From the NCBI GenBank assembly GCA_033391075.1, contig JAWPMV010000001.1, positions 4,216,001 through 4,280,000 of the forward strand: a DNA stretch of 64,000 nucleotides, in the 5' to 3' direction. The translations under genes and the position numbers were made by a program. The DNA is from Bacteroidia bacterium. Its GTDB lineage: Bacteria; Bacteroidota; Bacteroidia; J057. Positions 1 to 64,000 of this stretch are shown here, piece after piece. Numbering within the stretch: the stretch's first letter is position 1; every line of letters starts with the position of its first letter. The notes below the pieces were generated by a model. The model ran no database searches and was not told the origin of the DNA. It saw only the letters and a program-made list of their open reading frames with translations.

Positions 1-679
1 CATCGGTCCGGTCTCTGTACACCACGATTGCTCCAGAAGCCGTTTGGGTGGCATCTGTCTGACAACAATCACAGGTTCGGCCATCAATCTCCTCCTCCTC
101 ATAAAAAGAACCATCTTCCGCTATACGAGCAGTTCTCAAACTCATTTCCTTTTGCTCTGTTTTATACTTTCTGCCATCCAGCCAAACTACTGCAGGCCCG
201 GCATTTGGAATAGAGAAAAAGCTCACAAACCCATGCTCAGTTTGAGAACTGTCTGTATAAGGCTTTCCCAAAAATTGAAAACTATCTGTTCCTGCCTTCT
301 TTTTAGAAATGTTTACCCCATATGCATAGGTATCAGATCCTGTTTTAGCTAAATGATGGGCATAGATATCTCCATTTTCATCCATAAATATCTCTGGAAA
401 ATCAGCCCAGTTCACAAACCAGTCCTTTCCACTTGCCAGTTCCATCGTTTCAGACCAGACCTCTCCTTCACGAATCGCCATTTTCAGACGACTGATCTCC
501 TCCCCTTCTTCTGTCCAACTCAGATACAACTTCCCATCCTTTTCCATCATTTGAGGAAAAGCACTCCCTGCTGCCATGGGTAGGTGTACCTCCGTAAAAT
601 TGAGTTTGCCGGGATTATCGGACTGAGAACAAGCAAATAAAAAAAGTAGGGCGATTATAGTAGCAAGTGTTCGGTGCAT
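1..679 (-). CDS. Sialidase-like exported lipoprotein (partial, C-terminus outside window)
   Basis: An open reading frame runs from an ATG at 677-679 leftwards off the window, so about 226 N-terminal residues are visible. The first residues form a lipoprotein signal with lipobox LFAC at about residues 13-16. The mature part has repeated short beta-type segments (for example KLYLSWTEEG and PAVVWLDGRK) and, near the edge, the cysteine-rich stretch CDCCQTD followed by VVYRDR. As I recall, that combination is typical of Bacteroidota proteins annotated as exo-alpha-sialidase or BNR-repeat. A periplasmic or surface beta-propeller is therefore likely, but enzyme activity is not shown because the catalytic part is not visible. 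It is divergent from purK with 42 bp between the start codons. Plus-strand frames across it are antisense shadows. Confidence 0.82.
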   Translation of the reverse strand, partial: MHRTLATIIALLFLFACSQSDNPGKLNFTEVHLPMAAGSAFPQMMEKDGKLYLSWTEEGEEISRLKMAIREGEVWSETMELASGKDWFVNWADFPEIFMDENGDIYAHHLAKTGSDTYAYGVNISKKKAGTDSFQFLGKPYTDSSQTEHGFVSFFSIPNAGPAVVWLDGRKYKTEQKEMSLRTARIAEDGSFYEEEEIDGRTCDCCQTDATQTASGAIVVYRDRTD

Positions 680-721
680 TTCCTTATTTTTTCGAGGCAA
701 TTTAATGATTAATTTCGCCGC

Positions 722-1867
722 ATGAATAAGGAATTTTACAGTGGATTAAAATTAGGCGTTTTAGGCGGAGGTCAATTAGGACGTATGCTTATTCAGGCAG
801 CAATTGACCTAAACGTTTATATAAAGGTGCTGGATCCTTCAGCGGAAGCCCCATGTAAAGCCTATGCGCATGAATTTGTAGAGGGCTCCTTGCAAGATTT
901 CGATACAGTAGTTGCCTTTGGGCAGGACGTTGATATCCTGACAATCGAAATTGAAAAGGTCAATACAGAAGCATTGGCTGAACTTCAGCGTCAGGGAAAA
1001 AAGGTATATCCGGACCCTTCCATCATAAAACTCATTCAATCCAAATGTGCCCAGAAGCAGTATTATCTGGACCAAGGTCTACCGAGTTCTCCATTTCGCC
1101 TGATAGGCAATGCAGCTGAAATCAAGGATCATCTCGATATGTTGCCTGCTGTTCAGAAGCTGGATAGAGATGGATATGATGGCAGAGGGGTTCAGGTGCT
1201 AAAGACGGAAGCAGATCTTCCCAAAGCAATGGATGCTCCGGGATTGCTGGAGTCATTTGTTCCCTTTGAAAAGGAGATTGCCCTCATCATAGCCCGAAAT
1301 GCAAAAGGAGAGGTAAAAAGCTTCCCTATAGTAGAAATGGTCTTTCATCCGGTTCATAATCTGGTAGAATATCTTTTTTCGCCTGCCGAAATCAGTCCTG
1401 CGCAATTTGAAGAAGCGGAAAACATAGGCAAACGTCTGGTAGAAGGCCTGGATTTCGTAGGATTATTGGCCATTGAAATGTTTGTAGGAAAGGAGGGAGA
1501 GATTTTGATTAATGAAATTGCTCCCAGACCTCATAATTCCGGACACCAGAGCATACGAGGAAATCTGACTTCACAGTATGAGCAACACCTCCGGGCCATC
1601 CTGGGATTGCCACTTGGAGAGACGGACATTCTAAGCCCATCTGCTATGGTAAATTTATTAGGAGCAGACGGGCATAAAGGCAAAGCTGTTTACAAAGGAA
1701 TAGAAGACCTCCTGAGTATCGGAGGAGCTTATCCGCATATATATGGGAAAGCGGAAACCAAGCCTTTTCGTAAAATGGGACATGTAACTATTTTAGCGAA
1801 GGATTTGGAGCAGTTGCAAGAAAAAGTAAAGCAGGTAAAGGCGAGTTTAAGGGTAATCAGTGAGTAA
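722..1867 (+). CDS. purK: 5-(carboxyamino)imidazole ribonucleotide synthase PurK
   Basis: ATP-dependent carboxylation of aminoimidazole ribonucleotide to N5-CAIR in de novo purine synthesis, in the cytosol. The 381-residue length is normal for PurK. The N-terminal nucleotide-binding loop GGGQLGRM is at about residues 16-23, the ATP-grasp core follows (DGYDGRGVQ near 155), and the family signature NEIAPRPHNSGH is near residue 265. The ATG at 722 gives a standard N-terminus. PurE, which acts next in the pathway, follows 114 bp downstream on the same strand, so the two are probably co-expressed. Confidence 0.96.
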   Translation: MNKEFYSGLKLGVLGGGQLGRMLIQAAIDLNVYIKVLDPSAEAPCKAYAHEFVEGSLQDFDTVVAFGQDVDILTIEIEKVNTEALAELQRQGKKVYPDPSIIKLIQSKCAQKQYYLDQGLPSSPFRLIGNAAEIKDHLDMLPAVQKLDRDGYDGRGVQVLKTEADLPKAMDAPGLLESFVPFEKEIALIIARNAKGEVKSFPIVEMVFHPVHNLVEYLFSPAEISPAQFEEAENIGKRLVEGLDFVGLLAIEMFVGKEGEILINEIAPRPHNSGHQSIRGNLTSQYEQHLRAILGLPLGETDILSPSAMVNLLGADGHKGKAVYKGIEDLLSIGGAYPHIYGKAETKPFRKMGHVTILAKDLEQLQEKVKQVKASLRVISE

Positions 1868-1981
1868 GTGGGCAAGATTTAGCTTTGATGTAAAAACAAG
1901 GAATAAGAAATGGAAAGTGGGGAAGTATAGCCTGAGAATAGCGAAATTGTGGCTACACACTCAAAACCCAAAGAAAATCAT

Positions 1982-2479
1982 ATGAAAGCAAAAGTTGGAA
2001 TCATCATGGGCAGCAAGTCTGATCTGCCAGTCATGTCAGGAGCGATAGAAATCCTCAAGGATTTTGACGTAGCCTTTGAAGTCAGTGTAGTCTCTGCCCA
2101 CCGAACTCCCGAACGCATGATGGAATATGCAGCTTCTGCTCGTGATCGGGGCCTAAAAGTCGTAATTGCGGGTGCAGGAGGTGCGGCTCATTTGCCCGGC
2201 ATGGTTGCCTCCGTCACAAGCTTGCCTGTGATTGGAGTACCGGTAAAATCTTCAAACTCTATTGATGGCTGGGATTCTGTTTTATCCATCCTCCAAATGC
2301 CATCGGGAGTACCAGTTGCAACCGTTGCCTTGAATGGTGCAAAAAATGCAGGCATACTCGCTGTGCAAATCCTGGGAACGCATGAAGAGGAGCTGGCAAA
2401 AAAGCTTTCAGACTACAAACAAGCCCTCAAAGATAAGGTCCAACAAATGGTCGAAGATGTTGAATCAGAGACATTTTGA
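1982..2479 (+). CDS. purE: N5-carboxyaminoimidazole ribonucleotide mutase PurE (class I)
   Basis: Converts N5-CAIR made by PurK to CAIR. The 165-residue protein carries the class I PurE motifs GSKSDLPVM near the N-terminus, SAHRTPERM, and [10 protein letters not shown] around the active-site histidine. A longer frame opens at a GTG at 1949, but those extra residues are unlike the family, while the ATG at 1982 puts the first beta strand (KVGIIMGS) right at the N-terminus, so 1982 was chosen. It is the second gene of a purK-purE pair. Confidence 0.96.
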
Positions 2480-2710
2480 TTTTTCGCGAAGGAATTGAAA
2501 AAGCTTGCGTGAATGGCCTGATGAAAATTCCTCAAAAGCTTCAATTATCTTACATCGGTACCATAAAATGCTAAAAAAGGGAGTTCTAAAATGGAAACCG
2601 TAAAAATCATATGTACATTGTGGTACGATTGATTTAAATGTCTCTACTTTAGAACAATTGACTTGCTTTCATTTAGATTTGAATGTAATTCTGACTTAAT
2701 CTTTCAGGCT

Positions 2711-3478
2711 ATGAAGAACCTAAGATTTAGTTTTACCTTCTGTTTGGGTCTCTTTTCTATCTTACTCATATCTCAATCTTGCGGAGAACAAAGCCTAGCT
2801 GATTCTCAAAATACTATCAGTGGATTCGATACACTGGAAGAGGATACGATAAATATCCCGAGAGATAGTATTGCCATCTCAGTATGGGAAGGCGCAGGAC
2901 TCAGGAGAGAACCGGGAAGACACCCCCAGACAAAGGATGACCAAAAGAACTTCATTACTGGTATAACTTACGGAGAAGCTGTTCGCATGCTCGGCATTAC
3001 CGATACAGTAGTTAAAGAGGACAAACGTGTGTACATGAAAGTCCGACTACAGGATGGTAAAGAGGGCTGGACAGACGAATATCTCTTTGAAAAGAATGCC
3101 AGAAGAGGAGTAGTTGTTATTGAATCCGATATTTATCGCCGTCCAGATGTAATGACCCTTCGCCCGATAAAAATGCAGGGAGGAGAAATTGTTGTTACGA
3201 TGGAAGAAAAGGATGGCTGGTTACATGTTTCCGGTCCCGAGAAACGAAAAAAGGGTTGGATCAAATTGGACCAGGGGCAACCCATCTCCTATTTAAAAAG
3301 AGATATCCAGCTCGCCAATGTATTTGACCAGGCCAAGGGGGTTCGTAAGCTTGATGAAAAGATAGACGCCTTAAAAGAAATTACGGAAGATGATCAATTC
3401 CGAGGCTCAATCTTGATGGCTATGGTTCAGCACCTACTCAATGAAGAGCTGATCAACCTGCAAAGCACAGAAAAGTAA
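2711..3478 (+). CDS. SH3-like domain lipoprotein
   Basis: A 255-residue exported lipoprotein. The start at ATG 2711 is preferred over an upstream TTG at 2663 because it opens directly on a basic/hydrophobic signal ending in the lipobox SQSC. After a linker there are two SH3b-like segments. The first, at about residues 55-125, contains LRREPG and GEAVRMLG and ends in GWTDEYLFE. The second, at about residues 130-185, contains IYRRPDV and GWLHVSG and ends in KKGWIKL. Such domains often bind peptidoglycan or mediate protein contacts; the ligand here is unknown. The last 60 residues are helical. A strong hairpin terminator follows at 3495-3529, shared with the convergent gene. Confidence 0.8.
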   Translation: MKNLRFSFTFCLGLFSILLISQSCGEQSLADSQNTISGFDTLEEDTINIPRDSIAISVWEGAGLRREPGRHPQTKDDQKNFITGITYGEAVRMLGITDTVVKEDKRVYMKVRLQDGKEGWTDEYLFEKNARRGVVVIESDIYRRPDVMTLRPIKMQGGEIVVTMEEKDGWLHVSGPEKRKKGWIKLDQGQPISYLKRDIQLANVFDQAKGVRKLDEKIDALKEITEDDQFRGSILMAMVQHLLNEELINLQSTEK

Positions 3479-3494
3479 AACCAAAGATTTAACA

Positions 3495-3529
3495 AAAAAG
3501 CCGATGCTAATTTCTTAGCATCGGCTTTT
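3495..3529. terminator. Bidirectional intrinsic terminator
   Basis: AAAAGCCGATGCTAA and TTAGCATCGGCTTTT form a 15-bp perfect stem with a TTTC loop. The outer A/T pairs give a U-run in both directions. It lies between the convergent SH3 lipoprotein and PKD-domain genes and can serve both. Confidence 0.92.
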
Positions 3530-3553
3530 CTGATTTAGCTTCTTTTCATTCTC

Positions 3554-5197
3554 CTAATACCAAACCGATATACCGGCATGTATGGTATTGTCGAAGCTTC
3601 TGTGGTGAGATCCTCCCAGCGGATTGGCAAGGACCAGGGTGAAAGGCCTGCTTTCTTCCAGGAATCTTCCCCCCAGATAAACCTCCAGGTGCTTTTTCCG
3701 CAATCCAATTCTACTTTCAATAAAAAATACGTCCAGATCAAAACCAATGAATTGATTTGAGGGGTCTTTCAAGGGATCGGAGGCTTCGATCTGGTTGAAG
3801 GTTCTTTCCAGTCCAAACATTCCTTGCAAATAAAGACCTTTGAGAAATGCTTTCCTTGGCTTGTAATCCAGTCCTATGGCGAAACTTGCCGTGGCTCTGC
3901 GTGTACCTCTTCTCCAGTGAAGGGGCAGTGTATTTGTAATAGGATCAATGTTATCCCGAAGTTCTGACCAGAGGTGAGGCCTGTCATCCAGGGGATTGGC
4001 AACACGCCTTGGGAAATAAGTACCATCCATCATAAATTGCCAGCTGGGGCTCTTTTTGAATGGATAACGAATCTGAATATCCAATCCCATGGCATACTCC
4101 AGCAATTGGCCATCGTTTTGGATAAAAACAGGACCGCCTGCTAGTTGAAAATCTCGCTCAGTAGAGTCCACTTCCGGCTTGGGTTCAGCCATTTTTTCTA
4201 CAAGAACCAAAAGGTTATTGATTCGGGCAGTGAGGGAATCACAACAGCCATTATTGACGATAACCGTATCACAAACTGGTGGCGGAGGGGGTGGCGGAGG
4301 AATACTATCTTCCTGAATGGTTATGGTTATGGTCGTATCATGTTTCTCTCCTTCATTATCCGTTACTTCCAGCCTTACCGGAAATTCACCTGCTTCAAAA
4401 AAGGTATGGGAAACAATACTTTCTACTTTACCTGATCCTCTTTCTCCAAAATCCCATTTATAGTCCACAATTTTGAAACCCTGCTCATCTCTGTCAGTAG
4501 AAAACTCTCCATTAAATTGGATCTGAACTCCTATTTTTCCATTGAAGGTAGAAGGTTTAATAATTGCCAGGGGAGGAAAAGTTGGCTCCGGTTCCGCACA
4601 ATCACAAGGCTGGTTGCCTCTTTCAGGGTAAACCGCATTTTCATAACGTTCTTCAGCCTGAGGTTTAAATTCGAAAATATCTACTCCCAACAAGACATCC
4701 ACTATTTCTATTACTTTCCCTGCTTCGATTTCAGCTACATATAGATTATTTTCCAGCGTATCTACAAGTAGCTTATACTCCACAGGCGTACTTCTGCATC
4801 CGAATTTCACATCACCACATACTTTCCCATCACATTCCAGGTAATAGCCAGCTCCTGTAATGATTTCGTACATTAACCTTCCAGAGCTGTTCCGAGCACT
4901 CCCTTCAGGCATAACAGCATTTGCCACTTTATAGGTAGCATTTCTTAACCGAGAGTCTTGCCTGAGTTGTTCTAATATGGCATTTGAGATAAAGCCATCC
5001 CCGATTTTTTTCTGTACGCCATTCACCAATTGACAGGGAATGGAAAATTCTTTTTTTCCTTGAAAATCAAACTCTACGCTTCTTTTTTCATCCGTTAGCA
5101 TAAGACGACCGGACTCAGTTCTGCTAACCTGTGCCTGCACAAAGCCAATAGGAAACATGAAACATAAAGTGAAAAGTATCACAAGTGTTCTTAGCAT
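3554..5197 (-). CDS. Exported PKD-domain protein with proline linker and C-terminal beta-barrel-like region
   Basis: 547 residues from the ATG at 5195-5197; an upstream ATG at 5254 would put 19 non-signal residues before the signal peptide, so it was rejected. The signal ends in FVQAQ. Residues of about 25-210 form an unrecognised globular domain with several cysteines (DGKVCGDVKFGC). A PKD fold follows at about 215-305, with VDYKWDFGERGSG and SHTFFEAGEFPVRL as its hallmark strands. Next come a run of eight prolines, CDTVIVNNGCCDSL, and a region of about 200 residues of alternating strands ending in SVWY. A terminal aromatic residue of that kind is common in outer-membrane barrels. I infer surface or outer-membrane location; the ligand is unknown. 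The caspase fusion gene lies upstream on the same strand, separated by a possible terminator. Confidence 0.75.
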   Translation of the reverse strand: MLRTLVILFTLCFMFPIGFVQAQVSRTESGRLMLTDEKRSVEFDFQGKKEFSIPCQLVNGVQKKIGDGFISNAILEQLRQDSRLRNATYKVANAVMPEGSARNSSGRLMYEIITGAGYYLECDGKVCGDVKFGCRSTPVEYKLLVDTLENNLYVAEIEAGKVIEIVDVLLGVDIFEFKPQAEERYENAVYPERGNQPCDCAEPEPTFPPLAIIKPSTFNGKIGVQIQFNGEFSTDRDEQGFKIVDYKWDFGERGSGKVESIVSHTFFEAGEFPVRLEVTDNEGEKHDTTITITIQEDSIPPPPPPPPVCDTVIVNNGCCDSLTARINNLLVLVEKMAEPKPEVDSTERDFQLAGGPVFIQNDGQLLEYAMGLDIQIRYPFKKSPSWQFMMDGTYFPRRVANPLDDRPHLWSELRDNIDPITNTLPLHWRRGTRRATASFAIGLDYKPRKAFLKGLYLQGMFGLERTFNQIEASDPLKDPSNQFIGFDLDVFFIESRIGLRKKHLEVYLGGRFLEESRPFTLVLANPLGGSHHRSFDNTIHAGISVWY

Positions 5198-5251
5198 GGA
5201 ATGAGGGTTTTGTGTGTTTGAATATGGGATATTATCGCCAGGAATATAATT

Positions 5252-5271
5252 CAAGATATGACAATATCTTG
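5252..5271. promoter_or_regulatory. Inverted repeat upstream of the PKD gene
   Basis: CAAGATAT, GACA spacer, ATATCTTG: eight perfect base pairs about 55 bp upstream of the start codon at 5197. The position fits an operator or a small 5' UTR hairpin; nothing in the sequence identifies the binding protein. Confidence 0.4.
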
Positions 5272-5344
5272 TTTTGGCAAAAATTTGAAAGCTCCGTTTT
5301 TATCATTATTCAGAGAATAATCCATAAAAAGGGATAAAGAAGCC

Positions 5345-5377
5345 CCTTGCATGACAAGCATAGCTCGCCATGCAAGG
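5345..5377 (-). terminator. Possible terminator of the caspase-fusion gene
   Basis: CCTTGCATG and CATGCAAGG form a 9-bp stem with a 15-nt loop, starting 32 bp beyond the stop codon of the caspase-fusion gene. On the minus strand it is followed by GGCTTCTTTATCCCTTTTT, an interrupted U-run, so termination is plausible but not certain. Confidence 0.5.
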
Positions 5378-5408
5378 TTCGGACTTAGCTTTTCCCTAAT
5401 GCTAAAGT

Positions 5409-8138
5409 TTATTTTTTCCTGCGGATGATGCGGAAGCCGAGGTCGTTGGTGTACGGTCTTCCTTCTTTATTGTAAGTCGTGAAACTTTCGGGTTTCAGAT
5501 CTCCTTGTGCTATAATTTTCGCATAGGCTTCCTTCCTATTAATTGAGCCTCCTTTGATAATCTTTCTTTTTCCATTATCTGTACTCACCCATTCCCATAC
5601 ATTTCCACTCATATCATAAATTCCAAGTCCATTAGAATCTTCCTTTCCTACTTTCTGGGCACGCTGCTTAACCCGGGTCCAGTAAACATTTGCCACTAGT
5701 CTTGAGACATTACTCCCGCTGTACTCAAAGTTTTCGGTTCCGCCCGCACTTGCAGCAAATTCCCATTCTGATTCTGTGGGCAAGGAAGCCATCACCCATT
5801 CAGCATAGGCATTTGCTCCATACCAGCTTACGCCAACAACAGGAAGTTCCTTATGATTTCTTTCTACTATAAAGGTTTTTCCTGAAAGTTCAATACCAGA
5901 ATAACTTAACTCGATCCAATCCTCGGTTTTCTCATAATCCATCTTTGCATTGAGGAAAGCTGCATACTGCTCATTGGTGATTTCGAATTTACTAATGAAA
6001 AAGCTCGGTATTTCCTTACCCACGTATTTGGAAGATTTCAACCTTAGTTTACCACCTGGAACAAGAATCATAGCAGGTAAAACCTTCTGTAATTTAGCCA
6101 AGGCTATTTTTTCGGCCAGGTATCCGGCTTCATCAAACCTATCTTCGACTTTGGCTGAATCGTAAAATTCAAGTGCTTGTTCGTATGCACCAGCAATGAA
6201 TAAGTCATCGCCAGCATTACTAATATCCAGGACAGTCTCTGCGACCTTTTCATGATCAAGTTTATCCTTTAGGAATTGCAATGTCTCATCTACCCGGGAT
6301 TTTTGGTTCAGATCAAAGTGTTCGCTAAACAAGGAATCCAAGTGTCCATTTTCAAAACTTTTCAGGGTTTCATAGCCTTTTCCTAATAGGTTTTTGTATT
6401 CCCTAAAATGTTCCTGAGCTTTTACCCATTCTTTTTCATCCATCCAAAATTTCCCCAAGCTATCATTGCTCATCAGCTGGCGACCGATTTGACTTAGGTT
6501 ATCCAGCCTAAGTAACTCTTTATTGTCTGGCATAGCTTCCTCAGCTTTTTCCAGAGCAACAATCACCTTAGTAAAATTCCCCTGGCGGATTTCGTATTCA
6601 GCGATGCCAATGTTTTTATCAAATCTCTCTTTTTTATTCTGTTCATTTCTGAACCAAATCACTGCGACCGTCAAAAATACCAGAAAAGACACCCCTGTAA
6701 CAATTAATTGCATTTTCTTCTTTTGTTTCCTTTCTGCAGTATTCGCCAGCAATTCTTCAGCTTTGCCCAAATGAGGACTTTCCGGAAAATCTCCAATAAA
6801 AGCTTCGAGCATCTCAGCCTTTTTAGAAGCTTTTGCATGCTTCCAGGCCTTCAATTCCTTTAATTTAAAGGTAGCCTGTTCAAAAAACTCGCTATTGGGA
6901 TATTCTTTGATAAAGTTTTCAAAGGCCTGAATGTTGTAAAAGGCTTCTGCTTCTTGCCAGGCTTTTAATCCTTTTGTTTGTTCGCGTTTTCGTTCGTCGG
7001 CCTCCTCTTTAAAAGAGCCATCCGGATACTTACTCAAGTAATTTTCAAATGCTGCCAGGCTATTGGATTCAAGCGCTTCTCTCCACACCCGATTTTCTGT
7101 AAGGGCAAATTTTATTTTCGAAACCTCTAAGAGGTCTTCGCCTTCAGGGAAGTTATCCTGATATTCCTGGCAAAGAGCTTCTGTAGGCTCTATGTTTATT
7201 TTGGAAAAAAGTTCTGCGGCCTTAATAACACCTATGCTTTTCTGAGCTTCCTTCTCAAATTTCCCTCCGCGAAAGTCATTTATAAATAAGTCAAGTATCT
7301 CAAGGGTATTGATGGTTTTAGCCTCTTTCCATCTTTCCTCTTCATTATCTCGGGGAAAAAATATAAACTCCCCGCCCTTATCACCCACATCTTTCAGAGG
7401 TTGACCAATAGGAGTTTGATCATAATTATGATTTACACGAGTTTTCAGGCGTTCTACGAGGGTACCCATCCGAATACCGGAATTGGATTCTCTATTAAGG
7501 ATATCTAACAATTCTTTGGTAAAAGGACTATTTTCATTGATTGTTCCATCGTTTACTGGTTCATTTCGACCAGAGGCCAGCATCCACCTTGAAGGCTCTT
7601 TTGCAAAGACTTGTGAGTTGGGATCATGGGACCTTTTTTGGCTTACAAAAGCTGCACCCGAATAACAGGAATCTGCTATAACAACTGTATGATGGGTCTC
7701 GATTCTGTTGATCCTTTTCATCAGATCTTCATGTGAGAAATATTCTCCCAATGCCCGATCAGCACGCGCTTCAACCGGAACCCAATAGGCCGTATCCCAT
7801 TCTTCGTCATAATATCCGTGTCCACAGAAAAATATGACCAGATTATCTGTTTCTGTTCTGATTTTATTTTTTAGCTCTTTAAAGGTATCGTCAATATTGT
7901 TTATGGTTGCCTCTTCGTTGATTAGGCTAAAGGTGTGTTCCTTTTTGAATCGATACTTCTCATTGAGCACTTTCGCAAAACTTCTTGCGTCATTTACAGC
8001 ATTCCCTAAAGGGGTACAGTTTTGATACTCATTGATACCGATTACAAAGAGGTAGTTGTCCCTAAGTATGGTTTCTTCTTCCTGATTTTTCAGAAAACTT
8101 AGGTCGATTGCGCGTTTGTTTGATACAGAGTCAGACAT
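5409..8138 (-). CDS. Caspase-family protease with TPR-like repeats, membrane anchor and C-terminal SUMF1-like domain
   Basis: 909 residues. Residues of about 28-260 form a caspase/metacaspase (peptidase C14) domain: first strand YLFVIGINEY, catalytic His107 in FFCGHG, catalytic Cys158 in ADSCYSG. Residues of about 300-470 are helical repeats of the kind YPDGSFKEEADERK and YPNSEFFEQA, like short TPR/YbgF-type units. One membrane segment is at about 476-496 (VTGVSFLVFLTVAVIWF), after KKKK. Residues of about 520-680 are again TPR-like. Residues of about 690-909 form a SUMF1/FGE-type fold (FEITNEQYAAF, LPTESEWEFA, MSGNVWEW), but the two active-site cysteines of true formylglycine-generating enzymes are absent (GGSINRKEAYAK), so it is more likely a binding domain. 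The protease part should be cytoplasmic and the SUMF1 part periplasmic. Inverted repeats precede the gene. Substrate and trigger are unknown; conflict- or death-type roles are known for related fusions. Confidence 0.88.
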   Translation of the reverse strand: MSDSVSNKRAIDLSFLKNQEEETILRDNYLFVIGINEYQNCTPLGNAVNDARSFAKVLNEKYRFKKEHTFSLINEEATINNIDDTFKELKNKIRTETDNLVIFFCGHGYYDEEWDTAYWVPVEARADRALGEYFSHEDLMKRINRIETHHTVVIADSCYSGAAFVSQKRSHDPNSQVFAKEPSRWMLASGRNEPVNDGTINENSPFTKELLDILNRESNSGIRMGTLVERLKTRVNHNYDQTPIGQPLKDVGDKGGEFIFFPRDNEEERWKEAKTINTLEILDLFINDFRGGKFEKEAQKSIGVIKAAELFSKINIEPTEALCQEYQDNFPEGEDLLEVSKIKFALTENRVWREALESNSLAAFENYLSKYPDGSFKEEADERKREQTKGLKAWQEAEAFYNIQAFENFIKEYPNSEFFEQATFKLKELKAWKHAKASKKAEMLEAFIGDFPESPHLGKAEELLANTAERKQKKKMQLIVTGVSFLVFLTVAVIWFRNEQNKKERFDKNIGIAEYEIRQGNFTKVIVALEKAEEAMPDNKELLRLDNLSQIGRQLMSNDSLGKFWMDEKEWVKAQEHFREYKNLLGKGYETLKSFENGHLDSLFSEHFDLNQKSRVDETLQFLKDKLDHEKVAETVLDISNAGDDLFIAGAYEQALEFYDSAKVEDRFDEAGYLAEKIALAKLQKVLPAMILVPGGKLRLKSSKYVGKEIPSFFISKFEITNEQYAAFLNAKMDYEKTEDWIELSYSGIELSGKTFIVERNHKELPVVGVSWYGANAYAEWVMASLPTESEWEFAASAGGTENFEYSGSNVSRLVANVYWTRVKQRAQKVGKEDSNGLGIYDMSGNVWEWVSTDNGKRKIIKGGSINRKEAYAKIIAQGDLKPESFTTYNKEGRPYTNDLGFRIIRRKK

Positions 8139-8188
8139 AGCATTAGGTTTGTTGGGTATAAAAAATGTGTGCGTACGATTGTTGGTAT

Positions 8189-8206
8189 CCTTATGAAGTC
8201 ATAAGG
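8189..8206. promoter_or_regulatory. Perfect inverted repeat, proximal, upstream of caspase fusion
   Basis: CCTTATGA, AG, TCATAAGG: 8-bp arms with a 2-bp spacer, 51 bp upstream of the start codon at 8138. Its length and spacing are those of a dimeric repressor site. Confidence 0.45.
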
Positions 8207-8241
8207 AAAAACGGAGAAAAAGAGACAGAAATATGCTTTTC

Positions 8242-8260
8242 TCAAATGAGTCTCATTTGA
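8242..8260. promoter_or_regulatory. Perfect inverted repeat, distal, upstream of caspase fusion
   Basis: TCAAATGAG, T, CTCATTTGA: 9-bp arms around one central base, 104 bp upstream of the start codon. The sequence differs from the proximal dyad, so two different proteins, or hairpins rather than operators, are possible. Confidence 0.42.
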
Positions 8261-8557
8261 AAAGGCTTATTGCAGGATGTAAAATGAAAACAGGTTCGTA
8301 AAGTACACTCCTTCCAAAGAGTGGTAAACTGTGCTTGCGTGCGTTCACATAGAGTAATTCAGATCCTCAAGTGAGCAGTAACCGTAGAAGTAAAGTTTAA
8401 CTCAAAGGCGTTTGTTTGGCGTTAGAAGGAATGAGAAATGGGAGTTCTCGTACAACAGGACTCTATATTTTGTAACGGCCCATTTACCCTACATGTTACA
8501 AAAAAGTATAAATAATCGAAAATTTTACCTAAACAAAATAGGACATAGCCCCCTAAT

Positions 8558-9460
8558 TCAGACCTTGACGTTAGAAATTTTCTCCAATGCCAGACTCAAG
8601 GCATGTGTTCCTTTCCGCCCATGTCCCTGAGCTTCTACGGCCTTATATAATTGGTGAACAAGGGCTAAACCCGGCAAAGCCAGATTCATAGCCTTGGCTT
8701 CTTCCAGTGCTATTTCCATATCCTTGATAAAATGCTCCACATAAAATCCCGGATCAAAATTTCTTTTCACAATTCGAGGTGCCAGATTACTCAAGGTCCA
8801 GCATCCGGCTGCCCCTCCACTGATGGCTTCCAGCATTACTTCCAGATTCAAGCCCGCCTTATATCCATATAGCAGGCTTTCACAAACCCCGATCATTGTC
8901 CCGGCTATGGTGATTTGGTTACACATTTTGGTATGCTGCCCCGATCCTGCCTTGCCTTCATACACCATGTTTTTGCCCATCAGTTCAAAAAGCGGCATGA
9001 GGGCATCTACCTCTTCTTTATCTCCCCCAATCATAATGGATAGCGTCCCGTTTTGGGCTCCAACATCTCCCCCAGATACAGGTGCATCAATAGATTTAAC
9101 ACCCTTTGCACTTGCCTGCTCATAAATTTTTACGGCTAGACTAGGACGAGTAGTCGTCATATCAACCAACACACTTCCCTTGCGAGCAGTTTTCAAAATG
9201 CCCTTTTCCCCAAAATAAACCTCTTCGACATCCTGAGGAAAACCCACAATTGTAAAAATCACATCAGCTGCTGCAGCTACTTCCATGGGACTGTCTTTCC
9301 ATACCGCACCCGCCGCTATAGAACTCTCAGCTTTGGATTTTGTACGATTGTAAACAAAAGCACTATAGCCTTCATCAATAAGGTGTTTCAACATTGAGAT
9401 ACCCATTACTCCGGTACCAATCCATCCGATTTTAGTATTTTTTGACAGGCTGAAAGACAT
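8558..9460 (-). CDS. NAD(P)-dependent oxidoreductase, 3-hydroxyisobutyrate dehydrogenase family
   Basis: 300 residues, the usual length. The N-terminal Rossmann fold has GTGVMG at residues 16-21 and a VYNRT end of strand 2, which suggests NADP preference. The substrate-binding signature [16 protein letters not shown] is near residue 125, and the catalytic lysine lies in [11 protein letters not shown] near 175. The family reduces or oxidises beta-hydroxyacids such as 3-hydroxyisobutyrate, tartronate semialdehyde or succinic semialdehyde; the exact substrate cannot be read from the sequence. It stands alone, with no pathway neighbours. Confidence 0.93.
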
Positions 9461-9641
9461 AATTCAATATTTGAGGATTTATATTCAGACGAAGGTAAAA
9501 TAAAAGATGTAAAAAAATCATATGGACATAAACGTATATTATTTACTATATTAGTAAAAAGGGACCGATACACATACCCGGATTCTCATTCCGGATATCA
9601 ATTTTGGACTACTGACTTATACTAATCGCTCTGCATTGTCG

Positions 9642-10220
9642 ATGCCCAGGACTACTAACCTCATACAGCGGATCGCCACCTACGATGATAAACTCGCATT
9701 TGAAAGTTTGCTTAAACTTTATAGTGAGCGCTTGTTTACCTATGCAATGGTTCTGCTGAAAAAGGAAGAGTTGGCAGAGGAAGTAGTTTCTGATGTTTGG
9801 CTCAAACTCTGGAACAATCGAAAAAGACTCACGGAAATCATACATTTCGATTCATACCTCTACACAGCCATCAAGAATCAGGCCCTTAGCTATTCTGTTA
9901 AAGAGAATAGCTTGAATGGATCGCTACATAGGATTAGGGATTACCATCATCTTCCTATTGAACCTGCAAGTCTTGAGCCTGATCCATTTAAGCAACTGGA
10001 AGCCAAGGAATTGAAAGAGGTGATCATAGAAGTAACCAATCTATTGCCTCCACTTGGGAAGAAAGCATTTCGCATGGTTCGAGAAGAAGGTCGCTCCTAT
10101 CAGGAAAGCGCAGATGCTCTTGGTATCAGTGTCAATACCCTCAAGACACATCTTCGTCGCGCGACCAAAAAACTCAGAAAGCAAATCAGCATACGCTTCT
10201 CTGAATTTACCCTTTTATAA
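9642..10220 (+). CDS. ECF RNA polymerase sigma factor (FecI/SigV-like, Bacteroidota type)
   Basis: 192 residues from ATG 9642; a TTG at 9636 would add two residues. Region 2 is visible as LLKLYSERLFTYAMVLL followed by EELAEEVVSDVWLKLW, and region 4 as EEGRSYQESADALGISV then NTLKTHLRRATKKL, a helix-turn-helix that contacts the -35 element. The next gene encodes a FecR-type anti-sigma factor, then a TonB receptor with an STN domain. This arrangement means the sigma factor is very likely released by substrate binding at the receptor and drives the SusC/SusD operon. Confidence 0.93.
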   Translation: MPRTTNLIQRIATYDDKLAFESLLKLYSERLFTYAMVLLKKEELAEEVVSDVWLKLWNNRKRLTEIIHFDSYLYTAIKNQALSYSVKENSLNGSLHRIRDYHHLPIEPASLEPDPFKQLEAKELKEVIIEVTNLLPPLGKKAFRMVREEGRSYQESADALGISVNTLKTHLRRATKKLRKQISIRFSEFTLL

Positions 10221-10341
10221 AAAAATTCAACTGCCTTGTCACCCATTTGGGCAAGAACTCAGTCTTCTATAGTAAGGAGACATAATCTCTTTATTACAAA
10301 ATTGAGCTGAGTTCAATTTTACCTAAATTACTACTGACGAA

Positions 10342-11322
10342 ATGGATAATATAGACGACATAATCCTAAAGTCCCTTAATCACTCAGCAAATACGGAAGA
10401 ATTGGAACAATTGGAAGCCTGGCTCAGCGCTTCCAAATACAATGAGCACGTATATAAAGAATTGCTAAATGCGTGGAGCCAGGGTAAGAAGACTGATTAC
10501 AATAGGGTATCGAATATTTGGAACAAGTACCAGGAAAAAGCAGAAATCGGGAAAGAGGCTGAATCACTGTCGCCTCCTTTTCGGCCTAAGCGGCTATATT
10601 CACGAAGGAATTGGAGCATAGCTGCGAGCATAAGTGTACTGATCGCTTTAGGTCTGAGTGTATTTTTTATCTCGGAAAGAAATTCGCGGATCATATACCA
10701 GACTGCTTTCGGGGAAAAAATGGAAGTTGTCCTGGCTGACCAGTCTGAAATCACCTTAAATGCAAATTCCCGCCTTTGGCACTACAAAGGAAAACCCAGA
10801 GAAGTCTGGCTGGATGGAGAAGCTTTTTTCCATGTGAGTAAAAAGCCGGAAAGCGGAGCAAAATTCACGGTACTGACTTCTGATCTGGAAGTCGAAGTAT
10901 TAGGAACTTCATTTAATGTGAATAGCCTTAAACAGAAAACCGATGTGTTTCTGGAAGAAGGGAAAGTAAAGCTCCACCTAAAAGGAAAGCAAAAGGATAA
11001 AATAGAACTGATCCCGGGTGATCTACTTTCTTATTCAGCCAATAAAGCAGGCAGTCTCACCAAAAGAAGAAATACCTCTCAAAACCTCACCTCCTGGAAA
11101 GATGGGGCAATTATTCTGGAAATGGTTGCAGTTTCAAAAGTCCTGGACGAAATGGAACGCATCTATGGGATCAGCATACAATTGAAGGACAAAAGAATTT
11201 TAAATAAAGAAATCATGCTGGCAATCCCGATCGAAAACAGAAGTATTGCCTTATCAGCCCTTGAAAATGTATTGGGCAGAAAGATCAAGCAGACGAGAGA
11301 TAATGAATATTTAATAGAATAA
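10342..11322 (+). CDS. FecR-family anti-sigma factor
   Basis: 326 residues. The cytoplasmic N-terminus (about 1-85) starts with a short helical segment containing LNHSANTEELEQLEAWL, typical of DUF4880-like sigma-binding ends. One membrane segment lies at about 92-112 (IAASISVLIALGLSVFFI). The periplasmic FecR domain follows: TAFGEKMEVVLADQSEITL, then VWLDGEAFFHV and LGTSFNV. The C-terminal secretin/STN-like end (ILEMVAVSKVLDEMERIYG) should contact the STN domain of the receptor encoded next. The gap to the sigma gene is 121 bp and to the receptor gene 69 bp. Confidence 0.94.
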   Translation: MDNIDDIILKSLNHSANTEELEQLEAWLSASKYNEHVYKELLNAWSQGKKTDYNRVSNIWNKYQEKAEIGKEAESLSPPFRPKRLYSRRNWSIAASISVLIALGLSVFFISERNSRIIYQTAFGEKMEVVLADQSEITLNANSRLWHYKGKPREVWLDGEAFFHVSKKPESGAKFTVLTSDLEVEVLGTSFNVNSLKQKTDVFLEEGKVKLHLKGKQKDKIELIPGDLLSYSANKAGSLTKRRNTSQNLTSWKDGAIILEMVAVSKVLDEMERIYGISIQLKDKRILNKEIMLAIPIENRSIALSALENVLGRKIKQTRDNEYLIE

Positions 11323-11391
11323 AGGACCCGAAACCAGATTAAACAATAACACTTCAGATAATTATTTACACATTTTTTAACCACATTAACT

Positions 11392-14300
11392 ATGGGTTTT
11401 AATCTACTACGAAAGAAGGGACTCATAATGCTGTTTAGCATACTCATTATGAGCAGCTCTTTCTTAAGAGCTGAGGAAAGACCGATACTTGAAGATCGAC
11501 CTTTGATGGAGGTTCTAAAGGAGATCAGTGAAAAGTATCAGGTATTTTTCTCCTTCGATGCCAAATTAGTCCGCGAAATTAGCGTGGATTACCAATTTAA
11601 ACAGGAAGAAAAGTTTGAGGAAGCGATCAATCGTTTACTCACCACAACCAGTTTGAGTTACAAATTCCTGGGTTCCAAGTACTACGTGATTTATAAACGC
11701 GACAGGAAAGGGATAAAGACTCTCAAAAAACTGGAAAGGAAAATCCTTCAAATCCAGAATCTTGAAGAAAATGGAAGCGTGCGCTTGCATCCTGCTGTTT
11801 CTGACAGAGCGGCCAGAATGCAAACCATTACCAATTCTACATTAGAAATGATGGAGAAGAATGTAAGCGGTACCATTACTGGAGAAGATGGAACAGCCCT
11901 GGTTGGTGCTTCTGTACGCGCCAAGGGAACCACCATCGGAGCCCTGACTGATCAGCAAGGGAAATTCTCATTGACTGTCCCTGACGAAGTTACTACCCTC
12001 TTGGTTTCTTACATCGGCTATGCTACTCAAGAAGTCGAAATAGGAAATCGTTCTGTTGTTGACATTGTCATGAATGCAGAAGCTTCTTCTCTTGATGAAG
12101 TAGTGGTAGTTGCCTATGGTACGCAGAAAAAAGCCACCATTACCGGCGCTGTTGTAGCTGTTGATGGAGCAGACCTGCTTCCTTCACCTTCTGTAGACCT
12201 GTCCAACTCACTCGCCGGGCGTCTGCCAGGTTTGGTTGTAATTCAGCCAAGTGGTGAGCCAGGTGCTGATGGAGCTATCGTGAGAATTCGGGGTCAGAAC
12301 ACCCTCGGGAACAGCAGTCCTCTGATTGTTATTGATGGTATTCCTGACAGAGATGGAGGCCTTGGACGTTTGAGTCCTCAGGACATTGAGTCTATCTCTG
12401 TATTGAAGGATGCATCTGCTGCGATTTATGGAGCTCGTGCTGCAAATGGAGCGATTCTGATTACTACCAAAAGAGGTAAATCAGGTAAACCTCAAATTCG
12501 CTACGATTTTAACAAAGGATGGTCTCAGCCAACGGTTGTACCGGAGATGTCAAATGCTCCTGAGTATGCCCGTATCATGAATGAGCTACCGATCTATCGT
12601 ACTATCCCTGTTGAAGAATGGCAAACTGCCTGGAACAGCATCCAGACTACGGGTGTTTACGACTCTCCTACTCCTGGAGTAAGTACCCTCAATGCTAATT
12701 ACAGCCCTGAAGCTGTACGTAAGCATGAAGATCAGTCCGATCCCTGGGGATTCCCTGATACGGATTGGTTTGGAGACGCCTTCAAAACATGGTCTCCTCA
12801 GGATCGTCATAACTTGCAGCTCTCAGGTGGAACAGAAGATGTCCAATACCTGGCTTCTTTAGGCTATGTTCACCAGGATGCAGTTTATCGCGAATCTGCT
12901 ACCTTCTATGACCAGTTCAACATTCGTTTGAATCTGGATGCCAAGGTCAATGATTACATCAGGACCAGCATAGGAGTTATGGGTAGAAGAGAAGATAGAA
13001 ACTATCCTACCGTAGGTGCAGGTGCTATTTTCCGTATGTTGATGCGGGGTCGTCCTGTAGAACCTGAAGTTTGGCCAAATGGTCTGCCAGGTCCAGATAT
13101 TGAGAATGGTGAAAATCCATATGTAGTAACAACAAATGCTACTGGATATGATCGCCAGCCTACTGACTTTATCCAAACTAATGGAACTATCGATATCACC
13201 AATCCATGGATTGATGGTTTGAAACTTTCACTTTCAGGTGCAGTTGACCTCAATAGAGGTACACGCAAATTGTGGCAAACTCCCTGGATGCTCTATTTCT
13301 GGGATAGAGTCTCTACTGATGCAAATGGTGATCCTCTTCTTGAGGGAGCCGTTAGATCCCCTTTCTCTGACCCACGTTTGACGCAGTCCAGCAGTTCTGT
13401 ATTGAATACCAATGTAACAGCTATTCTGAGTTACGATAAATCCTTTGGAGGAAGTAACCTGAATGTTCTTGCAGGGGTAACACGTGAAGAATTCACCGGT
13501 GAAGGATTTAGTGCTTTCAGAAGAAACTATATCTCCGCTGCCGTTGACCAATTGTTTGCAGGGGGATCACTCCAGCAAAACACAGGCGGTAGTGCCTACG
13601 AGCGTGCTCGTTTGGGATACTATGGTCGTATAGCCTACAACTACCAGGAGAAATATCTTGCTGAGTTTATCTGGCGTTATGATGGATCTTATATCTTCCC
13701 AGAGTCAGATCGTTTTGGTTTCTTCCCAGGTTTATTGTTGGGATGGAATGTTACCAATGAAGACTTCTTTGACGTTGGTGCAATTGATTACCTGAAAATC
13801 CGTGGTTCTTATGGACAGATGGGTAATGACCAGGTATTCTTCAACAATCAGCTCCAGGAATTTGCTTACCTGTCCACTTTTGGATTTGGTGAGTATCCGA
13901 TCAACAGCCAGGTTGTTACAACTCTGCGTGAGACTTTGCTTGCCAACCCAAGCTTTACCTGGGAGAGAGCCAATAACCTCAACGTAGGTATTGATGCAGC
14001 ATTGTTCAATAACAGAATTGATGTTACGCTTGAATACTTCAAGAACAGAAGAGATCAAATTCTGATTCAGGAAACGGGTTCTACCCCTGCTTCTTCCGGA
14101 ATCAGTAGTCTTCTTCCTCCTGTAAACGCAGGAAAAGTAGATAATGAAGGATTTGAGTTCCTCGTCGCATACAACCATTCTTCCAATAATGGTGTTCAGT
14201 TCAGAGCTAGTATAAATGGTGGTTATGCCAAGAATACAGTAGTATTTATGGACGAAGTACCTGGTGCTCCTGATTACCAATTGCAAGAAGGAATGCCAAT

Positions 14301-14961
14301 CGGTGCATACCTCGTTTACCAATCTGATGGTGTATTCAGAGATCAGGCGGAAATTGAGGCCAACAATATCGACTACAGTACAGTTACTTCTCAACTGCTT
14401 CCTGGAGACATGAAGTTTGAGGACGTTAATGGAGACGGAGTTATTAATGGAGATGACCAGGTTCGTATAGACGATAATGGTGTACCTACTTTCAACTTCG
14501 GTGCAACCTTCAGCCTGACTTACGGTGGATTCGACTTCAACTTATTGCTTCAAGGTGCTACCGGAGCTTCTCAGAGATTCCAAACTGAATCTGGAGACAT
14601 CGGTAACTTTACCAAGTATGCACATGACAACCGTTGGTCTATTGACAATCCTAGTGGTGAGCACCCACGTCTTGCTAGCCGTGGTGATACTTACTATACA
14701 GGAGGTGCTTATGGAAACAATACCTACTATCTATTCAGCAAGGATTATATCCGTCTGAAAAACATAGAGATTGGGTACAACATTCCTGGAAGCGTATTGA
14801 ATGATGTGAATTTCTTCAATAGCATCAGGGTTTATGCCAATGCACTAAATTTGATTACTTTTGATAAACACGGAATATTTGATCCGGAAGCAACGAATGG
14901 AGCGGGTACTTATTACCCACAAGCTCGCGTTCTGAACGCCGGTTTCACCTTAACTTTCTAA
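11392..14961 (+). CDS. SusC/RagA-family TonB-linked outer-membrane receptor with STN domain
   Basis: 1189 residues. The signal peptide ends near FLRAEE. An STN (secretin/TonB short N-terminal) domain covers about 28-105 (DRPLMEVLKEISEKYQVFF). A carboxypeptidase-regulatory-like beta-sandwich covers about 155-235 (VSGTITGEDGTALVGASV), and a plug begins after the TonB-box-like DEVVVVAYGTQ. The long 22-strand barrel ends in AGFTLTF with a terminal Phe. The STN domain marks a transducer type that signals to FecR. With SusD it forms a lid-and-barrel importer for an oligomeric nutrient; the nutrient is not evident. SusD starts 10 bp after the stop. Confidence 0.97.
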   Translation: MGFNLLRKKGLIMLFSILIMSSSFLRAEERPILEDRPLMEVLKEISEKYQVFFSFDAKLVREISVDYQFKQEEKFEEAINRLLTTTSLSYKFLGSKYYVIYKRDRKGIKTLKKLERKILQIQNLEENGSVRLHPAVSDRAARMQTITNSTLEMMEKNVSGTITGEDGTALVGASVRAKGTTIGALTDQQGKFSLTVPDEVTTLLVSYIGYATQEVEIGNRSVVDIVMNAEASSLDEVVVVAYGTQKKATITGAVVAVDGADLLPSPSVDLSNSLAGRLPGLVVIQPSGEPGADGAIVRIRGQNTLGNSSPLIVIDGIPDRDGGLGRLSPQDIESISVLKDASAAIYGARAANGAILITTKRGKSGKPQIRYDFNKGWSQPTVVPEMSNAPEYARIMNELPIYRTIPVEEWQTAWNSIQTTGVYDSPTPGVSTLNANYSPEAVRKHEDQSDPWGFPDTDWFGDAFKTWSPQDRHNLQLSGGTEDVQYLASLGYVHQDAVYRESATFYDQFNIRLNLDAKVNDYIRTSIGVMGRREDRNYPTVGAGAIFRMLMRGRPVEPEVWPNGLPGPDIENGENPYVVTTNATGYDRQPTDFIQTNGTIDITNPWIDGLKLSLSGAVDLNRGTRKLWQTPWMLYFWDRVSTDANGDPLLEGAVRSPFSDPRLTQSSSSVLNTNVTAILSYDKSFGGSNLNVLAGVTREEFTGEGFSAFRRNYISAAVDQLFAGGSLQQNTGGSAYERARLGYYGRIAYNYQEKYLAEFIWRYDGSYIFPESDRFGFFPGLLLGWNVTNEDFFDVGAIDYLKIRGSYGQMGNDQVFFNNQLQEFAYLSTFGFGEYPINSQVVTTLRETLLANPSFTWERANNLNVGIDAALFNNRIDVTLEYFKNRRDQILIQETGSTPASSGISSLLPPVNAGKVDNEGFEFLVAYNHSSNNGVQFRASINGGYAKNTVVFMDEVPGAPDYQLQEGMPIGAYLVYQSDGVFRDQAEIEANNIDYSTVTSQLLPGDMKFEDVNGDGVINGDDQVRIDDNGVPTFNFGATFSLTYGGFDFNLLLQGATGASQRFQTESGDIGNFTKYAHDNRWSIDNPSGEHPRLASRGDTYYTGGAYGNNTYYLFSKDYIRLKNIEIGYNIPGSVLNDVNFFNSIRVYANALNLITFDKHGIFDPEATNGAGTYYPQARVLNAGFTLTF

Positions 14962-14971
14962 ATTATAGACA

Positions 14972-16843
14972 ATGAAATTAACCAGAATCATATTCTCGGT
15001 ACTCTTTGTCGCTGCGATATCGTATTCATGTAGCAATGACTTCCTGAATACGCAGCCACTAGATAAAATATCCAGTGATGCTACCTGGGCTGATGGCCCG
15101 CTTTCCCAGGCCTTTGTTTTCAATGTATATTCTTTCCTGGGATATGGTGGATTTGAGGAAGAAGGGCTTTCTTCCTTCACTGATGAAGCTATGTTTACCC
15201 ATGCGGGTAGAGGAATTAATACGTTTACAGAATCTACGATCAGCCCGGATAACCTCGGGAATCAAAGTAGTACCTTCGAATGGGGACAAATGTACCTGGC
15301 CATTCGTCAGGCGAACATCGCCATTCAGAACCTGCCTGCTTCTACCTTCAATGATGATGAGTTGCGTGATCAGCTATTAGGGGAATCTTATTTCCTAAGA
15401 GCCTATTACTATCATCAATTGTTGAGATTCTATGGAGGAGTACCCATTATTGACCGTCCTTACGAATTGAATGAAGATTATTCAATCGCCAGGAATACCT
15501 TCCAGGAATGTATCGAATTTATCGTATCGGATCTGGATCAAGCGGCTCAATTATTAAATGGAAAAAATCCTGAGGCAGGAAGAGCTACTCAAATAGCCGC
15601 TATGTCATTGAAAGCACGCGTATTGTTGTATGCTGCCAGTGATCTGCATGATGCAGCTACTGCTCAGGCAAATTCTTCTACCCTATCCGGCTTTTCAAAT
15701 ATCGAATTGCTCGCTTATGTAGGAGGAGACAGAAATGCCAGATGGCGTGCGGCCCAGGCTGCAGCTAAAGCTGTACTGGATGCAACTACCGGATACAAAT
15801 TTGGATTGACTGCCCCGGTTTCAGCCGAAGAAGGAAAAGCCAACTATGTATCAGTTGCTATGGGTGGTGTAAGTAGTGTTGCTGACGCTGCTGCTGCTGC
15901 TGAATTGATTTTCCAACGTACGCATACTACCCTCTTTACCCAGGAAAACAACTGGCCTTTGGGTGGGATTCACTTTGGCGTAAACAATGGTCCTAATGGA
16001 TACCATAACTGGGCAGGTAATACACCTATTCAGCAATTGGTAGATGACTATGAAATGATGGATGGATCCAGCTTTGACTGGAATGATCCTACCCATACAG
16101 CAGATCCTTATGCTAACAGAGACCCGCGCTTCTACGCAACTGTTATGTATGATGGAGCTGACTGGAAGCCCAGACCTTCTGATGTGGCAGGTATTGACCC
16201 GAATGACCAAATCCAATCCGGAGCCTATGATGACGGAGCTGGTGGATTTGTCAATGGTATTGATACACGTGAATCACCCATTGAAAACTGGAATGGTAGC
16301 CGTACTCACTATTACGTGAGAAAGTTTATTGATCCAGATCCAGGTTTACCTGATAGCCGTTCTGCAGGACAGGTTGTACCCTGGCCCTTCATTCGCTATA
16401 CAGAAATGGCCCTGATTTATGCCGAAGCCAGCATTGCTTTGGGAGAAGAAACAGAAGCCAAAAACTGGTTAAACCAGGTTCGTTTCAGAGCTGGTATGCC
16501 TGAGGTAACAGATGCGGGAACAGATCTTCTAAACAGATTGATCAATGAGCGCCGTATCGAATTGGCTTATGAAGAGCATCGTTACTTTGACGGACGGAGA
16601 TGGATGATGGGAGAAATGCTGCATCGCGGTATTAAAGCTATAGATGTAAAGGCTACTTTGAAGGCTGGATCAGCACCGCTTAGTCCCTATCGTCATGACA
16701 AGGATGTTTACGATTATACCTATACCGTTGTGGATAATACAGAAAATGAAAATCGTCAGTGGAATGACAAGATGTACTTCCGCCCGATTAGCCGCGACGA
16801 AATCAATCGTAATGCTCAATTGATTCAAAATCCTGGCTACTAA
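14972..16843 (+). CDS. SusD/RagB-family nutrient-binding outer-membrane lipoprotein
   Basis: 623 residues with a lipobox in ISYSC at about residues 16-20. The start of the mature chain, CSNDFLNTQPLDKISSDATW, is the usual SusD opening. TPR-like helices follow (QAFVFNVYSFLG, LGESYFLRAYYYHQLLRFYG), and the C-terminal part has IRYTEMALIYAEASIALG and NERRIELAYEEHRYFDGRRW, the conserved SusD C-terminal motif. It binds substrate at the surface and caps the SusC barrel. It is translated from the same message as the receptor. A 15-bp hairpin lies between it and the next gene. Confidence 0.97.
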   Translation: MKLTRIIFSVLFVAAISYSCSNDFLNTQPLDKISSDATWADGPLSQAFVFNVYSFLGYGGFEEEGLSSFTDEAMFTHAGRGINTFTESTISPDNLGNQSSTFEWGQMYLAIRQANIAIQNLPASTFNDDELRDQLLGESYFLRAYYYHQLLRFYGGVPIIDRPYELNEDYSIARNTFQECIEFIVSDLDQAAQLLNGKNPEAGRATQIAAMSLKARVLLYAASDLHDAATAQANSSTLSGFSNIELLAYVGGDRNARWRAAQAAAKAVLDATTGYKFGLTAPVSAEEGKANYVSVAMGGVSSVADAAAAAELIFQRTHTTLFTQENNWPLGGIHFGVNNGPNGYHNWAGNTPIQQLVDDYEMMDGSSFDWNDPTHTADPYANRDPRFYATVMYDGADWKPRPSDVAGIDPNDQIQSGAYDDGAGGFVNGIDTRESPIENWNGSRTHYYVRKFIDPDPGLPDSRSAGQVVPWPFIRYTEMALIYAEASIALGEETEAKNWLNQVRFRAGMPEVTDAGTDLLNRLINERRIELAYEEHRYFDGRRWMMGEMLHRGIKAIDVKATLKAGSAPLSPYRHDKDVYDYTYTVVDNTENENRQWNDKMYFRPISRDEINRNAQLIQNPGY

Positions 16844-16862
16844 GCCAAAATATACCTAGAAA

Positions 16863-16900
16863 TAAAGATCTATCTCCTGTTCTTTGGAGATAGATCTTTA
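16863..16900. terminator. Perfect 15-bp hairpin between SusD and the FG-GAP lipoprotein gene
   Basis: TAAAGATCTATCTCC, loop TGTTCTTT, GGAGATAGATCTTTA. The stem ends 12 nt before the ATG at 16913. No long U-run follows (TCTTTACAG), so it may act as a partial terminator, as an mRNA 3'-end stabiliser for susCD, or as a translation control for the next gene. Confidence 0.65.
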
Positions 16901-16912
16901 TCTTTACAGACT

Positions 16913-19900
16913 ATGCTACTACCCTACTATAGCCGGATAAAACGGATACTGTGTATTTTTTTTCTGTTGGGCTTAATTGCTTGTGGAGAAGAAAAAAAGG
17001 AAGCTCCTGAGGAAAGCCCGGTCTCAGAGGAAAAGGCCTTATTTCAATTGGTATCTCCGGACAAAAGTGGAATTACTTTTCAAAACAGCCTCACAGAAGG
17101 ACTTAATACCAATGTCCTCATGTATGAGTACTTCTACAATGGAGGAGGTGTAGCCGTCGGGGACCTCAATCAGGATGGAAAGGACGACCTCTATTTCACC
17201 TCAAATATGTCTCCCAATAAAATCTACCTGAATAAAGGTGAACTGCGCTTTGAAGATATTAGCCTGCCTTCAGGAGCTGCGGGAAGAGAAGGGCCCTGGA
17301 AAACAGGTGTCAATATGGTAGATATCAATGGTGATCAAAAACTTGACATATACCTTTGCTATTCCGGTGCCCTTCCCGACCCCAAAAGAGCCAATCAACT
17401 CTTCATCAATCTGGGAAATGACGAAAATGGCATACCGAAATTTGAAGATCAGGCAGCTCAATATGGACTCAACAGTCCGGCCTTTAGTAATCAATCCTAT
17501 TTTTTCGACTATGATAGAGATGGAGATTTGGATATGCTCTTGCTCAACCACAATCCCAAAAGCTTACCGGTTCTGACGGAAGCTCAGACAGAAGAATCCC
17601 TCAGAATTCCTGATCCCCTCAGAGGCCTGAGATTTTTTGAGAATACGGGAGATAAGTTTCAAGATGTTACAGAAAGCAAAGGCATCAATGGTTCCGCTCT
17701 CAGTTATGGCTTAGGCCTGGGAATAGCTGACCTAAACAAGGATGGTTGGCCGGACTTCTATGTCTCCAATGATTATACCGTTCCCGATTTTCTCTATATC
17801 AACCAGAAAGGCAAAAAATTTAGCAATACCCTAAATGAAAGTCTGGGTCACAACAGTCATTTTTCTATGGGAAATGACCTGGCCGATATCAATAATGATG
17901 GATGGTCTGACATCTTTACCCTGGATATGCTCCCAGAGGACAATTATCGACAAAAACTTTTACTGGCTCCCGACAATTACGTCAAGTTTGACCTGAATAT
18001 TCGCAGCGGTTTCCACTATCAGTATATGCGAAACATGCTGCAACTGAATAATGGGAATGATACCTATAGCGAAATAGGTCAAATTGCAGGCGTCTCCAAT
18101 ACAGATTGGAGTTGGTCAGCCCTTTTCTCAGACTTCAACAATGATGGCTGGAAGGATCTTTTCATCAGCAATGGATACAAAAGAGATTATACCAATCTCG
18201 ATTTCATCAAATACATGGAGGATTTCGTCCAGAAGAAAGGCAGATTGATGCGGCAGGATGTCATGGAAATCATCAAAAATATGCCTTCCTCCAATGTCAC
18301 CAATTATATCTTTTCAAATGAGCAGGGCAAAGGCTTTACAAACAAAGTAAAAGCCTGGGGAATGGACCGGCCCAGCAATAGTAATGGAGCTGCATATGCA
18401 GATCTGGATAATGATGGAGATCTGGATTTGATCGTAAATAATGTCAATAAAGCTGCCTTCATTTACGAGAATACCAGCGATCAGAATAAGGACTCTCATT
18501 ACTTGCAAATAGAGTTGAAAGGAGAAGGAAAAAATACTGCTGGCATAGGTGCGAGAATAGAAGTTTATTCAGATAATGGGACACAGAGTCTGGAGCAATA
18601 TACGGGTAGAGGTTACCTTTCTGCGGTAAGCCCTGTTTTGCATGTGGGACTGGGGAAAAATACATCCGCCGATTCTCTACACATCTTTTGGCCTAGTGGA
18701 AAAGAAGAAATCATCAAAGCAGTTCAGGCCGACCAAAAACTGCTGATCGAGGAAAAAAATGCCTCCAACTACCAGGAGATTCGACTACAAAATGAAAAGC
18801 AAGCACTGTTTGTAGAAAAAACTTCCTCTATTCGCTCTACTGATAAAAGCCTCCCCTATCGAGATTTTGACCGACAATTACTCCTCATCAACGAATTGTC
18901 ACATGAAGGCCCCTGCATGATCCAGGGAGATATAAATGGGGATGGAGCAAATGACCTTATCCTTGGGGGTAATCAGGATCAGGCTAGCAGGCTATTTATC
19001 AATAATGGAAAGGATAGTTTTCAGGAGAAAAGGATTTCTGCCTTTTCAGCAGATAAAGCCCATATCGATGCCGCCATGGACTTGCTGGATGCGGATGGAG
19101 ATGGAGATATGGACCTATATATTGCCAGTGGTGGATATCACAAGCTTACGCCCACAGACAAAGGTTTACAGGATCGTCTTTATCTCAATGATGGGAAGGG
19201 AAATTTCAAACGGGCAGTCGATGCTTTGCCCACGATTTCCAGTAGCGCTGGAGCTATAGCTATAGGCGATATAAATGGAGATAAAAAACCGGACATCTTT
19301 GTGGGAGGTAGAGTAATACCCGGGGCTTATCCGGAAATACCGACTTCCTATCTCCTTATCAATGAGGGCGAGGGAAAGTTTGAGAATAAAATCAATCAAT
19401 TTCTTCCTGAGTTGGAAAAAGGTGGGATGATCACCGATGCAGCCTTTTCTGACCTGAATGCTGATGGTTCAGAGGAATTGATCATTTTGGGCGAATGGAT
19501 GCCCATCCTGATTTATGAGAAGACTGCTACTAAATGGACAGATCAGAGCGAAAAGTATCTGGGTAAAGCCTATAAAGGTTGGTGGAACAGCCTGAAGATT
19601 TCAGATGTAAATGGAGATGGAAGAATGGATTTGCTGGCGGGGAATGTGGGACTAAATATCCAGTTTCAAGCCTCAGATTCAGAACCTGCCCAATTGTATT
19701 ATAGCGACTTTGATAAAAACGGCTCTGTAGATCCTATTTTCTGCTACTACATTCAGGGTGAGTCCTATCCCTTTGTAACCAGAGATGAATTGCTCGGGCA
19801 ATTGGCAAAACTGAAGTCCAAATACACTTCTTTCGCCAGTTATGCCAATCACAAAATGATCAACATCTTTACCCCGGATGAACTAAAAGAAGTTCAAATT

Positions 19901-20272
19901 CTGGATGCCAATCATATGTCCACCAGTCTTTTCCTCCAAAAGGAAGATGGAAGTTTTGCTTATGTGGAATTACCCAAAGAAGCTCAATATTCTCCCATCT
20001 ACAGCATGGAAATTTGGGACATAAATAAAGATGGGAATCAGGACCTTCTGCTTTTTGGCAATAATAGCTTTGCCAAATTGAGATTGGGAAAATTTGATGC
20101 TAATTACGGACAAGTATTTTTGGGGAACGGGAAAGGAAACTTTAGCTATTTAGCCCAAAATCAATCCGGCTTTAACATAACTGGTGATATCAGAGCCAGT
20201 CAGATTATCGGAGAGGGAATCTATCTCACAAGAAATTCCGGCTCCCTTTTGTATTATCAATTGAATGAGTGA
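16913..20272 (+). CDS. Large FG-GAP/VCBS-repeat lipoprotein with ASPIC/UnbV domain
   Basis: 1119 residues; signal with lipobox LIAC near residues 22-25. Two blocks of calcium-loop repeats of the form DxNxDGxxD (GDLNQDGKDD, DYDRDGDLD, ADINNDGWSD, DINGDKKPD, DVNGDGRMD) make up integrin-like beta-propellers at about 60-500 and 660-1080. Between them, at about 560-620, lies an ASPIC/UnbV segment (YTGRGYLSAVSPVLHVGLG). Such proteins are surface-exposed and common beside SusCD genes; their enzymatic role is not established. The stop codon overlaps the possible GTG start of the next gene, which points to translational coupling. Confidence 0.9.
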   Translation: MLLPYYSRIKRILCIFFLLGLIACGEEKKEAPEESPVSEEKALFQLVSPDKSGITFQNSLTEGLNTNVLMYEYFYNGGGVAVGDLNQDGKDDLYFTSNMSPNKIYLNKGELRFEDISLPSGAAGREGPWKTGVNMVDINGDQKLDIYLCYSGALPDPKRANQLFINLGNDENGIPKFEDQAAQYGLNSPAFSNQSYFFDYDRDGDLDMLLLNHNPKSLPVLTEAQTEESLRIPDPLRGLRFFENTGDKFQDVTESKGINGSALSYGLGLGIADLNKDGWPDFYVSNDYTVPDFLYINQKGKKFSNTLNESLGHNSHFSMGNDLADINNDGWSDIFTLDMLPEDNYRQKLLLAPDNYVKFDLNIRSGFHYQYMRNMLQLNNGNDTYSEIGQIAGVSNTDWSWSALFSDFNNDGWKDLFISNGYKRDYTNLDFIKYMEDFVQKKGRLMRQDVMEIIKNMPSSNVTNYIFSNEQGKGFTNKVKAWGMDRPSNSNGAAYADLDNDGDLDLIVNNVNKAAFIYENTSDQNKDSHYLQIELKGEGKNTAGIGARIEVYSDNGTQSLEQYTGRGYLSAVSPVLHVGLGKNTSADSLHIFWPSGKEEIIKAVQADQKLLIEEKNASNYQEIRLQNEKQALFVEKTSSIRSTDKSLPYRDFDRQLLLINELSHEGPCMIQGDINGDGANDLILGGNQDQASRLFINNGKDSFQEKRISAFSADKAHIDAAMDLLDADGDGDMDLYIASGGYHKLTPTDKGLQDRLYLNDGKGNFKRAVDALPTISSSAGAIAIGDINGDKKPDIFVGGRVIPGAYPEIPTSYLLINEGEGKFENKINQFLPELEKGGMITDAAFSDLNADGSEELIILGEWMPILIYEKTATKWTDQSEKYLGKAYKGWWNSLKISDVNGDGRMDLLAGNVGLNIQFQASDSEPAQLYYSDFDKNGSVDPIFCYYIQGESYPFVTRDELLGQLAKLKSKYTSFASYANHKMINIFTPDELKEVQILDANHMSTSLFLQKEDGSFAYVELPKEAQYSPIYSMEIWDINKDGNQDLLLFGNNSFAKLRLGKFDANYGQVFLGNGKGNFSYLAQNQSGFNITGDIRASQIIGEGIYLTRNSGSLLYYQLNE

Positions 20273-20277
20273 GGATC

Positions 20278-21621
20278 ATGCAAAAGAAACACCTAAACAA
20301 ATTCACAGGAATCCTTTTGGGACTTGGCCTTATGTTTCAGGCATGTGGACCCAAACGCAGTTTTAGCGAACAGGAGGTCGTTGTGGCATGGAGTGAAATG
20401 ACTTTATACATCACCCAATTCACCCCTGCCAACTCCCCTACCTATGCCTCGAGAGCAGTAGGCTATATAGGCCTGAGCATGTATGAGTCCATCGTTCATG
20501 GCTTTCCCCAATATCAGTCCATCGCTCCTCAACTCAATGAGCTGGGCGAATTGCCTAAACCTGATCCCCATCAAACCTACGATTGGCAAATGGCCCTGAA
20601 TAGTGGACAAGCGGAGATCATCCGTAGCATCTACAATCAGACGTCCGATCAGAATAAAGCAAAGATTGATTCCCTGGAAAAATTGATCTATGACTATCGA
20701 CTCTCGCAATTGGAAGACAAAAGCATAGCTAAAGTCTCAGTAGACTATGGAAAAGAGATTGCGCAGCGAATTTTCGAATGGTCCAAAACAGATGGAGGGC
20801 ATAGAGCCTATCTCAGAAACTTTGACAAAAGCTTTGTCCACCCTCAGCATCCCGGTCAATGGAAACCTCCACTCTACGCCCAATCCTTTAGCCACAATCC
20901 CCTGCATCCCTATTGGGGCGAGAACCGAACTTTCCTCAAGGAAAATACTGATCTTGAAATCCCTTATATGATTCCTTATGATACAACAGAGGGATCAGAA
21001 TATTACCAGCAGTTCATCGCGGTTTATGAAAAGGATCTTGAGCTCACGCAAAAAGAAAAAGAAATCGCCATTTGGTGGGGAGATGATCCGGACGATACCT
21101 TTACCCCGCCCGGACACTCATTTTATATCGCAAATCTGGTCGTAAAGGCCAAGCAGCCTTCCCTGATCCAGTCTGCAGAGACTTTCGCCAAGGTAGGTAT
21201 TGCAGTAGCAGATGCTTTTATCAATTGCTGGAAATGGAAATATCACTATTTCTCCGAAAGGCCCAATACCTTTATTCCGGAGTTTATAGATAGAAACTGG
21301 GAATCCTTTTGGCCCGATCCTCCTTTTCCTGCCTTTCCTTCCGGACATGCCATTCAGGCTGCTGCATCCAGTCGGGTACTTGAAGAAGTTTATGGAAATG
21401 CTTTTACTTTTATAGATAGCTCACATGTGGGTCGTGAAAGAGATGAGGTAAGAGATGTGGATTTTGTGGAAAGGCCTTTTGAGACTTTCTGGGGAGTAGC
21501 TATTGAGACTGCTGATTCCAGGTTTTTCGGAGGTATACATACACCTCAGGATAATGAAATAGGTTTGACAGAGGGAACACGTATTGCCAAACATGTAACG
21601 GATCTGAAATGGAAAAAATGA
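20278..21621 (+). CDS. Vanadium-dependent haloperoxidase/PAP2-family lipoprotein
   Basis: 447 residues from ATG 20278; the alternative GTG at 20269 overlaps the upstream stop. The lipobox is FQAC at about residues 20-23. The vanadate/phosphate pocket motifs are complete and in order: K321-x6-R328-P329 (KYHYFSERP), P354-S-G-H357 (PSGHAIQAA) and S414-R415-x5-H421 (SRFFGGIH). The vanadium haloperoxidases and PAP2 phosphatases share this pocket. The length and all-helical N-terminal half (about 40-300) fit the bacterial haloperoxidase-like family better than lipid phosphatases, and no multi-helix membrane region is present. It would act outside the inner membrane. The next gene overlaps its stop by ATGA. 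Confidence 0.88.
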   Translation: MQKKHLNKFTGILLGLGLMFQACGPKRSFSEQEVVVAWSEMTLYITQFTPANSPTYASRAVGYIGLSMYESIVHGFPQYQSIAPQLNELGELPKPDPHQTYDWQMALNSGQAEIIRSIYNQTSDQNKAKIDSLEKLIYDYRLSQLEDKSIAKVSVDYGKEIAQRIFEWSKTDGGHRAYLRNFDKSFVHPQHPGQWKPPLYAQSFSHNPLHPYWGENRTFLKENTDLEIPYMIPYDTTEGSEYYQQFIAVYEKDLELTQKEKEIAIWWGDDPDDTFTPPGHSFYIANLVVKAKQPSLIQSAETFAKVGIAVADAFINCWKWKYHYFSERPNTFIPEFIDRNWESFWPDPPFPAFPSGHAIQAAASSRVLEEVYGNAFTFIDSSHVGRERDEVRDVDFVERPFETFWGVAIETADSRFFGGIHTPQDNEIGLTEGTRIAKHVTDLKWKK

Positions 21622-23321
21622 GCCTGAAAAGTTGGGGATTCATGCTTCTCCTCCTGATTCCTTTGAGCAGTTTTTCACAGTATGAAAAATTTGAAGGCCC
21701 CATGGCCTTTACAGATATTACGGATTCGGCCGGAATACATCATCAATTTAAAGTTTATGAAGGCATGTTTGGGGGAGGAATATGTGTCTTCGACTACAAC
21801 AAAGATGGATTTGAGGACTTATTCATCACCAGTGGGATGAATGATGATGTGTTGTATCACAACAATGGAGATGGAACTTTTACCAATGTGTATGAAGGTT
21901 CGGGCCTGGAAGATACACGAGCTTTTGTAACGCAAGGAGTAGCAGGAGCAGATGTAAATCGCGATGGATGGATCGATCTCTTTATTACCACCATTACGGT
22001 TAAGGATACAGCTAATAAAATTCCACGGGCCATGAATCTCCTTTTCCTGAACAATGGAGATAATACCTTTAGGAATGCAACAGAGGAGTTTGGTCTGGAC
22101 GAACTCATTACCTTTAGTACAGCCCCCAATTTTGGAGACTTCAATGCAGACGGATATCCGGACCTCTTTGTCGGTAATTACTTTCACGAATACGAGGGCG
22201 GACTGGACCATATCAGCGACGCAACCATTGTCAATGAGCATCAGACCGCCAAAGGACATTTGCTCCTCAACAAAGGCGGCAAAAGCTTTGAGAATGTATA
22301 TGAGGATTATGGACTTAGCCACAAAGGTTTTGGCTTTGGGGGCGTTTTCACAGATTTCGACAATGATGGAGATCAGGACCTATTTGTCAATCACGACTTT
22401 GGTTACAAAAGAACCCCTGACCTTTTGCTCGAAAACCTCTATCCTAAAAAAGAATTCAGAGACGTAGCTGACGAGTATAACATGGATTTGAAAATCAATT
22501 CCATGGGTACGGCCATTGCAGATATCAATGATGATGGGCTCCTGGATTACTACATTTCCAATATCAAATTCAACTGGTTCATGCTGAGCCAGGGAGAAGG
22601 AAAGCCGTATCGGAATAAACTGAAAGAAAGAGGCATGAAGTATTTCGCCATCAGTTGGGGAAGCAATTTTGCCGATTTTGATCAGGACGGAGATATGGAC
22701 CTTTATGTATCCAATGGCGATTTGAACCCTTATTGCACGCCTATGGGCAATTTCTATTTTGTCAATGAGGGCGGACAATTTACAGAGGATGGATTGGCGA
22801 AAGGAGTGAAGGATTATGGCATTGGAAGAGGGTCAGTCATATTTGATATCGAAAATGATGGCGATATGGATATCCTGGTAGTGAATCAACAAGCGGTCAG
22901 TCATTATCCCATTCCCACCATGACCCGCCTCTACCGCAATGATTCAACTAAAGGAAACTGGATGAAGGTAGCGCTGGAAGGAGTAGAGGCCGAAAGTCAT
23001 GGACTGGGATCACGAGTGGAACTTCACTTGAATGGAAAGAAGATGCTACGAGAAATTGATGGGGGAGGCTCTAGTCATATGTCCCAGAATTCTCGTATCG
23101 CTCACTTTGGTTTGGGAAATGCAGAGCAGATAGATTCTATTGTCGTACGCTGGACAGGCGGAAATGTACAGGTAGTCAAACCCGAGGGCGTGAATCAGCT
23201 CATAAAAATCACAGAGATTCCTCAAGAAAAAAGCAGCAATTCGATGCTATGGATTTTGTTGGGAGCTTTGATACTCGGGGGTGTTTTTGTTCTTAGGAGA
23301 ATGAATGGGAAAGAGGCTTAA
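21618..23321 (+). CDS. CRTAC1-like FG-GAP/ASPIC-UnbV surface protein
   Basis: 567 residues from the ATG at 21618, which overlaps the upstream TGA as ATGA; an in-frame ATG nine bases earlier is also possible. The signal ends at FSQ. FG-GAP repeats with DxNxDG loops (FDYNKDGFEDLF, ADVNRDGWIDLF, TDFDNDGDQDLF, ADFDQDGDMDLY) span about 35-430. An ASPIC/UnbV domain follows (GLGSRVELHLNGKKMLREID through IAHFGLG). The C-terminus has one hydrophobic segment (MLWILLGALILGGVFVL) and a basic tail RRMNGKEA, a likely membrane or sorting anchor. This is the last gene of the SusCD-haloperoxidase unit. Confidence 0.9.
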   Translation: MSLKSWGFMLLLLIPLSSFSQYEKFEGPMAFTDITDSAGIHHQFKVYEGMFGGGICVFDYNKDGFEDLFITSGMNDDVLYHNNGDGTFTNVYEGSGLEDTRAFVTQGVAGADVNRDGWIDLFITTITVKDTANKIPRAMNLLFLNNGDNTFRNATEEFGLDELITFSTAPNFGDFNADGYPDLFVGNYFHEYEGGLDHISDATIVNEHQTAKGHLLLNKGGKSFENVYEDYGLSHKGFGFGGVFTDFDNDGDQDLFVNHDFGYKRTPDLLLENLYPKKEFRDVADEYNMDLKINSMGTAIADINDDGLLDYYISNIKFNWFMLSQGEGKPYRNKLKERGMKYFAISWGSNFADFDQDGDMDLYVSNGDLNPYCTPMGNFYFVNEGGQFTEDGLAKGVKDYGIGRGSVIFDIENDGDMDILVVNQQAVSHYPIPTMTRLYRNDSTKGNWMKVALEGVEAESHGLGSRVELHLNGKKMLREIDGGGSSHMSQNSRIAHFGLGNAEQIDSIVVRWTGGNVQVVKPEGVNQLIKITEIPQEKSSNSMLWILLGALILGGVFVLRRMNGKEA

Positions 23322-23384
23322 GTAAAGGTGTTAGTGTATTTGAATGTTAGGGTGTTAGAGTTGAATACAAACCCAAGAACACCT
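23318..23384. repeat. GTGTT-type intergenic repeat, copy 1
   Basis: The stretch between the convergent stop codons of the CRTAC1-like and LuxR genes carries GGTGTTAGTGTATT (23327-23340), which recurs exactly at 31874-31887. It is bounded by AGGTGTT (23326-23332) and AACACCT (23378-23384), an inverted pair whose right arm overlaps the LuxR stop codon. The first 15 bases (23318-23332) also recur at 28553-28567. Confidence 0.6.
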
Positions 23385-24018
23385 ACCACTTCCCATAATA
23401 TTTATTGATCGCCTCCGTCCGTGAATGCACATGCAATTTCCCGTAAATATTGTAGACATGCTTTTTCAGGGTCTTTTCGCTGATATGCAAAGTATCCGCA
23501 ATCTGGATATAGGAGTGTGCTTTGGATAAAAGTTCGAGGATTTCTTTTTCACGGGCAGTCAACTTATAGCTTTCTTGTTGGCTTTTCTTTCGGTGGAATA
23601 CGGAAACGACTTTCCGGGCAATATCGCTACTCATAGGAGAGCCGCCCTGATGGAGTTCTCGAATGGCATCAAGGAGGAAATCAAATTCACTACTCTTTAG
23701 CATATATGCATGCGCACCCGCTTCTAAGGCCCGAAAGACTTTTTCGTCCTCGTCATAGACCGTGCAAATCATGAATTGAAGTTGAGGATTTCCGCTTTTC
23801 AATTGCTTTATACATTCGATTCCATCTATACCCGGCAAACCGATGTCCATCAAAACGATATCCAGATCCATATGAGGGATCTTTTCCACTGCATCTTCTC
23901 CCCTTTCAAAAGCTGCCAGGCAATGGATATCTTCTACCGTTTTGAAAAGCGCTAATAAAGCTTCCCGTATATCGGTTCTATCCTCTACTATGGCTATTTT
24001 GATTTCAGATTCACTCAT
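23383..24018 (-). CDS. NarL/LuxR-family response regulator
   Basis: 211 residues. The receiver domain (1-120) has the acidic pair in IVEDRTD, the phospho-acceptor Asp58 in VLMDIGLPG, and the conserved Lys in YMLKSSEF. The C-terminal LuxR-type helix-turn-helix is LTAREKEILELLSKAHS followed by IADTLHISEKTLKKHV. The gene overlaps the histidine kinase gene upstream by 8 bp, so they are a cotranscribed two-component pair. Targets are unknown; the adjacent haloperoxidase operon, which is convergent, is only a positional candidate. Confidence 0.94.
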   Translation of the reverse strand: MSESEIKIAIVEDRTDIREALLALFKTVEDIHCLAAFERGEDAVEKIPHMDLDIVLMDIGLPGIDGIECIKQLKSGNPQLQFMICTVYDEDEKVFRALEAGAHAYMLKSSEFDFLLDAIRELHQGGSPMSSDIARKVVSVFHRKKSQQESYKLTAREKEILELLSKAHSYIQIADTLHISEKTLKKHVYNIYGKLHVHSRTEAINKYYGKW

Positions 24019-25915
24019 ATTGAGCTTGGCTTAGCGGAAAAATGAGTTCAAGTCGTGTTCCAGCTTCATCCGAGATATATAATTCGGCTCCCAGTTTTTG
24101 GGCTCTTTCCTTCATATTGCTGATTCCATTTCCCTTTCCTTCCTCCAGTCGCCCGCTTCCATTATCCCAGATCAACATTTTCATCCAATCATCTTCCCAC
24201 CTAAAAGCCAATTGAACCTGGCTGGCTCCTGCATGTTTGACGACATTGTGCAGCGCTTCTTTGAAAATTAAATATACATTTCTTCGCTGATCCCCTCCTA
24301 TCGGCAAGTCAATATCCAAATTCGGCAAGTCCCATTCCCCCAGAATCTGATGGGTATCCAGAAATTTCCGAGAGAAGTTCACGCAATAGGAAATCAAAGA
24401 CTGCAGGCTATCATTGCTGGAGGCATTTGCCCAAATGACCTCATTGAGGTCCTGCATTACCTCACTGGCGTAATGGAAAATCTTGCTTATCTCTGGATAG
24501 CGATCCACATCCAGTTTCCGCTTCAACAATTCACTCTGGAGGGCAATGGTTGTTACGGAAGCCCCAATCTCATCATGAAGTTCTTTCGAAATTCGATCCC
24601 TTTCGTCCAACTTACCTTTTAACATAGCCTCCCGCTCTATGAAAAGATTCTCTTGCCGACTTTGCAGCAATTGAAAGCGAAGTCTATCTCTTTTACGCTT
24701 CCAAATACTGAAAAGGATTACCGCCAATATTCCGAGTATAAGACAAATACCTAGCAATAGATTAAACTGCCTGCTCTTCTCGAGATACATAATCTGATTC
24801 ATAAATCCCTCCATGGCAAGATTCCGATTTTCCAATTGCTTATTCAGGCGTAGGGCATATTCATTACTTTCCTCCGAAATCTCTGCTTCCTTCAACTTCA
24901 AAAAGTCAGGCAGAAGCCCTAGAGCACGAACCGGTTCTCCTTTTGCCTGAAAATATTCCATTTCCATTTCGTACAGCAGTCGCCGTAACTTTAGGGGCAT
25001 CGCAACCTGAGCACTGTCGCGAATAACCTGATCTCTGTAGTTACTTGCCTCAGTCAGTCGATTCATTTTTATCAGGTTACGGGCAATGCCTATTCTACTG
25101 TGCAAATTCAAAGTCGGATTCGCTTCGCTTTTCTGGAGTGCTTCCTCGAATAATTGAAGCCCTTTACTCAAATCTCCCTTTTCTATATAAGCATAAGCGA
25201 GATTATGAGAAATCTGGACAAAAGAGGCCTTTTGGGAACTGGCTTTGGAAAGCTCATAGGCTTGCGATAAGAATTGATAGTTCTGTTCTGCATCATCTTC
25301 CAACAAAGCAACATTGGCAAGGCTAAGCAAACTAGTAGTAATGCCCAAGGTATCCTTTTCTGATTGGTAAATCTGCAAGGCTTCTTCTGCATAGTTTTGA
25401 GCTGGCTGAGGTAATTTCAACTGATCATAAATGCTGGCCAGATTTCCCAGCACAACAGGATAATTAGGGTGCTGATGATCCAATGCTTGCAGAGCCTTTT
25501 CATAATACGCAATGGCAGAATCCAGTTCGGTATAGGCCTGAAAAAGGATGGCCTTACTTATCCAGACAGCAGGGACATTTTCTGGCATTTCTTTGCGGCT
25601 AAAATTAAGAGCTTCTTCTGCCAGCTCTTTCCCCATATCCTTATCGCTGAGCAAAACGCCATGTAAATAGATTCCCGTGCGATAATATTCTTTTTGGCCA
25701 GCGATATAGCTATGCTTATCACTCCAGCTTCCCAATTCTTCCCACAATAAAATGGCAGAGTCGAGATGCTGAAATTGTAGTCTTTCTATATGGTCGACAT
25801 AAGATTCAGCATCTACCTGATCCTTAATAGGCGCTATTTGTGCCTCTGTTTGTGTGTTGCACAGCATAAACAGAACGAGTAAAATCTGTGCGTATATGTG
25901 TTCTCGCTTTTCCAT
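24011..25915 (-). CDS. TPR-containing sensor histidine kinase (HisKA_3 type)
   Basis: 634 residues. A signal/anchor covers residues 7-25. About eight TPR-like helical pairs span 60-340 (AIAYYEKALQALDHQHPNYP, LQLFEEALQKSEANP). One membrane segment lies at about 385-408 (FNLLLGICLILGILAVILFSIW), followed by a coiled linker. The dimerisation/phosphorylation helix has DRISKELHDEIGAS, with the histidine near residue 446. The ATPase domain has IFKEALHNVVKHAGA (N box), WDNGSGR and GNGISNMKERA. The TPR sensor should be periplasmic. It pairs with the LuxR regulator downstream. Confidence 0.93.
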   Translation of the reverse strand: MEKREHIYAQILLVLFMLCNTQTEAQIAPIKDQVDAESYVDHIERLQFQHLDSAILLWEELGSWSDKHSYIAGQKEYYRTGIYLHGVLLSDKDMGKELAEEALNFSRKEMPENVPAVWISKAILFQAYTELDSAIAYYEKALQALDHQHPNYPVVLGNLASIYDQLKLPQPAQNYAEEALQIYQSEKDTLGITTSLLSLANVALLEDDAEQNYQFLSQAYELSKASSQKASFVQISHNLAYAYIEKGDLSKGLQLFEEALQKSEANPTLNLHSRIGIARNLIKMNRLTEASNYRDQVIRDSAQVAMPLKLRRLLYEMEMEYFQAKGEPVRALGLLPDFLKLKEAEISEESNEYALRLNKQLENRNLAMEGFMNQIMYLEKSRQFNLLLGICLILGILAVILFSIWKRKRDRLRFQLLQSRQENLFIEREAMLKGKLDERDRISKELHDEIGASVTTIALQSELLKRKLDVDRYPEISKIFHYASEVMQDLNEVIWANASSNDSLQSLISYCVNFSRKFLDTHQILGEWDLPNLDIDLPIGGDQRRNVYLIFKEALHNVVKHAGASQVQLAFRWEDDWMKMLIWDNGSGRLEEGKGNGISNMKERAQKLGAELYISDEAGTRLELIFPLSQAQYE

Positions 25916-26010
25916 AAAACCAAAGCTAGTGCCTTTCCCAATCTGAGGAAATACTGATTAAGTAGTATTGTTGAGTCAGTTGAGAATCAAGAATTTAGGC
26001 AAAAAAGATT

Positions 26011-26733
26011 ATGAAAACCTTTTGTTATCTCCTTTTTAGCCTATTTGGCCTTTCGGCTTTCGCGCAAATCCCGATTTACAACTATAGTAGCGGAACTTGG
26101 AATACGACTAGCATGTCCATCAACAGTGGCCTGCAACAAACTACCATCAGTACCTTCAATCGAGCTCATCGGGATAAACTCAAGAAAAAGTACAGTCGTC
26201 CCGATCAAAGAAACAGGCGTAGCGCTGGCATTTCCAACAATGGGACGCTGGCAGCCGCCCAAAGTAGTTTTTACCGATCTTTCAATTGTCTGACTTGCAC
26301 AGCTTTGGCAAATAGGGGAAATCGAAGCGTCTCTTACTACCATAACCTCATCCTGGATTTTGATACAGAGCTTTTACTACGTGGCGGGAAGGTTGATGAT
26401 CTGGTGGATATCCTTAGCCAGGTCTATATTCAGGCATGGCAAGTTAAAAAGCCTGGACAGAACCTGAATGAACATCAAATCGCTTCCCTAAAGGAATTGA
26501 TCTGGGAAGCCCTGGTGCATCCGAGAAATAAACTCTCTCGAGCCAGTGATAGAGAAAAACAGGAAGCTTATGAAGACTTTGCCTTCAGAACCCAGCAGAT
26601 GTTGAGCTATAATCAATCTGTATCGAGCAGAATCTTTGCGGTAAAACGGGCAAATGAACTCATTCAGGACTGCCTCAAGCCCTTAAACATCTACTCTTAT
26701 GAATTAGAAGCTGATGGCTTCAAAAAAAGATGA
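26011..26733 (+). CDS. Exported protein of unknown function (possibly DUF6683-like)
   Basis: 240 residues with a clean signal peptide ending FGLSAFAQ. The mature chain has a low-complexity Ser/Thr/Asn/Arg-rich segment (about 20-90), one CLTC pair, then a helical region of about 120 residues with VYIQAWQVKK, SDREKQEAYEDFAF and a final LEADGFKKR. The helical part resembles, from memory only, the DUF6683 family pattern (a Trp helix, a KQ..AE helix, and a terminal GF); this is a weak assignment. The two cysteines could form a disulfide or a metal ligand. It precedes rtcB on the same strand with a 12-bp inverted repeat between them. Confidence 0.72.
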   Translation: MKTFCYLLFSLFGLSAFAQIPIYNYSSGTWNTTSMSINSGLQQTTISTFNRAHRDKLKKKYSRPDQRNRRSAGISNNGTLAAAQSSFYRSFNCLTCTALANRGNRSVSYYHNLILDFDTELLLRGGKVDDLVDILSQVYIQAWQVKKPGQNLNEHQIASLKELIWEALVHPRNKLSRASDREKQEAYEDFAFRTQQMLSYNQSVSSRIFAVKRANELIQDCLKPLNIYSYELEADGFKKR

Positions 26734-26794
26734 TATTATTTTCTACTGAATATCAGCCAGTTACAAAATAATTAATCATTTTTTTCTCATTAGC

Positions 26795-26825
26795 AGCTAC
26801 TGCGCAAAAACATTGCGCAGTAGCT
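26795..26825. promoter_or_regulatory. Perfect 12-bp inverted repeat upstream of rtcB
   Basis: AGCTACTGCGCA, loop AAAACAT, TGCGCAGTAGCT. It ends 34 bp before the rtcB start codon. It may terminate the upstream gene (the following bases, TTCCTACTTTG, are a poor U-run) or be an operator or 5' UTR hairpin of rtcB. Confidence 0.55.
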
Positions 26826-26859
26826 TTCCTACTTTGTATCACAACGAAAGAAAAAAGAT

Positions 26860-28266
26860 ATGGAATTCACAGGAACAGAAATTTTGACACTCGGATACCC
26901 AGAAGGAAAAGTCATCGGAATTATCCTGAAAACAGTGGCCAAACATTTCACAGCAGAAGAAAAAGATGAGGCCCTTGCTTTATTGGCCGAAATTCTGGAA
27001 GCACCAGAGAATTATCTGGAAGATGAAAAATTCGGATTGATTGCACAAGAATTGCTAAAGCCAAAGGATACCACCATTCCTTTGAATGAGGAAGTTCTGG
27101 AATACAAAATCTACGGACAGGAAGGAATTGAGGAAGGAGCCTTGAAGCAGATCAATATTGCCATGAAATTGCCAGTAGCTGTGGGAGGCGCATTGATGCC
27201 AGATGCTCATCAGGGATATGGCTTACCTATCGGCGGAGTATTAGCAACAAAGAATTCCGTGATTCCATATGCAGTGGGCGTAGATATCGGGTGTAGAATG
27301 TGTATGAGCCTTTACGATTTTCCAGAAAGCATTTTGGAGGATAAACGGGCCAATTTGAAAAAGATGTTGATGAACAACACCCGTTTTGGAAGAAAGACCT
27401 TTAAGCGAAAGATGGATCATGAGGTGATGGAAAGTGATTTGTTCAAGGAGGTGAAAGTCATCAAGGACTTGAAAGATAAGGCATATAGCCAGCTAGGTAC
27501 TTCAGGAGGGGGAAACCACTTTGTCGAATTCGGAATCACAGAGATTCTGGATGAAGAGAATGAATTCGGATTGCCATTGGGAAAATACCTGGCTGTCCTC
27601 TCCCACTCCGGTTCCAGAGGCTTTGGCGGAACTTTGGCCAACTATTACACAAAAATGGCCAGAGAGATCTGCAAACTGCCTCAAGAAGCCAAGCATTTGG
27701 CCTGGTTGGACCTGGATACCGAAGCCGGACAAGAATACTGGATGGCCATGAACCTGGCGGGAGACTATGCTTCTGCCTGCCACCAGCAAATCCATGAGCG
27801 TATGGCTGTAGGTTTGAGAGCGACTCCATTGGCGATCATCGAAAACCACCACAACTTCGCCTGGAAAGAGTTGGATGCAGAAGGCAATGATATCATCGTC
27901 CACCGTAAAGGTGCAACTCCAGCAGGAAAAGGCGTACTGGGAGTGATTCCAGGATCCATGACTGCTCCAGGCTTTATTGTGAGGGGTAAAGGAAATCCTG
28001 AGTCTATCAACTCAGCCTCTCATGGAGCTGGCAGATTGATGTCAAGAACCCGTGCGAAAAACTTGCTGGATAAGGCTGAAGTAGCTGCCTTCCTACAAAA
28101 AGCAGGAGTTGAAGTCATCGGTTCAGGCCTGGATGAGGCCCCAATGGCTTACAAAGACATCCATAAAGTTATGGATCACCAAAAGGACCTGATTGAGGTA
28201 GTCGCACAATTTCAACCTAAGATCGTGAGGATGTGTGGAGAAAATGCCTTCAGAGAATCCGACTGA
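26860..28266 (+). CDS. rtcB: RtcB-family RNA ligase
   Basis: 468 residues. RtcB joins RNA 2',3'-cyclic phosphate or 3'-phosphate to 5'-OH ends using GTP and Mn2+. Motifs in order: MPDAHQGYGLPIGGV, the metal cysteine in VGVDIGCRM, LGTSGGGNHFVEFG, SHSGSRGFGG, the metal histidines in ENHHNFAW, then HRKGATPAGKG, and the guanylylated histidine in SASHGAGRLMSR. The active site is therefore complete. The N-terminal 75 residues (LGYPEGKVIGIILKTVAKHF) are an added helical extension seen in one RtcB subgroup. No RtcA or archease gene is nearby. A strong terminator follows at 28311-28350. Confidence 0.95.
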   Translation: MEFTGTEILTLGYPEGKVIGIILKTVAKHFTAEEKDEALALLAEILEAPENYLEDEKFGLIAQELLKPKDTTIPLNEEVLEYKIYGQEGIEEGALKQINIAMKLPVAVGGALMPDAHQGYGLPIGGVLATKNSVIPYAVGVDIGCRMCMSLYDFPESILEDKRANLKKMLMNNTRFGRKTFKRKMDHEVMESDLFKEVKVIKDLKDKAYSQLGTSGGGNHFVEFGITEILDEENEFGLPLGKYLAVLSHSGSRGFGGTLANYYTKMAREICKLPQEAKHLAWLDLDTEAGQEYWMAMNLAGDYASACHQQIHERMAVGLRATPLAIIENHHNFAWKELDAEGNDIIVHRKGATPAGKGVLGVIPGSMTAPGFIVRGKGNPESINSASHGAGRLMSRTRAKNLLDKAEVAAFLQKAGVEVIGSGLDEAPMAYKDIHKVMDHQKDLIEVVAQFQPKIVRMCGENAFRESD

Positions 28267-28310
28267 TCTTTTTATCAGGCACAATCATGAATGTTGATGT
28301 ATAAAGCTGC

Positions 28311-28350
28311 AGCACCGAAGTAATCCCGCTTCGGTGCTTACTCAGTTTTT
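28311..28350 (+). terminator. Intrinsic terminator of rtcB
   Basis: AGCACCGAAG, loop TAATCCCG, CTTCGGTGCT: a 10-bp GC-rich stem followed by TACTCAGTTTTT. Confidence 0.85.
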
Positions 28351-28552
28351 CGAGGCCTAAATAGAAAAATACGGATTTTTCCTGAGAAAAATTACCAAAG
28401 TGCCCTTGATTTATAGAAATATTAAAAAATTCCGAATCAAATCCCCAAAGAAAATTCCATAGTTTGTACTTATGCATTATCTTGCAAAAGATTTAGGAGG
28501 AGAGAGCCAAAAAGAAGAGTAATGGATTTCGCGCTTATTCCCCTAACCTGAT

Positions 28553-28567
28553 TTAAGTAAAGGTGTT
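28553..28567 (+). repeat. Short copy of the GTAAAGGTGTT repeat
   Basis: TTAAGTAAAGGTGTT is identical to 23318-23332. No bounding inverted arm is visible here, so this may be a remnant or a chance match. Confidence 0.4.
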
Positions 28568-28696
28568 GCACGAGTTTGACTTTGTTTATCGATTCTACAA
28601 AAATTTCTCGCCTTTGTAGCAGCTTATCTAATTTAATTCCTTGCTATTGTCCTGGAATTATAAATCGAGTGCAACTTATATCCCAAAAACTGAATT

Positions 28697-29056
28697 ATGA
28701 CAGATGTAACACTTATTGAAAAAGCTGCAGCTTGGGCGAAAAGCCAGGGTTTTGACCAGATCAAAGCTAATTCCGAGGGCTATGATACCCCTACCCAGTA
28801 CACCATGAAGGATCAGGATAAAACCTTTACTCCTGATTTGACTGGAGTCTTTCTGGGAAGAAAGAATTACGTCGAAGTCATCACCAAGAACATGGATAAA
28901 GAATTTCTTCTTTCCAAGTATAAGTTGCTGAGCACCCTGGCCAAGGTTAAAAATGGACAATTCATCCTTCTTGCACCTACAGGCCATAAAAGTTTTGCGG
29001 ATAAAATGGTAGAAGATCACCAGCTAAACGCAAAAGTACACAGACTCTTAGGTTAA
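28697..29056 (+). CDS. Small protein of unknown function, possible PD-(D/E)xK-like fold
   Basis: 119 residues, no signal peptide and no membrane segment. After an N-terminal helix (IEKAAAWAKSQGF) come strands with FTPDLTGVFLGRKNYVEV followed by ITK, a helix KYKLLSTLAKVKNG, a strand QFILLAPTGH and a final helix. A Pro-Asp, then an acidic residue on the next strand, then a Lys, with a hydrophobic strand after the helix, is the topology of nuclease-like folds, but the E-x3-K spacing is not the classical ExK, so the match is weak. Codon use looks like its neighbours. It stands alone between rtcB and the S21 gene. Confidence 0.7.
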   Translation: MTDVTLIEKAAAWAKSQGFDQIKANSEGYDTPTQYTMKDQDKTFTPDLTGVFLGRKNYVEVITKNMDKEFLLSKYKLLSTLAKVKNGQFILLAPTGHKSFADKMVEDHQLNAKVHRLLG

Positions 29057-29324
29057 TAATTTTTTCTCAGGAATTATTTCGCGTAATTGCGGGCGAAATT
29101 GCTTAGGCAGTCATTTTGGATCAGTCGGTGCATTTTGGATAAACAGAAAGCCATCTTGCCTCATAATTTTTCCGGAATACTGATTTTAAGCTTTTCATTA
29201 GAATAAAAGGTCTTCCCATGATGACCTTGTGGTTTCAAGCGGAGACTTCAAAAGATACTGGGGTCTAAAAAGAGATAAACCACGTAATTCAATTAATTGG
29301 CTACAGTCAACAAATAAAAACCAT

Positions 29325-29516
29325 ATGCTAATAGTACGTAAAGGAGTAAATGAAACGGTAGATAGGCTGATCAGAAGGTATCGCAAAAAGCACAAGGATA
29401 CGCAGATGATGAGAGAGATCAGAAAGCGCCGTGAGTTTACCAAGCCTTCCACCAAGCGCAGGCAAGAAGTAGCAAAAGCGAAGTATAAGCTTCAAAAGCA
29501 AAGCGAAGGGGCCTAG
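29325..29516 (+). CDS. rpsU: 30S ribosomal protein S21
   Basis: 63 residues, highly basic, starting MLIVRKGVNETVDRLIRRYR and continuing with REIRKRREFTKPSTKRR, a typical Bacteroidota S21. The frame is open upstream to 29229, but the extra 32 residues are unlike S21, so the ATG at 29325 is the start. S21 sits at the mRNA exit side of the small subunit near the anti-Shine-Dalgarno. It is monocistronic here. The 268 bp before it holds no gene; ATTTCGC/GCGAAAT (29076-29099) is a small dyad there. Confidence 0.94.
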   Translation: MLIVRKGVNETVDRLIRRYRKKHKDTQMMREIRKRREFTKPSTKRRQEVAKAKYKLQKQSEGA

Positions 29517-29589
29517 AGGTATTTAGCCTTATAGGAATACATAAATCTCCTATCCCAGCTAAAGCAAATAAGATTTAAATCGTAGTTTG

Positions 29590-29615
29590 AGTAGGAATTA
29601 GTTCTAATTCCTACT
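29590..29615. promoter_or_regulatory. Perfect 12-bp inverted repeat touching the ceramidase start codon
   Basis: AGTAGGAATTAG, TT, CTAATTCCTACT ends two bases before the ATG at 29618. The short 2-bp spacer fits an operator dyad; as RNA it would form a hairpin covering the ribosome-binding region. It could also be a weak terminator for rpsU. Confidence 0.6.
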
Positions 29616-29617
29616 TT

Positions 29618-30448
29618 ATGACCATATACAGGGGTTTCATCATTTGGATTGTAGCCATTGCCCTGATCCTGGGAGCATTTCTTTTATTTGTCCAATTAGG
29701 TTGGCCGGGACAAGCCAGCGATTGTATATACAAAAGCCCGAATGGCTGTTTTTGTGAATCATTTGATATAGCAGAAGTAAGCTCCGGAGCCCCGGGCGTT
29801 CGTCAGCCAGTAAATACCTGGTTCAATCTCTATTCTCTCCTCAGCTCCTTTATCGTAGCCTTTTATGTCTATGCGGATCGCAGAGATCTTGCCGGGAGTC
29901 CTCCTCCCAATCAGATGCGTTCCCATAGTTGGTTACCCGAACTCTATATTTTCGCAGTCTTGTTTTTGGGCTTAGGCAGTATGTGGTTTCACGCCTCCCT
30001 GACCCAATGGGGCAATTTCATTGATGGAGTTTCCATGTACGTATTTGCCGCCTTTTTGGCTAGCTATTCGCTGCGACGAATCTGGGAGTCAGATACAGCC
30101 TTTTGGATCATTTATTCGCTAAGTCTGGTTTTATTCAGCATCCTTCACCTCTTTATTCCTTCCTTCATCAATATTCTCATCCTGGTAGTGGCCTACTTTG
30201 GCGTCGAGATTTACATTTGGCTGCATACAGGCAAAGTCATGCAGGGCAAATCGAAGACCATTTGGCTTTGGTCCCTTTCCATCTTCTCCATCCTGGTTGC
30301 GACCTTCTTTTGGTGGGCCTCTCATAGCGGGAACTTTCTCTGCGATCCCGATAGTTTCTTTCAACCGCATGGGCTGATCTGGCATCCTTTGGCGGGAGTG
30401 TCAGCGGTCTTGCTGTATTTTTATTGGAGGGATGCGGAGGATGTGTAG
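29618..30448 (+). CDS. Ceramidase-like (CREST superfamily) integral membrane protein
   Basis: 276 residues with about seven hydrophobic segments (positions near 7-26, 68-86, 107-125, 135-150, 165-200, 208-228, 250-268). CREST-type residues are visible: NTWFNLYSLLSSF on the first core helix, GLGSMWFHASLTQWGNFIDG (Ser, His, Asp) in the middle and QPHGLIWHPLAG (His-x4-His) in the last helix. These form the zinc-hydrolase site of alkaline ceramidases. Bacteroidota make sphingolipids, so amide hydrolysis of a ceramide-like lipid is a sensible inference. The N-terminal extracytoplasmic loop has a Cys-rich segment (CIYKSPNGCFCESF). A perfect dyad abuts its start codon. It is convergent with mnmE, with a 4-bp gap. 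Confidence 0.85.
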   Translation: MTIYRGFIIWIVAIALILGAFLLFVQLGWPGQASDCIYKSPNGCFCESFDIAEVSSGAPGVRQPVNTWFNLYSLLSSFIVAFYVYADRRDLAGSPPPNQMRSHSWLPELYIFAVLFLGLGSMWFHASLTQWGNFIDGVSMYVFAAFLASYSLRRIWESDTAFWIIYSLSLVLFSILHLFIPSFINILILVVAYFGVEIYIWLHTGKVMQGKSKTIWLWSLSIFSILVATFFWWASHSGNFLCDPDSFFQPHGLIWHPLAGVSAVLLYFYWRDAEDV

Positions 30449-30452
30449 GGGG

Positions 30453-31841
30453 TTATTTTCCAATACAAAACTTCGAAAAGATATTCCCCAATACCTCATC
30501 CGTACTAATCTCACCCGTGATTTCGCCGATGTGATGCAATACCGTACGGATGTCAATGGACAACAAATCTCCGGAAACGCCCAATTGCATGGCATTTTGT
30601 ACGTCATAAAGCGCCGTTTCTGCTTTTTGTAAGGCAGAAAGATGACGGGCATTGGAGATGAGGGTATGGCCCTCATGTACGTTTGAGAAGTTATTGACCG
30701 CATCGAGCATGAGGGAACGGAATGCGTCCATATGCAGCTTGTCCCTGGCTGAAATAATGATCCAGGGGTATTGGCCGGAAATGTCAGTATCATGCTCCTG
30801 GGCGTAGGCTTTGGGATCTGTAAGGGCATCCAGCTTGTTCCCGATGGAGAGCACCTGTACCTCATCTGAGAGTTCGAGTCTATTGATGAAAGTTGCGGCT
30901 TGCTCTGGGGTTTCTGTTTGGCAGTCGAACAGGTAGATGAGCAGGGAGGCAGAATGAGCCAATTTTAGCGTCCGTTTTACCCCTTCCGCTTCTATCACAT
31001 CTTCGGTTTCCCTGACTCCTGCGGTATCCATCAAACGAAATTCTATCCCCTCGATCACGACCCTGTCTTCGATCACATCCCGAGTCGTTCCCGGAATATC
31101 TGATACAATGGCTCTATTGTCGTTGAGCAGGGTATTGAGTAAGGTAGATTTGCCGGCATTGGGTTTGCCAATGATGACGGTGGGGACGCCTTGTTTGATG
31201 GCATTCCCCAATCGGAAACTTTCGATCAAGGTCTGTACTTTCGCCAAGATCTCCTTCACCAATGCCTCCAATTGGCTTCGATCTGCAAACTCAACATCCT
31301 CTTCCCCAAAATCGAGCTCCAGTTCAATCAGAGATGTGAAATTGAGTAATTGCTCACGCAAGGCTTTAAGCTCCGAAGAAACTCCACCCCGCATTTGATT
31401 CATGGCCAGTTTATGGGCTCCGGCTGATTGGGAAGCAATGAGGTCTGCTACGGCTTCTGCCTGCGCCAAATCCATGGCTCCATTCAAATAAGCCCTTTGG
31501 GTGAACTCACCCGCTTTCGCCAGCCTTGCTCCTTTCTCCAAAATCAATCCCAAGACTTCCCGCAGGATGAAAGGACTCCCATGACAGGAAATTTCTACTA
31601 CATCTTCTTTGGTAAAAGATCGAGGTGAACGAAAAACCGTAGCCAGTACTTCATCCAGAATTTGTTCTCCCCTTTTTATCTGCCCAAAATGGATGCTGTA
31701 ACCTTCCGCCTTAGATATATCTTTGGAAAATATCCCATCGACTAGGGATATCGCATCAGCTCCTGAAACACGAATTACCCCTAAAGCTCCAGAGCCTTGA
31801 GGCGTACTGATCGCGACTATGCTATCCTCATGATGAATCAT
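30453..31841 (-). CDS. mnmE: tRNA uridine-5-carboxymethylaminomethyl modification GTPase MnmE
   Basis: 462 residues. The N-terminal tetrahydrofolate-binding domain starts IVAISTPQGSGALGVIRVSG. A long helical domain carries the inserted G domain with GKPNAGKST (G1, near 227), DIPGTTRD (G2), DTAGVRE (G3) and NKLD (G4), and the protein ends in the invariant FCIGK. With MnmG it modifies U34 of several tRNAs. The partner gene is not in this window. It ends 4 bp from the convergent ceramidase-like gene. Confidence 0.97.
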   Translation of the reverse strand: MIHHEDSIVAISTPQGSGALGVIRVSGADAISLVDGIFSKDISKAEGYSIHFGQIKRGEQILDEVLATVFRSPRSFTKEDVVEISCHGSPFILREVLGLILEKGARLAKAGEFTQRAYLNGAMDLAQAEAVADLIASQSAGAHKLAMNQMRGGVSSELKALREQLLNFTSLIELELDFGEEDVEFADRSQLEALVKEILAKVQTLIESFRLGNAIKQGVPTVIIGKPNAGKSTLLNTLLNDNRAIVSDIPGTTRDVIEDRVVIEGIEFRLMDTAGVRETEDVIEAEGVKRTLKLAHSASLLIYLFDCQTETPEQAATFINRLELSDEVQVLSIGNKLDALTDPKAYAQEHDTDISGQYPWIIISARDKLHMDAFRSLMLDAVNNFSNVHEGHTLISNARHLSALQKAETALYDVQNAMQLGVSGDLLSIDIRTVLHHIGEITGEISTDEVLGNIFSKFCIGK

Positions 31842-31864
31842 GGGGCAAATATAAGGATTTGTAA

Positions 31865-32030
31865 ACGTGTTGGGGTGTTAGTGTATTAGGGAAAAAGACA
31901 TGTTCCTGGCTTCTTGTGGGTCGGGAAGCAAGTGTTGTAGTGTTTTAGTGTTGTTGTTAGTATTCAATAGTTCCAACTACTGCACGAAAACACCACCAGA
32001 AAACGTGAACACTAGAACACATGAACACGT
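31865..32030. repeat. GTGTT-type inverted-repeat element, copy 2
   Basis: The left end reads ACGTGTTGGGGTGTTAGTGT and the right end, reverse-complemented, reads ACGTGTTCATGTGTTCTAGT; they share ACGTGTT, then GTGTT, then AGTGT. The element fills the space between the mnmE start and the DUF4301 stop codon, ending one base from that stop. It includes GGTGTTAGTGTATT, identical to 23327-23340. No coding frame of interest lies inside. The structure is like a small non-autonomous element with imperfect terminal repeats. Confidence 0.55.
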
Positions 32031-32031
32031 C

Positions 32032-33567
32032 TTACCCTTGATGCTGCTCCCGCAACAAATCATTTACGGTTTTGACAGGATTGAAGGTTATGATCGGTAC
32101 TTCTACAAATAGGGTGATCCAATTGGACATGGCGCCATTCCAAAGGCCGGGAAGTTCCTGGGCTTTGAGGTCTCGTCCATTTTTGGATTTATTGGAAATG
32201 AATCCCGTTTGAGGATCGGTAAATTGAGTGAGGTCAAAAGACTTGCCGTGGCGATCACGAGTCGCACATACCAAATCCACCGGATTGAAGTGGGTGGCAT
32301 GCTGCATTTGGCTCAATTGAGCTGCGTCATTTTTATCGATCTGGGCGGACTCAGCGATTTGAAGGGATACACTATTATCTGGATTCCAGGCCCAGAAAGG
32401 CCCTCCACCGGGTTCGCCTTCATTTTTCACCATACCACAAACACGAATGGGACGATTGAGTTTTTGAAGAAAATAGTTTTTCTTTTCCTCTACCCCCCAA
32501 TCTGCATAGTCTTTCGGAGGTTTGACGCATAGTTCGTTTTGGAGAAAGCTCTCGATTTCTTTGAGAATTCTTTCTTCTCCATTTTCTATGCGTTCCAAAT
32601 AAGCGAATATGCGCTTCTGGTAATTCAGGATAACTCCTGCCAGGGCTTTTTTATAAAAATAGGTCTGGGTCTTTATCAGATCCGGGACCACATTATCTAC
32701 ATTTTTGATGAAAATGATATCCGCATCAATTTCATTGAGGTTTTCGATCAAAGCTCCATGTCCTCCTGGTCTGAAGAGAATGCTTCCATCTTCTTCACGG
32801 AAAGGATTGTTTTCCAGATCTACCGCTATCGTATCTGTAGAAGGTTTCTGGATGGAATAGGAAATGTCGAACTGTAGGTTGTACTTTTCTTCGTAAGATT
32901 CTTTCACCTCTGCTACCAAAGCCTCAAACTTGGGCAGATGCTCAGGAGATACGGTAAAATGAAGATAAGCTGTACCTCCTTGTGCAGCTCCATAGTTTGC
33001 CGCCTCAACCAGATGCTCCTCAAGCGGAGTTCGGGAACTATCTCCGTAACTATGAAACTTCAAAAGACCTTTGGGAAGGCTTCCATATGCTAGTCCCTCT
33101 TCATTAAGCAAATGATTGAGGATATCGACATGACGATTTTCTTCTATTAAGGATTCCAAACTGCTACCGTTGAAGCTTGCATCCAGATCATTGGCAAAAG
33201 CAAAATCACGAATTCGACTAAAAAAGCTTTTTAGGTCGCCATTATTTTCATCCATCAAAGCCTCAGCAACTCCATTATTTCCTTCATAAGCAGCGGCAAA
33301 AGCAAACAATGCCTTAAACATCCTACTTGCGGCTCCCGAGGCAGGAACGAATTTAACTACTTTTTTACGGGAGAGTTCTCCTTCATATTTGGCAATATAG
33401 GGAGCAATCCCATTTTCACTCAATCGAATGATACCATTGCCAATAGTTGCAGCTTTTACAACCTTCAGGAAAGGAAATCCTTGTTTGAAGTTCTCTATTT
33501 GCTTTTCTATAGCGGCAAGGCTACTACCTCTTTCTTCTATTTGACGGAGATCGGCGTCTGTGAACAT
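32032..33567 (-). CDS. DUF4301-family protein
   Basis: 511 residues from the ATG at 33565-33567 (MFTDADLRQIEERGSSLAAI, the usual family opening); the open frame extends 16 codons further but without family-like sequence. No signal peptide. Notable stretches are KFVPASGAASRMFKAL near residue 85, a glycine/basic phosphate-loop-like segment, LFRPGGHGALIENLN near 270 and MVKNEGEPGGGPFWA near 395, which resemble nucleotide-sugar-transferase-like binding loops. Function is not established. It follows the formylglycine-enzyme-like lipoprotein gene by 70 bp on the same strand. CAAAAATA at 33593-33600 is a possible minus-strand -7 element. Confidence 0.9.
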   Translation of the reverse strand: MFTDADLRQIEERGSSLAAIEKQIENFKQGFPFLKVVKAATIGNGIIRLSENGIAPYIAKYEGELSRKKVVKFVPASGAASRMFKALFAFAAAYEGNNGVAEALMDENNGDLKSFFSRIRDFAFANDLDASFNGSSLESLIEENRHVDILNHLLNEEGLAYGSLPKGLLKFHSYGDSSRTPLEEHLVEAANYGAAQGGTAYLHFTVSPEHLPKFEALVAEVKESYEEKYNLQFDISYSIQKPSTDTIAVDLENNPFREEDGSILFRPGGHGALIENLNEIDADIIFIKNVDNVVPDLIKTQTYFYKKALAGVILNYQKRIFAYLERIENGEERILKEIESFLQNELCVKPPKDYADWGVEEKKNYFLQKLNRPIRVCGMVKNEGEPGGGPFWAWNPDNSVSLQIAESAQIDKNDAAQLSQMQHATHFNPVDLVCATRDRHGKSFDLTQFTDPQTGFISNKSKNGRDLKAQELPGLWNGAMSNWITLFVEVPIITFNPVKTVNDLLREQHQG

Positions 33568-33637
33568 AGAGTGTGTTTTGAAAATTCGTGTGCAAAAATA
33601 AAGCCGAATGGCCAAAGTTCCAGTAATTAATTAGTCT

Positions 33638-34654
33638 TTATGTTTCAATATCTTTCACACATCTGAAACCCAGGTGAAATAAGGCAGATTCCGGAGAGGT
33701 TCCAGATCTACCAGAAACCCTGTAACCATGACAAAAACCCGGTTCGCACATGAAAGATCCTCCTCTCATAACGCGTTCTCTTTGCCCTGGAGTTGTCTCA
33801 ATATATTTGCCGTCTTTGCCATACATTTTATACCAGTCTTCACACCATTCCCATACATTGCCAGCCATATCAGTCAAACCCAGGGGTGTTGCACCAAATT
33901 TGCCTACAGGTGAGGTGTAGAGGAAACCGTCTTTTTCTTCATTTACAAAAGGGAAAGATCCCTGCCAGTAATTTGCCTTATAAACCCCTTTTACCTTTAT
34001 CTCTTCCCCCCAACTATATTTCTGACGGGAGTTATCACCATTTCTTGCTGCGTGCTCCCACTCTACTTCTTTGGGTAGTCTTTTACCTGCCCACTTACAA
34101 TAGGCACGGGCATCATTATAGGAAACCTGTGTAACGGGGTGATTATCGGGAGCTTTCCCTCCTTCAGGACCTCTGGGAAATTGCCAATTAGCGCCATCCA
34201 CCAAATGCCATTCCTTTTGGCCCCGCATATCATGAACAATGCTATTGCCAAATCTTTCGGCTTCTGTTGTATAGGCAGTCGCTTCAACGAATTTCCGATA
34301 TTGCCCTACCGTAACAGGGCTTTTATCCATATAAAAAGAGTTCAATTTGTGATAACTGGTCGGCTTTTCTCGTGGCAAGCCTTCGATAGAACCTAATTCA
34401 ATCTCCCCTGCAGGTATTTGGATCATGCCCTCATAAGGATTGTCAAAATTGCCCGGAACGATCTTTTTAATATCTCCTTCAACAGCAGCCATATGAGCTT
34501 GCATGGGATTAGGAGGAGCTACGGACTGAGGAGGCGTCTGATCGACAATCTGAGCTTTTGCCTGCTTTTGATCACAAGCAATGAAGAAACTGCTTATGAA
34601 TAGTAGTAGCGTGATGACTGAAAAGGATGAGAATCCTCTTGAATTTGAATACAT
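33638..34654 (-). CDS. Formylglycine-generating-enzyme-like lipoprotein (SUMF1 domain, active-site cysteines present)
   Basis: 338 residues; lipobox FIAC near residues 24-27. The SUMF1/FGE domain fills residues of about 70-335: IPAGEIELGSIEG, MDKSPVTVGQYRKFV, HPVTQVSYNDARAYCKW, RLPKEVEWEHAARNG, MAGNVWEWCEDWY, then VMRGGSFMCEPGFCHGYR and LGFRCV. Cys303 and Cys308 form the C-x4-C pair that in FGEs binds copper and oxidises a sulfatase cysteine to formylglycine. A lipoprotein FGE would act in the periplasm or at the surface. No sulfatase is in this window. It lies in a minus-strand run after tkt and xylB (76-bp gap). Contrast it with the cysteine-less SUMF1 domain in the caspase fusion. Confidence 0.88.
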   Translation of the reverse strand: MYSNSRGFSSFSVITLLLFISSFFIACDQKQAKAQIVDQTPPQSVAPPNPMQAHMAAVEGDIKKIVPGNFDNPYEGMIQIPAGEIELGSIEGLPREKPTSYHKLNSFYMDKSPVTVGQYRKFVEATAYTTEAERFGNSIVHDMRGQKEWHLVDGANWQFPRGPEGGKAPDNHPVTQVSYNDARAYCKWAGKRLPKEVEWEHAARNGDNSRQKYSWGEEIKVKGVYKANYWQGSFPFVNEEKDGFLYTSPVGKFGATPLGLTDMAGNVWEWCEDWYKMYGKDGKYIETTPGQRERVMRGGSFMCEPGFCHGYRVSGRSGTSPESALFHLGFRCVKDIET

Positions 34655-34730
34655 AGAGAGTTTATTGCTAATTAAATTTAGCGATTTCTTTTCCTAAAAT
34701 TTACCCCATTTGGAAGGAATAAAAAAATAT

Positions 34731-36221
34731 TTATTCAACGGCAGAACTATGTTGTTTCAGCGCTTCCAGCCATTTTCCATAGGCTTCCTGATAAGCAGAA
34801 GACTTTTCCGGATCGGGATTGCATTCTTCCAGCAGACTCAGTCCTTCAAATGCCTCCTCAAATGAGCTATAATGTCCAACTCCTATTCCTGCTGCGCGGG
34901 CAGCCCCCTGAGCCCCATCTGTATTATATAGTTCGATAGGCGTTTGGGTAATTCCTGCCAGGGTTTCTCTGAAGATAGGGCTGAGGAACATATTGGCTTT
35001 TCCGGCTCGAATGACAGAAGGGTTGATGCCCATCTCCCGCATGATATCCATGCCATATTTAAAGGAGAAAACAATACCTTCCTGTGCAGCTCGAATCAGA
35101 TGAGCTCTTTTGTGGCGGTTAAATTCTATTCCGAAGAATTGACTTCCGGGATTTTCATTGCACAATACCCGTTCGGCACCATTCCCAAAAGGCAGAATAA
35201 TCACCCCATCAGAACCAATGGGTATTTCCTCTGCTTCCTTATTCATTTGCTCATAGGTCAGATGTGAAGCCAAATTGTGCTTCATCCAACTATTGAGAAT
35301 ACCCGTCCCATTTATACATAAAAGTACCCCGAGTCGAGTTTCAGCTCCGTGATTTACATGAGCAAATGTATTTACCCTGGATTGAGAATCATACCTTACT
35401 GTATCACTTACCCCATATACAACTCCAGAAGTACCAGCTGTGGCAGCAATTTCCCCCGGACGGAGTACATTGAGAGACATGGCATTATTGGGTTGGTCGC
35501 CAGCTCGATAGGTAATCGGTATTCCCGGCTTTAATCCCAACAATTCTGCGGCCTCTGAACTCAATTCTCCTTGCCGGGAAAAAGTATCCACGGTCTCAGG
35601 AATCAAGGAAGCATCAATGCCATAATGATCCAGGAGCATTTGAGCCAGGCTATTTTCCTTAAAATTCCAGAAAATACCTTCAGATAAACCTGAAACGGTC
35701 GTTCGGATATCTCCGGAAAGTTTCATGGCTATAAAATCGCCCGGAAGCATGATCTTATGAATCTTATCATAGATTTCCGGCTGATTTTCCTTGACCCACT
35801 TTAATTTGGAAGCGGTAAAATTGCCGGGAGAGTTCAGGAGATTGACCAGGGTTTTGCCAACTCCAATACTCGTAAAGGCTTGCTTGCCAATTTCTACGGC
35901 CCTGCTATCGCACCAGATAATAGAAGGACGAAGGGCCTGCTGATCTTTATCTACTACTACCAGACCGTGCATCTGATAAGAAATGCCGATGGCCCCGATT
36001 TGAGATGTATCGAGTCCATCGGCTGTAAAAAGTTCCTTGCAAACTTCCTGGATACAGCTCCACCAGGTTTCCGGGTCTTGTTCGGCCCAACCAGCCTGAG
36101 GGGCATGGATTTGCAATTCTTTTTTGGGGTAAAAGCAACTAGCAAGTACTTTACCCGAATTTCCATCCAGGACAGCTCCCTTTACAGAGGAACTGCCTAT
36201 ATCCAATCCTAGTAGTAGCAT
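34731..36221 (-). CDS. xylB: Xylulokinase
   Basis: 496 residues, FGGY kinase family. The N-terminal ATP/phosphate loop is LLGLDIGSSSVKGAVLD. QAGWAEQDPETWW, GISYQMHGLVVVD and RPSIIWCDSRA are substrate-side motifs of xylulokinases. The C-terminal half has ATAGTSGVVYGVSD and SPIFRETLAGITQTPIELYN, then DGAQGAARAAGIG. It phosphorylates D-xylulose to xylulose 5-phosphate, a transketolase substrate, and its gene starts 14 bp after tkt, so the two are a functional operon. No xylose isomerase or transporter gene is nearby. Confidence 0.95.
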   Translation of the reverse strand: MLLLGLDIGSSSVKGAVLDGNSGKVLASCFYPKKELQIHAPQAGWAEQDPETWWSCIQEVCKELFTADGLDTSQIGAIGISYQMHGLVVVDKDQQALRPSIIWCDSRAVEIGKQAFTSIGVGKTLVNLLNSPGNFTASKLKWVKENQPEIYDKIHKIMLPGDFIAMKLSGDIRTTVSGLSEGIFWNFKENSLAQMLLDHYGIDASLIPETVDTFSRQGELSSEAAELLGLKPGIPITYRAGDQPNNAMSLNVLRPGEIAATAGTSGVVYGVSDTVRYDSQSRVNTFAHVNHGAETRLGVLLCINGTGILNSWMKHNLASHLTYEQMNKEAEEIPIGSDGVIILPFGNGAERVLCNENPGSQFFGIEFNRHKRAHLIRAAQEGIVFSFKYGMDIMREMGINPSVIRAGKANMFLSPIFRETLAGITQTPIELYNTDGAQGAARAAGIGVGHYSSFEEAFEGLSLLEECNPDPEKSSAYQEAYGKWLEALKQHSSAVE

Positions 36222-36235
36222 AGGTTCATATTTGC

Positions 36236-38305
36236 TTATCCGGCATAGTCTGCTAAATAGGAGACTGCCTGATTGTATACATTTTCGCCGGTGTAGCCCA
36301 GCTTTTCATCCAATACAGTATAAGGAGCTGAATGACCAAAGTGATCCAGGCCGATAACTTTTCCAAAGGGTCCAACCAATCCCTGCAAAGTAACAGGCAA
36401 TCCAGCTGTCATTCCCATTACCGGGATACCATCAGGAATTACACTTTTTTGGTAGTCAGCAGATTGTTCGCGGAAACGTCCTTCAGAAATGGCAGATACC
36501 ACACGAACTTTCAATCCTTTCTCTGCTCTCAGTTTATCCGCTCCATCGATCAGGGTCGCTACCTCAGATCCATTTGCCACAAAGATGATATCAGGGCTTC
36601 CTTCTGTATCCTGAACTACATAGGCTCCTTTTTCTGCACGTAAGGCAGAAGTATAAGCATCTCCTTCTACGGGCAGGTCTTTAATATTCTGACGAGAGAG
36701 AATCAGACCTGTTGGGGTAGCAGTATTCTCCATGGCCATTTTCCAGGCTACGGTTGTCTCATGTGCATCAGCAGGACGCAAAGCGAGGAAACTGCTTTTG
36801 CCCGAGTGGTTTTTCAATTGCTCAAGCAAACGAATCTGTGCTTCCTGCTCAACCGGCTGGTGAGTAGGTCCATCTTCTCCTACGCGGAAAGCATCATGTG
36901 TCCAAACATATTTCACAGGCAGTTCCATGAGGGAGGCCAGACGAATGGCAGGCTTCATATAATCAGAGAATACAAAAAAGGTAGCCACTACAGGAATTAC
37001 CCCTCCATGCAGAGCCATTCCATTTGCTATTGCTGCCATGGTCAGCTCTGAAACTCCGGATTGTAAAAATGCTCCACTGAAATCACCTTTTTTGAAAGTG
37101 GTGGTTTTATTGAGGAAAGCATTGGTTTTATCGCTATTGGAAAGGTCGGCAGAAGAAACAATCATATTGCCTACCTGATCAGCATAATGTGCCAAAACGG
37201 TACCGGATGAATTACGGCTCGCATTATTAGCTTTTTGCTCGATAGATGCATAATCAATGGCTGGAACTTCTCCACTCAAATAGCTATTGAGTTTTGCTGC
37301 AGCTTCTGCGTTTACCGCTTCCCATTTTGTCTGAGCTGCTCTTTTTACAGCTACTTCTTTACGACGGCTTTCTTTTACTGCCGCATACATATCAGCAACT
37401 TCGGGGAAGATGACAAAGGGATCTTCTGGATTACCTCCGAGATTCGCTATGGTTTTGGCGAAAGATGCTCCCGCTTTACTCAAAGGTTGGCCGTGGGTTT
37501 CAACTTCTCTTTCAAAGCTCTCACCTTCCTCCGTAACTGCACCTTTTCCCATGATCGTTTTTCCGATGATCAAAGAAGGGCGCTCCGTTTCGGCAATAGA
37601 TTCTCTCAAAGCTTTACGGATGGCTTTGGGATCATTACCTTCTATGGTAATCACATGCCAACCCCAGGCTTCGTATTTCTTTCCTGTATCCTCATCCATA
37701 GCATCAGCCACAACAGAAGACAACTGGATATCATTTGAATCATAAAACATGATGAGATTTCCCAATCCCAAAAATCCGGCTATTCTACCTGCTCCCTGAG
37801 AAATTTCTTCCTGGACACCTCCATCAGAAATAAAGGCATACGTCCTGTGTGCGGTCCACTCACCAAAGCGATCTGCCAGGAAGCGTTCTGCAATAGCGGC
37901 TCCTACAGCAAAGGTATGCCCTTGCCCCAGCGGTCCTGAAGTATTTTCAACTCCTCTTGCAAGGTCTACTTCCGGGTGGCCGGGAGTAGGACTTCCCCAC
38001 TGACGGAAATTTTTGATATCCTCTATGGAGTAATTGCCCAATAGCCCCAAAATAGAGTACAGCATAGGAGACATATGCCCGGGATCCATATAAAATCTGT
38101 CCCTGAATGGCCATTGATTGTCATCAGGATCAAAATTGAGAAATTCGGAGAACAAGATATTTACGAAATCAGCTCCTCCCATGGCACCACCGGGATGACC
38201 CGATTTGGCTTTCTCAACCATGGCAGCAGAGAGGATACGGATATTGTCGGCAGCTTTGATGGAAATCGCTGTATCTAGCGTGGGATAGGTAATTTGCTCT
38301 GACAT
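36236..38305 (-). CDS. tkt: Transketolase
   Basis: 689 residues, the full-length form. The N-terminal thiamine-diphosphate half has SGHPGGAMGGAD, DPGHMSPMLYS, GPLGQGHTFAVGAA and the ThDP/Mg motif ISDGGVQEEISQG through MFYDSNDIQLS. The pyrimidine half has HGGVIPVVATFFVFSDYMKP and THDAFRVGEDGPTHQPVEQ, and the C-terminal domain ends near VIGLDHFGHSAPYTVLDEKL. It interconverts pentose, triose, tetrose and hexose phosphates. It is the first gene of the tkt-xylB unit. The middle, near residues 340-375, has a longer, less conserved linker than in proteobacterial enzymes. Confidence 0.96.
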   Translation of the reverse strand: MSEQITYPTLDTAISIKAADNIRILSAAMVEKAKSGHPGGAMGGADFVNILFSEFLNFDPDDNQWPFRDRFYMDPGHMSPMLYSILGLLGNYSIEDIKNFRQWGSPTPGHPEVDLARGVENTSGPLGQGHTFAVGAAIAERFLADRFGEWTAHRTYAFISDGGVQEEISQGAGRIAGFLGLGNLIMFYDSNDIQLSSVVADAMDEDTGKKYEAWGWHVITIEGNDPKAIRKALRESIAETERPSLIIGKTIMGKGAVTEEGESFEREVETHGQPLSKAGASFAKTIANLGGNPEDPFVIFPEVADMYAAVKESRRKEVAVKRAAQTKWEAVNAEAAAKLNSYLSGEVPAIDYASIEQKANNASRNSSGTVLAHYADQVGNMIVSSADLSNSDKTNAFLNKTTTFKKGDFSGAFLQSGVSELTMAAIANGMALHGGVIPVVATFFVFSDYMKPAIRLASLMELPVKYVWTHDAFRVGEDGPTHQPVEQEAQIRLLEQLKNHSGKSSFLALRPADAHETTVAWKMAMENTATPTGLILSRQNIKDLPVEGDAYTSALRAEKGAYVVQDTEGSPDIIFVANGSEVATLIDGADKLRAEKGLKVRVVSAISEGRFREQSADYQKSVIPDGIPVMGMTAGLPVTLQGLVGPFGKVIGLDHFGHSAPYTVLDEKLGYTGENVYNQAVSYLADYAG

Positions 38306-38501
38306 AGAGATGTGTTATTTATTTGGCGCAAAATAACGAAGGAATTTCGCGAATTGCTATCCTTTATCAGACACTTTTTCATCTTTTCACAAAGGGTCCG
38401 AAATAGAGGATCATTCCCTGCTGTTCTGGATCACTACTGAGGGGCAAATTACAGAAAATTAACTTATGGTCAAAATGACCTTTAGATAGTAGCGTTTCTT
38501 T

Positions 38502-39665
38502 CTACTCTTCCAGGGCTTCAAAATAAACCCGTGTATAGCCTGGAAGGAGTTCTGGATGAAAGATACTAACGAGGTCTTTGAGAATAAGGTGAGGATTGAT
38601 TACTCCGGATTCCCAATAATCATTTCCCCCTGTTTGCAGTGATCGTTTATAATTGTGATATACTTTATTGTTTTGGACAGACGAAAAATCTAAAAATCTT
38701 TCATCCTGAGCTATCAGGGCTTTGTAGGATCTTATGGCTCCCGGGCTGATCCAGATATTTGCTTCAAGGCCCGCTGGATATACTGCTTCGAAGGAAAGGG
38801 GAATACTAGCTGTCCCTTCTTGATCTCTCCAGTAATATCTGGCTCCTGCATCCTGATACAATTTCGCCATATAACTATCGCCCCCAGGTACGGACCAGAT
38901 TCCTTTAAAAGGTAAACTACTAATGATGACAGGCTGCCTGGAAAGGGGCTTAACCTGAGCTACTACCTCCTGATATATTTGATCAATTTCCAGAAAAATA
39001 CTGTCTGCCTCTTTTCTTTTTCCCAGTAGAGCCCCGAATACCTTGATCCACTCTGCCCTTCCCAGCATGCTATATTCCTGCCACTCTGCCAAAGGCAAGG
39101 TTTGAGTTCCCAGAGCTTCCAATTGTTCCAGTTTGGAGGATTGGGAACCAGGAAAGGCTGAATACAAAAGAATATCTGCTTCCAGGCTCAGGGCCTTTTC
39201 GACATCCAGATTAGGACCTCCCCCCAATTCCGTCAAAGCCCCCTGACTTAATTTATCCCTAACAGATGCACTATAAACAAAATCACCCTGATCTATCGCG
39301 ACCAATTTATCCAGAGCTTCCAGCTTTTCAAGCATAGCTGCATAAGGACTGGCGAGAGAAATGATCTTTTCGACAGGTACCGTGATGAGGGCATCCGCTT
39401 GTTTATCTTTTTCAAGGGAAGAAGACCTGGGTTGCAATTGATAGCTTAGGGTATCGATCGCTTTCTCATAATGCCTGAAGAAGTGGAGCAATTGGTAATC
39501 TCCTTTATCTTCGATATCAAAACCCTGAGCATAAGCAACGGATGTTCCTGCCGTTTTGGTTTCAGGTACAGACGCCTGCTTACAGGATAAAAAAAAGCAC
39601 AGCCCCATCAGTAAAATGAGACTGTGTATATATCTTCTTGATGATAAGTCTTTATAAAAGGGCAT
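38502..39665 (-). CDS. ABC-transporter substrate-binding lipoprotein (FecB/BtuF type)
   Basis: 387 residues; the signal ends with lipobox FLSC near residues 26-29. The periplasmic-binding fold has VPVEKIISLASPYAAMLEKL at the start of lobe 1, TELGGGPNLDVEKALSLEAD (the usual 'GxxxxxxxExixaLxPDlil' position), a long connecting helix, and VIISSLPFKGIWSVPGGDSY then YLKDAGARY-like FQDAGARYYW in lobe 2. The ligand class is iron-siderophore, heme or cobalamin; which one cannot be told. No permease or ATPase gene is adjacent. It starts 8 bp after the phosphorylase-like gene, so the two are probably co-transcribed despite unrelated roles. Confidence 0.86.
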   Translation of the reverse strand: MPFYKDLSSRRYIHSLILLMGLCFFLSCKQASVPETKTAGTSVAYAQGFDIEDKGDYQLLHFFRHYEKAIDTLSYQLQPRSSSLEKDKQADALITVPVEKIISLASPYAAMLEKLEALDKLVAIDQGDFVYSASVRDKLSQGALTELGGGPNLDVEKALSLEADILLYSAFPGSQSSKLEQLEALGTQTLPLAEWQEYSMLGRAEWIKVFGALLGKRKEADSIFLEIDQIYQEVVAQVKPLSRQPVIISSLPFKGIWSVPGGDSYMAKLYQDAGARYYWRDQEGTASIPLSFEAVYPAGLEANIWISPGAIRSYKALIAQDERFLDFSSVQNNKVYHNYKRSLQTGGNDYWESGVINPHLILKDLVSIFHPELLPGYTRVYFEALEE

Positions 39666-39673
39666 GCCCCAAA

Positions 39674-41326
39674 TTAGGCAAAAAGTCTTTTATAATACTC
39701 ATCAGCCATACGGCCAGAATCAAAAAACGGAACTACATCATTCATTCCATTTTTCACAATTTCCCACCATTTACCTTCTTCAGAATAATAAGCAGGGATA
39801 ATCTCACTGGTAAGCACACGCATCAGATGGTGATAATCATGCTCATCCTGAATCTCTATAGATTGCGTTGTGTCGGCTTCAGGAATGATAAAGCTGTTGG
39901 CTCCATGTTTGGCAAACTCCGGAATCCATCCATCGTTTACAGATAAATTTACAGAACCATTCATAGCAGCAGTCATCCCACTGGTTCCGGAAGCTTCCAT
40001 AGGTCTGCGCGGGGTATTCAACCAAATATCCGAGCCTTTTTTGAGGGCGGCAGAAAGGTTCATTTCATAACCCGTCAAAATAGTAGCCTTATCACTCAGG
40101 CGAGTCAATTGAACCAAACGATTGAAAGTATCTTTGGCTGACTCATCATGTGGATAGGGTTTACCTGCCCAAATTACCTGAATAGGGTCTTTGGCACGCA
40201 TCAGCAATTCATAAAAACGCGTATGATCTCTCAGGATGAGGTCAGCACGCTTATATCCTGCGAATCTCCTTGCCCAGACAATTGTCAAAAGGTCGGGATC
40301 TAAGATTTTTCCGGTTTGATCAGCTACGATCTCGAAGAGCTCTTCTTTCATTTCGCGCTTCCGAGCCTTGAGAGCATCCATATCATCTGCATCCAAAGCC
40401 GCTTTCAGGCTTTTATCCTGCCAGTATTTCTGGTTTTGAGAATTGGTAATACCAATAATCTCTGGTTTCTTCTTTACGCCAGCCCACATCTCATTAGACA
40501 CTTTGGCGTGCAGTTGAGAAACTGCATTGGATTTTCCAGCCATAGTGAGTGCAGCCGGTGTATAGCCAAAATTATCTCCTTCCGTATCAGTGATCTTACG
40601 TACTGTATCGAGATCTAATCCATCAAAAAAGCCCATTTTATCCAGCAGATTGATGTCATGCTCTTCGTTTCCGGCTTTTACAGGAGTATGTGTTGTGAAT
40701 ACCAATTGATCCGAAAGTTTTTTCAGGTCTTTGGATTGCTTGTAGAGATGAAATGCCATAGGAAGGGCATGGGCCTCATTCATATGATAAACATCAGCTC
40801 CCCCCAATGCTTGCACAAGCTTTGCTCCACCGATCCCCAAAACAATACTCTGGGCAATACGTGCCGCCAGATTGGGATCATAAAGATGATGGGTAATGCT
40901 ACAGGAAAGGTAATCATTGAGGTTTTCACGGTCCGTACTCAGGAGGTACATAGGAACCGTTCCAAATACTTCCGGAGCCAGGTAAAAAGCCTGTACATTT
41001 ACTGTATGTCCATTGATTTCGACAGGAAAAATCAAATCAGTTTCTTCCAGAAATGAATAATAGCGCTCACGAGAAAGTACTTTCATGGCACTATTATGAT
41101 CTCTTACCTGGTCATAATAACCAAGTTTCCATAGCATGCCTACCCCGATCATATTTTGCTTGAGCTCATAGCCACTGCGCATATGTGATCCAGCCAGATA
41201 TCCTAATCCTCCGGAATAGATTTTCAGAGCGGTATCCACTCCAAATTCCATCGAAAAATAGGCGACTTTTTTGCTATATTTTTTTGGGTAGGTATAAGGG
41301 TGTTCCCATTTGCAATCTTTTTTCAT
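39674..41326 (-). CDS. Alpha-glucan phosphorylase-like protein (GT35, short form), PLP lysine replaced
   Basis: 550 residues, about two thirds of classical glycogen phosphorylase, as in the short alpha-glucan phosphorylase family. Motifs: VAYFSMEFGVDTALKIYSGG at the N-terminus, VYHMNEAHALPMAFHL, VFTTHTPVKAGNEEHD, TIVWARRFAGYKRADLILRD and RRPMEASGTSGM near 440-451. In phosphorylases that last motif continues with the lysine that holds pyridoxal phosphate (GMKAALNG); here residue 452 is Thr (GMTAAMNG, codon ACT read from 39971-39973). Either the protein uses another chemistry, or it is a non-phosphorylase relative. A strong Bacteroidota-type promoter lies 53 bp upstream at 41379-41408. Confidence 0.9.
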   Translation of the reverse strand: MKKDCKWEHPYTYPKKYSKKVAYFSMEFGVDTALKIYSGGLGYLAGSHMRSGYELKQNMIGVGMLWKLGYYDQVRDHNSAMKVLSRERYYSFLEETDLIFPVEINGHTVNVQAFYLAPEVFGTVPMYLLSTDRENLNDYLSCSITHHLYDPNLAARIAQSIVLGIGGAKLVQALGGADVYHMNEAHALPMAFHLYKQSKDLKKLSDQLVFTTHTPVKAGNEEHDINLLDKMGFFDGLDLDTVRKITDTEGDNFGYTPAALTMAGKSNAVSQLHAKVSNEMWAGVKKKPEIIGITNSQNQKYWQDKSLKAALDADDMDALKARKREMKEELFEIVADQTGKILDPDLLTIVWARRFAGYKRADLILRDHTRFYELLMRAKDPIQVIWAGKPYPHDESAKDTFNRLVQLTRLSDKATILTGYEMNLSAALKKGSDIWLNTPRRPMEASGTSGMTAAMNGSVNLSVNDGWIPEFAKHGANSFIIPEADTTQSIEIQDEHDYHHLMRVLTSEIIPAYYSEEGKWWEIVKNGMNDVVPFFDSGRMADEYYKRLFA

Positions 41327-41341
41327 TTACTGCTAAATAAT

Positions 41342-41371
41342 TTGATGGGTTGTTTAATATATCTATCTTTG
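41342..41371 (+). promoter_or_regulatory. Bacteroidota-type promoter, rightward
   Basis: TTG (41342-41344), 19 bp, TATCTTTG (41364-41371) matches the TTG-N19-TAnnTTTG consensus exactly. The nearest plus gene starts 213 bp downstream at 41585, so a long leader would be implied. Confidence 0.45.
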
Positions 41372-41378
41372 ATATCGG

Positions 41379-41408
41379 CAAAATTAGAGGCTTTGAGGAC
41401 AATTACAA
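41379..41408 (-). promoter_or_regulatory. Bacteroidota-type promoter of the phosphorylase-like gene
   Basis: On the minus strand TTG (41408-41406), 19 bp, TAATTTTG (41386-41379) matches the consensus exactly, 53 bp before the start codon at 41326. It faces the rightward promoter at 41342-41371, with 7 bp between the two -7 elements. Confidence 0.62.
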
Positions 41409-41584
41409 CTTCCTTGATCCTCGAATGTTACAAAGTCATGCAGGTGCATTTTCTGGCTGGTTTTTTGCCGAAAAAAAATATATAATTTTGGCAGACTCTG
41501 AGTGACCCATTAAAGAGAAGGCTGTCTTAATTACATCACGATCTCTGAATAATGGCTTGAGGAATAGAACTGAAATTTAATGAC

Positions 41585-42304
41585 ATGAAGGAAAATAAGA
41601 CATTACCCTCCATGTTCAATGCCAAACACACTAGTATGCAAGCCTTAATTGTCGGGGCTTTCGATGGAATAGGTCAGGATTTTGCGAGGATGGCCGCCCT
41701 AAAAGGAAAGCAGTTGATAATGGTGGACTCGGACGAAAATAGTCTGATACAGTCCAGACAGATTCTTATGCCCTCCTTTCCCGACACGAGCTTCAAAATC
41801 ATATCAGAAGAGCTAAGTGGATTTGATAGCGCAGACAATATTTTTGAATCTGTCCTGTTTACCCAGGCTTTTTCAGAAAATGTGGAAAGCATTGGAATGT
41901 TGATCAATATCCTCGAGTTCCAGTTACCTTTTGAAGATATTGCAGATTTTCAGGAAGAAGATTTTGGGAAACACCTTGATTTCCTTACCCTTTCTGAATT
42001 GAATGAACTCTTTGCCACCGAAATGCTTCGCAGTGGTCAGGGAGAGATTCTCAATGTCCTTACAGGCCCTGAGAATATGCACGACTGGGCATTGGATCAC
42101 TACAAAAGTACTGAGCGAATGCTCATGACTTTCTCCAAAACCTTGCATAATAAGGTAAGGCATAAAGGAGTAAGTGTTCATGCGCTATCCTATTCTGGCT
42201 CAGGATTGGTTTTCCTTTCACCAGACGCCACAGCTGCTCCCGGACAGGCCCCTAGTTCGTATTCTATGGATTACGTACAGGAACTCCTGACCGCTATGAG
42301 TTAA
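41585..42304 (+). CDS. Degenerate short-chain dehydrogenase/reductase (SDR) family protein
   Basis: 239 residues. The nucleotide-binding loop is present in modified form (IVGAFDGIGQDFARMAALKG, for TGxxxGIG) after about 20 extra N-terminal residues, followed by LIMVDSDENSL at strand 2. The active site is altered: the usual YxxxK tetrad motif reads Tyr173-Lys-Ser-Thr-Glu177, so the catalytic lysine position holds Glu, and no clear NAG motif is seen (MLINILEFQ). Oxidoreductase activity is therefore doubtful; a regulatory or binding role is possible. The start could also be at an internal Met at residue 10 or 18. It stands alone. Confidence 0.82.
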   Translation: MKENKTLPSMFNAKHTSMQALIVGAFDGIGQDFARMAALKGKQLIMVDSDENSLIQSRQILMPSFPDTSFKIISEELSGFDSADNIFESVLFTQAFSENVESIGMLINILEFQLPFEDIADFQEEDFGKHLDFLTLSELNELFATEMLRSGQGEILNVLTGPENMHDWALDHYKSTERMLMTFSKTLHNKVRHKGVSVHALSYSGSGLVFLSPDATAAPGQAPSSYSMDYVQELLTAMS

Positions 42305-42710
42305 TCTCTACTTATTTTTGGAAAGGCATTTCGGATCGAAATATCCGAGAGGATTCTTTTGTAAAAAAAAGAAGAGGGAAAGCAAAGCTCTCCCTCAATG
42401 AATCTACCCAATTTAAGAATTGTATGCGTTAAACCAATTCTGCATATACAACGCGACCCAAATCTGATTATTGTAAGATTTTCTATTTTTTTTCTCTTTT
42501 CAGTAATATGTCTGCCTCAGTACTAATGCTGCAGGCCCATTCACAACATCCCCTCTCCCGCTTGGACAGAAATATTGGCTGTTAGGTTTTTTAACTTAAT
42601 TTATTTTTGTTCATGTAATATTTAAATCATAAATTGTACAATAATTACAACAAACACCAGAACCACCTCCCGAATTCCTAATAAACCATTTACCGATAAG
42701 GAAGCTATTT
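42305..42710. other. 406-bp gene-free stretch with a minus-oriented terminator
   Basis: AT-rich, with no frame of interest on either strand. It carries the hairpin at 42361-42396, a 10-bp palindrome ATTGTACAAT at 42633-42642, and the leader of the next gene. A small minus-strand RNA ending at the hairpin cannot be excluded. Confidence 0.5.
42361..42396 (-). terminator. Possible minus-strand intrinsic terminator
   Basis: GAGGGA-a-AGC-aaa-GCT-c-TCCCTC (42374-42396) pairs as an interrupted stem; the run of eight A at 42363-42370 gives a U-run only for minus-strand transcription. No minus-strand gene lies upstream of it. Confidence 0.45.
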
Positions 42711-43190
42711 ATGAAAAGCTGGCAGGAATTCAGACAAGCCGAACCCCTTCTACAAAGAATTGAAAGAAGATTTACCCAACTTCAGGAATTTGAGAACAAG
42801 CATAAAGAAGAATTGGAAAGTGAAAGTTCTCAATTTAGTGCTGATGATATTTTCACCGCCAAAAAGGCCCTACTGGAAAGTATAAAAGCGGAGGCAGAGA
42901 ATTTGCCGGGAAAAGTTTACTACTGGCTTTACCCCTTTTATGGAGGAAACTTTTTGCAATTGGTAGCTGCACTTGGAAGTTGTGGAGTAATGGATAAACA
43001 AAAAGACGATCCCGAATCCAGGAGCGCCTTTTATAAATTTTTCAGAACGGTTCCTATGAAGGAACGCCTTATGCTGGGCCAAAAACTCGAGCAGCCCGAA
43101 TTAACCGAACAGGCCATCCGTATTCAGCGGAAGATACAGGCCAAGAGGAACGCCGTGCGTACTCATATAAATAAAAACCATTCAAACTAG
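42711..43190 (+). CDS. Conserved-looking small cytoplasmic protein, unknown function
   Basis: 159 residues, no signal peptide. The N-terminal 60 residues are charged and coiled-coil-like (LLQRIERRFTQLQEFENKHK). A central hydrophobic/aromatic segment has LPGKVYYWLYPFYGGNFLQL, and the end is strongly basic (RIQRKIQAKRNAVRTHINKN). CGVMDKQKDDPESRSAFYKF could be a short binding loop. I recognise no family. It has its own leader and is convergent with the next gene, 71 bp away. Confidence 0.65.
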   Translation: MKSWQEFRQAEPLLQRIERRFTQLQEFENKHKEELESESSQFSADDIFTAKKALLESIKAEAENLPGKVYYWLYPFYGGNFLQLVAALGSCGVMDKQKDDPESRSAFYKFFRTVPMKERLMLGQKLEQPELTEQAIRIQRKIQAKRNAVRTHINKNHSN

Positions 43191-43261
43191 GGTTGGTTAC
43201 AAAGCGTGTGAGTCCCTGGTGTCGAAAAGGAGTTTGAGACGCAGACAAATATTAGACTGCA

Positions 43262-43663
43262 TTATTTCCGTTCAAACAGCGTTTCAAACTTCATACAGGA
43301 ACCGGATCTCCATTTTAGTTTACTGAGTTCTACCATTCCGTCTACTTTCACAACTTCGGCATAAAACTCCACGCTTTTGTTTCCACCTGTTCTGGCATTT
43401 CTGTAAGTCACTCCTGCCTTACCCCAAAGCCTCAGGGTTCCGTTTACCGTCATATTTTTGGTAAACTTCAGCTTATTGGTGTAAAAGTGAGAAAAGCCAT
43501 TGTGCTCACATGTTTTCGATGGATACAATTTCTTCAGATAAGTCTGCAGGCCTTTATTGACCTGATTCTTAACCTGTTCATTTGTCGATTGTGCGTATGT
43601 GTGAGAAAGAGGTAATGTGAAGAGGCAGAAAACAAGGATCAGCCCCAAACGATTGATTTTCAT
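43262..43663 (-). CDS. Small secreted protein, unknown function
   Basis: 133 residues with a signal peptide (LGLILVFCLFTLPLSHTYAQ). The mature chain of about 110 residues has two cysteines (KTCEHNGFSHFY and RSGSCMKFE), probably disulfide-linked, and a strand-rich middle (VNGTLRLWGKAGVTYRNA). No family is recognised. The helix at the start (VKNQVNKGLQTYLKKLYPS) is amphipathic. No operon partner. Confidence 0.68.
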   Translation of the reverse strand: MKINRLGLILVFCLFTLPLSHTYAQSTNEQVKNQVNKGLQTYLKKLYPSKTCEHNGFSHFYTNKLKFTKNMTVNGTLRLWGKAGVTYRNARTGGNKSVEFYAEVVKVDGMVELSKLKWRSGSCMKFETLFERK

Positions 43664-43841
43664 AGGTTTCTGTCTGTTAAGTGTTTATTGAAAATAACAC
43701 TATTCTTCCATTTACCCTACCAGAAATCTTGAAATAGGCGGAAATCCTCAAATCATGGCTACTTTTAGAATTGTTCTTTATAAGGATAATTTAGGGCATC
43801 TTTTACATATAGTCCTTAATTTACAGCCAAATTGATTTCGG

Positions 43842-44228
43842 GTGAAACCAATCCTGCTCATATTATCCATCAACATATTTCTGGGAAGCCTGATTCCCAA
43901 CCTGGATTTTAGCCAGTTTTACCGCCTGGCGCAGGTACGGCATCATTATCTGGAACATATTGAGGAGGGTAAAGCGGAAAGCGATGATTTTCTGGAATTT
44001 ATCTGGTTACATTTCATCAATACCCAGGAGCACCAGGAACCCAATCACGAGGACGATCATAAGAAATTACCCTTAAACTCCCTGGACCTCAGTCAGAGTT
44101 TGACCCTGTTTTTTGTTATTCCCAATAAGAGCTTTCAGGCAAGTACGGTATTCCCCTATAAGGAATTTGAGCCCTATTACCTTTTGCCGAAAGGATTTCC
44201 CTCTATGGTTTTCCACCCTCCGATCTAA
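43842..44228 (+). CDS. Small protein preceding the metal-efflux operon
   Basis: 128 residues from a GTG start at 43842; no ATG fits better. The hydrophobic N-terminus (ILLILSINIFLGSLIPNL) is signal-like. The rest has a His/Asp/Glu-rich segment (NTQEHQEPNHEDDHKKL, near 62-78), a plausible metal-binding stretch, and a conserved-looking end (FPSMVFHPPI). Small His-rich proteins of this sort often sit in front of CusA-type pumps in Bacteroidota, so I infer a periplasmic metal-sensing or chaperone role. It starts the operon with the pump (72-bp gap) and adaptor. Confidence 0.68.
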   Translation: MKPILLILSINIFLGSLIPNLDFSQFYRLAQVRHHYLEHIEEGKAESDDFLEFIWLHFINTQEHQEPNHEDDHKKLPLNSLDLSQSLTLFFVIPNKSFQASTVFPYKEFEPYYLLPKGFPSMVFHPPI

Positions 44229-44300
44229 TCTCTTTTTTTTCTTGTTTTCATGTTTGTGCTGAGTACAGGACAAACGATGGTTTCATCTTGATAAAAGAGT

Positions 44301-47300
44301 ATGATCAATCGCATCATAGAATTTTCTATAAAGAATAAATTATTAACGGGCCTCATGGTGTTGGGCCTTATCGCCTGGGGGATTTTTTCCCTCGGCAGAT
44401 TGCCAATAGATGCCGTTCCGGACATCACAGACAACCAAATCCAGGTGATCACCACTTCCCCCTCACTGGCTGCCCAGGAAGTGGAGCAATTCATTACTTT
44501 CCCCCTCGAAATGCAGCTTGGAAATATTCCACGCGTAGAAAATGTGCGCTCCATTTCGAGATTTGGGCTATCTGTTATTACGGTGGTCTTTGAGGAAGAC
44601 ATGGATATCTATCTAGCCAGGCAGTTGATTTCCGAGAGACTTCAATTGGTTAAAGAGGAAATCCCGGCATCTTTCGGTCAACCGGAGATGGGACCGATTA
44701 CCACCGGCCTGGGAGAAATCTATCAGTATGTCCTCTATGCAAAAGAGAGTCATAAAAAGGAATTCAGCCCGATGGAATTGCGGAGTTTACAGGACTGGGT
44801 GGTGAAACGCCAACTCATGGGGATAGACGGAGTCATCGAAATCAACAGCCTAGGTGGATTTCTCAAACAATATGAAGTCGCCATCAATCCCGAAAAGCTC
44901 AAAAGTCGCAAGCTATCTCTGACAGATGTATATGAAGCCCTGGCAAACAATAATGCCAATACGGGTGGTTCATATATAGAAAAAGCCGAGCAAACCTATT
45001 TCATCCGGGGAGAAGGCTTCCTCAAGGACGAATCAGAAATTGAACAGGTGTTGGTAAAACAGGTTGACGGTCTTCCGATCCTCATTAAAGACCTGGCGAA
45101 AGTACAATTGGGTCATGCTCCCAGATTTGGAGCAGTAACCATGAATGGAATGGGTGAAGTAGTCGCCGGACAAGTGCTCATGCTCAAGGGAGAGAATGCA
45201 GCGGAAGTTACGCGCAAAGTAAAAGAGCGAATGGAACAGATCCGATCCTCTTTACCAGAAGGAGTGCTTATGGAAGCTTATCTGGACCGAACGAAACTCG
45301 TCAACCAAACAACAGAAACCGTAATTACCAACCTGATCGAAGGGGGACTGATTGTAATTTTTGTACTGGTTTTACTCCTGGGGAATCTGAGAGCAGGTCT
45401 CATAGTGGCATCCGTTATCCCCCTTTCTATGCTCTTCGCTGTATCCATGATGAATGTATTTGGCGTTTCGGCCAATCTGATGAGTCTGGGTGCCATAGAC
45501 TTTGGGCTGATTGTCGATGGAGCGGTAATTATTGTTGAAGCCATCCTCCACCATTTGGGTCTCAAAAGCTTCAAGGGACAGATTTCACAGGATAAAATGG
45601 ACAATGAGGTCTTTCAGGCAGCTTCAAAAATCAGAACATCTGCAGCATTTGGGGAAATAATTATCCTTATCGTTTATCTGCCGATTCTATTTTTAGTAGG
45701 TATTGAAGGAAAGATGTTTCGGCCCATGGCCCAAACGGTAGGTTTCGCAATCCTGGGAGCCCTGATTCTCTCCCTGACCTATGTGCCCATGATATCGGCC
45801 CTTTTCCTTAGCAAAAAACCTATCCAGATTGCTCCTTTCTCCCAAAAGATCATCGCTTTCTTCCAGCAATTGTATACGCCCGTTTTGGCTTTTGCTTTCC
45901 GCTTCAAAGCTATTTTCCTTCTGGCCACGCTGGGACTCTTTATCCTCAGCATGCTGACTTTGAGAAATATGGGAGGAGAATTTATCCCAACCCTGGAAGA
46001 AGGGGATTTTGCCCTGCACCAAATTCTCCCTCCAGGTAGCTCGATCGCACAAGGGGTGAAAGTTTCGGCCGAACTACAAAACATGATCCTGGATAAATTT
46101 CCAGAAGTCGAGAAAGTCGTAACCAAGATCGGAACAGCAGAAATCCCCACAGATATAATGCCTTTGGAAGCGGGAGATATTTTTGTCATCCTCAAACCTA
46201 AAAGCGAGTGGACCAGTGCAAAAAGTCGAGAGGAGCTCTTCGAAAAGATGGAAGAGGAGATGAATCAGTATCCCGGAGTTATTTATGAATTCACCCAGCC
46301 CATCCAAATGCGATTCAATGAATTGATGACCGGGATCAGGCAGGATATAGCCATAAAGATATTTGGAGAGGATCTCGGAATCCTGGCGCAAAAGGGAGAA
46401 GATGCCAAAGAAATCATGGAGGGAATAGAAGGAGTAGGAGATATACAGGTAGAACCAACAGCAGGACTTAGACAAATGTTGGTGAAATATGAACGCTCAA
46501 AAATTTCCAAATTCGGTCTGAGCATAGAAGAGATCAATCGCATCATCCGGGGGAGCTTTGCCGGGGAAAAGGCAGGAGTGATGTTTGAAGAAGAAAAACG
46601 ATTCGATATTGTAGTTCGGCTTGATCCGGAATTCCGGCAAAATATTCAGGACTTGCGCAATCTATATGTTCCTCTTCCATCCGGAGGGCAAATTCCTCTG
46701 AGCGAATTGGCACAAATTGATTTCGAAGATGGGCCAACTCAGATTTCCAGAGAAAATGCCCAAAGAAGAATCACCATCGGCGTAAATGCGAGGGGAAGAG
46801 ATGTAGAAAGTCTGGTTACTGAAATTAAAGAAGAGCTAGCGGAACAACTGGAACTCCCCGATGGGTATTATGTCAATTATGGTGGGCAATTTGAGAATCT
46901 GGAAAATGCCCAGGCCAGGCTGGCGGTAGTTGTACCTGTCGCACTCGCCTTAATATTCTTTCTCCTCTTCACCACCTTCAAAAGCCTGCAACAGAGCCTG
47001 ATCATTTTCACAGCTATCCCTATGTCGGCCATTGGTGGGATATGGGCACTTTACCTCAGAGGTATGCCATTCAGTATTTCAGCCGGAGTAGGCTTTATTG
47101 CCTTGTTTGGAGTAGCAGTGCTCAATGGAATCGTACTACTCTCCTATTTCAATACCCTCAAAGGACAAGGGATGGATGATCTTATGGAACGTATCAAAGC
47201 AGGCACGCAAGTACGATTGCGACCTGTGATCATGACAGCTGCTGTTGCCTCTCTGGGATTCCTGCCTATGGCTGTGTCTACTGCAGCTGGTGCAGAGGTC

Positions 47301-48605
47301 CAGCAACCCCTGGCTACAGTCGTAATTGGTGGCTTACTTTCGGCCACTTTCCTCACCCTAATCATTTTACCGATACTATACTTTTATGCTGAAAAGACTA
47401 TGAAAAGCGCAAACTCCAAAGCCAGTTTGATTGTCTTATTCCTATTGATAAGTGCTCCTCTCAGCAATTATGCACAAAGCAGCATAAGCCTGGAAGAAGC
47501 TATTTCTATTTCTCTCCAAAATGCACCCAATCTCAAAAGAGATGCTTTCATGCAGGAAGCAGTAGAGAAACTGAGTAAGGGAAGTCTGCTCAATCCTCGT
47601 ACAAATCTGTTTACCAGTGGAGAAGAAATCGACAATAATTTTGACAATGGAATTCGATCTATTGGATTCATGCAAACATTCAACCTTCCCGCTGCAAATA
47701 AGGCCAGCAAAAACTATTACCAGGAAAATACCAAAAGAGCCTTTGAGCAGTTGGCCCTTTCCCAAAGATCCCTGAAACAAGCTGTACGCAAAGCTTATTA
47801 TCAATGCACCTATATCTGGGAGCTAGACAGTCTTCAAAAAGATTGGCTGCGGTACTATGAAGAGTTTGCAGACATAGCTCAAATCCGATTTGAGGCTGGA
47901 GAAAGTGGAAAAATCCCTTTACTCAATGCCCAAACACGAAAACAGGAAATCCTCTTTATGGCTGAGCAGACAAGTTTGTCCAAAGACATTTCCCGGCAAG
48001 AACTCCAAAAATGGTTGTTCTCCGATAGCAGTTTTCAAGTGAAGCAGCGAAATTTCTCCCGGGTAGAATCCTTAAATTCTAGCCCAGGCCAAACTCATCC
48101 CTTCCTGAATATGCGCAAACAGGAGCTTGCCATGGCCCAGGCACAGGTGAAAGTCCAGCAAAGCAAACTCTTGCCACAGATACAGGCAGGAGGAAGATGG
48201 CAGACTATCAATGGGAATAGTCCTTTTTGGGCGTATCAAGCCGGAATCAACATCCCTTTATTCCGAAAATCCTATCGCAATTTTGTAGAGTCAGCCAGGG
48301 TTTCAGTTAAGGCGAAAGAAGCCGAGTTGAGCTATCAGGAATCTCTGCTTGCCAAAAACAGAAGCATCCTGGACCAGAGGCTACAAAGAAGCCTCCAGGC
48401 CATCAAAGTGCTGGAAGAACAATTGCTGGTCCTGGCCAGCGAACAACAAAGTATCAGTCGCGAGGCCTACCAAAAGGGAGAAATCAATTATGTCCAGTAC
48501 ATGCAAAGTCTGGATAAATGGATGGAGCTTAGGATGAAGCATCTCCAAAGCCTGTATGAATGGCACCTGCTCTATGCAGACTTTCTTTACCTAAATGAAG
48601 CCTAA
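44301..48605 (+). CDS. CusA/CzcA-family heavy-metal RND pump fused to a TolC/CusC-like outer-membrane channel
   Basis: 1434 residues. Residues 1 to about 1030 are a full HME-RND pump: first helix KNKLLTGLMVLGLIAWGIFS, DAVPDITDNQIQV, helix 4 with GAIDFGLIVDGAVIIVEA, the second porter half opening GGEFIPTLEEGDFALHQ, and C-terminal helices (AVLNGIVLLSYFN, RLRPVIMTAAVASLGFLPM). After YAEKTMKSANSKAS there is another hydrophobic stretch, SLIVLFLLISAPLSNYAQ (about 1040-1057), which looks like a former signal peptide, then a TolC-type helical channel (SLEEAISISLQNAPNLKRDA to the end). It exports Cu/Ag or Co/Zn/Cd type ions; the exact metal is unresolved. The adaptor gene follows 11 bp later. Confidence 0.95.
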   Translation: MINRIIEFSIKNKLLTGLMVLGLIAWGIFSLGRLPIDAVPDITDNQIQVITTSPSLAAQEVEQFITFPLEMQLGNIPRVENVRSISRFGLSVITVVFEEDMDIYLARQLISERLQLVKEEIPASFGQPEMGPITTGLGEIYQYVLYAKESHKKEFSPMELRSLQDWVVKRQLMGIDGVIEINSLGGFLKQYEVAINPEKLKSRKLSLTDVYEALANNNANTGGSYIEKAEQTYFIRGEGFLKDESEIEQVLVKQVDGLPILIKDLAKVQLGHAPRFGAVTMNGMGEVVAGQVLMLKGENAAEVTRKVKERMEQIRSSLPEGVLMEAYLDRTKLVNQTTETVITNLIEGGLIVIFVLVLLLGNLRAGLIVASVIPLSMLFAVSMMNVFGVSANLMSLGAIDFGLIVDGAVIIVEAILHHLGLKSFKGQISQDKMDNEVFQAASKIRTSAAFGEIIILIVYLPILFLVGIEGKMFRPMAQTVGFAILGALILSLTYVPMISALFLSKKPIQIAPFSQKIIAFFQQLYTPVLAFAFRFKAIFLLATLGLFILSMLTLRNMGGEFIPTLEEGDFALHQILPPGSSIAQGVKVSAELQNMILDKFPEVEKVVTKIGTAEIPTDIMPLEAGDIFVILKPKSEWTSAKSREELFEKMEEEMNQYPGVIYEFTQPIQMRFNELMTGIRQDIAIKIFGEDLGILAQKGEDAKEIMEGIEGVGDIQVEPTAGLRQMLVKYERSKISKFGLSIEEINRIIRGSFAGEKAGVMFEEEKRFDIVVRLDPEFRQNIQDLRNLYVPLPSGGQIPLSELAQIDFEDGPTQISRENAQRRITIGVNARGRDVESLVTEIKEELAEQLELPDGYYVNYGGQFENLENAQARLAVVVPVALALIFFLLFTTFKSLQQSLIIFTAIPMSAIGGIWALYLRGMPFSISAGVGFIALFGVAVLNGIVLLSYFNTLKGQGMDDLMERIKAGTQVRLRPVIMTAAVASLGFLPMAVSTAAGAEVQQPLATVVIGGLLSATFLTLIILPILYFYAEKTMKSANSKASLIVLFLLISAPLSNYAQSSISLEEAISISLQNAPNLKRDAFMQEAVEKLSKGSLLNPRTNLFTSGEEIDNNFDNGIRSIGFMQTFNLPAANKASKNYYQENTKRAFEQLALSQRSLKQAVRKAYYQCTYIWELDSLQKDWLRYYEEFADIAQIRFEAGESGKIPLLNAQTRKQEILFMAEQTSLSKDISRQELQKWLFSDSSFQVKQRNFSRVESLNSSPGQTHPFLNMRKQELAMAQAQVKVQQSKLLPQIQAGGRWQTINGNSPFWAYQAGINIPLFRKSYRNFVESARVSVKAKEAELSYQESLLAKNRSILDQRLQRSLQAIKVLEEQLLVLASEQQSISREAYQKGEINYVQYMQSLDKWMELRMKHLQSLYEWHLLYADFLYLNEA

Positions 48606-48616
48606 TAAAGAAAATC

Positions 48617-49786
48617 ATGAGAATTTTACTATATATATTTATCATCATCAGCCTCTTTGCATGTGAGGAAGAAGCAGACTCACATGGACATTCACATGCT
48701 CCAGAAGCTGCAGAAGAACATGAAGGAGAAATTTCCCTTACGGCCATGCAAATGAGTAAAATCGGCTTAAAATTGGGGAGTTTTGAAGAAATCAACCTCA
48801 AAGGAGTAATCCGTGTGAATGGCGTATTGGAACTGCCTCCTCAAAACAAAGCCAGTGTTAGCACGCAGTTAGGGGGAATTGTTCAAAGAATTCACGTAAA
48901 GCCAGGTCAGTTTATCCGAAAAGGAGGGCTGCTCGCCAGCATCCAGTACAAAGAACTTCTGGATTGGCAGGAAGAGCTGGGCGTAGTTGAGGGACAACTC
49001 TTGTACATTCGTAAAGAATATGAGCGTCAAAAAGACCTAGTCGAAAAGGAGATTGCTGCTCGCAAGCAGTTTGAAAAGGTCGAATCTGAACTTAAAATAG
49101 CAGAGACTAAACGAAAAGCCTTGCGGTCCAAATTGGGTCTATTGGGGCTGAATCCGGATAAACTGGAAGGGGATCTTATCTCCAGCCTGGGACTTCGTTC
49201 TCCCATAGGAGGTTTTGTCAAAGATATCAATGTAAATACTGGCACATTCGTCCAACCCCAGGAAGTCCTCTTTGATATTGTAGACAATCATCACTTGCAT
49301 ATCGACCTCAAAGTATTTGAGAAAGACCTTCCCTATATCTCTTTGGGCCAAAAGATTGACTTTAGTTTGCAAAGCGATCCCAGCAAGATTATGCAAGCCA
49401 GTATTTTCTCGATATCCAAAGCCATGAATGAAGAAGACCGAACTGTCATGGTACATGCGGAAATAGATAATAAAGATGAACGCCTCATTCCGGGTATGTA
49501 CATTGAAGCTCGTATAATCGTTGACGATCAAAAAGTTATGGCTTTACCCGAATCAGCCATTAGTACAGATAAAGGGCTTGACTTTATTTTTGTAAAAGAA
49601 GAGACCAGTGGAATGGAGACTCACTTTAAGAAAGTCCAGGTACTTACGGGAAAGCGAGATATCGGATATGTGGAAGCAGAAGCTCTTGAGAAATTGACGG
49701 GTAAAGAAGAAATCGTGGTAGAAGGAGCTTTTTTCCTGATGGCACAAAGCAAAAAAGGAGAAGTTGGGGGAGGCCATCACCACTAA
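48617..49786 (+). CDS. RND efflux periplasmic adaptor (CusB/CzcB family)
   Basis: 389 residues; lipobox LFAC near residues 13-16, so membrane-anchored in the periplasm. A His-rich N-terminal segment (SHGHSHAPEAAEEHEGE) and a final HHH could bind the metal. The lipoyl/barrel-sandwich halves (PPQNKASVSTQLGGIVQRIH and LRSPIGGFVKDINVNTGTFV) flank a helical hairpin at about 115-165. A beta-barrel and membrane-proximal domain follow (EARIIVDDQKVMALPESAI). With the fused pump-channel upstream it completes the tripartite system in a two-gene arrangement. Confidence 0.94.
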   Translation: MRILLYIFIIISLFACEEEADSHGHSHAPEAAEEHEGEISLTAMQMSKIGLKLGSFEEINLKGVIRVNGVLELPPQNKASVSTQLGGIVQRIHVKPGQFIRKGGLLASIQYKELLDWQEELGVVEGQLLYIRKEYERQKDLVEKEIAARKQFEKVESELKIAETKRKALRSKLGLLGLNPDKLEGDLISSLGLRSPIGGFVKDINVNTGTFVQPQEVLFDIVDNHHLHIDLKVFEKDLPYISLGQKIDFSLQSDPSKIMQASIFSISKAMNEEDRTVMVHAEIDNKDERLIPGMYIEARIIVDDQKVMALPESAISTDKGLDFIFVKEETSGMETHFKKVQVLTGKRDIGYVEAEALEKLTGKEEIVVEGAFFLMAQSKKGEVGGGHHH

Positions 49787-49800
49787 ATAGGAAAGACAGA

Positions 49801-49890
49801 TCAAATTCAAGCTTCAAGTGCAAGAGTCGATTTACGAGAACTTGAATTTGACATTTGCACCTGGATTAATAATGCGACTTGAGCATTATT
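49801..49890. repeat. Inverted repeats downstream of the adaptor gene
   Basis: TCAAATTCAAG (49801-49811) and CTTGAATTTGA (49841-49851) are 11-bp perfect arms; AATAATGC (49868-49875) and GCATTATT (49883-49890) form a second 8-bp hairpin. They may be mRNA-end structures of the efflux operon. Confidence 0.45.
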
Positions 49891-49914
49891 GATGAAAAGG
49901 ATATACTAAAAAAA

Positions 49915-49946
49915 GGCCCGAATGAATGATCATTCAGGCCTTTTTT
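49915..49946. terminator. Intrinsic terminator between efflux operon and HhH gene
   Basis: GGCCCGAATGA, loop ATGA, TCATTCAGGCC: an 11-bp stem with one mismatch, with AAAAAAA before and TTTTTT after, so it can work for both convergent units. Confidence 0.9.
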
Positions 49947-49961
49947 CTATTACAAAAGAAA

Positions 49962-50660
49962 TTATTTTTCTTCGAGGATCAGCTGCACATATCTTTCCAG
50001 CCTGGCAACTTCCTTTTCATCCACATATTTGCCAATCTCTCTGCGAAATTGCTCGATATTCTTATATGGACGATATTCTTCAAACTCATGGGCCATCTTG
50101 TTTCCAACTCCGGGAATTGCCTTAATCTCAGCCTCAGTAGCTGTATTTAGATCAATTGGGACGAAAACATACTGCTCATAACGCGCTATTTCCTCATCAT
50201 CTACGTATTTACCCATCTCTCTTCTGAATTGCTCGACCTTTGTGTAAGGACGGTATTCTTCAAACTCATGGGCCATTTTATCACCAACTCCGGGAACCAT
50301 TTTGAATTCCGCCTCAGTGGCAGTGTTCAGGTTCATAGGAATAAAGAGTTTAGCAGCCAGTTCTTTCAAGGCCTCTTCTCCCATTCCAGCGAGCAAAGTA
50401 TTCAGATCGCCTTGTGACATGATGGGCCTGGCTTCCATTACCGCGGCTACCATTTCCTCAGTAAGTCCGAGAGCGCCTAAGTCTTCTTCACTTGCCTGAT
50501 TGGGATTCAAAACGGCAGCGGCTTCCATAGTTTCTTCCGCTTGAGGTGATTCCATTTCCGTTTTCTCAGCTTCTGTTTCTTTAGTAGCAGATTTTTCTCC
50601 ACAAGCACTAAAGATAAAGGCCAAAGCCAATAAGCTTATAATTGCTATATTTTTAAGCAT
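49962..50660 (-). CDS. Helix-hairpin-helix (ComEA-like) lipoprotein with an internal duplication
   Basis: 232 residues; lipobox FSAC near residues 18-21, then a Glu/Lys/Thr-rich linker. Three HhH-like units follow. The first, degenerate unit starts NPNQASEEDLGALGL near 57. The second (MNLNTATEAEFKMVPGVGDK, near 113) and third (IDLNTATEAEIKAIPGVGNK, near 172) are nearly identical and each continue with MAHEFEEYRPY, EQFRRE and GKYVD. HhH units bind DNA backbone non-specifically or pack with partners; a surface lipoprotein form suggests DNA capture or a scaffold role. A small membrane-protein gene lies 22 bp upstream on the same strand, so co-expression is likely. Confidence 0.85.
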   Translation of the reverse strand: MLKNIAIISLLALAFIFSACGEKSATKETEAEKTEMESPQAEETMEAAAVLNPNQASEEDLGALGLTEEMVAAVMEARPIMSQGDLNTLLAGMGEEALKELAAKLFIPMNLNTATEAEFKMVPGVGDKMAHEFEEYRPYTKVEQFRREMGKYVDDEEIARYEQYVFVPIDLNTATEAEIKAIPGVGNKMAHEFEEYRPYKNIEQFRREIGKYVDEKEVARLERYVQLILEEK

Positions 50661-50682
50661 AAGGTGATGTATATAAATTTGG

Positions 50683-51084
50683 TTAATTATCTGTTTTAGA
50701 CACGCGAAGGTATAACAATCCTATCATCCCACTGGCCAACATCGTACCGGGCGCCAGAGCAGGAGTCGCTCCTTTCAGGCTTTCCCAAATAAGCGTTAAG
50801 CCTCCCATATTGGGATACATTTCCAGTTCAAATTCAATATTTCCCTTCAAATGAAAGAAAATACCGAGCCCTGCACTGAGCATAGATAATAGCATCAGTC
50901 CATAAAAGATTTGCTCCAGTTTTTTGCTTGGGGAGGAATGAAGCCAGATGATAAGGACAGAAGAAAGCAGGATAAGTACCAGAGGTACCCATTGCCAGAA
51001 ATCTTCCATGTGTTCCAATAGAAATAGTTCGGCACCAGCCCCAAGGCTGCTTACCAGAAATATTGCCAAGATGAATTTGCGCAT
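50683..51084 (-). CDS. Four-helix integral membrane protein, unknown function
   Basis: 133 residues that are almost entirely hydrophobic in four segments: 4-22 (FILAIFLVSSLGAGAELFLL), 33-50 (WVPLVLILLSSVLIIWL), 60-82 (IFYGLMLLSMLSAGLGIFFH) and 103-127 (PALAPGTMLASGMIGLLYL). No catalytic motif is seen. It precedes the HhH lipoprotein gene by 22 bp. Confidence 0.68.
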   Translation of the reverse strand: MRKFILAIFLVSSLGAGAELFLLEHMEDFWQWVPLVLILLSSVLIIWLHSSPSKKLEQIFYGLMLLSMLSAGLGIFFHLKGNIEFELEMYPNMGGLTLIWESLKGATPALAPGTMLASGMIGLLYLRVSKTDN

Positions 51085-51159
51085 ATGCCAGGCATTTGTA
51101 CCGGCAAATATATACTTATATATAATGATTCTAAATAAGGAATGAAGAATTTTTCCTCT

Positions 51160-51588
51160 TTAGTCTCTTTTGCGCTCCTCTTTCAGCAAATGTTCGTCTA
51201 TTTCATTGATAATATCGGCTATACCGGTATAGGCCATCGGCTTGGGTATAAATACCTCAGCCCCCAACTCAAGTACCTCTTTGTGTAACTCGACATCTTC
51301 AATATCTGAAATGATCGCAACCGGAATATGTTCAAAGACCTCATGAGCTTTCAACTCAATCAGGGTTTCTTTGCCATCTTTGCCGGGCATATTCAGGTCC
51401 AAAAGTATTAAATGAGGAAGTAGGGAAAAGCTCTGATGCAATTTCTGCATGCTTTCGATAAGGGCATCGCCACTTTTAAAGCACTTTATCTGATATGTAG
51501 GTCCGTGTTCACCATTACCCAGTTGAAATAAATGTAGAAAGGCCGCATCATCGTCTGCATAAAAAATTAAGGGTAAATTCGTTTTCAT
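51160..51588 (-). CDS. Single-domain response regulator (receiver only)
   Basis: 142 residues forming one CheY-like domain: acidic patch ADDDAAF, phospho-acceptor Asp64 in LILLDLNMPGKDG, Thr/Ser switch region VAIISDIED, and the Lys in FIPKPMAYTG. An insertion (GNGEHGPTYQ) after the first helix is seen in the CheY-like group common in this phylum. No output domain, so it passes phosphate to a partner encoded elsewhere. No kinase gene is adjacent. Confidence 0.9.
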   Translation of the reverse strand: MKTNLPLIFYADDDAAFLHLFQLGNGEHGPTYQIKCFKSGDALIESMQKLHQSFSLLPHLILLDLNMPGKDGKETLIELKAHEVFEHIPVAIISDIEDVELHKEVLELGAEVFIPKPMAYTGIADIINEIDEHLLKEERKRD

Positions 51589-51841
51589 TTATCTATTTAA
51601 CCATTCGACATCCAAAGTATAGTTTGCCCCTATACTTGACAAGCCAACTGACATGGATGGTCTGTTTATTTCCCTGTTCCGAACTAATTGCCTCCCAATC
51701 AGAGCCCAATGCTTTTTAAAAGCTAACTCCCTCATTTTCTGAACGATTGATCAATTTTTGACCTTATTTTTATAATCGTAGCATATAGAAATATGCTATA
51801 ATCTATAAATCAGGCTTGAACTGCGTTTCGGCTTTGATGGA

Positions 51842-52134
51842 CCCACCGCCTCAGGCCCACACTCCCTTGTTCATACGAACAAAGGAGTGCGCACAGGGCC
51901 AGTATAAATAACCGAAGAGGTCCAGCGACTCTACACCACCATCCGTGCGTTGGCCCGGCAGAGCCCATTAGGAGAAGGGGCGGCTTGTGAGGCTGGCTTT
52001 GGGCTCTGCGATTTTTGCCCACTTTTTCTAAAAAAGTGGGACATAAACCTAAACTACCCTTCTTCAAAATCTTTCCCTAACAAACTAAAACACATCAATA
52101 TCAAGTAAGTATGTTGCATACAGGACTTAGTGAT
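51842..52134. repeat. 293-bp hairpin-rich repeat, copy 1
   Basis: First of three tandem units. It differs from copies 2 and 3 at only a few positions, for example CCCGGCAGAGCCCATTAGG against CCCTGCAGAGCCCATCGGG. It contains the same three hairpins as copy 2. The left border is abrupt near 51842. The minus-strand frame through it is described under findings. Confidence 0.93.
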
Positions 52135-52427
52135 CCCAGCGCCTCAGGCCCACACTCCCTTGTTCATACGAACAAAGGAGTGCGCACAGGGCCAGTATAA
52201 ATAACCGAAGAGGTCCAGCGACTCTACACCACCATCCGTGCGTTGGCCCTGCAGAGCCCATCGGGAGAAGGGGCGGCTTGTGAGGCTGGCTTTGGGCTCT
52301 GCGATTTTTGCCCACTTTTTCTAAAAAAGTGGGACATAAACCTAAACTACCCTTCTTCAAAATCTTTCCCTAACAATCTAAAACACATCAATATCAAGTA
52401 AGTATGTTGCATACAGGACTTAGTGAT
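52135..52427. repeat. 293-bp hairpin-rich repeat, copy 2
   Basis: Hairpin A: CACTCCCTTGTTC/GAACAAAGGAGTG (52153-52182, one mismatch), enclosed by GGCCC (52147-52151) and GGGCC (52189-52193). Hairpin B: GCAGAGCCCA/TGGGCTCTGC (52251-52302, 32-nt loop). Hairpin C: CCCACTTTTT/AAAAAGTGGG (52311-52333, 3-nt loop). An AT-rich linker of about 81 bp then leads to copy 3. Confidence 0.95.
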
Positions 52428-52639
52428 CCCAGCGCCTCAGGCCCACACTCCCTTGTTCATACGAACAAAGGAGTGCGCACAGGGCCAGTATAAATAACCG
52501 AAGAGGTCCAGCGACTCTACACCACCATCCGTGCGTTGGCCCTGCAGAGCCCATCGGGAGAAGGGGCGGCTTGTGAGGCTGGCTTTGGGCTCTGCGATTT
52601 TTGCCCACTTTTTCTAAAAAAGTGGGACATAAACATAAA
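52428..52639. repeat. 293-bp hairpin-rich repeat, copy 3 (212-bp core only)
   Basis: Identical to the core of copy 2 up to about 52634 and then diverges, without the linker. The core unit is therefore about 212 bp and the linker was carried along in the duplication. Confidence 0.93.
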
Positions 52640-52728
52640 TCACTCTCTTTCAGTATATTCCAGAAAAAAGCCCCAAAAAGCTCAAATATCCATTTACGCA
52701 AAACGTAAGACCTTTGAGGGATTCTTCA

Positions 52729-52759
52729 TTGTAAAGGGAACCCAAAATCCTTATATTCG
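52729..52759 (+). promoter_or_regulatory. Likely promoter of the glycine-zipper protein gene
   Basis: TTG (52729-52731), 20 bp, TATATTCG (52752-52759): one mismatch from TTG-N19-TAnnTTTG, 25 bp before the ATG at 52785. Confidence 0.42.
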
Positions 52760-52784
52760 TAAATACATGTAGAAATCTATTTCT

Positions 52785-53480
52785 ATGGCGAATAAACCAC
52801 AAAGCAAAAAAGCCCTGGATCTAAAATCATTTTCTATTCCCATTATATGGGAAGGCGAGGATGAAGTACCGGAAATGCCCTTTCCCCCTGCAATGGAATT
52901 AGCCTTTAGTGCTGCTACCAATGCGATTTTGGGAGGTATGCAGGCGATGATGCAAGAAGGAGTAGAATCCTATTCTGATTATAGTTCCGGTAAAATTGAC
53001 CAGAATCAATATACCTACAGGGTTTTTGTAAAAGGTACCCAATCAGCCATCAGGAACGGAAGTAAAACCGTTGTTGCTTTGGGTGTTAAAGAAGGGGCCA
53101 AAGTGGTTGCAAAAAAAGTGGGGAAAGAAAGTCTCAAACGTTTCGCCAAATCCAATGCCATGACCGCCATTTGTTTTGGGCTCGTAGATCAGGGAACTGA
53201 TGCCTACAAGTTCAGCCAGGGGCAAATGTCAGGTACAGAATTCAAGATCAGAACCTCAGAAAATATAGGGAGCACTTCAGGAGCCATAGGCGGTGCTGCC
53301 ATAGGAGCAATGCTAGGTTCTATTGTCCCCGGTTTGGGCACAGGTGCGGGTGCCGCATTGGGATATATGGCCGGAGCACTGGGAGCCTCTGGAGGAGCCA
53401 ATCTCGGTAAATCCGTAGGAGAATACTTTTTCCTTGAGGATCAATCAGATAAAAAGGAAGATAGCTCCGAAAAATCCTAA
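52785..53480 (+). CDS. Glycine-zipper protein, unknown function
   Basis: 231 residues, no signal peptide. The N-terminal 45 residues are polar/proline-rich (EVPEMPFPPAMELAF). Middle helices include ILGGMQAMMQEGVESYSDYS and KEGAKVVAKKVGKESLKRF. A long glycine-zipper region at about 160-215 (GAIGGAAIGAMLGSIVPGLG, then GAGAALGYMAGALGASGG) should insert in or associate with membrane as two helices. The tail is acidic/basic (EDQSDKKEDSSEKS). Glycine zippers of this type occur in pore-forming toxins, Rcs/17-kDa proteins and effector-like proteins; which applies is unknown. The next gene (82 bp on) is a TerB/LETM1 protein. Confidence 0.74.
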   Translation: MANKPQSKKALDLKSFSIPIIWEGEDEVPEMPFPPAMELAFSAATNAILGGMQAMMQEGVESYSDYSSGKIDQNQYTYRVFVKGTQSAIRNGSKTVVALGVKEGAKVVAKKVGKESLKRFAKSNAMTAICFGLVDQGTDAYKFSQGQMSGTEFKIRTSENIGSTSGAIGGAAIGAMLGSIVPGLGTGAGAALGYMAGALGASGGANLGKSVGEYFFLEDQSDKKEDSSEKS

Positions 53481-53562
53481 AAATTCCTTTGTTAATTCCT
53501 GCAATTTATTCTCTTTCTGCTGGCTAATTTCCTAACTTACCCGCTTATACTTTCTTTGTCAG

Positions 53563-54864
53563 ATGAATCCTGGAGAAAGAGGCTGGCTCAGCAGATTTGT
53601 ATCATTTCAAAAACGAGCTCTAAGGAAAGGCGACGATGCCCTTTGGACTGAACGACTCAAACAATATTCGGGTGTCCAGCAGTATCTCTATGCCCTCCTC
53701 CAGCCTACCGGATTCATGTATGGCTATCCTACCGACTTTATCAGCAAATCCCACCGCAGAGCTAAATATTGGTCAGAAAAAGACAAAATCAAGATTCTCT
53801 TCGTCGAGGGACTGCTATATGCAGGGCTTTTTTTTCACAAAGATAAATCCGAAAAGATGGCAGATGCCCTGGATGGGATCATCAAAGACATCCGCGATTT
53901 TTACCTGGAAAATTATCAGCTCTACTCAGAAAAACCCGTCAATCCTTTTGGACGCAGAAAAAAACCCGTAGATCAAATCGAATACCTCATCGATAAGCGG
54001 ATCAATATCAAGTACGACTGGCGAAACTTCTGGAACAGCTTTTTCCACAATAGCCTCCTTTTTTTCGACCTCATCTTCTTTGTTCAGTGGTTGGAAAGCC
54101 GGGACGATATCCTGAGGCAGACCCTAAAACAAAGACGACTCGATCTCCGACTGGACATCCTCAAAGTTATCGCTGCCGCTGCAAATGCTGATGCCAAAGT
54201 AGAGAAAGAAGAACGAGAACTCTTCAACTACTTTCTGCAATCTGCACGTTTGCCTGCACACAAAAAGATTAAAGCCGAAGCCTATCTGAAAAATGGGATC
54301 AAAATAGAAGAGCTCAATTTTGAACAGCTGGATGACTGGATACTTAGAAAATATTTTCTGGAACTGGCGATGTTGACAACCTGGGCAAATCGGGACCTCA
54401 ATCAAATGGAACAGGACTTTCTGCGAAAACTGGGCTTATACCTGGATCTTAGCGAAGAAGAAAGAAATGCCAGCATGAATTCTGTTCAGGATTTTGTTTT
54501 GAACTATTGGGAGAAGGTGCACTTTCTACAAATCAAGCAGAACTATCGCATCGTCTCACAACAATTACTGAGACAACTCCGTAGGGTGGTAAAGGATAAT
54601 CAGCGCCTCTTGGCCAAGGAAGTACAGGGCAGCCGGGAACTGGCCAAACTTCTCGCCAAAAATAGCCGAACAGAACTGTCTAAAAGAGAAAAAGAAAAAA
54701 TGCGAACCCATCTCCTGGATGCATTGAAAGTAATTCCTGCTTTCGCTTACCTCTTTTTGCCCGGCAGTTTCTTAACTTTGCCCCTCCTCCTGCGGGTGCT
54801 TCCGGAATCAGTTTTATATCCGGCAGCAGCAAGGGCAGAGTTGGAGGAAGATTCTGACGAATAA
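53563..54864 (+). CDS. TerB-like/LETM1-like protein (LETM1-related biofilm-associated family)
   Basis: 433 residues, no signal peptide. The N-terminal 190 residues are helical with no named domain (SGVQQYLYALLQPTGFMYGY). A TerB-like helical domain lies at about 190-305, with acidic positions in AAAANADAKVEKEERELFNY. The C-terminus at about 370-425 is LETM1-like: LSKREKEKMRTHLLDALKVI and then AFAYLFLPGSFLTLPLLLRV. The name LETM1-related biofilm-associated protein is used, as I recall, for this architecture. In mitochondria LETM1 concerns ion exchange and ribosome contact; the bacterial role is not settled. The ferredoxin reductase gene starts 2 bp after the stop. Confidence 0.82.
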   Translation: MNPGERGWLSRFVSFQKRALRKGDDALWTERLKQYSGVQQYLYALLQPTGFMYGYPTDFISKSHRRAKYWSEKDKIKILFVEGLLYAGLFFHKDKSEKMADALDGIIKDIRDFYLENYQLYSEKPVNPFGRRKKPVDQIEYLIDKRINIKYDWRNFWNSFFHNSLLFFDLIFFVQWLESRDDILRQTLKQRRLDLRLDILKVIAAAANADAKVEKEERELFNYFLQSARLPAHKKIKAEAYLKNGIKIEELNFEQLDDWILRKYFLELAMLTTWANRDLNQMEQDFLRKLGLYLDLSEEERNASMNSVQDFVLNYWEKVHFLQIKQNYRIVSQQLLRQLRRVVKDNQRLLAKEVQGSRELAKLLAKNSRTELSKREKEKMRTHLLDALKVIPAFAYLFLPGSFLTLPLLLRVLPESVLYPAAARAELEEDSDE

Positions 54865-54866
54865 TT

Positions 54867-55940
54867 ATGGCCATTCATATACTCAGATTGCATGAGATCA
54901 GCTCCGAAAGTCCGGACGCTGCCAGCCTCCACTTTCAGCAGGCAAAAGTTGATCGCATCCATTTTTTACCCGGTCAATTCATCACCCTGAAGGTAGAAAT
55001 TGAAGGGAAGATTTATTTTCGCTCCTATTCGATAAGCAGTGCCCCTCGACTGGATGATGTCCTGTCTATTACGATCAAAAGAGTAGCAGGAGGCCTGGTT
55101 TCCAATTATATCCTTGACCACTTCAAAAGTGGTCAATTGGTAGAATTCCTGGCTCCCAAAGGTCGCTTTATTGTTGAGAATTCGATCAAAAACGAAAGGA
55201 GACTCATCCTGATCGGAGGGGGAAGTGGTATTACTCCTCTCATGTCAATCCTTCGTTCCACCCTCTTCAATGAACCCAAAAGCAGGGTAAGCCTCATTTA
55301 TGCCAGCAGGGATGCAGAACATATTATTTTCAAAGACAAACTGCAGGATCTGAAAGGGAAATTTGGCGAAAGATTGGAAGTCCATCACATCCTGAGTCGG
55401 GAAAACAAGGAACTGGCTTTTCCCTATCATAAAGGCCGCTTGAATACTAAGTTACTTGATGAAATACTCGAGGGAATCAATCCTGAACTTGCCCGAGATT
55501 ATTTTCTTTGCGGCCCTACAGAATTGATGGAGCTGGTTCATACTCATTTATTGGAAAAAGGAATCCCAGAAGAAGACATTAGGCAGGAAAAATTTCTGGC
55601 TAGCGAACAGGATATCGAAAGTCAAATTGATTATAGTGCCCCATCTGTAGAAGTCCTAGTCTGGATGGGAGGCACCCAATACAACATCAAGGTACCTCCG
55701 GGTTCTACGGTGCTACGGGCAGCTATTGACCTGGATATTGATCTTCCTCACTCCTGCCTAAGAGGAATTTGTGCATCCTGTATGGGAAAATTGGAACAAG
55801 GGGAGGTGAATATGCTTAATAATGAAACGCTCCTGGATTTTGAAGTCGAGGCTGGAAAAGTTCTGGTCTGTCAATCCCAACCAAAAAGCGAAGATGTAGT
55901 TATAAGAATGGGCGCCGATTCAAGCACAGGTTCTTCCTGA
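54867..55940 (+). CDS. Ferredoxin:NAD(P)H reductase with C-terminal 2Fe-2S domain (PaaE-like)
   Basis: 357 residues. FAD domain with FRSYSISSAP near residue 53 and GGGSGITPLMSIL near 118. NAD(P) domain with LIYASRDAEHIIF and YFLCGPTELMELV near 210. A plant-type 2Fe-2S domain at about 270-350 has Cys-x4-Cys-x2-Cys (HSCLRGICASCMGKL) and a fourth Cys in VLVCQSQP. It passes electrons from NAD(P)H through FAD to the cluster and on to an oxygenase or other acceptor. No oxygenase subunit genes are near. It follows the TerB/LETM1 gene by 2 bp, with two further redox genes downstream. Confidence 0.94.
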   Translation: MAIHILRLHEISSESPDAASLHFQQAKVDRIHFLPGQFITLKVEIEGKIYFRSYSISSAPRLDDVLSITIKRVAGGLVSNYILDHFKSGQLVEFLAPKGRFIVENSIKNERRLILIGGGSGITPLMSILRSTLFNEPKSRVSLIYASRDAEHIIFKDKLQDLKGKFGERLEVHHILSRENKELAFPYHKGRLNTKLLDEILEGINPELARDYFLCGPTELMELVHTHLLEKGIPEEDIRQEKFLASEQDIESQIDYSAPSVEVLVWMGGTQYNIKVPPGSTVLRAAIDLDIDLPHSCLRGICASCMGKLEQGEVNMLNNETLLDFEVEAGKVLVCQSQPKSEDVVIRMGADSSTGSS

Positions 55941-56013
55941 TGGAAAAGCTGTAATTTTTAATATTTAAGCGTATTTTTGCCCATCAAATAAATTAAGGCC
56001 CGAAAATCACATT

Positions 56014-57027
56014 ATGATACAAACGGATATATGTATAATTGGAGCAGGACCTGTAGGTCTTTTTGCAGTTTTTGAAGCAGGTCTCCTCAACATGCGTTGC
56101 CACCTGGTTGACGTATTGCCTCAGACAGGAGGACAACTCTCAGAAATCTACCCCAAGAAACCCATATATGATATTCCCGGCTATCCTTCTATCCTTGCCG
56201 GGGAGCTGGTTACAGAATTGGAAAAACAGATTGAACCTTTCAAACCCACCTATACCCTGGGAGAGAAATTGATGAAGATGGATAAGCGAGGGGACCGGGA
56301 CTTTTTATTGGAAACAGATGAAGGGACTCAAATTGAATGCAAGGTGGTAGTTATTGCAGGAGGATTGGGCAGCTTCGAACCCAGAAAACCTGCTTTGGAA
56401 AACCTTGAGAAATTCGAGAAAAGCAAAGGGGTTCATTATATGGTAAAGGATCCTGAGCATTTTCGAGGAAAAAAACTGGTACTTGCCGGAGGAGGCGATT
56501 CGGCCCTAGATTGGACGATGTTCCTTGCCGAGATAGCGGAGGAACTCACCCTGGTACACAGAAGGGAAGCTTTTAGAGGAGCTCCTGATTCCGCAGCCAA
56601 AGTTCAGGAACTTGCGAAGGAAGGCAAAATCAATCTCGTACTCAATAGCCAGCTAAAATCCTTGCAAGGAGGAGATCAGCTGGAGTCCGTCATAGTCAGC
56701 AGCAAAGGCAAAGAAGATGAGGCAATTTCTTGTGATTATTTGATTCCCCTATTTGGCCTGAGCCCCAAATTAGGTCCTATTGCTGATTGGGGATTGAATG
56801 TAGACAAAAGGGCGGTAGAGGTGGATACCCGAGACTACTCCACCAATGTGGAAGGAGTATATGCTATCGGTGATATCAATACCTATCCTGGCAAACTGAA
56901 ATTGATCCTTTGTGGCTTTCATGAAGCAGCTTTGATGGCACATAGCGCCTATGCCTATATGAATCCTGATAAAAAGGCAGCTACCCTTAAATACACTACA
57001 GTTAGTGGAATTTCAGGCTTTGAATAA
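56014..57027 (+). CDS. Thioredoxin-reductase-like ferredoxin-NADP+ reductase
   Basis: 337 residues. FAD-binding IIGAGPVGLFAVFEAG at the N-terminus, the flavin-side motif LPQTGGQLSEIYPKKPIYDI, the NADPH-binding loop LAGGGDSALDWTMFLAE near 160, and the C-terminal EGVYAIGDINTYPGKLKLI. The redox CxxC of thioredoxin reductases is absent, which is diagnostic for the TrxR-like FNR group. It transfers electrons between NADPH and ferredoxin. A ferredoxin gene follows 77 bp later. TATTTTTG at 55972-55979 is a possible -7 element with no good -33 partner. Confidence 0.94.
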   Translation: MIQTDICIIGAGPVGLFAVFEAGLLNMRCHLVDVLPQTGGQLSEIYPKKPIYDIPGYPSILAGELVTELEKQIEPFKPTYTLGEKLMKMDKRGDRDFLLETDEGTQIECKVVVIAGGLGSFEPRKPALENLEKFEKSKGVHYMVKDPEHFRGKKLVLAGGGDSALDWTMFLAEIAEELTLVHRREAFRGAPDSAAKVQELAKEGKINLVLNSQLKSLQGGDQLESVIVSSKGKEDEAISCDYLIPLFGLSPKLGPIADWGLNVDKRAVEVDTRDYSTNVEGVYAIGDINTYPGKLKLILCGFHEAALMAHSAYAYMNPDKKAATLKYTTVSGISGFE

Positions 57028-57104
57028 ACAAAAATTTACTAAATCAGTATTTAGCATATATTTACCTGCAGACATCTAATTTCTGCATTTTGACTTTAAG
57101 GATT

Positions 57105-57422
57105 ATGATAAAAATTCAAGTAGAAGATACAAACGGTGACAAAAGAGAGGTCAGCTTCGAAGCCAATCCATCCAGCAATCTGATGGAGGTTTTGACAGAA
57201 GAGAAATTTGATGTTCCTGCAATTTGTGGGGGCATGGCTGGTTGTGGAACTTGTCATATTGCCGTTCTCATAAATGCCGACAAACTTGATACTCCGGATG
57301 ATGACGAAGAATTTATGCTCGATTCTCTTCCCAACTTTCAGGAAGGAAGTCGTTTGTCTTGTCAGCTTCCTTTAACGGATGCCCTGGACGGAATGGAGAT
57401 CAAAGTTCTCGGAGACGGTTAG
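57105..57422 (+). CDS. 2Fe-2S ferredoxin (adrenodoxin-like)
   Basis: 105 residues from ATG 57105 (an upstream TTG at 57090 adds five residues with no family support). The cluster motif is CGGMAGCGTCHIAV (Cys-x5-Cys-x2-Cys), with the fourth Cys in SRLSCQLPL. EVLTEEKFDVPAICGG is the usual lead-in. Acidic residues (DTPDDDEEFMLD) suit docking with a reductase. With the two reductases upstream it forms a complete electron-transfer set. A terminator follows. Confidence 0.95.
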   Translation: MIKIQVEDTNGDKREVSFEANPSSNLMEVLTEEKFDVPAICGGMAGCGTCHIAVLINADKLDTPDDDEEFMLDSLPNFQEGSRLSCQLPLTDALDGMEIKVLGDG

Positions 57423-57442
57423 TATCTCAATATACTATCGAC

Positions 57443-57479
57443 AAAGCCTTGCGGATGTAAACATCTGCAAGGCTTTTTT
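57443..57479 (+). terminator. Intrinsic terminator of the ferredoxin gene
   Basis: AAAGCCTTGC-g-GATGT, AA, ACATC-TGCAAGGCTTT: a long stem with a single bulged base, followed by TTTTA. Confidence 0.93.
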
Positions 57480-57537
57480 AATAGTTGAAGCTCCCTTAGG
57501 TCAAAATTCGCATCAAGCATCCTAATATTAGCCTCAA

Positions 57538-59592
57538 TTATTCCCATTTCTCAAATAAAACATTTCGAGTTCTAGGTCCCTGACTCAAGCGGAAGCCTTT
57601 AATTTGTTTCTCTTCATCCCTCAAGAATCGGCATTCACTGAGAAAAGCAGAAGGAGAGTTAAAAATATCTTCTGAATCCAGGCTTAGCTCTATATTTCCA
57701 ATATTGGGGGCCGAGAGATATAAGATATCTTCCTCTAAAATAAGCTGATAGAGTATCCGTAACTCAGGACTATAATAATAACCGCTGAACTCATCTAATG
57801 ATATTTTTTCCGGATCAAATACATCAGCTCCTTCTACCGGCTCTATTCTTTCCATTTCCGACAATAGATCTTCTCCTCTGCTTACAATTGCTTTCTGAGC
57901 TTTGCCTTCTGCAAATTCAGAAAAGCTGATTCTGACATTTAATGCTTGTAAATGAAATTCATGTTCACTTAAAACCTTGAGGGTATGCGTACCCTGCCCG
58001 CTGGGTTCTGCCGTCAGCTTTCCCTCTTCAATCCTGAATACAACTGTTTCTTCCTGATTAAATTGAAAGCTTCCTGTATATCTCTCCAGAATTTCCTGAC
58101 TCAAAATCAATTCCTCTTCTTCTCTGTCTTCCACTGGGCTTTCCTCTGGAGACTCTTCCTTCTCTATATATTCGTCCAGGAAAATGGGAGGAATGTGGCG
58201 CGAAATCACATCTACAGGATTTAAATCTCCCCAGTTTGATAAAACAATAAGGGAGAATTTTTGATCCGGGAATCGAGCAATATTTGTTTGAAAACCCGGA
58301 TGGGTATAGCCAGAATGCTCAATCATCCGCAAGCCTTTATAGCTTATCAGATTTTGTCCAAAACCATAATTTATCTCTTCTCCATTATTCAACTCTGATT
58401 TCCGCTCCATTAATTGAAATACACGACTATTTCCTACTTTCTTCTTTTCGAAATTAAGCACCCATTTCACCAAATCATCTGTCGTACTATAAACGGCGCT
58501 GGAACCAATAAGGGCCATACCGTTTTCCTGCCTATAGGCAAGTTTTCCATCTTGAAAATAATAAGCAGTAGCCCGATTTTTAATTATCTCATCCGGATTA
58601 TCATTCGCAAAACTGAACTCCATTTCTAATGGATCAAAAATATTTAGCTGCATCCAATCGCGATAACTTTCACCCGTAACTCTTTCCACAGCGATAGCCA
58701 AAAGGATATAGCCTGTATTCGAATAACTATGCTCCTCACCAACAGGGAAATTTAGTTCTTTTTGGAAATTCAATGCCTCTAATACCAAATCTGCAGTAGC
58801 TTGCTCTCCATATCCTTCTCCAGATTTAAATACGCCCATAGAAAATAATCCTCCTACCCCTCTCAAGCCACTTTTATGATGTAAAAGGTCTTCGATCGTT
58901 ATGACTTGATCAAATATTGGGAGTTCAGGAATATGCTTTCGAATATCATCCTCCAGCTTCAATTTCCCCTCTTCGATCAGCATGGCAATAGCCATACCCG
59001 TAAATTGTTTGGCAAGTGAGGCGAGATCAAATACAGATTTTGATGAAAGGGGAATCTGGTATTCCAGATTGGCCAGGCCATAGGCCTTTTGGTAAACACA
59101 TTTTCCATCCTGTACGATCGCTATGGCTAATCCGGGACTTTCTTCTCCTTTTGTTCCTTCCCAAAAACTGAAGAGCTCCTCTACTTTAGCTACTTTGGAT
59201 TTGGCAGAGGCTTGAAGCTTTATAACCTCCAGTTCATAATAACCGGACTTTTTTTCTTTGGGGAAAGGAGAAATCAGAATCTTATACTCACCTGATGATT
59301 CTGCATGGATCGGAATAAATTCTCCGGCTATTCCATTATCGTCAAAAACATCTACTTCTGTACCTGAAGGGTCCTGAACTGACACAATGATATCAAACTC
59401 ATAGCTCATGGATGACGCAAAGAAAAACATTCCTTCCTCCAGAGAAATCTTGTACTCATGGGTTTCACCTGGATGCAACTTTTTTTTCTCAATAAATCCC
59501 TTTCTAAGGACTTCTTGTCCCCATCCAGCCTTACAGAAAAACAGCAGGCAAAGGATCAGAAGATTTCTTAATTGAAATTTGTGCTTATTCAT
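57538..59592 (-). CDS. Serine hydrolase, beta-lactamase/class C family, with N-terminal PPC-like domain
   Basis: 684 residues. Signal peptide (LLILCLLFFCKAGWG), then a PPC-like beta-sandwich at about 28-125 (GETHEYKISLEEGMFFF). The penicillin-binding-like domain at about 140-480 has Ser192-x-x-Lys195 (DLASLAKQF), the Tyr-x-Asn motif in HSYSNTGYI and an HSGYTHPG segment in place of the KTG box. The last 180 residues are a strand-rich domain with two lipocalin-like halves, often seen in such hydrolases (YTGSFQFNQEETVVFR, FSGYYYSPELRILYQ). It could be an esterase, a D-peptidase or a lactamase-like enzyme. It lies near the BlaI/BlaR1-like pair (140 bp) and may be controlled by it. Confidence 0.9.
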   Translation of the reverse strand: MNKHKFQLRNLLILCLLFFCKAGWGQEVLRKGFIEKKKLHPGETHEYKISLEEGMFFFASSMSYEFDIIVSVQDPSGTEVDVFDDNGIAGEFIPIHAESSGEYKILISPFPKEKKSGYYELEVIKLQASAKSKVAKVEELFSFWEGTKGEESPGLAIAIVQDGKCVYQKAYGLANLEYQIPLSSKSVFDLASLAKQFTGMAIAMLIEEGKLKLEDDIRKHIPELPIFDQVITIEDLLHHKSGLRGVGGLFSMGVFKSGEGYGEQATADLVLEALNFQKELNFPVGEEHSYSNTGYILLAIAVERVTGESYRDWMQLNIFDPLEMEFSFANDNPDEIIKNRATAYYFQDGKLAYRQENGMALIGSSAVYSTTDDLVKWVLNFEKKKVGNSRVFQLMERKSELNNGEEINYGFGQNLISYKGLRMIEHSGYTHPGFQTNIARFPDQKFSLIVLSNWGDLNPVDVISRHIPPIFLDEYIEKEESPEESPVEDREEEELILSQEILERYTGSFQFNQEETVVFRIEEGKLTAEPSGQGTHTLKVLSEHEFHLQALNVRISFSEFAEGKAQKAIVSRGEDLLSEMERIEPVEGADVFDPEKISLDEFSGYYYSPELRILYQLILEEDILYLSAPNIGNIELSLDSEDIFNSPSAFLSECRFLRDEEKQIKGFRLSQGPRTRNVLFEKWE

Positions 59593-59732
59593 AGGATAGG
59601 ATTATGGGTTAAAATTGGTCAATAAGAATCCTGTCACAGAATCCAGAAAAATTGAATCTGAGTATATATCTCCCTCTTCCTCATCTCCAGGAGAAAAGGG
59701 ATTTTCTACATGCTTTATATGTCGAGTCTATT

Positions 59733-61865
59733 TCATTCCAGGCGTAATATATGGTCAGAAACATAATCAGCCCCTCCGGTGATAATTTGTCCCTGCGGAA
59801 GACTTCGGGCTGTTACATACACATCATAAATATGAGCAGATTTATAGCCGGGCTTCACCCGAATCTTTAAAACTCCATTTATTACTTTTGTCTCAATCAG
59901 CTTGATTTTATCTTCAAAAGCTTTCACTATAACGCGATCTTCCTCTCCCACTCCCATTACTACCCGGATTTTACCGTGAACATTTATTTGAGAAAAACCG
60001 CTCAAGTTTCGATTTTCTTCTACAATCCTCTTTGTCCTGCCCGAATGTTTGAGTTTACCCTTTGAAATAAGTTCCTGAATATTATGGCCTTTCTTTGTCA
60101 GATTTTTGATCTGAGAAATTGGGATGTTCCATTTTTTCAGGCTCAGTAAATCTCCCAGGCTGGGATTGAGGAATCCGGCATTTTCTATTTCTTTAAGGTA
60201 CCTTTTGCTAATTCCATAATGGTGAGAAAGGATTAGTTCCTGAATCGAATAGTCTTCGAATCCCAGAGATTGAAATAATTTTATATATGAAAGCTGAACC
60301 CCATTCAGGTATAACTGGCTGACTTCTCTAAAAGAAAAACTTCCTCTTCTCAATTGACTTATGTTGTTTAAGTAGCTTTGAGATAGGCCATGATCGATGG
60401 CGAGCAGAAATTCTTCTTTCTCAAATTCCAGAAATCCCCCTTGCTGAAGTGTCAGCAGAAATTCGTTTGTTATTCCACTATCCAGAATCCTGTGATATGT
60501 CTGATCCTCAGGAGAAATCGATCTAAAAGCCTTAAATCGCCTGAGCAAATTCAAATCCAGTTCAGAGTTTACTGAAGATCTGTAATTCCCCTCAGGAATC
60601 TGTTTTGATAAAGGTTTAACTCCTGCCATTTCCCGAAGCTGAGGAGATAGAAAGGAAGGATTTTCCAAAGCAATAGCTGAAGGCTTGATTTCAAGTTTAT
60701 CTTCCCCTAAATAAATCTCCTGAGGATCTATTCCTTCAATTTTTGAATTTTCAGAGCGCATCTCCAAACTCCCTCCTTCTAGCGATTCATCCATCTTCTT
60801 TCCATATCCTCTGGCAATTTTTTGAAGAGAGTCATTTGTATCTGAAAACAGTTTCCATCCCTCTTTCTCAGGAGAATTAAAGAGTAGAGAATTGGGAGAA
60901 TTTTCAAACTGAAATTCCTCCGAGTTTTTAGAGGCATTCAGAAAAAAAATACTGCTAATAAGGGAAAAAAACACCAGAACATATTTCCAGGAAGAACGAA
61001 CTTTTGATCGGGGCCTATTCATCATAGAAATCCGCTTCTTCAGCATAGAGCTTGAATAATTAGAAACCAATCCCATCTTTTTCTGCGGGAGAGACACACT
61101 TAAAAGGCTCAACTGATAGCTCTGTGTTTCCTGCCCCATATCAAGCACGCCCTGGTCTGTTAGGAACTCAAGATTATCTTCCAGAGAATTTCTGAGTAAA
61201 TAGGCGAAGGGATTGAACCATTGAAATACAATCAATAATTCAGCAAGCATAAGGTCCAGGCTATGCTTTTGTTGTATGTGAATGGATTCATGAGAAAGAA
61301 TTTGAGCATATGTCTTTTCATCATACAACTTTGGGTTTACAAAAATTATGTTCCAGAATGAGAAAGGAGCCATATCCTTAGGGAGGTAAATGATCTTATT
61401 ACCTTTAACATGGTTTATTTCGCTCTTTCGAATAGTGAGCATAATTCCATATAGATGAAATAACCATCTCAAGCCGAAACCAATTAGTCCCAAATAATAG
61501 ACCAGCCAAATAAGGCCTATAAACCCGGGAATCAGGCTTGAATCTTGCCCTCCTCCATCATACTCACTCTTTTGTATTTCTTTTTCTGCCAGGGTGCTTT
61601 CATTTAACTCTACTATAGACGCTTCTAGCTGAAAAATGCTCTCCTCTATTGAGGTAGAAAGATTGTGAGCTTCTGGTTCTGAATTCCAAAGCTTGATCTG
61701 CCAGTTGGGAGGGATATGAAAGATGGGAAGTAGCAGGCAAAGACAGATACCTATTAAGAGAAGGTAGCGATTCAGCCTAAAAAAGGTGAATTTTTCTAAG
61801 AGGAGTTTGAATAAAATGAAACAAACTCCTACTAGCAAAGAGACATGTAAAACATAAGGTATCAT
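59733..61865 (-). CDS. M56 (BlaR1-like) metallopeptidase with helical repeats and a C-terminal DUF2807-like segment
   Basis: 710 residues. Four membrane segments: about 5-22, 35-52, 118-138 and, after the protease loop, 298-315. The zinc motif HESIH is in ILSHESIHIQQKHSLDLMLA, with NPFAYLLRNSLEDNLEFLTD as the third-ligand region. The extracytoplasmic part has about six repeats of a 25-28-residue helical unit (for example GITNEFLLTLQQGGFLEFEK, HGLSQSYLNNISQLRRGSFS). The last 90 residues (from NRNLSGFSQINVHGKIRVVM) look like the start of a DUF2807 (head-GIN) beta-helix. It should sense a signal outside and cut BlaI; its ATG overlaps the blaI stop as ATGA. Confidence 0.9.
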   Translation of the reverse strand: MIPYVLHVSLLVGVCFILFKLLLEKFTFFRLNRYLLLIGICLCLLLPIFHIPPNWQIKLWNSEPEAHNLSTSIEESIFQLEASIVELNESTLAEKEIQKSEYDGGGQDSSLIPGFIGLIWLVYYLGLIGFGLRWLFHLYGIMLTIRKSEINHVKGNKIIYLPKDMAPFSFWNIIFVNPKLYDEKTYAQILSHESIHIQQKHSLDLMLAELLIVFQWFNPFAYLLRNSLEDNLEFLTDQGVLDMGQETQSYQLSLLSVSLPQKKMGLVSNYSSSMLKKRISMMNRPRSKVRSSWKYVLVFFSLISSIFFLNASKNSEEFQFENSPNSLLFNSPEKEGWKLFSDTNDSLQKIARGYGKKMDESLEGGSLEMRSENSKIEGIDPQEIYLGEDKLEIKPSAIALENPSFLSPQLREMAGVKPLSKQIPEGNYRSSVNSELDLNLLRRFKAFRSISPEDQTYHRILDSGITNEFLLTLQQGGFLEFEKEEFLLAIDHGLSQSYLNNISQLRRGSFSFREVSQLYLNGVQLSYIKLFQSLGFEDYSIQELILSHHYGISKRYLKEIENAGFLNPSLGDLLSLKKWNIPISQIKNLTKKGHNIQELISKGKLKHSGRTKRIVEENRNLSGFSQINVHGKIRVVMGVGEEDRVIVKAFEDKIKLIETKVINGVLKIRVKPGYKSAHIYDVYVTARSLPQGQIITGGADYVSDHILRLE

Positions 61866-62224
61866 GATTCTTTGTTTTTAATCATTCTCAAGATCTCTTC
61901 CAGTTCCTCAGGAGAAATTTTTTCTTGCTTTGCGAAGTGTGCAATCATTTTAGGGTAAGAATTATCAAAATAAGTCTCCAGAACATCTCCTACGGCCGTA
62001 TTCTGATAAGAATCTTTGGAAACAAGCGGGAAATAACGATGCGCCTGTCCAAATGACTCATGGTCTACAAAGCCTTTTTCCTCAAGAATTCGGATGGTTG
62101 TTGATACTGTATTGTAGTGAAGCTTGGGTTCTGGCAGGTCTTCTATAATCTCTTTTACGAATGCCTTCCCCATTTTCCACAATACCTGCATCAACTGTAA
62201 TTCACGTGCCGTTAGCTTTTTCAT
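61862..62224 (-). CDS. BlaI/MecI/CopY-family repressor
   Basis: 120 residues. The N-terminal winged helix starts LTARELQLMQVLWKMGKAFV, and the recognition helix lies in HYNTVSTTIRILEEKGFVDH. The C-terminal dimerisation helices (NSYPKMIAHFAKQEKISPEE) follow the cleavable-type linker. It represses its own operon and is inactivated by the M56 partner encoded downstream. The putative operator array is at 62278-62304, about 54 bp upstream of the start. Confidence 0.95.
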   Translation of the reverse strand: MKKLTARELQLMQVLWKMGKAFVKEIIEDLPEPKLHYNTVSTTIRILEEKGFVDHESFGQAHRYFPLVSKDSYQNTAVGDVLETYFDNSYPKMIAHFAKQEKISPEELEEILRMIKNKES

Positions 62225-62277
62225 ATATCAGCTTTTCCTTAAACTACACAATAATTATGTTTACAGCAACTATTTTA

Positions 62278-62304
62278 TTAGTTATATAAACTAAATAATT
62301 AGTT
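62278..62304. promoter_or_regulatory. Putative BlaI operator array
   Basis: TTAGTT (62278-62283), 5 bp, AACTAA (62289-62294), 4 bp, TTAGTT (62299-62304). These are three alternating half-sites giving two overlapping dyads, between blaI (minus) and the PNPOx-like gene (plus). Identity as the BlaI site is inferred from position and symmetry. Confidence 0.5.
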
Positions 62305-62388
62305 ATAAGCCTTTTTACTTCAAACTTTATTATACATTTTCAGGTTTTAACTCAAATAGCAGGGCCTTTCTATATAGCTTTGGTTTTT

Positions 62389-62985
62389 ATGAACTCTACC
62401 CAGAAAAATTCTTTATTTCTCAAGTCAGATAGCAAATCTGATGAACTCTGGCAAAACATGCAGCAGGAATTGGCCAGAGCTGTTCATGATAAAAAGCATC
62501 CTTTTCGGCTGGCCGTTTTGGGAAGTCAAAAGCAGGAAGGCATCGGATTGAGATACATAGTACTCAGGGAACTGAGCAAAGCCGGGAGTATGCTGTTTTA
62601 TACAGACGCACGCAGCCCAAAAGTCGCCGAGCTCCAGCAAAAGCCTGCTTCCAGCTTACTATTTTACCATCCACAGAAAGCTCTGCAAATAAGAGTCACG
62701 GGTAAGATGTTGATTCATCAGAAGGATTCTCTCTGTAAAGAACATTGGAAGCGTATCCAGGGCATTGTACGCAGAGCCTATACCCCTCATATCCAACCGG
62801 GAACAGTCATAGAAAATCCAGAGGCAGCTCATGTATGGCCAGAAGATATGACAGATGAATATTTTGCTATTCTTGAGTTTATTCCGGATTCTTTTGATCT
62901 CCTTCAATTGAATCGACTTGAACACCTCAGGCTTGAGTTTAGGAAAAAGAAAGAGGATTGGGAAGTGAATTGGCTGGCTCCCTGA
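62389..62985 (+). CDS. Pyridoxamine 5'-phosphate oxidase-like flavin protein
   Basis: 198 residues from ATG 62389 (a TTG at 62380 adds three residues). Split-barrel FMN fold: FRLAVLGSQKQEGIGLRYIV, SMLFYTDARSPKVAELQ, ASSLLFYHPQKALQIRVTGK, and the C-terminal FIPDSFDLLQLNRLEHLRLE, which resembles PdxH-group ends. It lacks the full PdxH C-terminal RLHDR signature, so a role in pyridoxal phosphate synthesis is not assured; the alternative is a general flavin-binding oxidoreductase. It ends 1 bp before the convergent DUF2237 gene. Confidence 0.88.
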   Translation: MNSTQKNSLFLKSDSKSDELWQNMQQELARAVHDKKHPFRLAVLGSQKQEGIGLRYIVLRELSKAGSMLFYTDARSPKVAELQQKPASSLLFYHPQKALQIRVTGKMLIHQKDSLCKEHWKRIQGIVRRAYTPHIQPGTVIENPEAAHVWPEDMTDEYFAILEFIPDSFDLLQLNRLEHLRLEFRKKKEDWEVNWLAP

Positions 62986-62986
62986 G

Positions 62987-63352
62987 TTAGGCAGTTTTAA
63001 ATGCAAACTTCACCAACTCCCCTAATTCTACATAGTCCAGGGTTTTTTCATCTGTTGCTTCCAGAACAAGTTGTGGGGCACAACCAGCTTCATAAGCTTC
63101 TGCCCACCTTGGAGCACACAGGCACCATTTATCGCCTGCTTTCAATCCGGCAAATCGATACTCAGGTCGGGGAGTAGAGAGGTCATTCCCTTTGCTTTTG
63201 CTAAATGCCAGAAATTCATCCGTCATAACCGCACAAACGGTATGGACACCACGATCTTCCGGACCTGTCTCACAGCAACCCGTTCTATAAAATCCAGTCA
63301 TAGGATTTGTACTACATGGGATCAATTCTTCGCCAAATACATTTTTTGCCAT
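62987..63352 (-). CDS. DUF2237-family protein
   Basis: 121 residues, close to the usual length. The hallmark motifs are VFGEELIPCSTNPMTGFYR, GCCETGPEDRGVHTVCAVMT, and GDKWCLCAPRWAEA with several conserved cysteines. Biochemical function is not established. It is downstream of the TetR-type gene on the same strand (89 bp), which may or may not mean co-regulation. Confidence 0.93.
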   Translation of the reverse strand: MAKNVFGEELIPCSTNPMTGFYRTGCCETGPEDRGVHTVCAVMTDEFLAFSKSKGNDLSTPRPEYRFAGLKAGDKWCLCAPRWAEAYEAGCAPQLVLEATDEKTLDYVELGELVKFAFKTA

Positions 63353-63441
63353 TGGAGCTACTTTCTGAGGGGGAAAATATATATGTGAATTAAGAAAAAG
63401 AGAGGATAAAGAAATAGGATGGCGAATTGGGAACCAATGCT

Positions 63442-64000
63442 TTAAGCAGAAGCCGGAGTTTCTGCCTGATCGGCTTTATTTTCCTGTCTTTGTTGATCTC
63501 TACGTCGCCATTCTGAGTGCAGGTAAACGCGAATAAAGGCGTCTTCGCCTTTTTTGGTCAGGGAAGCACTTACAATACGATAGATCATTTGGAGATAGTA
63601 ATCTATCTTCTGATCCTCATCTCCTTTATAATAAATCTCGGCATCCATGATCCAGCTATTCAGGATTACCAGTACACTATGGGCGAGCATATCATAATGC
63701 CCTTCCCAGTCCTCTACTTTCAGGTAGCCTTCACGGATCAGGAAATCATAAATCTCTCTACATATCGCCAGACGAACCTGGTATTGCTTGCGGGCATGGC
63801 GACGGATGTGCTCTGATTTTCGTGCCAGGAGATTAAGATCAAGAAATACGAATTTGTATTTGTAAAGTACTTCAAGCATTCCCCGCAAACTCCGTATAAA
63901 AAAGTCAAAACTGAATATCTCCGCCCGCAATTTGGCGACCTCTGTATCCAGCTCCGTTTGCATACTCGCATAGAGTTGCATAATGATATCATCCTTTTTG
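63442..64000 (-). CDS. TetR-family transcriptional regulator (partial, N-terminal DNA-binding part outside window)
   Basis: The frame stays open to the window edge: upstream of the Met at 63979-63981 it reads KKDDII, so KKDDIIMQLYASMQTELD is the end of the TetR-type helix-turn-helix region (pattern 'F.KK.DI...LY') and not a start. The visible 185 residues are the all-helical ligand/dimer domain (IFSFDFFIRSLRGMLEVLYK, ARKSEHIRRHARKQYQVRL), ending in a Gln/Glu/Ala-rich tail. The family representative and ligand cannot be told. Confidence 0.78.
   Translation of the reverse strand, partial: KKDDIIMQLYASMQTELDTEVAKLRAEIFSFDFFIRSLRGMLEVLYKYKFVFLDLNLLARKSEHIRRHARKQYQVRLAICREIYDFLIREGYLKVEDWEGHYDMLAHSVLVILNSWIMDAEIYYKGDEDQKIDYYLQMIYRIVSASLTKKGEDAFIRVYLHSEWRRRDQQRQENKADQAETPASA

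What the first reader, a model, noticed from the sequence alone, without database searches (positions are those of the whole stretch)
51842..52639. Three tandem copies of a hairpin-rich 293-bp unit, nearly identical, with no recognised family
The period is 293 bp between both pairs of copies, the copies differ at only a few bases, and the 212-bp core holds three stems (13, 10 and 10 bp) plus a GGCCC/GGGCC clamp. The third copy lacks the 81-bp linker. Near-identity means recent duplication or gene conversion; strong, repeated structure suggests a structured RNA or a non-autonomous mobile element. The GC-rich core stands out from AT-rich surroundings. No transposase is present.
Basis: seen in the sequence. 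Interest (0 to 1): 0.7.

Follow-up and report, generated by a model that had tools for sequence, protein, structure and literature searches.

The report
Triplicated end of dispersed hairpin element
Three near-identical copies in a row turn out to be one end of a small, gene-free, folding DNA element scattered about a hundred times through this bacterium's genome; related genomes keep the fold but rewrite its letters, and what moves it is unknown.

Summary
In detail: three direct copies, period 293 bp, at 51842-52639+, with the stems described. It is not a plain local duplication. The last ~100 nt of each core is a dispersed module: stem A around a G-rich loop, GATTTTTG, then an A/T hairpin with variable arms. 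The same genome gives 116 model matches; four same-family genomes give 78, 14, 5 and 2. Stem letters differ between and within genomes but stay paired (30 copies, 100% of cells paired, 6 of 20 pairs changed on both sides, 0 of 500 shuffles as high). Two kinds of module form inverted pairs: 31 of 31 close pairs join type 1 to type 2/3, a left and a right end of a ~180-350 bp element; the window holds three solo right ends in tandem. No target duplication, linked gene, reverse transcriptase or intact Y1 transposase was found; other transposase families were not searched. Best reading: a REPIN/MITE-like non-autonomous family with fold-conserved ends, mover unknown; the array is a local amplification. 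A cis-acting RNA or terminator role is not excluded. No Rfam or phage relative was found, and no convincing plasmid one.

The parts
51842..52053 (+). copy 1 core (212 bp)
52054..52134 (+). 81-bp AT-rich linker, first copy
52135..52346 (+). copy 2 core
52347..52427 (+). 81-bp linker, second copy
52428..52639 (+). copy 3 core, linker absent
51854..51900 (+). copy 1 5' hairpin domain: GGCCC clamp around the 13-position stem; outside the array BLAST found its unit positions 1-70 only at L010 (84% identity)
52147..52193 (+). copy 2 5' hairpin domain
52440..52486 (+). copy 3 5' hairpin domain
51956..52041 (+). module 1 (type 1, right end), G-rich strand
   Evidence: covariance model R2: 78.9 bits, E 1e-15; R2 was built with window-array sequence among its rows
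52249..52334 (+). module 2 (type 1, right end)
   Evidence: R2: 86.4 bits, E 2.2e-17
52542..52627 (+). module 3 (type 1, right end)
   Evidence: R2: 86.4 bits, E 2.2e-17
52251..52302 (+). stem A of module 2: arms 52251-52260 and 52293-52302 around the G-rich loop (module 1: 51958-52009; module 3: 52544-52595)
52303..52310 (+). GATTTTTG tract of module 2 (module 1: 52010-52017; module 3: 52596-52603)
   Evidence: aligned
52311..52333 (+). A/T hairpin of module 2, CCCAC-TTTTT..AAAAA-GTGGG (module 1: 52018-52040; module 3: 52604-52626)

Best explanation
The array is a local triplication of a solo right-end module of a non-autonomous, REPIN/MITE-like dispersed element. Shown: the complete element is a left module (type 2 or 3) and a right module (type 1) in inverted orientation, A/T hairpins outermost, ~180-350 bp in all, with no room for more than a very short gene; modules conserve a fold (stem A, loop, T tract, A/T hairpin) while stem letters change in pairs; solo and tandem right ends occur. 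Inferred: an enzyme supplied in trans recognises the folded single strand of the ends and copies the element into intergenic gaps; tandem arrays such as this one arise when an end plus its neighbouring DNA is amplified by slippage, unequal exchange or aberrant transposition, and copies stay alike by recency or gene conversion. The enzyme was not identified, and in this genome it may be lost.
For: 116 model matches at E<=0.01 in the own genome and 78, 14, 5, 2 in four of the 12 other family genomes (a few of the weakest may be chance or antisense matches of the A/T hairpin, as seen). All 31 close inverted pairs with hairpins outward are heterotypic, expected share 0.47, p 6e-11. 33 of 35 G010 stems fully paired through five variants, and a structure test with 0 of 500 shuffles as high. 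Each of five genomes has its own stem sequence(s). Presence/absence between two same-genus genomes at one syntenic locus. Among 99 of the 116 matches whose places I could list, close pairs (<400 bp) are inverted with hairpins outward or tandem; one search adds two hairpin-to-hairpin contacts, both within the tandem elements of L013. 0 of 38 G010 and 7 of 60 own modules fall inside ORFs of >=100 aa. No mobile-element gene by eye among the 25 largest ORF clusters beside modules.
Against: No mover found: the one Y1 (PF01797) match of the own genome has R where the relatives aligned have the Y of YI..Q. Y1 genes in the relatives searched have no module beside them (the scan gave four hits in 20 loci, none of which looks like a module). 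DDE and other transposase families were not searched. No strand bias: 25 of 53 right ends, 12 of 31 other modules with the G-rich strand leading. No target duplication. One syntenic case cannot separate gain from loss. The longer dispersed own copies are 82-94% identical to the window unit, so movement is not shown to be current.
Confidence: 0.62

Rival explanations
1. A cis-acting RNA element: on the G-rich strand stem A followed by U4-7 is a dispersed intrinsic terminator or mRNA-end structure, spread by gene conversion and kept for transcription control.
For: GC-rich stem plus T tract plus second hairpin on one strand in the modules of five genomes. Wobble-type cells lean to the G-rich strand, 10 against 5, not significant, p 0.30. 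Upstream gene co-directional in 56 of 91 (p 0.035); within tandem gene pairs 37 of 56 (p 0.022).
Against: In the own genome alone 33 of 57, p 0.29, and 12 of 57 modules lie between divergent genes against 22 of 166 background pairs. The window array lies between divergent genes, 51160-51588- and 52785-53480+. The terminator scan does not call it (its loop limit is 8). Left-right pairing as inverted elements is not expected of terminators.
Confidence: 0.2
2. REP sequences of a TnpA-REP (RAYT) of the Bacteroidetes subclass 2.6, whose genes are reported to be flanked by atypical secondary structures with copies elsewhere in the genome.
For: PMC6006769 passages. Relatives G002, G003, G010 and G012 hold such proteins flanked by stem-loop repeats, tandem in several (by eye).
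Against: No match to such a protein in the own genome or in G004, both with modules. The repeats beside those genes have other stems and loops; loop similarity to modules is not significant (20 loops, lowest p 0.003 twice, uncorrected).
Confidence: 0.1
3. A classic MITE moved by a DDE transposase.
For: Inverted ends, small size, no gene. The two ends are partly alike in loop and outer flank. DDE transposases of this genome were not searched.
Against: No target-site duplication in 24 complete elements: best offset 2 of 24. Stem sequences of the two ends differ.
Confidence: 0.05
4. A SINE-like RNA copied back by a reverse transcriptase.
For: Some lean to one folded strand, not significant.
Against: No RVT_1 match in the own genome, which has the most module matches; G010, G004 and G002 do have RVT_1 matches, G001 does not.
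Confidence: 0.03

Closest known systems
REPINs / REP sequences with RAYT (TnpA-REP) transposases
   Same: Dispersed, extragenic, inverted doublets with hairpins; singlets and near-identical tandem clusters including flanking DNA also occur (PMC3116915, passages); lineage-specific sequences.
   Different: Ends are ~100 nt with two helices, not the 20-40 bp given for REPs in the abstract of PMC3733652 (start of abstract seen); left and right ends are different types; the GTAG foot was not looked for; no linked RAYT found.
Atypical structures beside TnpA-REP subclass 2.6 (Bacteroidetes)
   Same: Phylum; atypical secondary structures repeated in the genome (PMC6006769, passages).
   Different: Repeats found here beside such genes have other stems and loops; no such protein match in the own genome. 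The paper's figures and supplement, which show its structures, were not seen.
BrickBuilt MITE of Porphyromonas gingivalis
   Same: Intergenic Bacteroidota MITE carrying a minisatellite (PMC4596501, abstract only); several complete elements here hold GTGTTAGN octads.
   Different: No sequence comparison was made; BrickBuilt has a 23-nt unit and small inverted-repeat ends.
Intrinsic terminator (recalled description)
   Same: GC-rich stem then T tract on one strand.
   Different: Loop of about 30-36 nt, a second A/T hairpin after the tract, inverted-pair architecture.

Membership tests
REPIN/REP | dispersed inverted doublets able to form hairpins | tested here: met
   31 of 31 close outward inverted pairs heterotypic; 14 such pairs among 99 listed model matches
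REPIN/REP | RAYT gene in the genome flanked by the same repeats | tested here: not met
   own genome: one PF01797 match, tyrosine column R, no module beside it; no match to a subclass-2.6-like protein
REPIN/REP | GTAG/GTGG foot at the hairpin base | not tested
   no scan for it was run
DDE-type MITE | terminal inverted repeats alike in sequence | tested here: inconclusive
   stem sequences of left and right ends differ, loop and outer flank are partly alike; read from alignments, no identity computed
DDE-type MITE | target-site duplication | tested here: not met
   best 2 of 24 elements at any offset
IS200/IS605 non-autonomous derivative | lagging-strand preference (abstract of PMC6006769) | tested here: not met
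   25 of 53 right ends, 12 of 31 others; origin and terminus placed only by 20 skew samples; an inverted doublet may hide a bias
Rfam families | match at gathering score | tested here: not met
   0 matches in the window and in 17 loci; E-value search of the array gave only a microRNA family far below its threshold
intrinsic terminator | transcript ends at the T tract | not testable with these tools
   no expression data

The most novel reading that the evidence does not exclude
A class of small mobile elements whose two ends are recognised by shape rather than sequence: a lineage-specific stem-loop joined to the tail GATTTTTTG plus an A/T hairpin with changing, compensated arms. A tail of the same build occurs in Sphingobacterium, a Chitinophaga MAG and Campylobacterota contigs (these were selected by the tail pattern itself), so the class may span phyla with an unknown mover. 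The A tract and the hairpin's A/T run have the same length in 73 of 96 modules (copies are related, so this is not 96 independent events), which hints at one factor reading both.
Probability: 0.2. Interest if true: 0.75.

Novelty: new variant of a known kind. Interest (0 to 1): 0.5.

Why it matters
Dozens of copies of one fold with compensated stems in a single genome are a natural mutation series for finding what a mobile element's mover recognises. If the ends are read as folded single strands, this family gives a direct test of shape-based end recognition and of how right ends become tandem arrays. It also warns annotators: the TTG-start ORFs that run through these copies (51810-52067, 52127-52360, 52420-52701, all minus) are probably not genes.

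Tried and rejected
Plain local duplication: rejected by dispersed copies and covariation. Protein-coding repeat: open minus-strand frames exist in each copy, but compensated stems and dispersed hairpins do not fit coding; no codon test was run. Intrastrand triplex (idea from the equal tract lengths; PMC4666352, first part of ten read): not pursued, because in several copies no base separates the T-tract G from the hairpin arm, which I judge too short for a third strand; no computation was made. Y1 transposase by proximity: none (nine genomes). Reverse transcriptase: none in the own genome. Target duplication: none. Strand bias: none. Phages: no match; plasmids: two Borreliella hits of 36 bp. 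Viral contigs: one pattern, 0.

Weak or spoiled searches. One search used a wrongly written pattern that found nothing even in the own genome; its zero means nothing. One search's exact loop pattern gave eight places in six relatives; by the flanks printed only the G002 one (C60) is a module, the rest look like chance. (phylum): 2 of 247 genomes with a match, the window's own among them; only 17 candidates per genome were scored, so it is insensitive, and the other match (G259) is borderline. One search scored at most 150 candidates per genome, 40 of 111. One search left out 9 type-1-like and 6 type-2-like rows for lack of an anchor, one of them a window copy; some are real modules, some decayed or unrelated. 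The type counts come from letter patterns without a fold check and may hold a few chance or decayed matches. One search left out G010 copies without the expected anchor spacing (30 kept; one search had 35). One search examined 60 of the 80 listed loci (20 further G010 loci skipped).

Literature: searches listed no paper that, from titles and abstract starts, describes this repeat; the library lacks most subscription journals. PMC2267715: no mention of four Bacteroidota names. PMC3733652: listing and passages only.

Full report
Observation. The window (G000:C1:4216001-4280000 of a 9.49-Mb assembly) holds one tandem array, 51842-52639, period 293 bp, 2.7 copies. Copies 1 and 2 differ at 5 of 293 positions, copies 2 and 3 at 1 of 212. 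The stems and the GGCCC/GGGCC clamp are as described, except that the 13-position stem has one C/A mismatch. The array lies between a response-regulator receiver gene on the minus strand (51160-51588; Pfam PF00072) and an ORF of no known family on the plus strand (52785-53480; no Pfam or NCBIfam match at E<=0.01), so it sits in a divergent gap.

Dispersal. BLAST of the core against the own genome gave 54 places, with 40 of 111 candidates scored. Apart from the array, nearly all cover only unit positions ~95-212; the 5' hairpin domain (1-70) recurs once, at L010. I fetched 40 stretches and later more. A covariance model (R1) built from 13 own modules and one from relative G002 found 116 matches at E<=0.01 in the own genome, 78 in G010, 14 in G004, 5 in G001 and 2 in G002; of the other eight family genomes G007 gave one weak match and seven gave none, and two of nine genomes from other families of the order gave one borderline match each. 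At most 150 candidates per genome were scored; a few of the weakest matches may be chance or antisense hairpin matches, as one search shows.

Anatomy of the module. On the window's plus strand: stem A (GCAGAGCCCA/TGGGCTCTGC here) around a G-rich loop of about 30-36 nt, then GATTTTTG, then an A/T hairpin whose outer arms vary (CCCAC/GTGGG here). Other genomes use other stems: GAAGCGAGC or GAAACGGGC in G010, GGGGAAT-type in G004, GTCGCCT in G001, GCGGATTTC in G002. In G010, five different stem A sequences occur and 33 of 35 copies are fully paired; the two exceptions carry extra DNA before the right anchor. A test on 30 aligned G010 copies gave 100% of 600 cells paired, 6 of 20 pairs with changes on both sides, 0 of 500 shuffles as high for pairing, double changes or covariation score, and far lower values when the partner is slid. 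One measure, further pair types, was not above shuffles (500 of 500). Most double changes separate two subfamilies, so the number of independent events is smaller than the 31 changed cells. In the own genome 460 of 477 type-1 stem cells and 176 of 184 type-2 cells are Watson-Crick (9 and 6 rows left out). Which strand folds in the cell is open: wobble-type exceptions lean to the G-rich strand, 10 against 5, not significant.

Element. Own modules fall into type 1 (62), type 2 (29) and type 3 (8) by letter pattern (74 fetched loci, no fold check). All 31 close inverted pairs with hairpins outward join type 1 to type 2 or 3; expected 47% if free, p 6e-11. All 8 close direct pairs are type 1 with type 1, two of them the window array; locus L013 holds three elements in tandem, which gives the two hairpin-to-hairpin contacts. 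So the dispersed unit is an element with a distinct left and right end, and the window shows three solo right ends. In 24 elements both outer hairpins could be placed; they span 180-346 bp, and no offset shows a target duplication in more than 2 of 24. No mobile-element gene stands out by eye in the 25 largest of the clusters of 574 ORFs (>=90 aa) around modules; the largest cluster covers 5 loci.

Mobility. In the same-genus pair G010/G002 a module lies between two genes in G010 where in G002 the genes nearly abut, and G002 has one in a neighbouring gap where G010 has other DNA and, by eye, none. This is turnover, but gain and loss cannot be told apart. The own genome has one Y1-transposase (PF01797) match, with R at the column where three aligned relatives have Y, and no module beside it; no reverse transcriptase match; no match to a subclass-2.6-like RAYT protein. 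Other transposase families were not searched. Relatives have such RAYT-like proteins, flanked by other stem-loop repeats; loop similarity to modules is not significant over 20 comparisons. Orientation to replication is even, 25 of 53 right ends and 12 of 31 others. Orientation to genes is weakly biased: upstream gene on the G-rich strand in 33 of 57 own and 23 of 34 G010 modules (3 and 4 edge cases left out), 56 of 91 together, p 0.035.

Reach. Many are G010; others are Sphingobacterium, a Chitinophaga MAG, Campylobacterota and more, including archaea and Bacilli. Some have a stem A in the expected place and many do not (60 of 80 listed loci examined). Because the pattern selected them, shared ancestry is unproven. 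Viral contigs gave 0 with the same pattern; phages 0 and plasmids two 36-bp hits with the core.

Conclusion. A REPIN/MITE-like non-autonomous family with fold-conserved, heterotypic ends, without a match in the libraries searched; membership in REPIN/RAYT is not claimed because the cognate gene was sought and not found. The strange part is the freedom of the stems with a kept fold. The window array itself is an ordinary local amplification of one end.

Noticed in passing
own genome, e.g. L274:1400-1620, L275:290-385, L277:300-415: Dispersed octad minisatellite (GTGTTAGN)n, often with an inverted second arm: 252 pattern matches at <=1 mismatch against 1 for the reversed pattern. Some lie outside the modules; in several complete elements it forms the middle.
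   Followed up: partly
L309 (G010), L119/L307 (G003), L118 and L314 (G002), L122 (G012): Subclass-2.6-like RAYT genes flanked by stem-loop repeats, tandem in several, each genome with its own stem.
   Followed up: partly
L091, L095, L158, L201 (G010): Modules with an extra small hairpin CCCTTCG..GCTCAGGGC in the loop, apparently one repeat inserted in another.
   Followed up: no
L179, Bacteroidales MAG RGIG9171: Three tandem copies ~212 bp apart of a stretch with the same tail and no stem A found; another small tandem array.
   Followed up: no
L011, L012, L025: Spacers between tandem right ends at different loci look alike by eye.
   Followed up: no
G000 C1: Sampled GC skew changes sign near 2.7 and 6.8 Mb, a rough terminus and origin; one sample of 20, at 1.8 Mb, is off.
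   Followed up: partly
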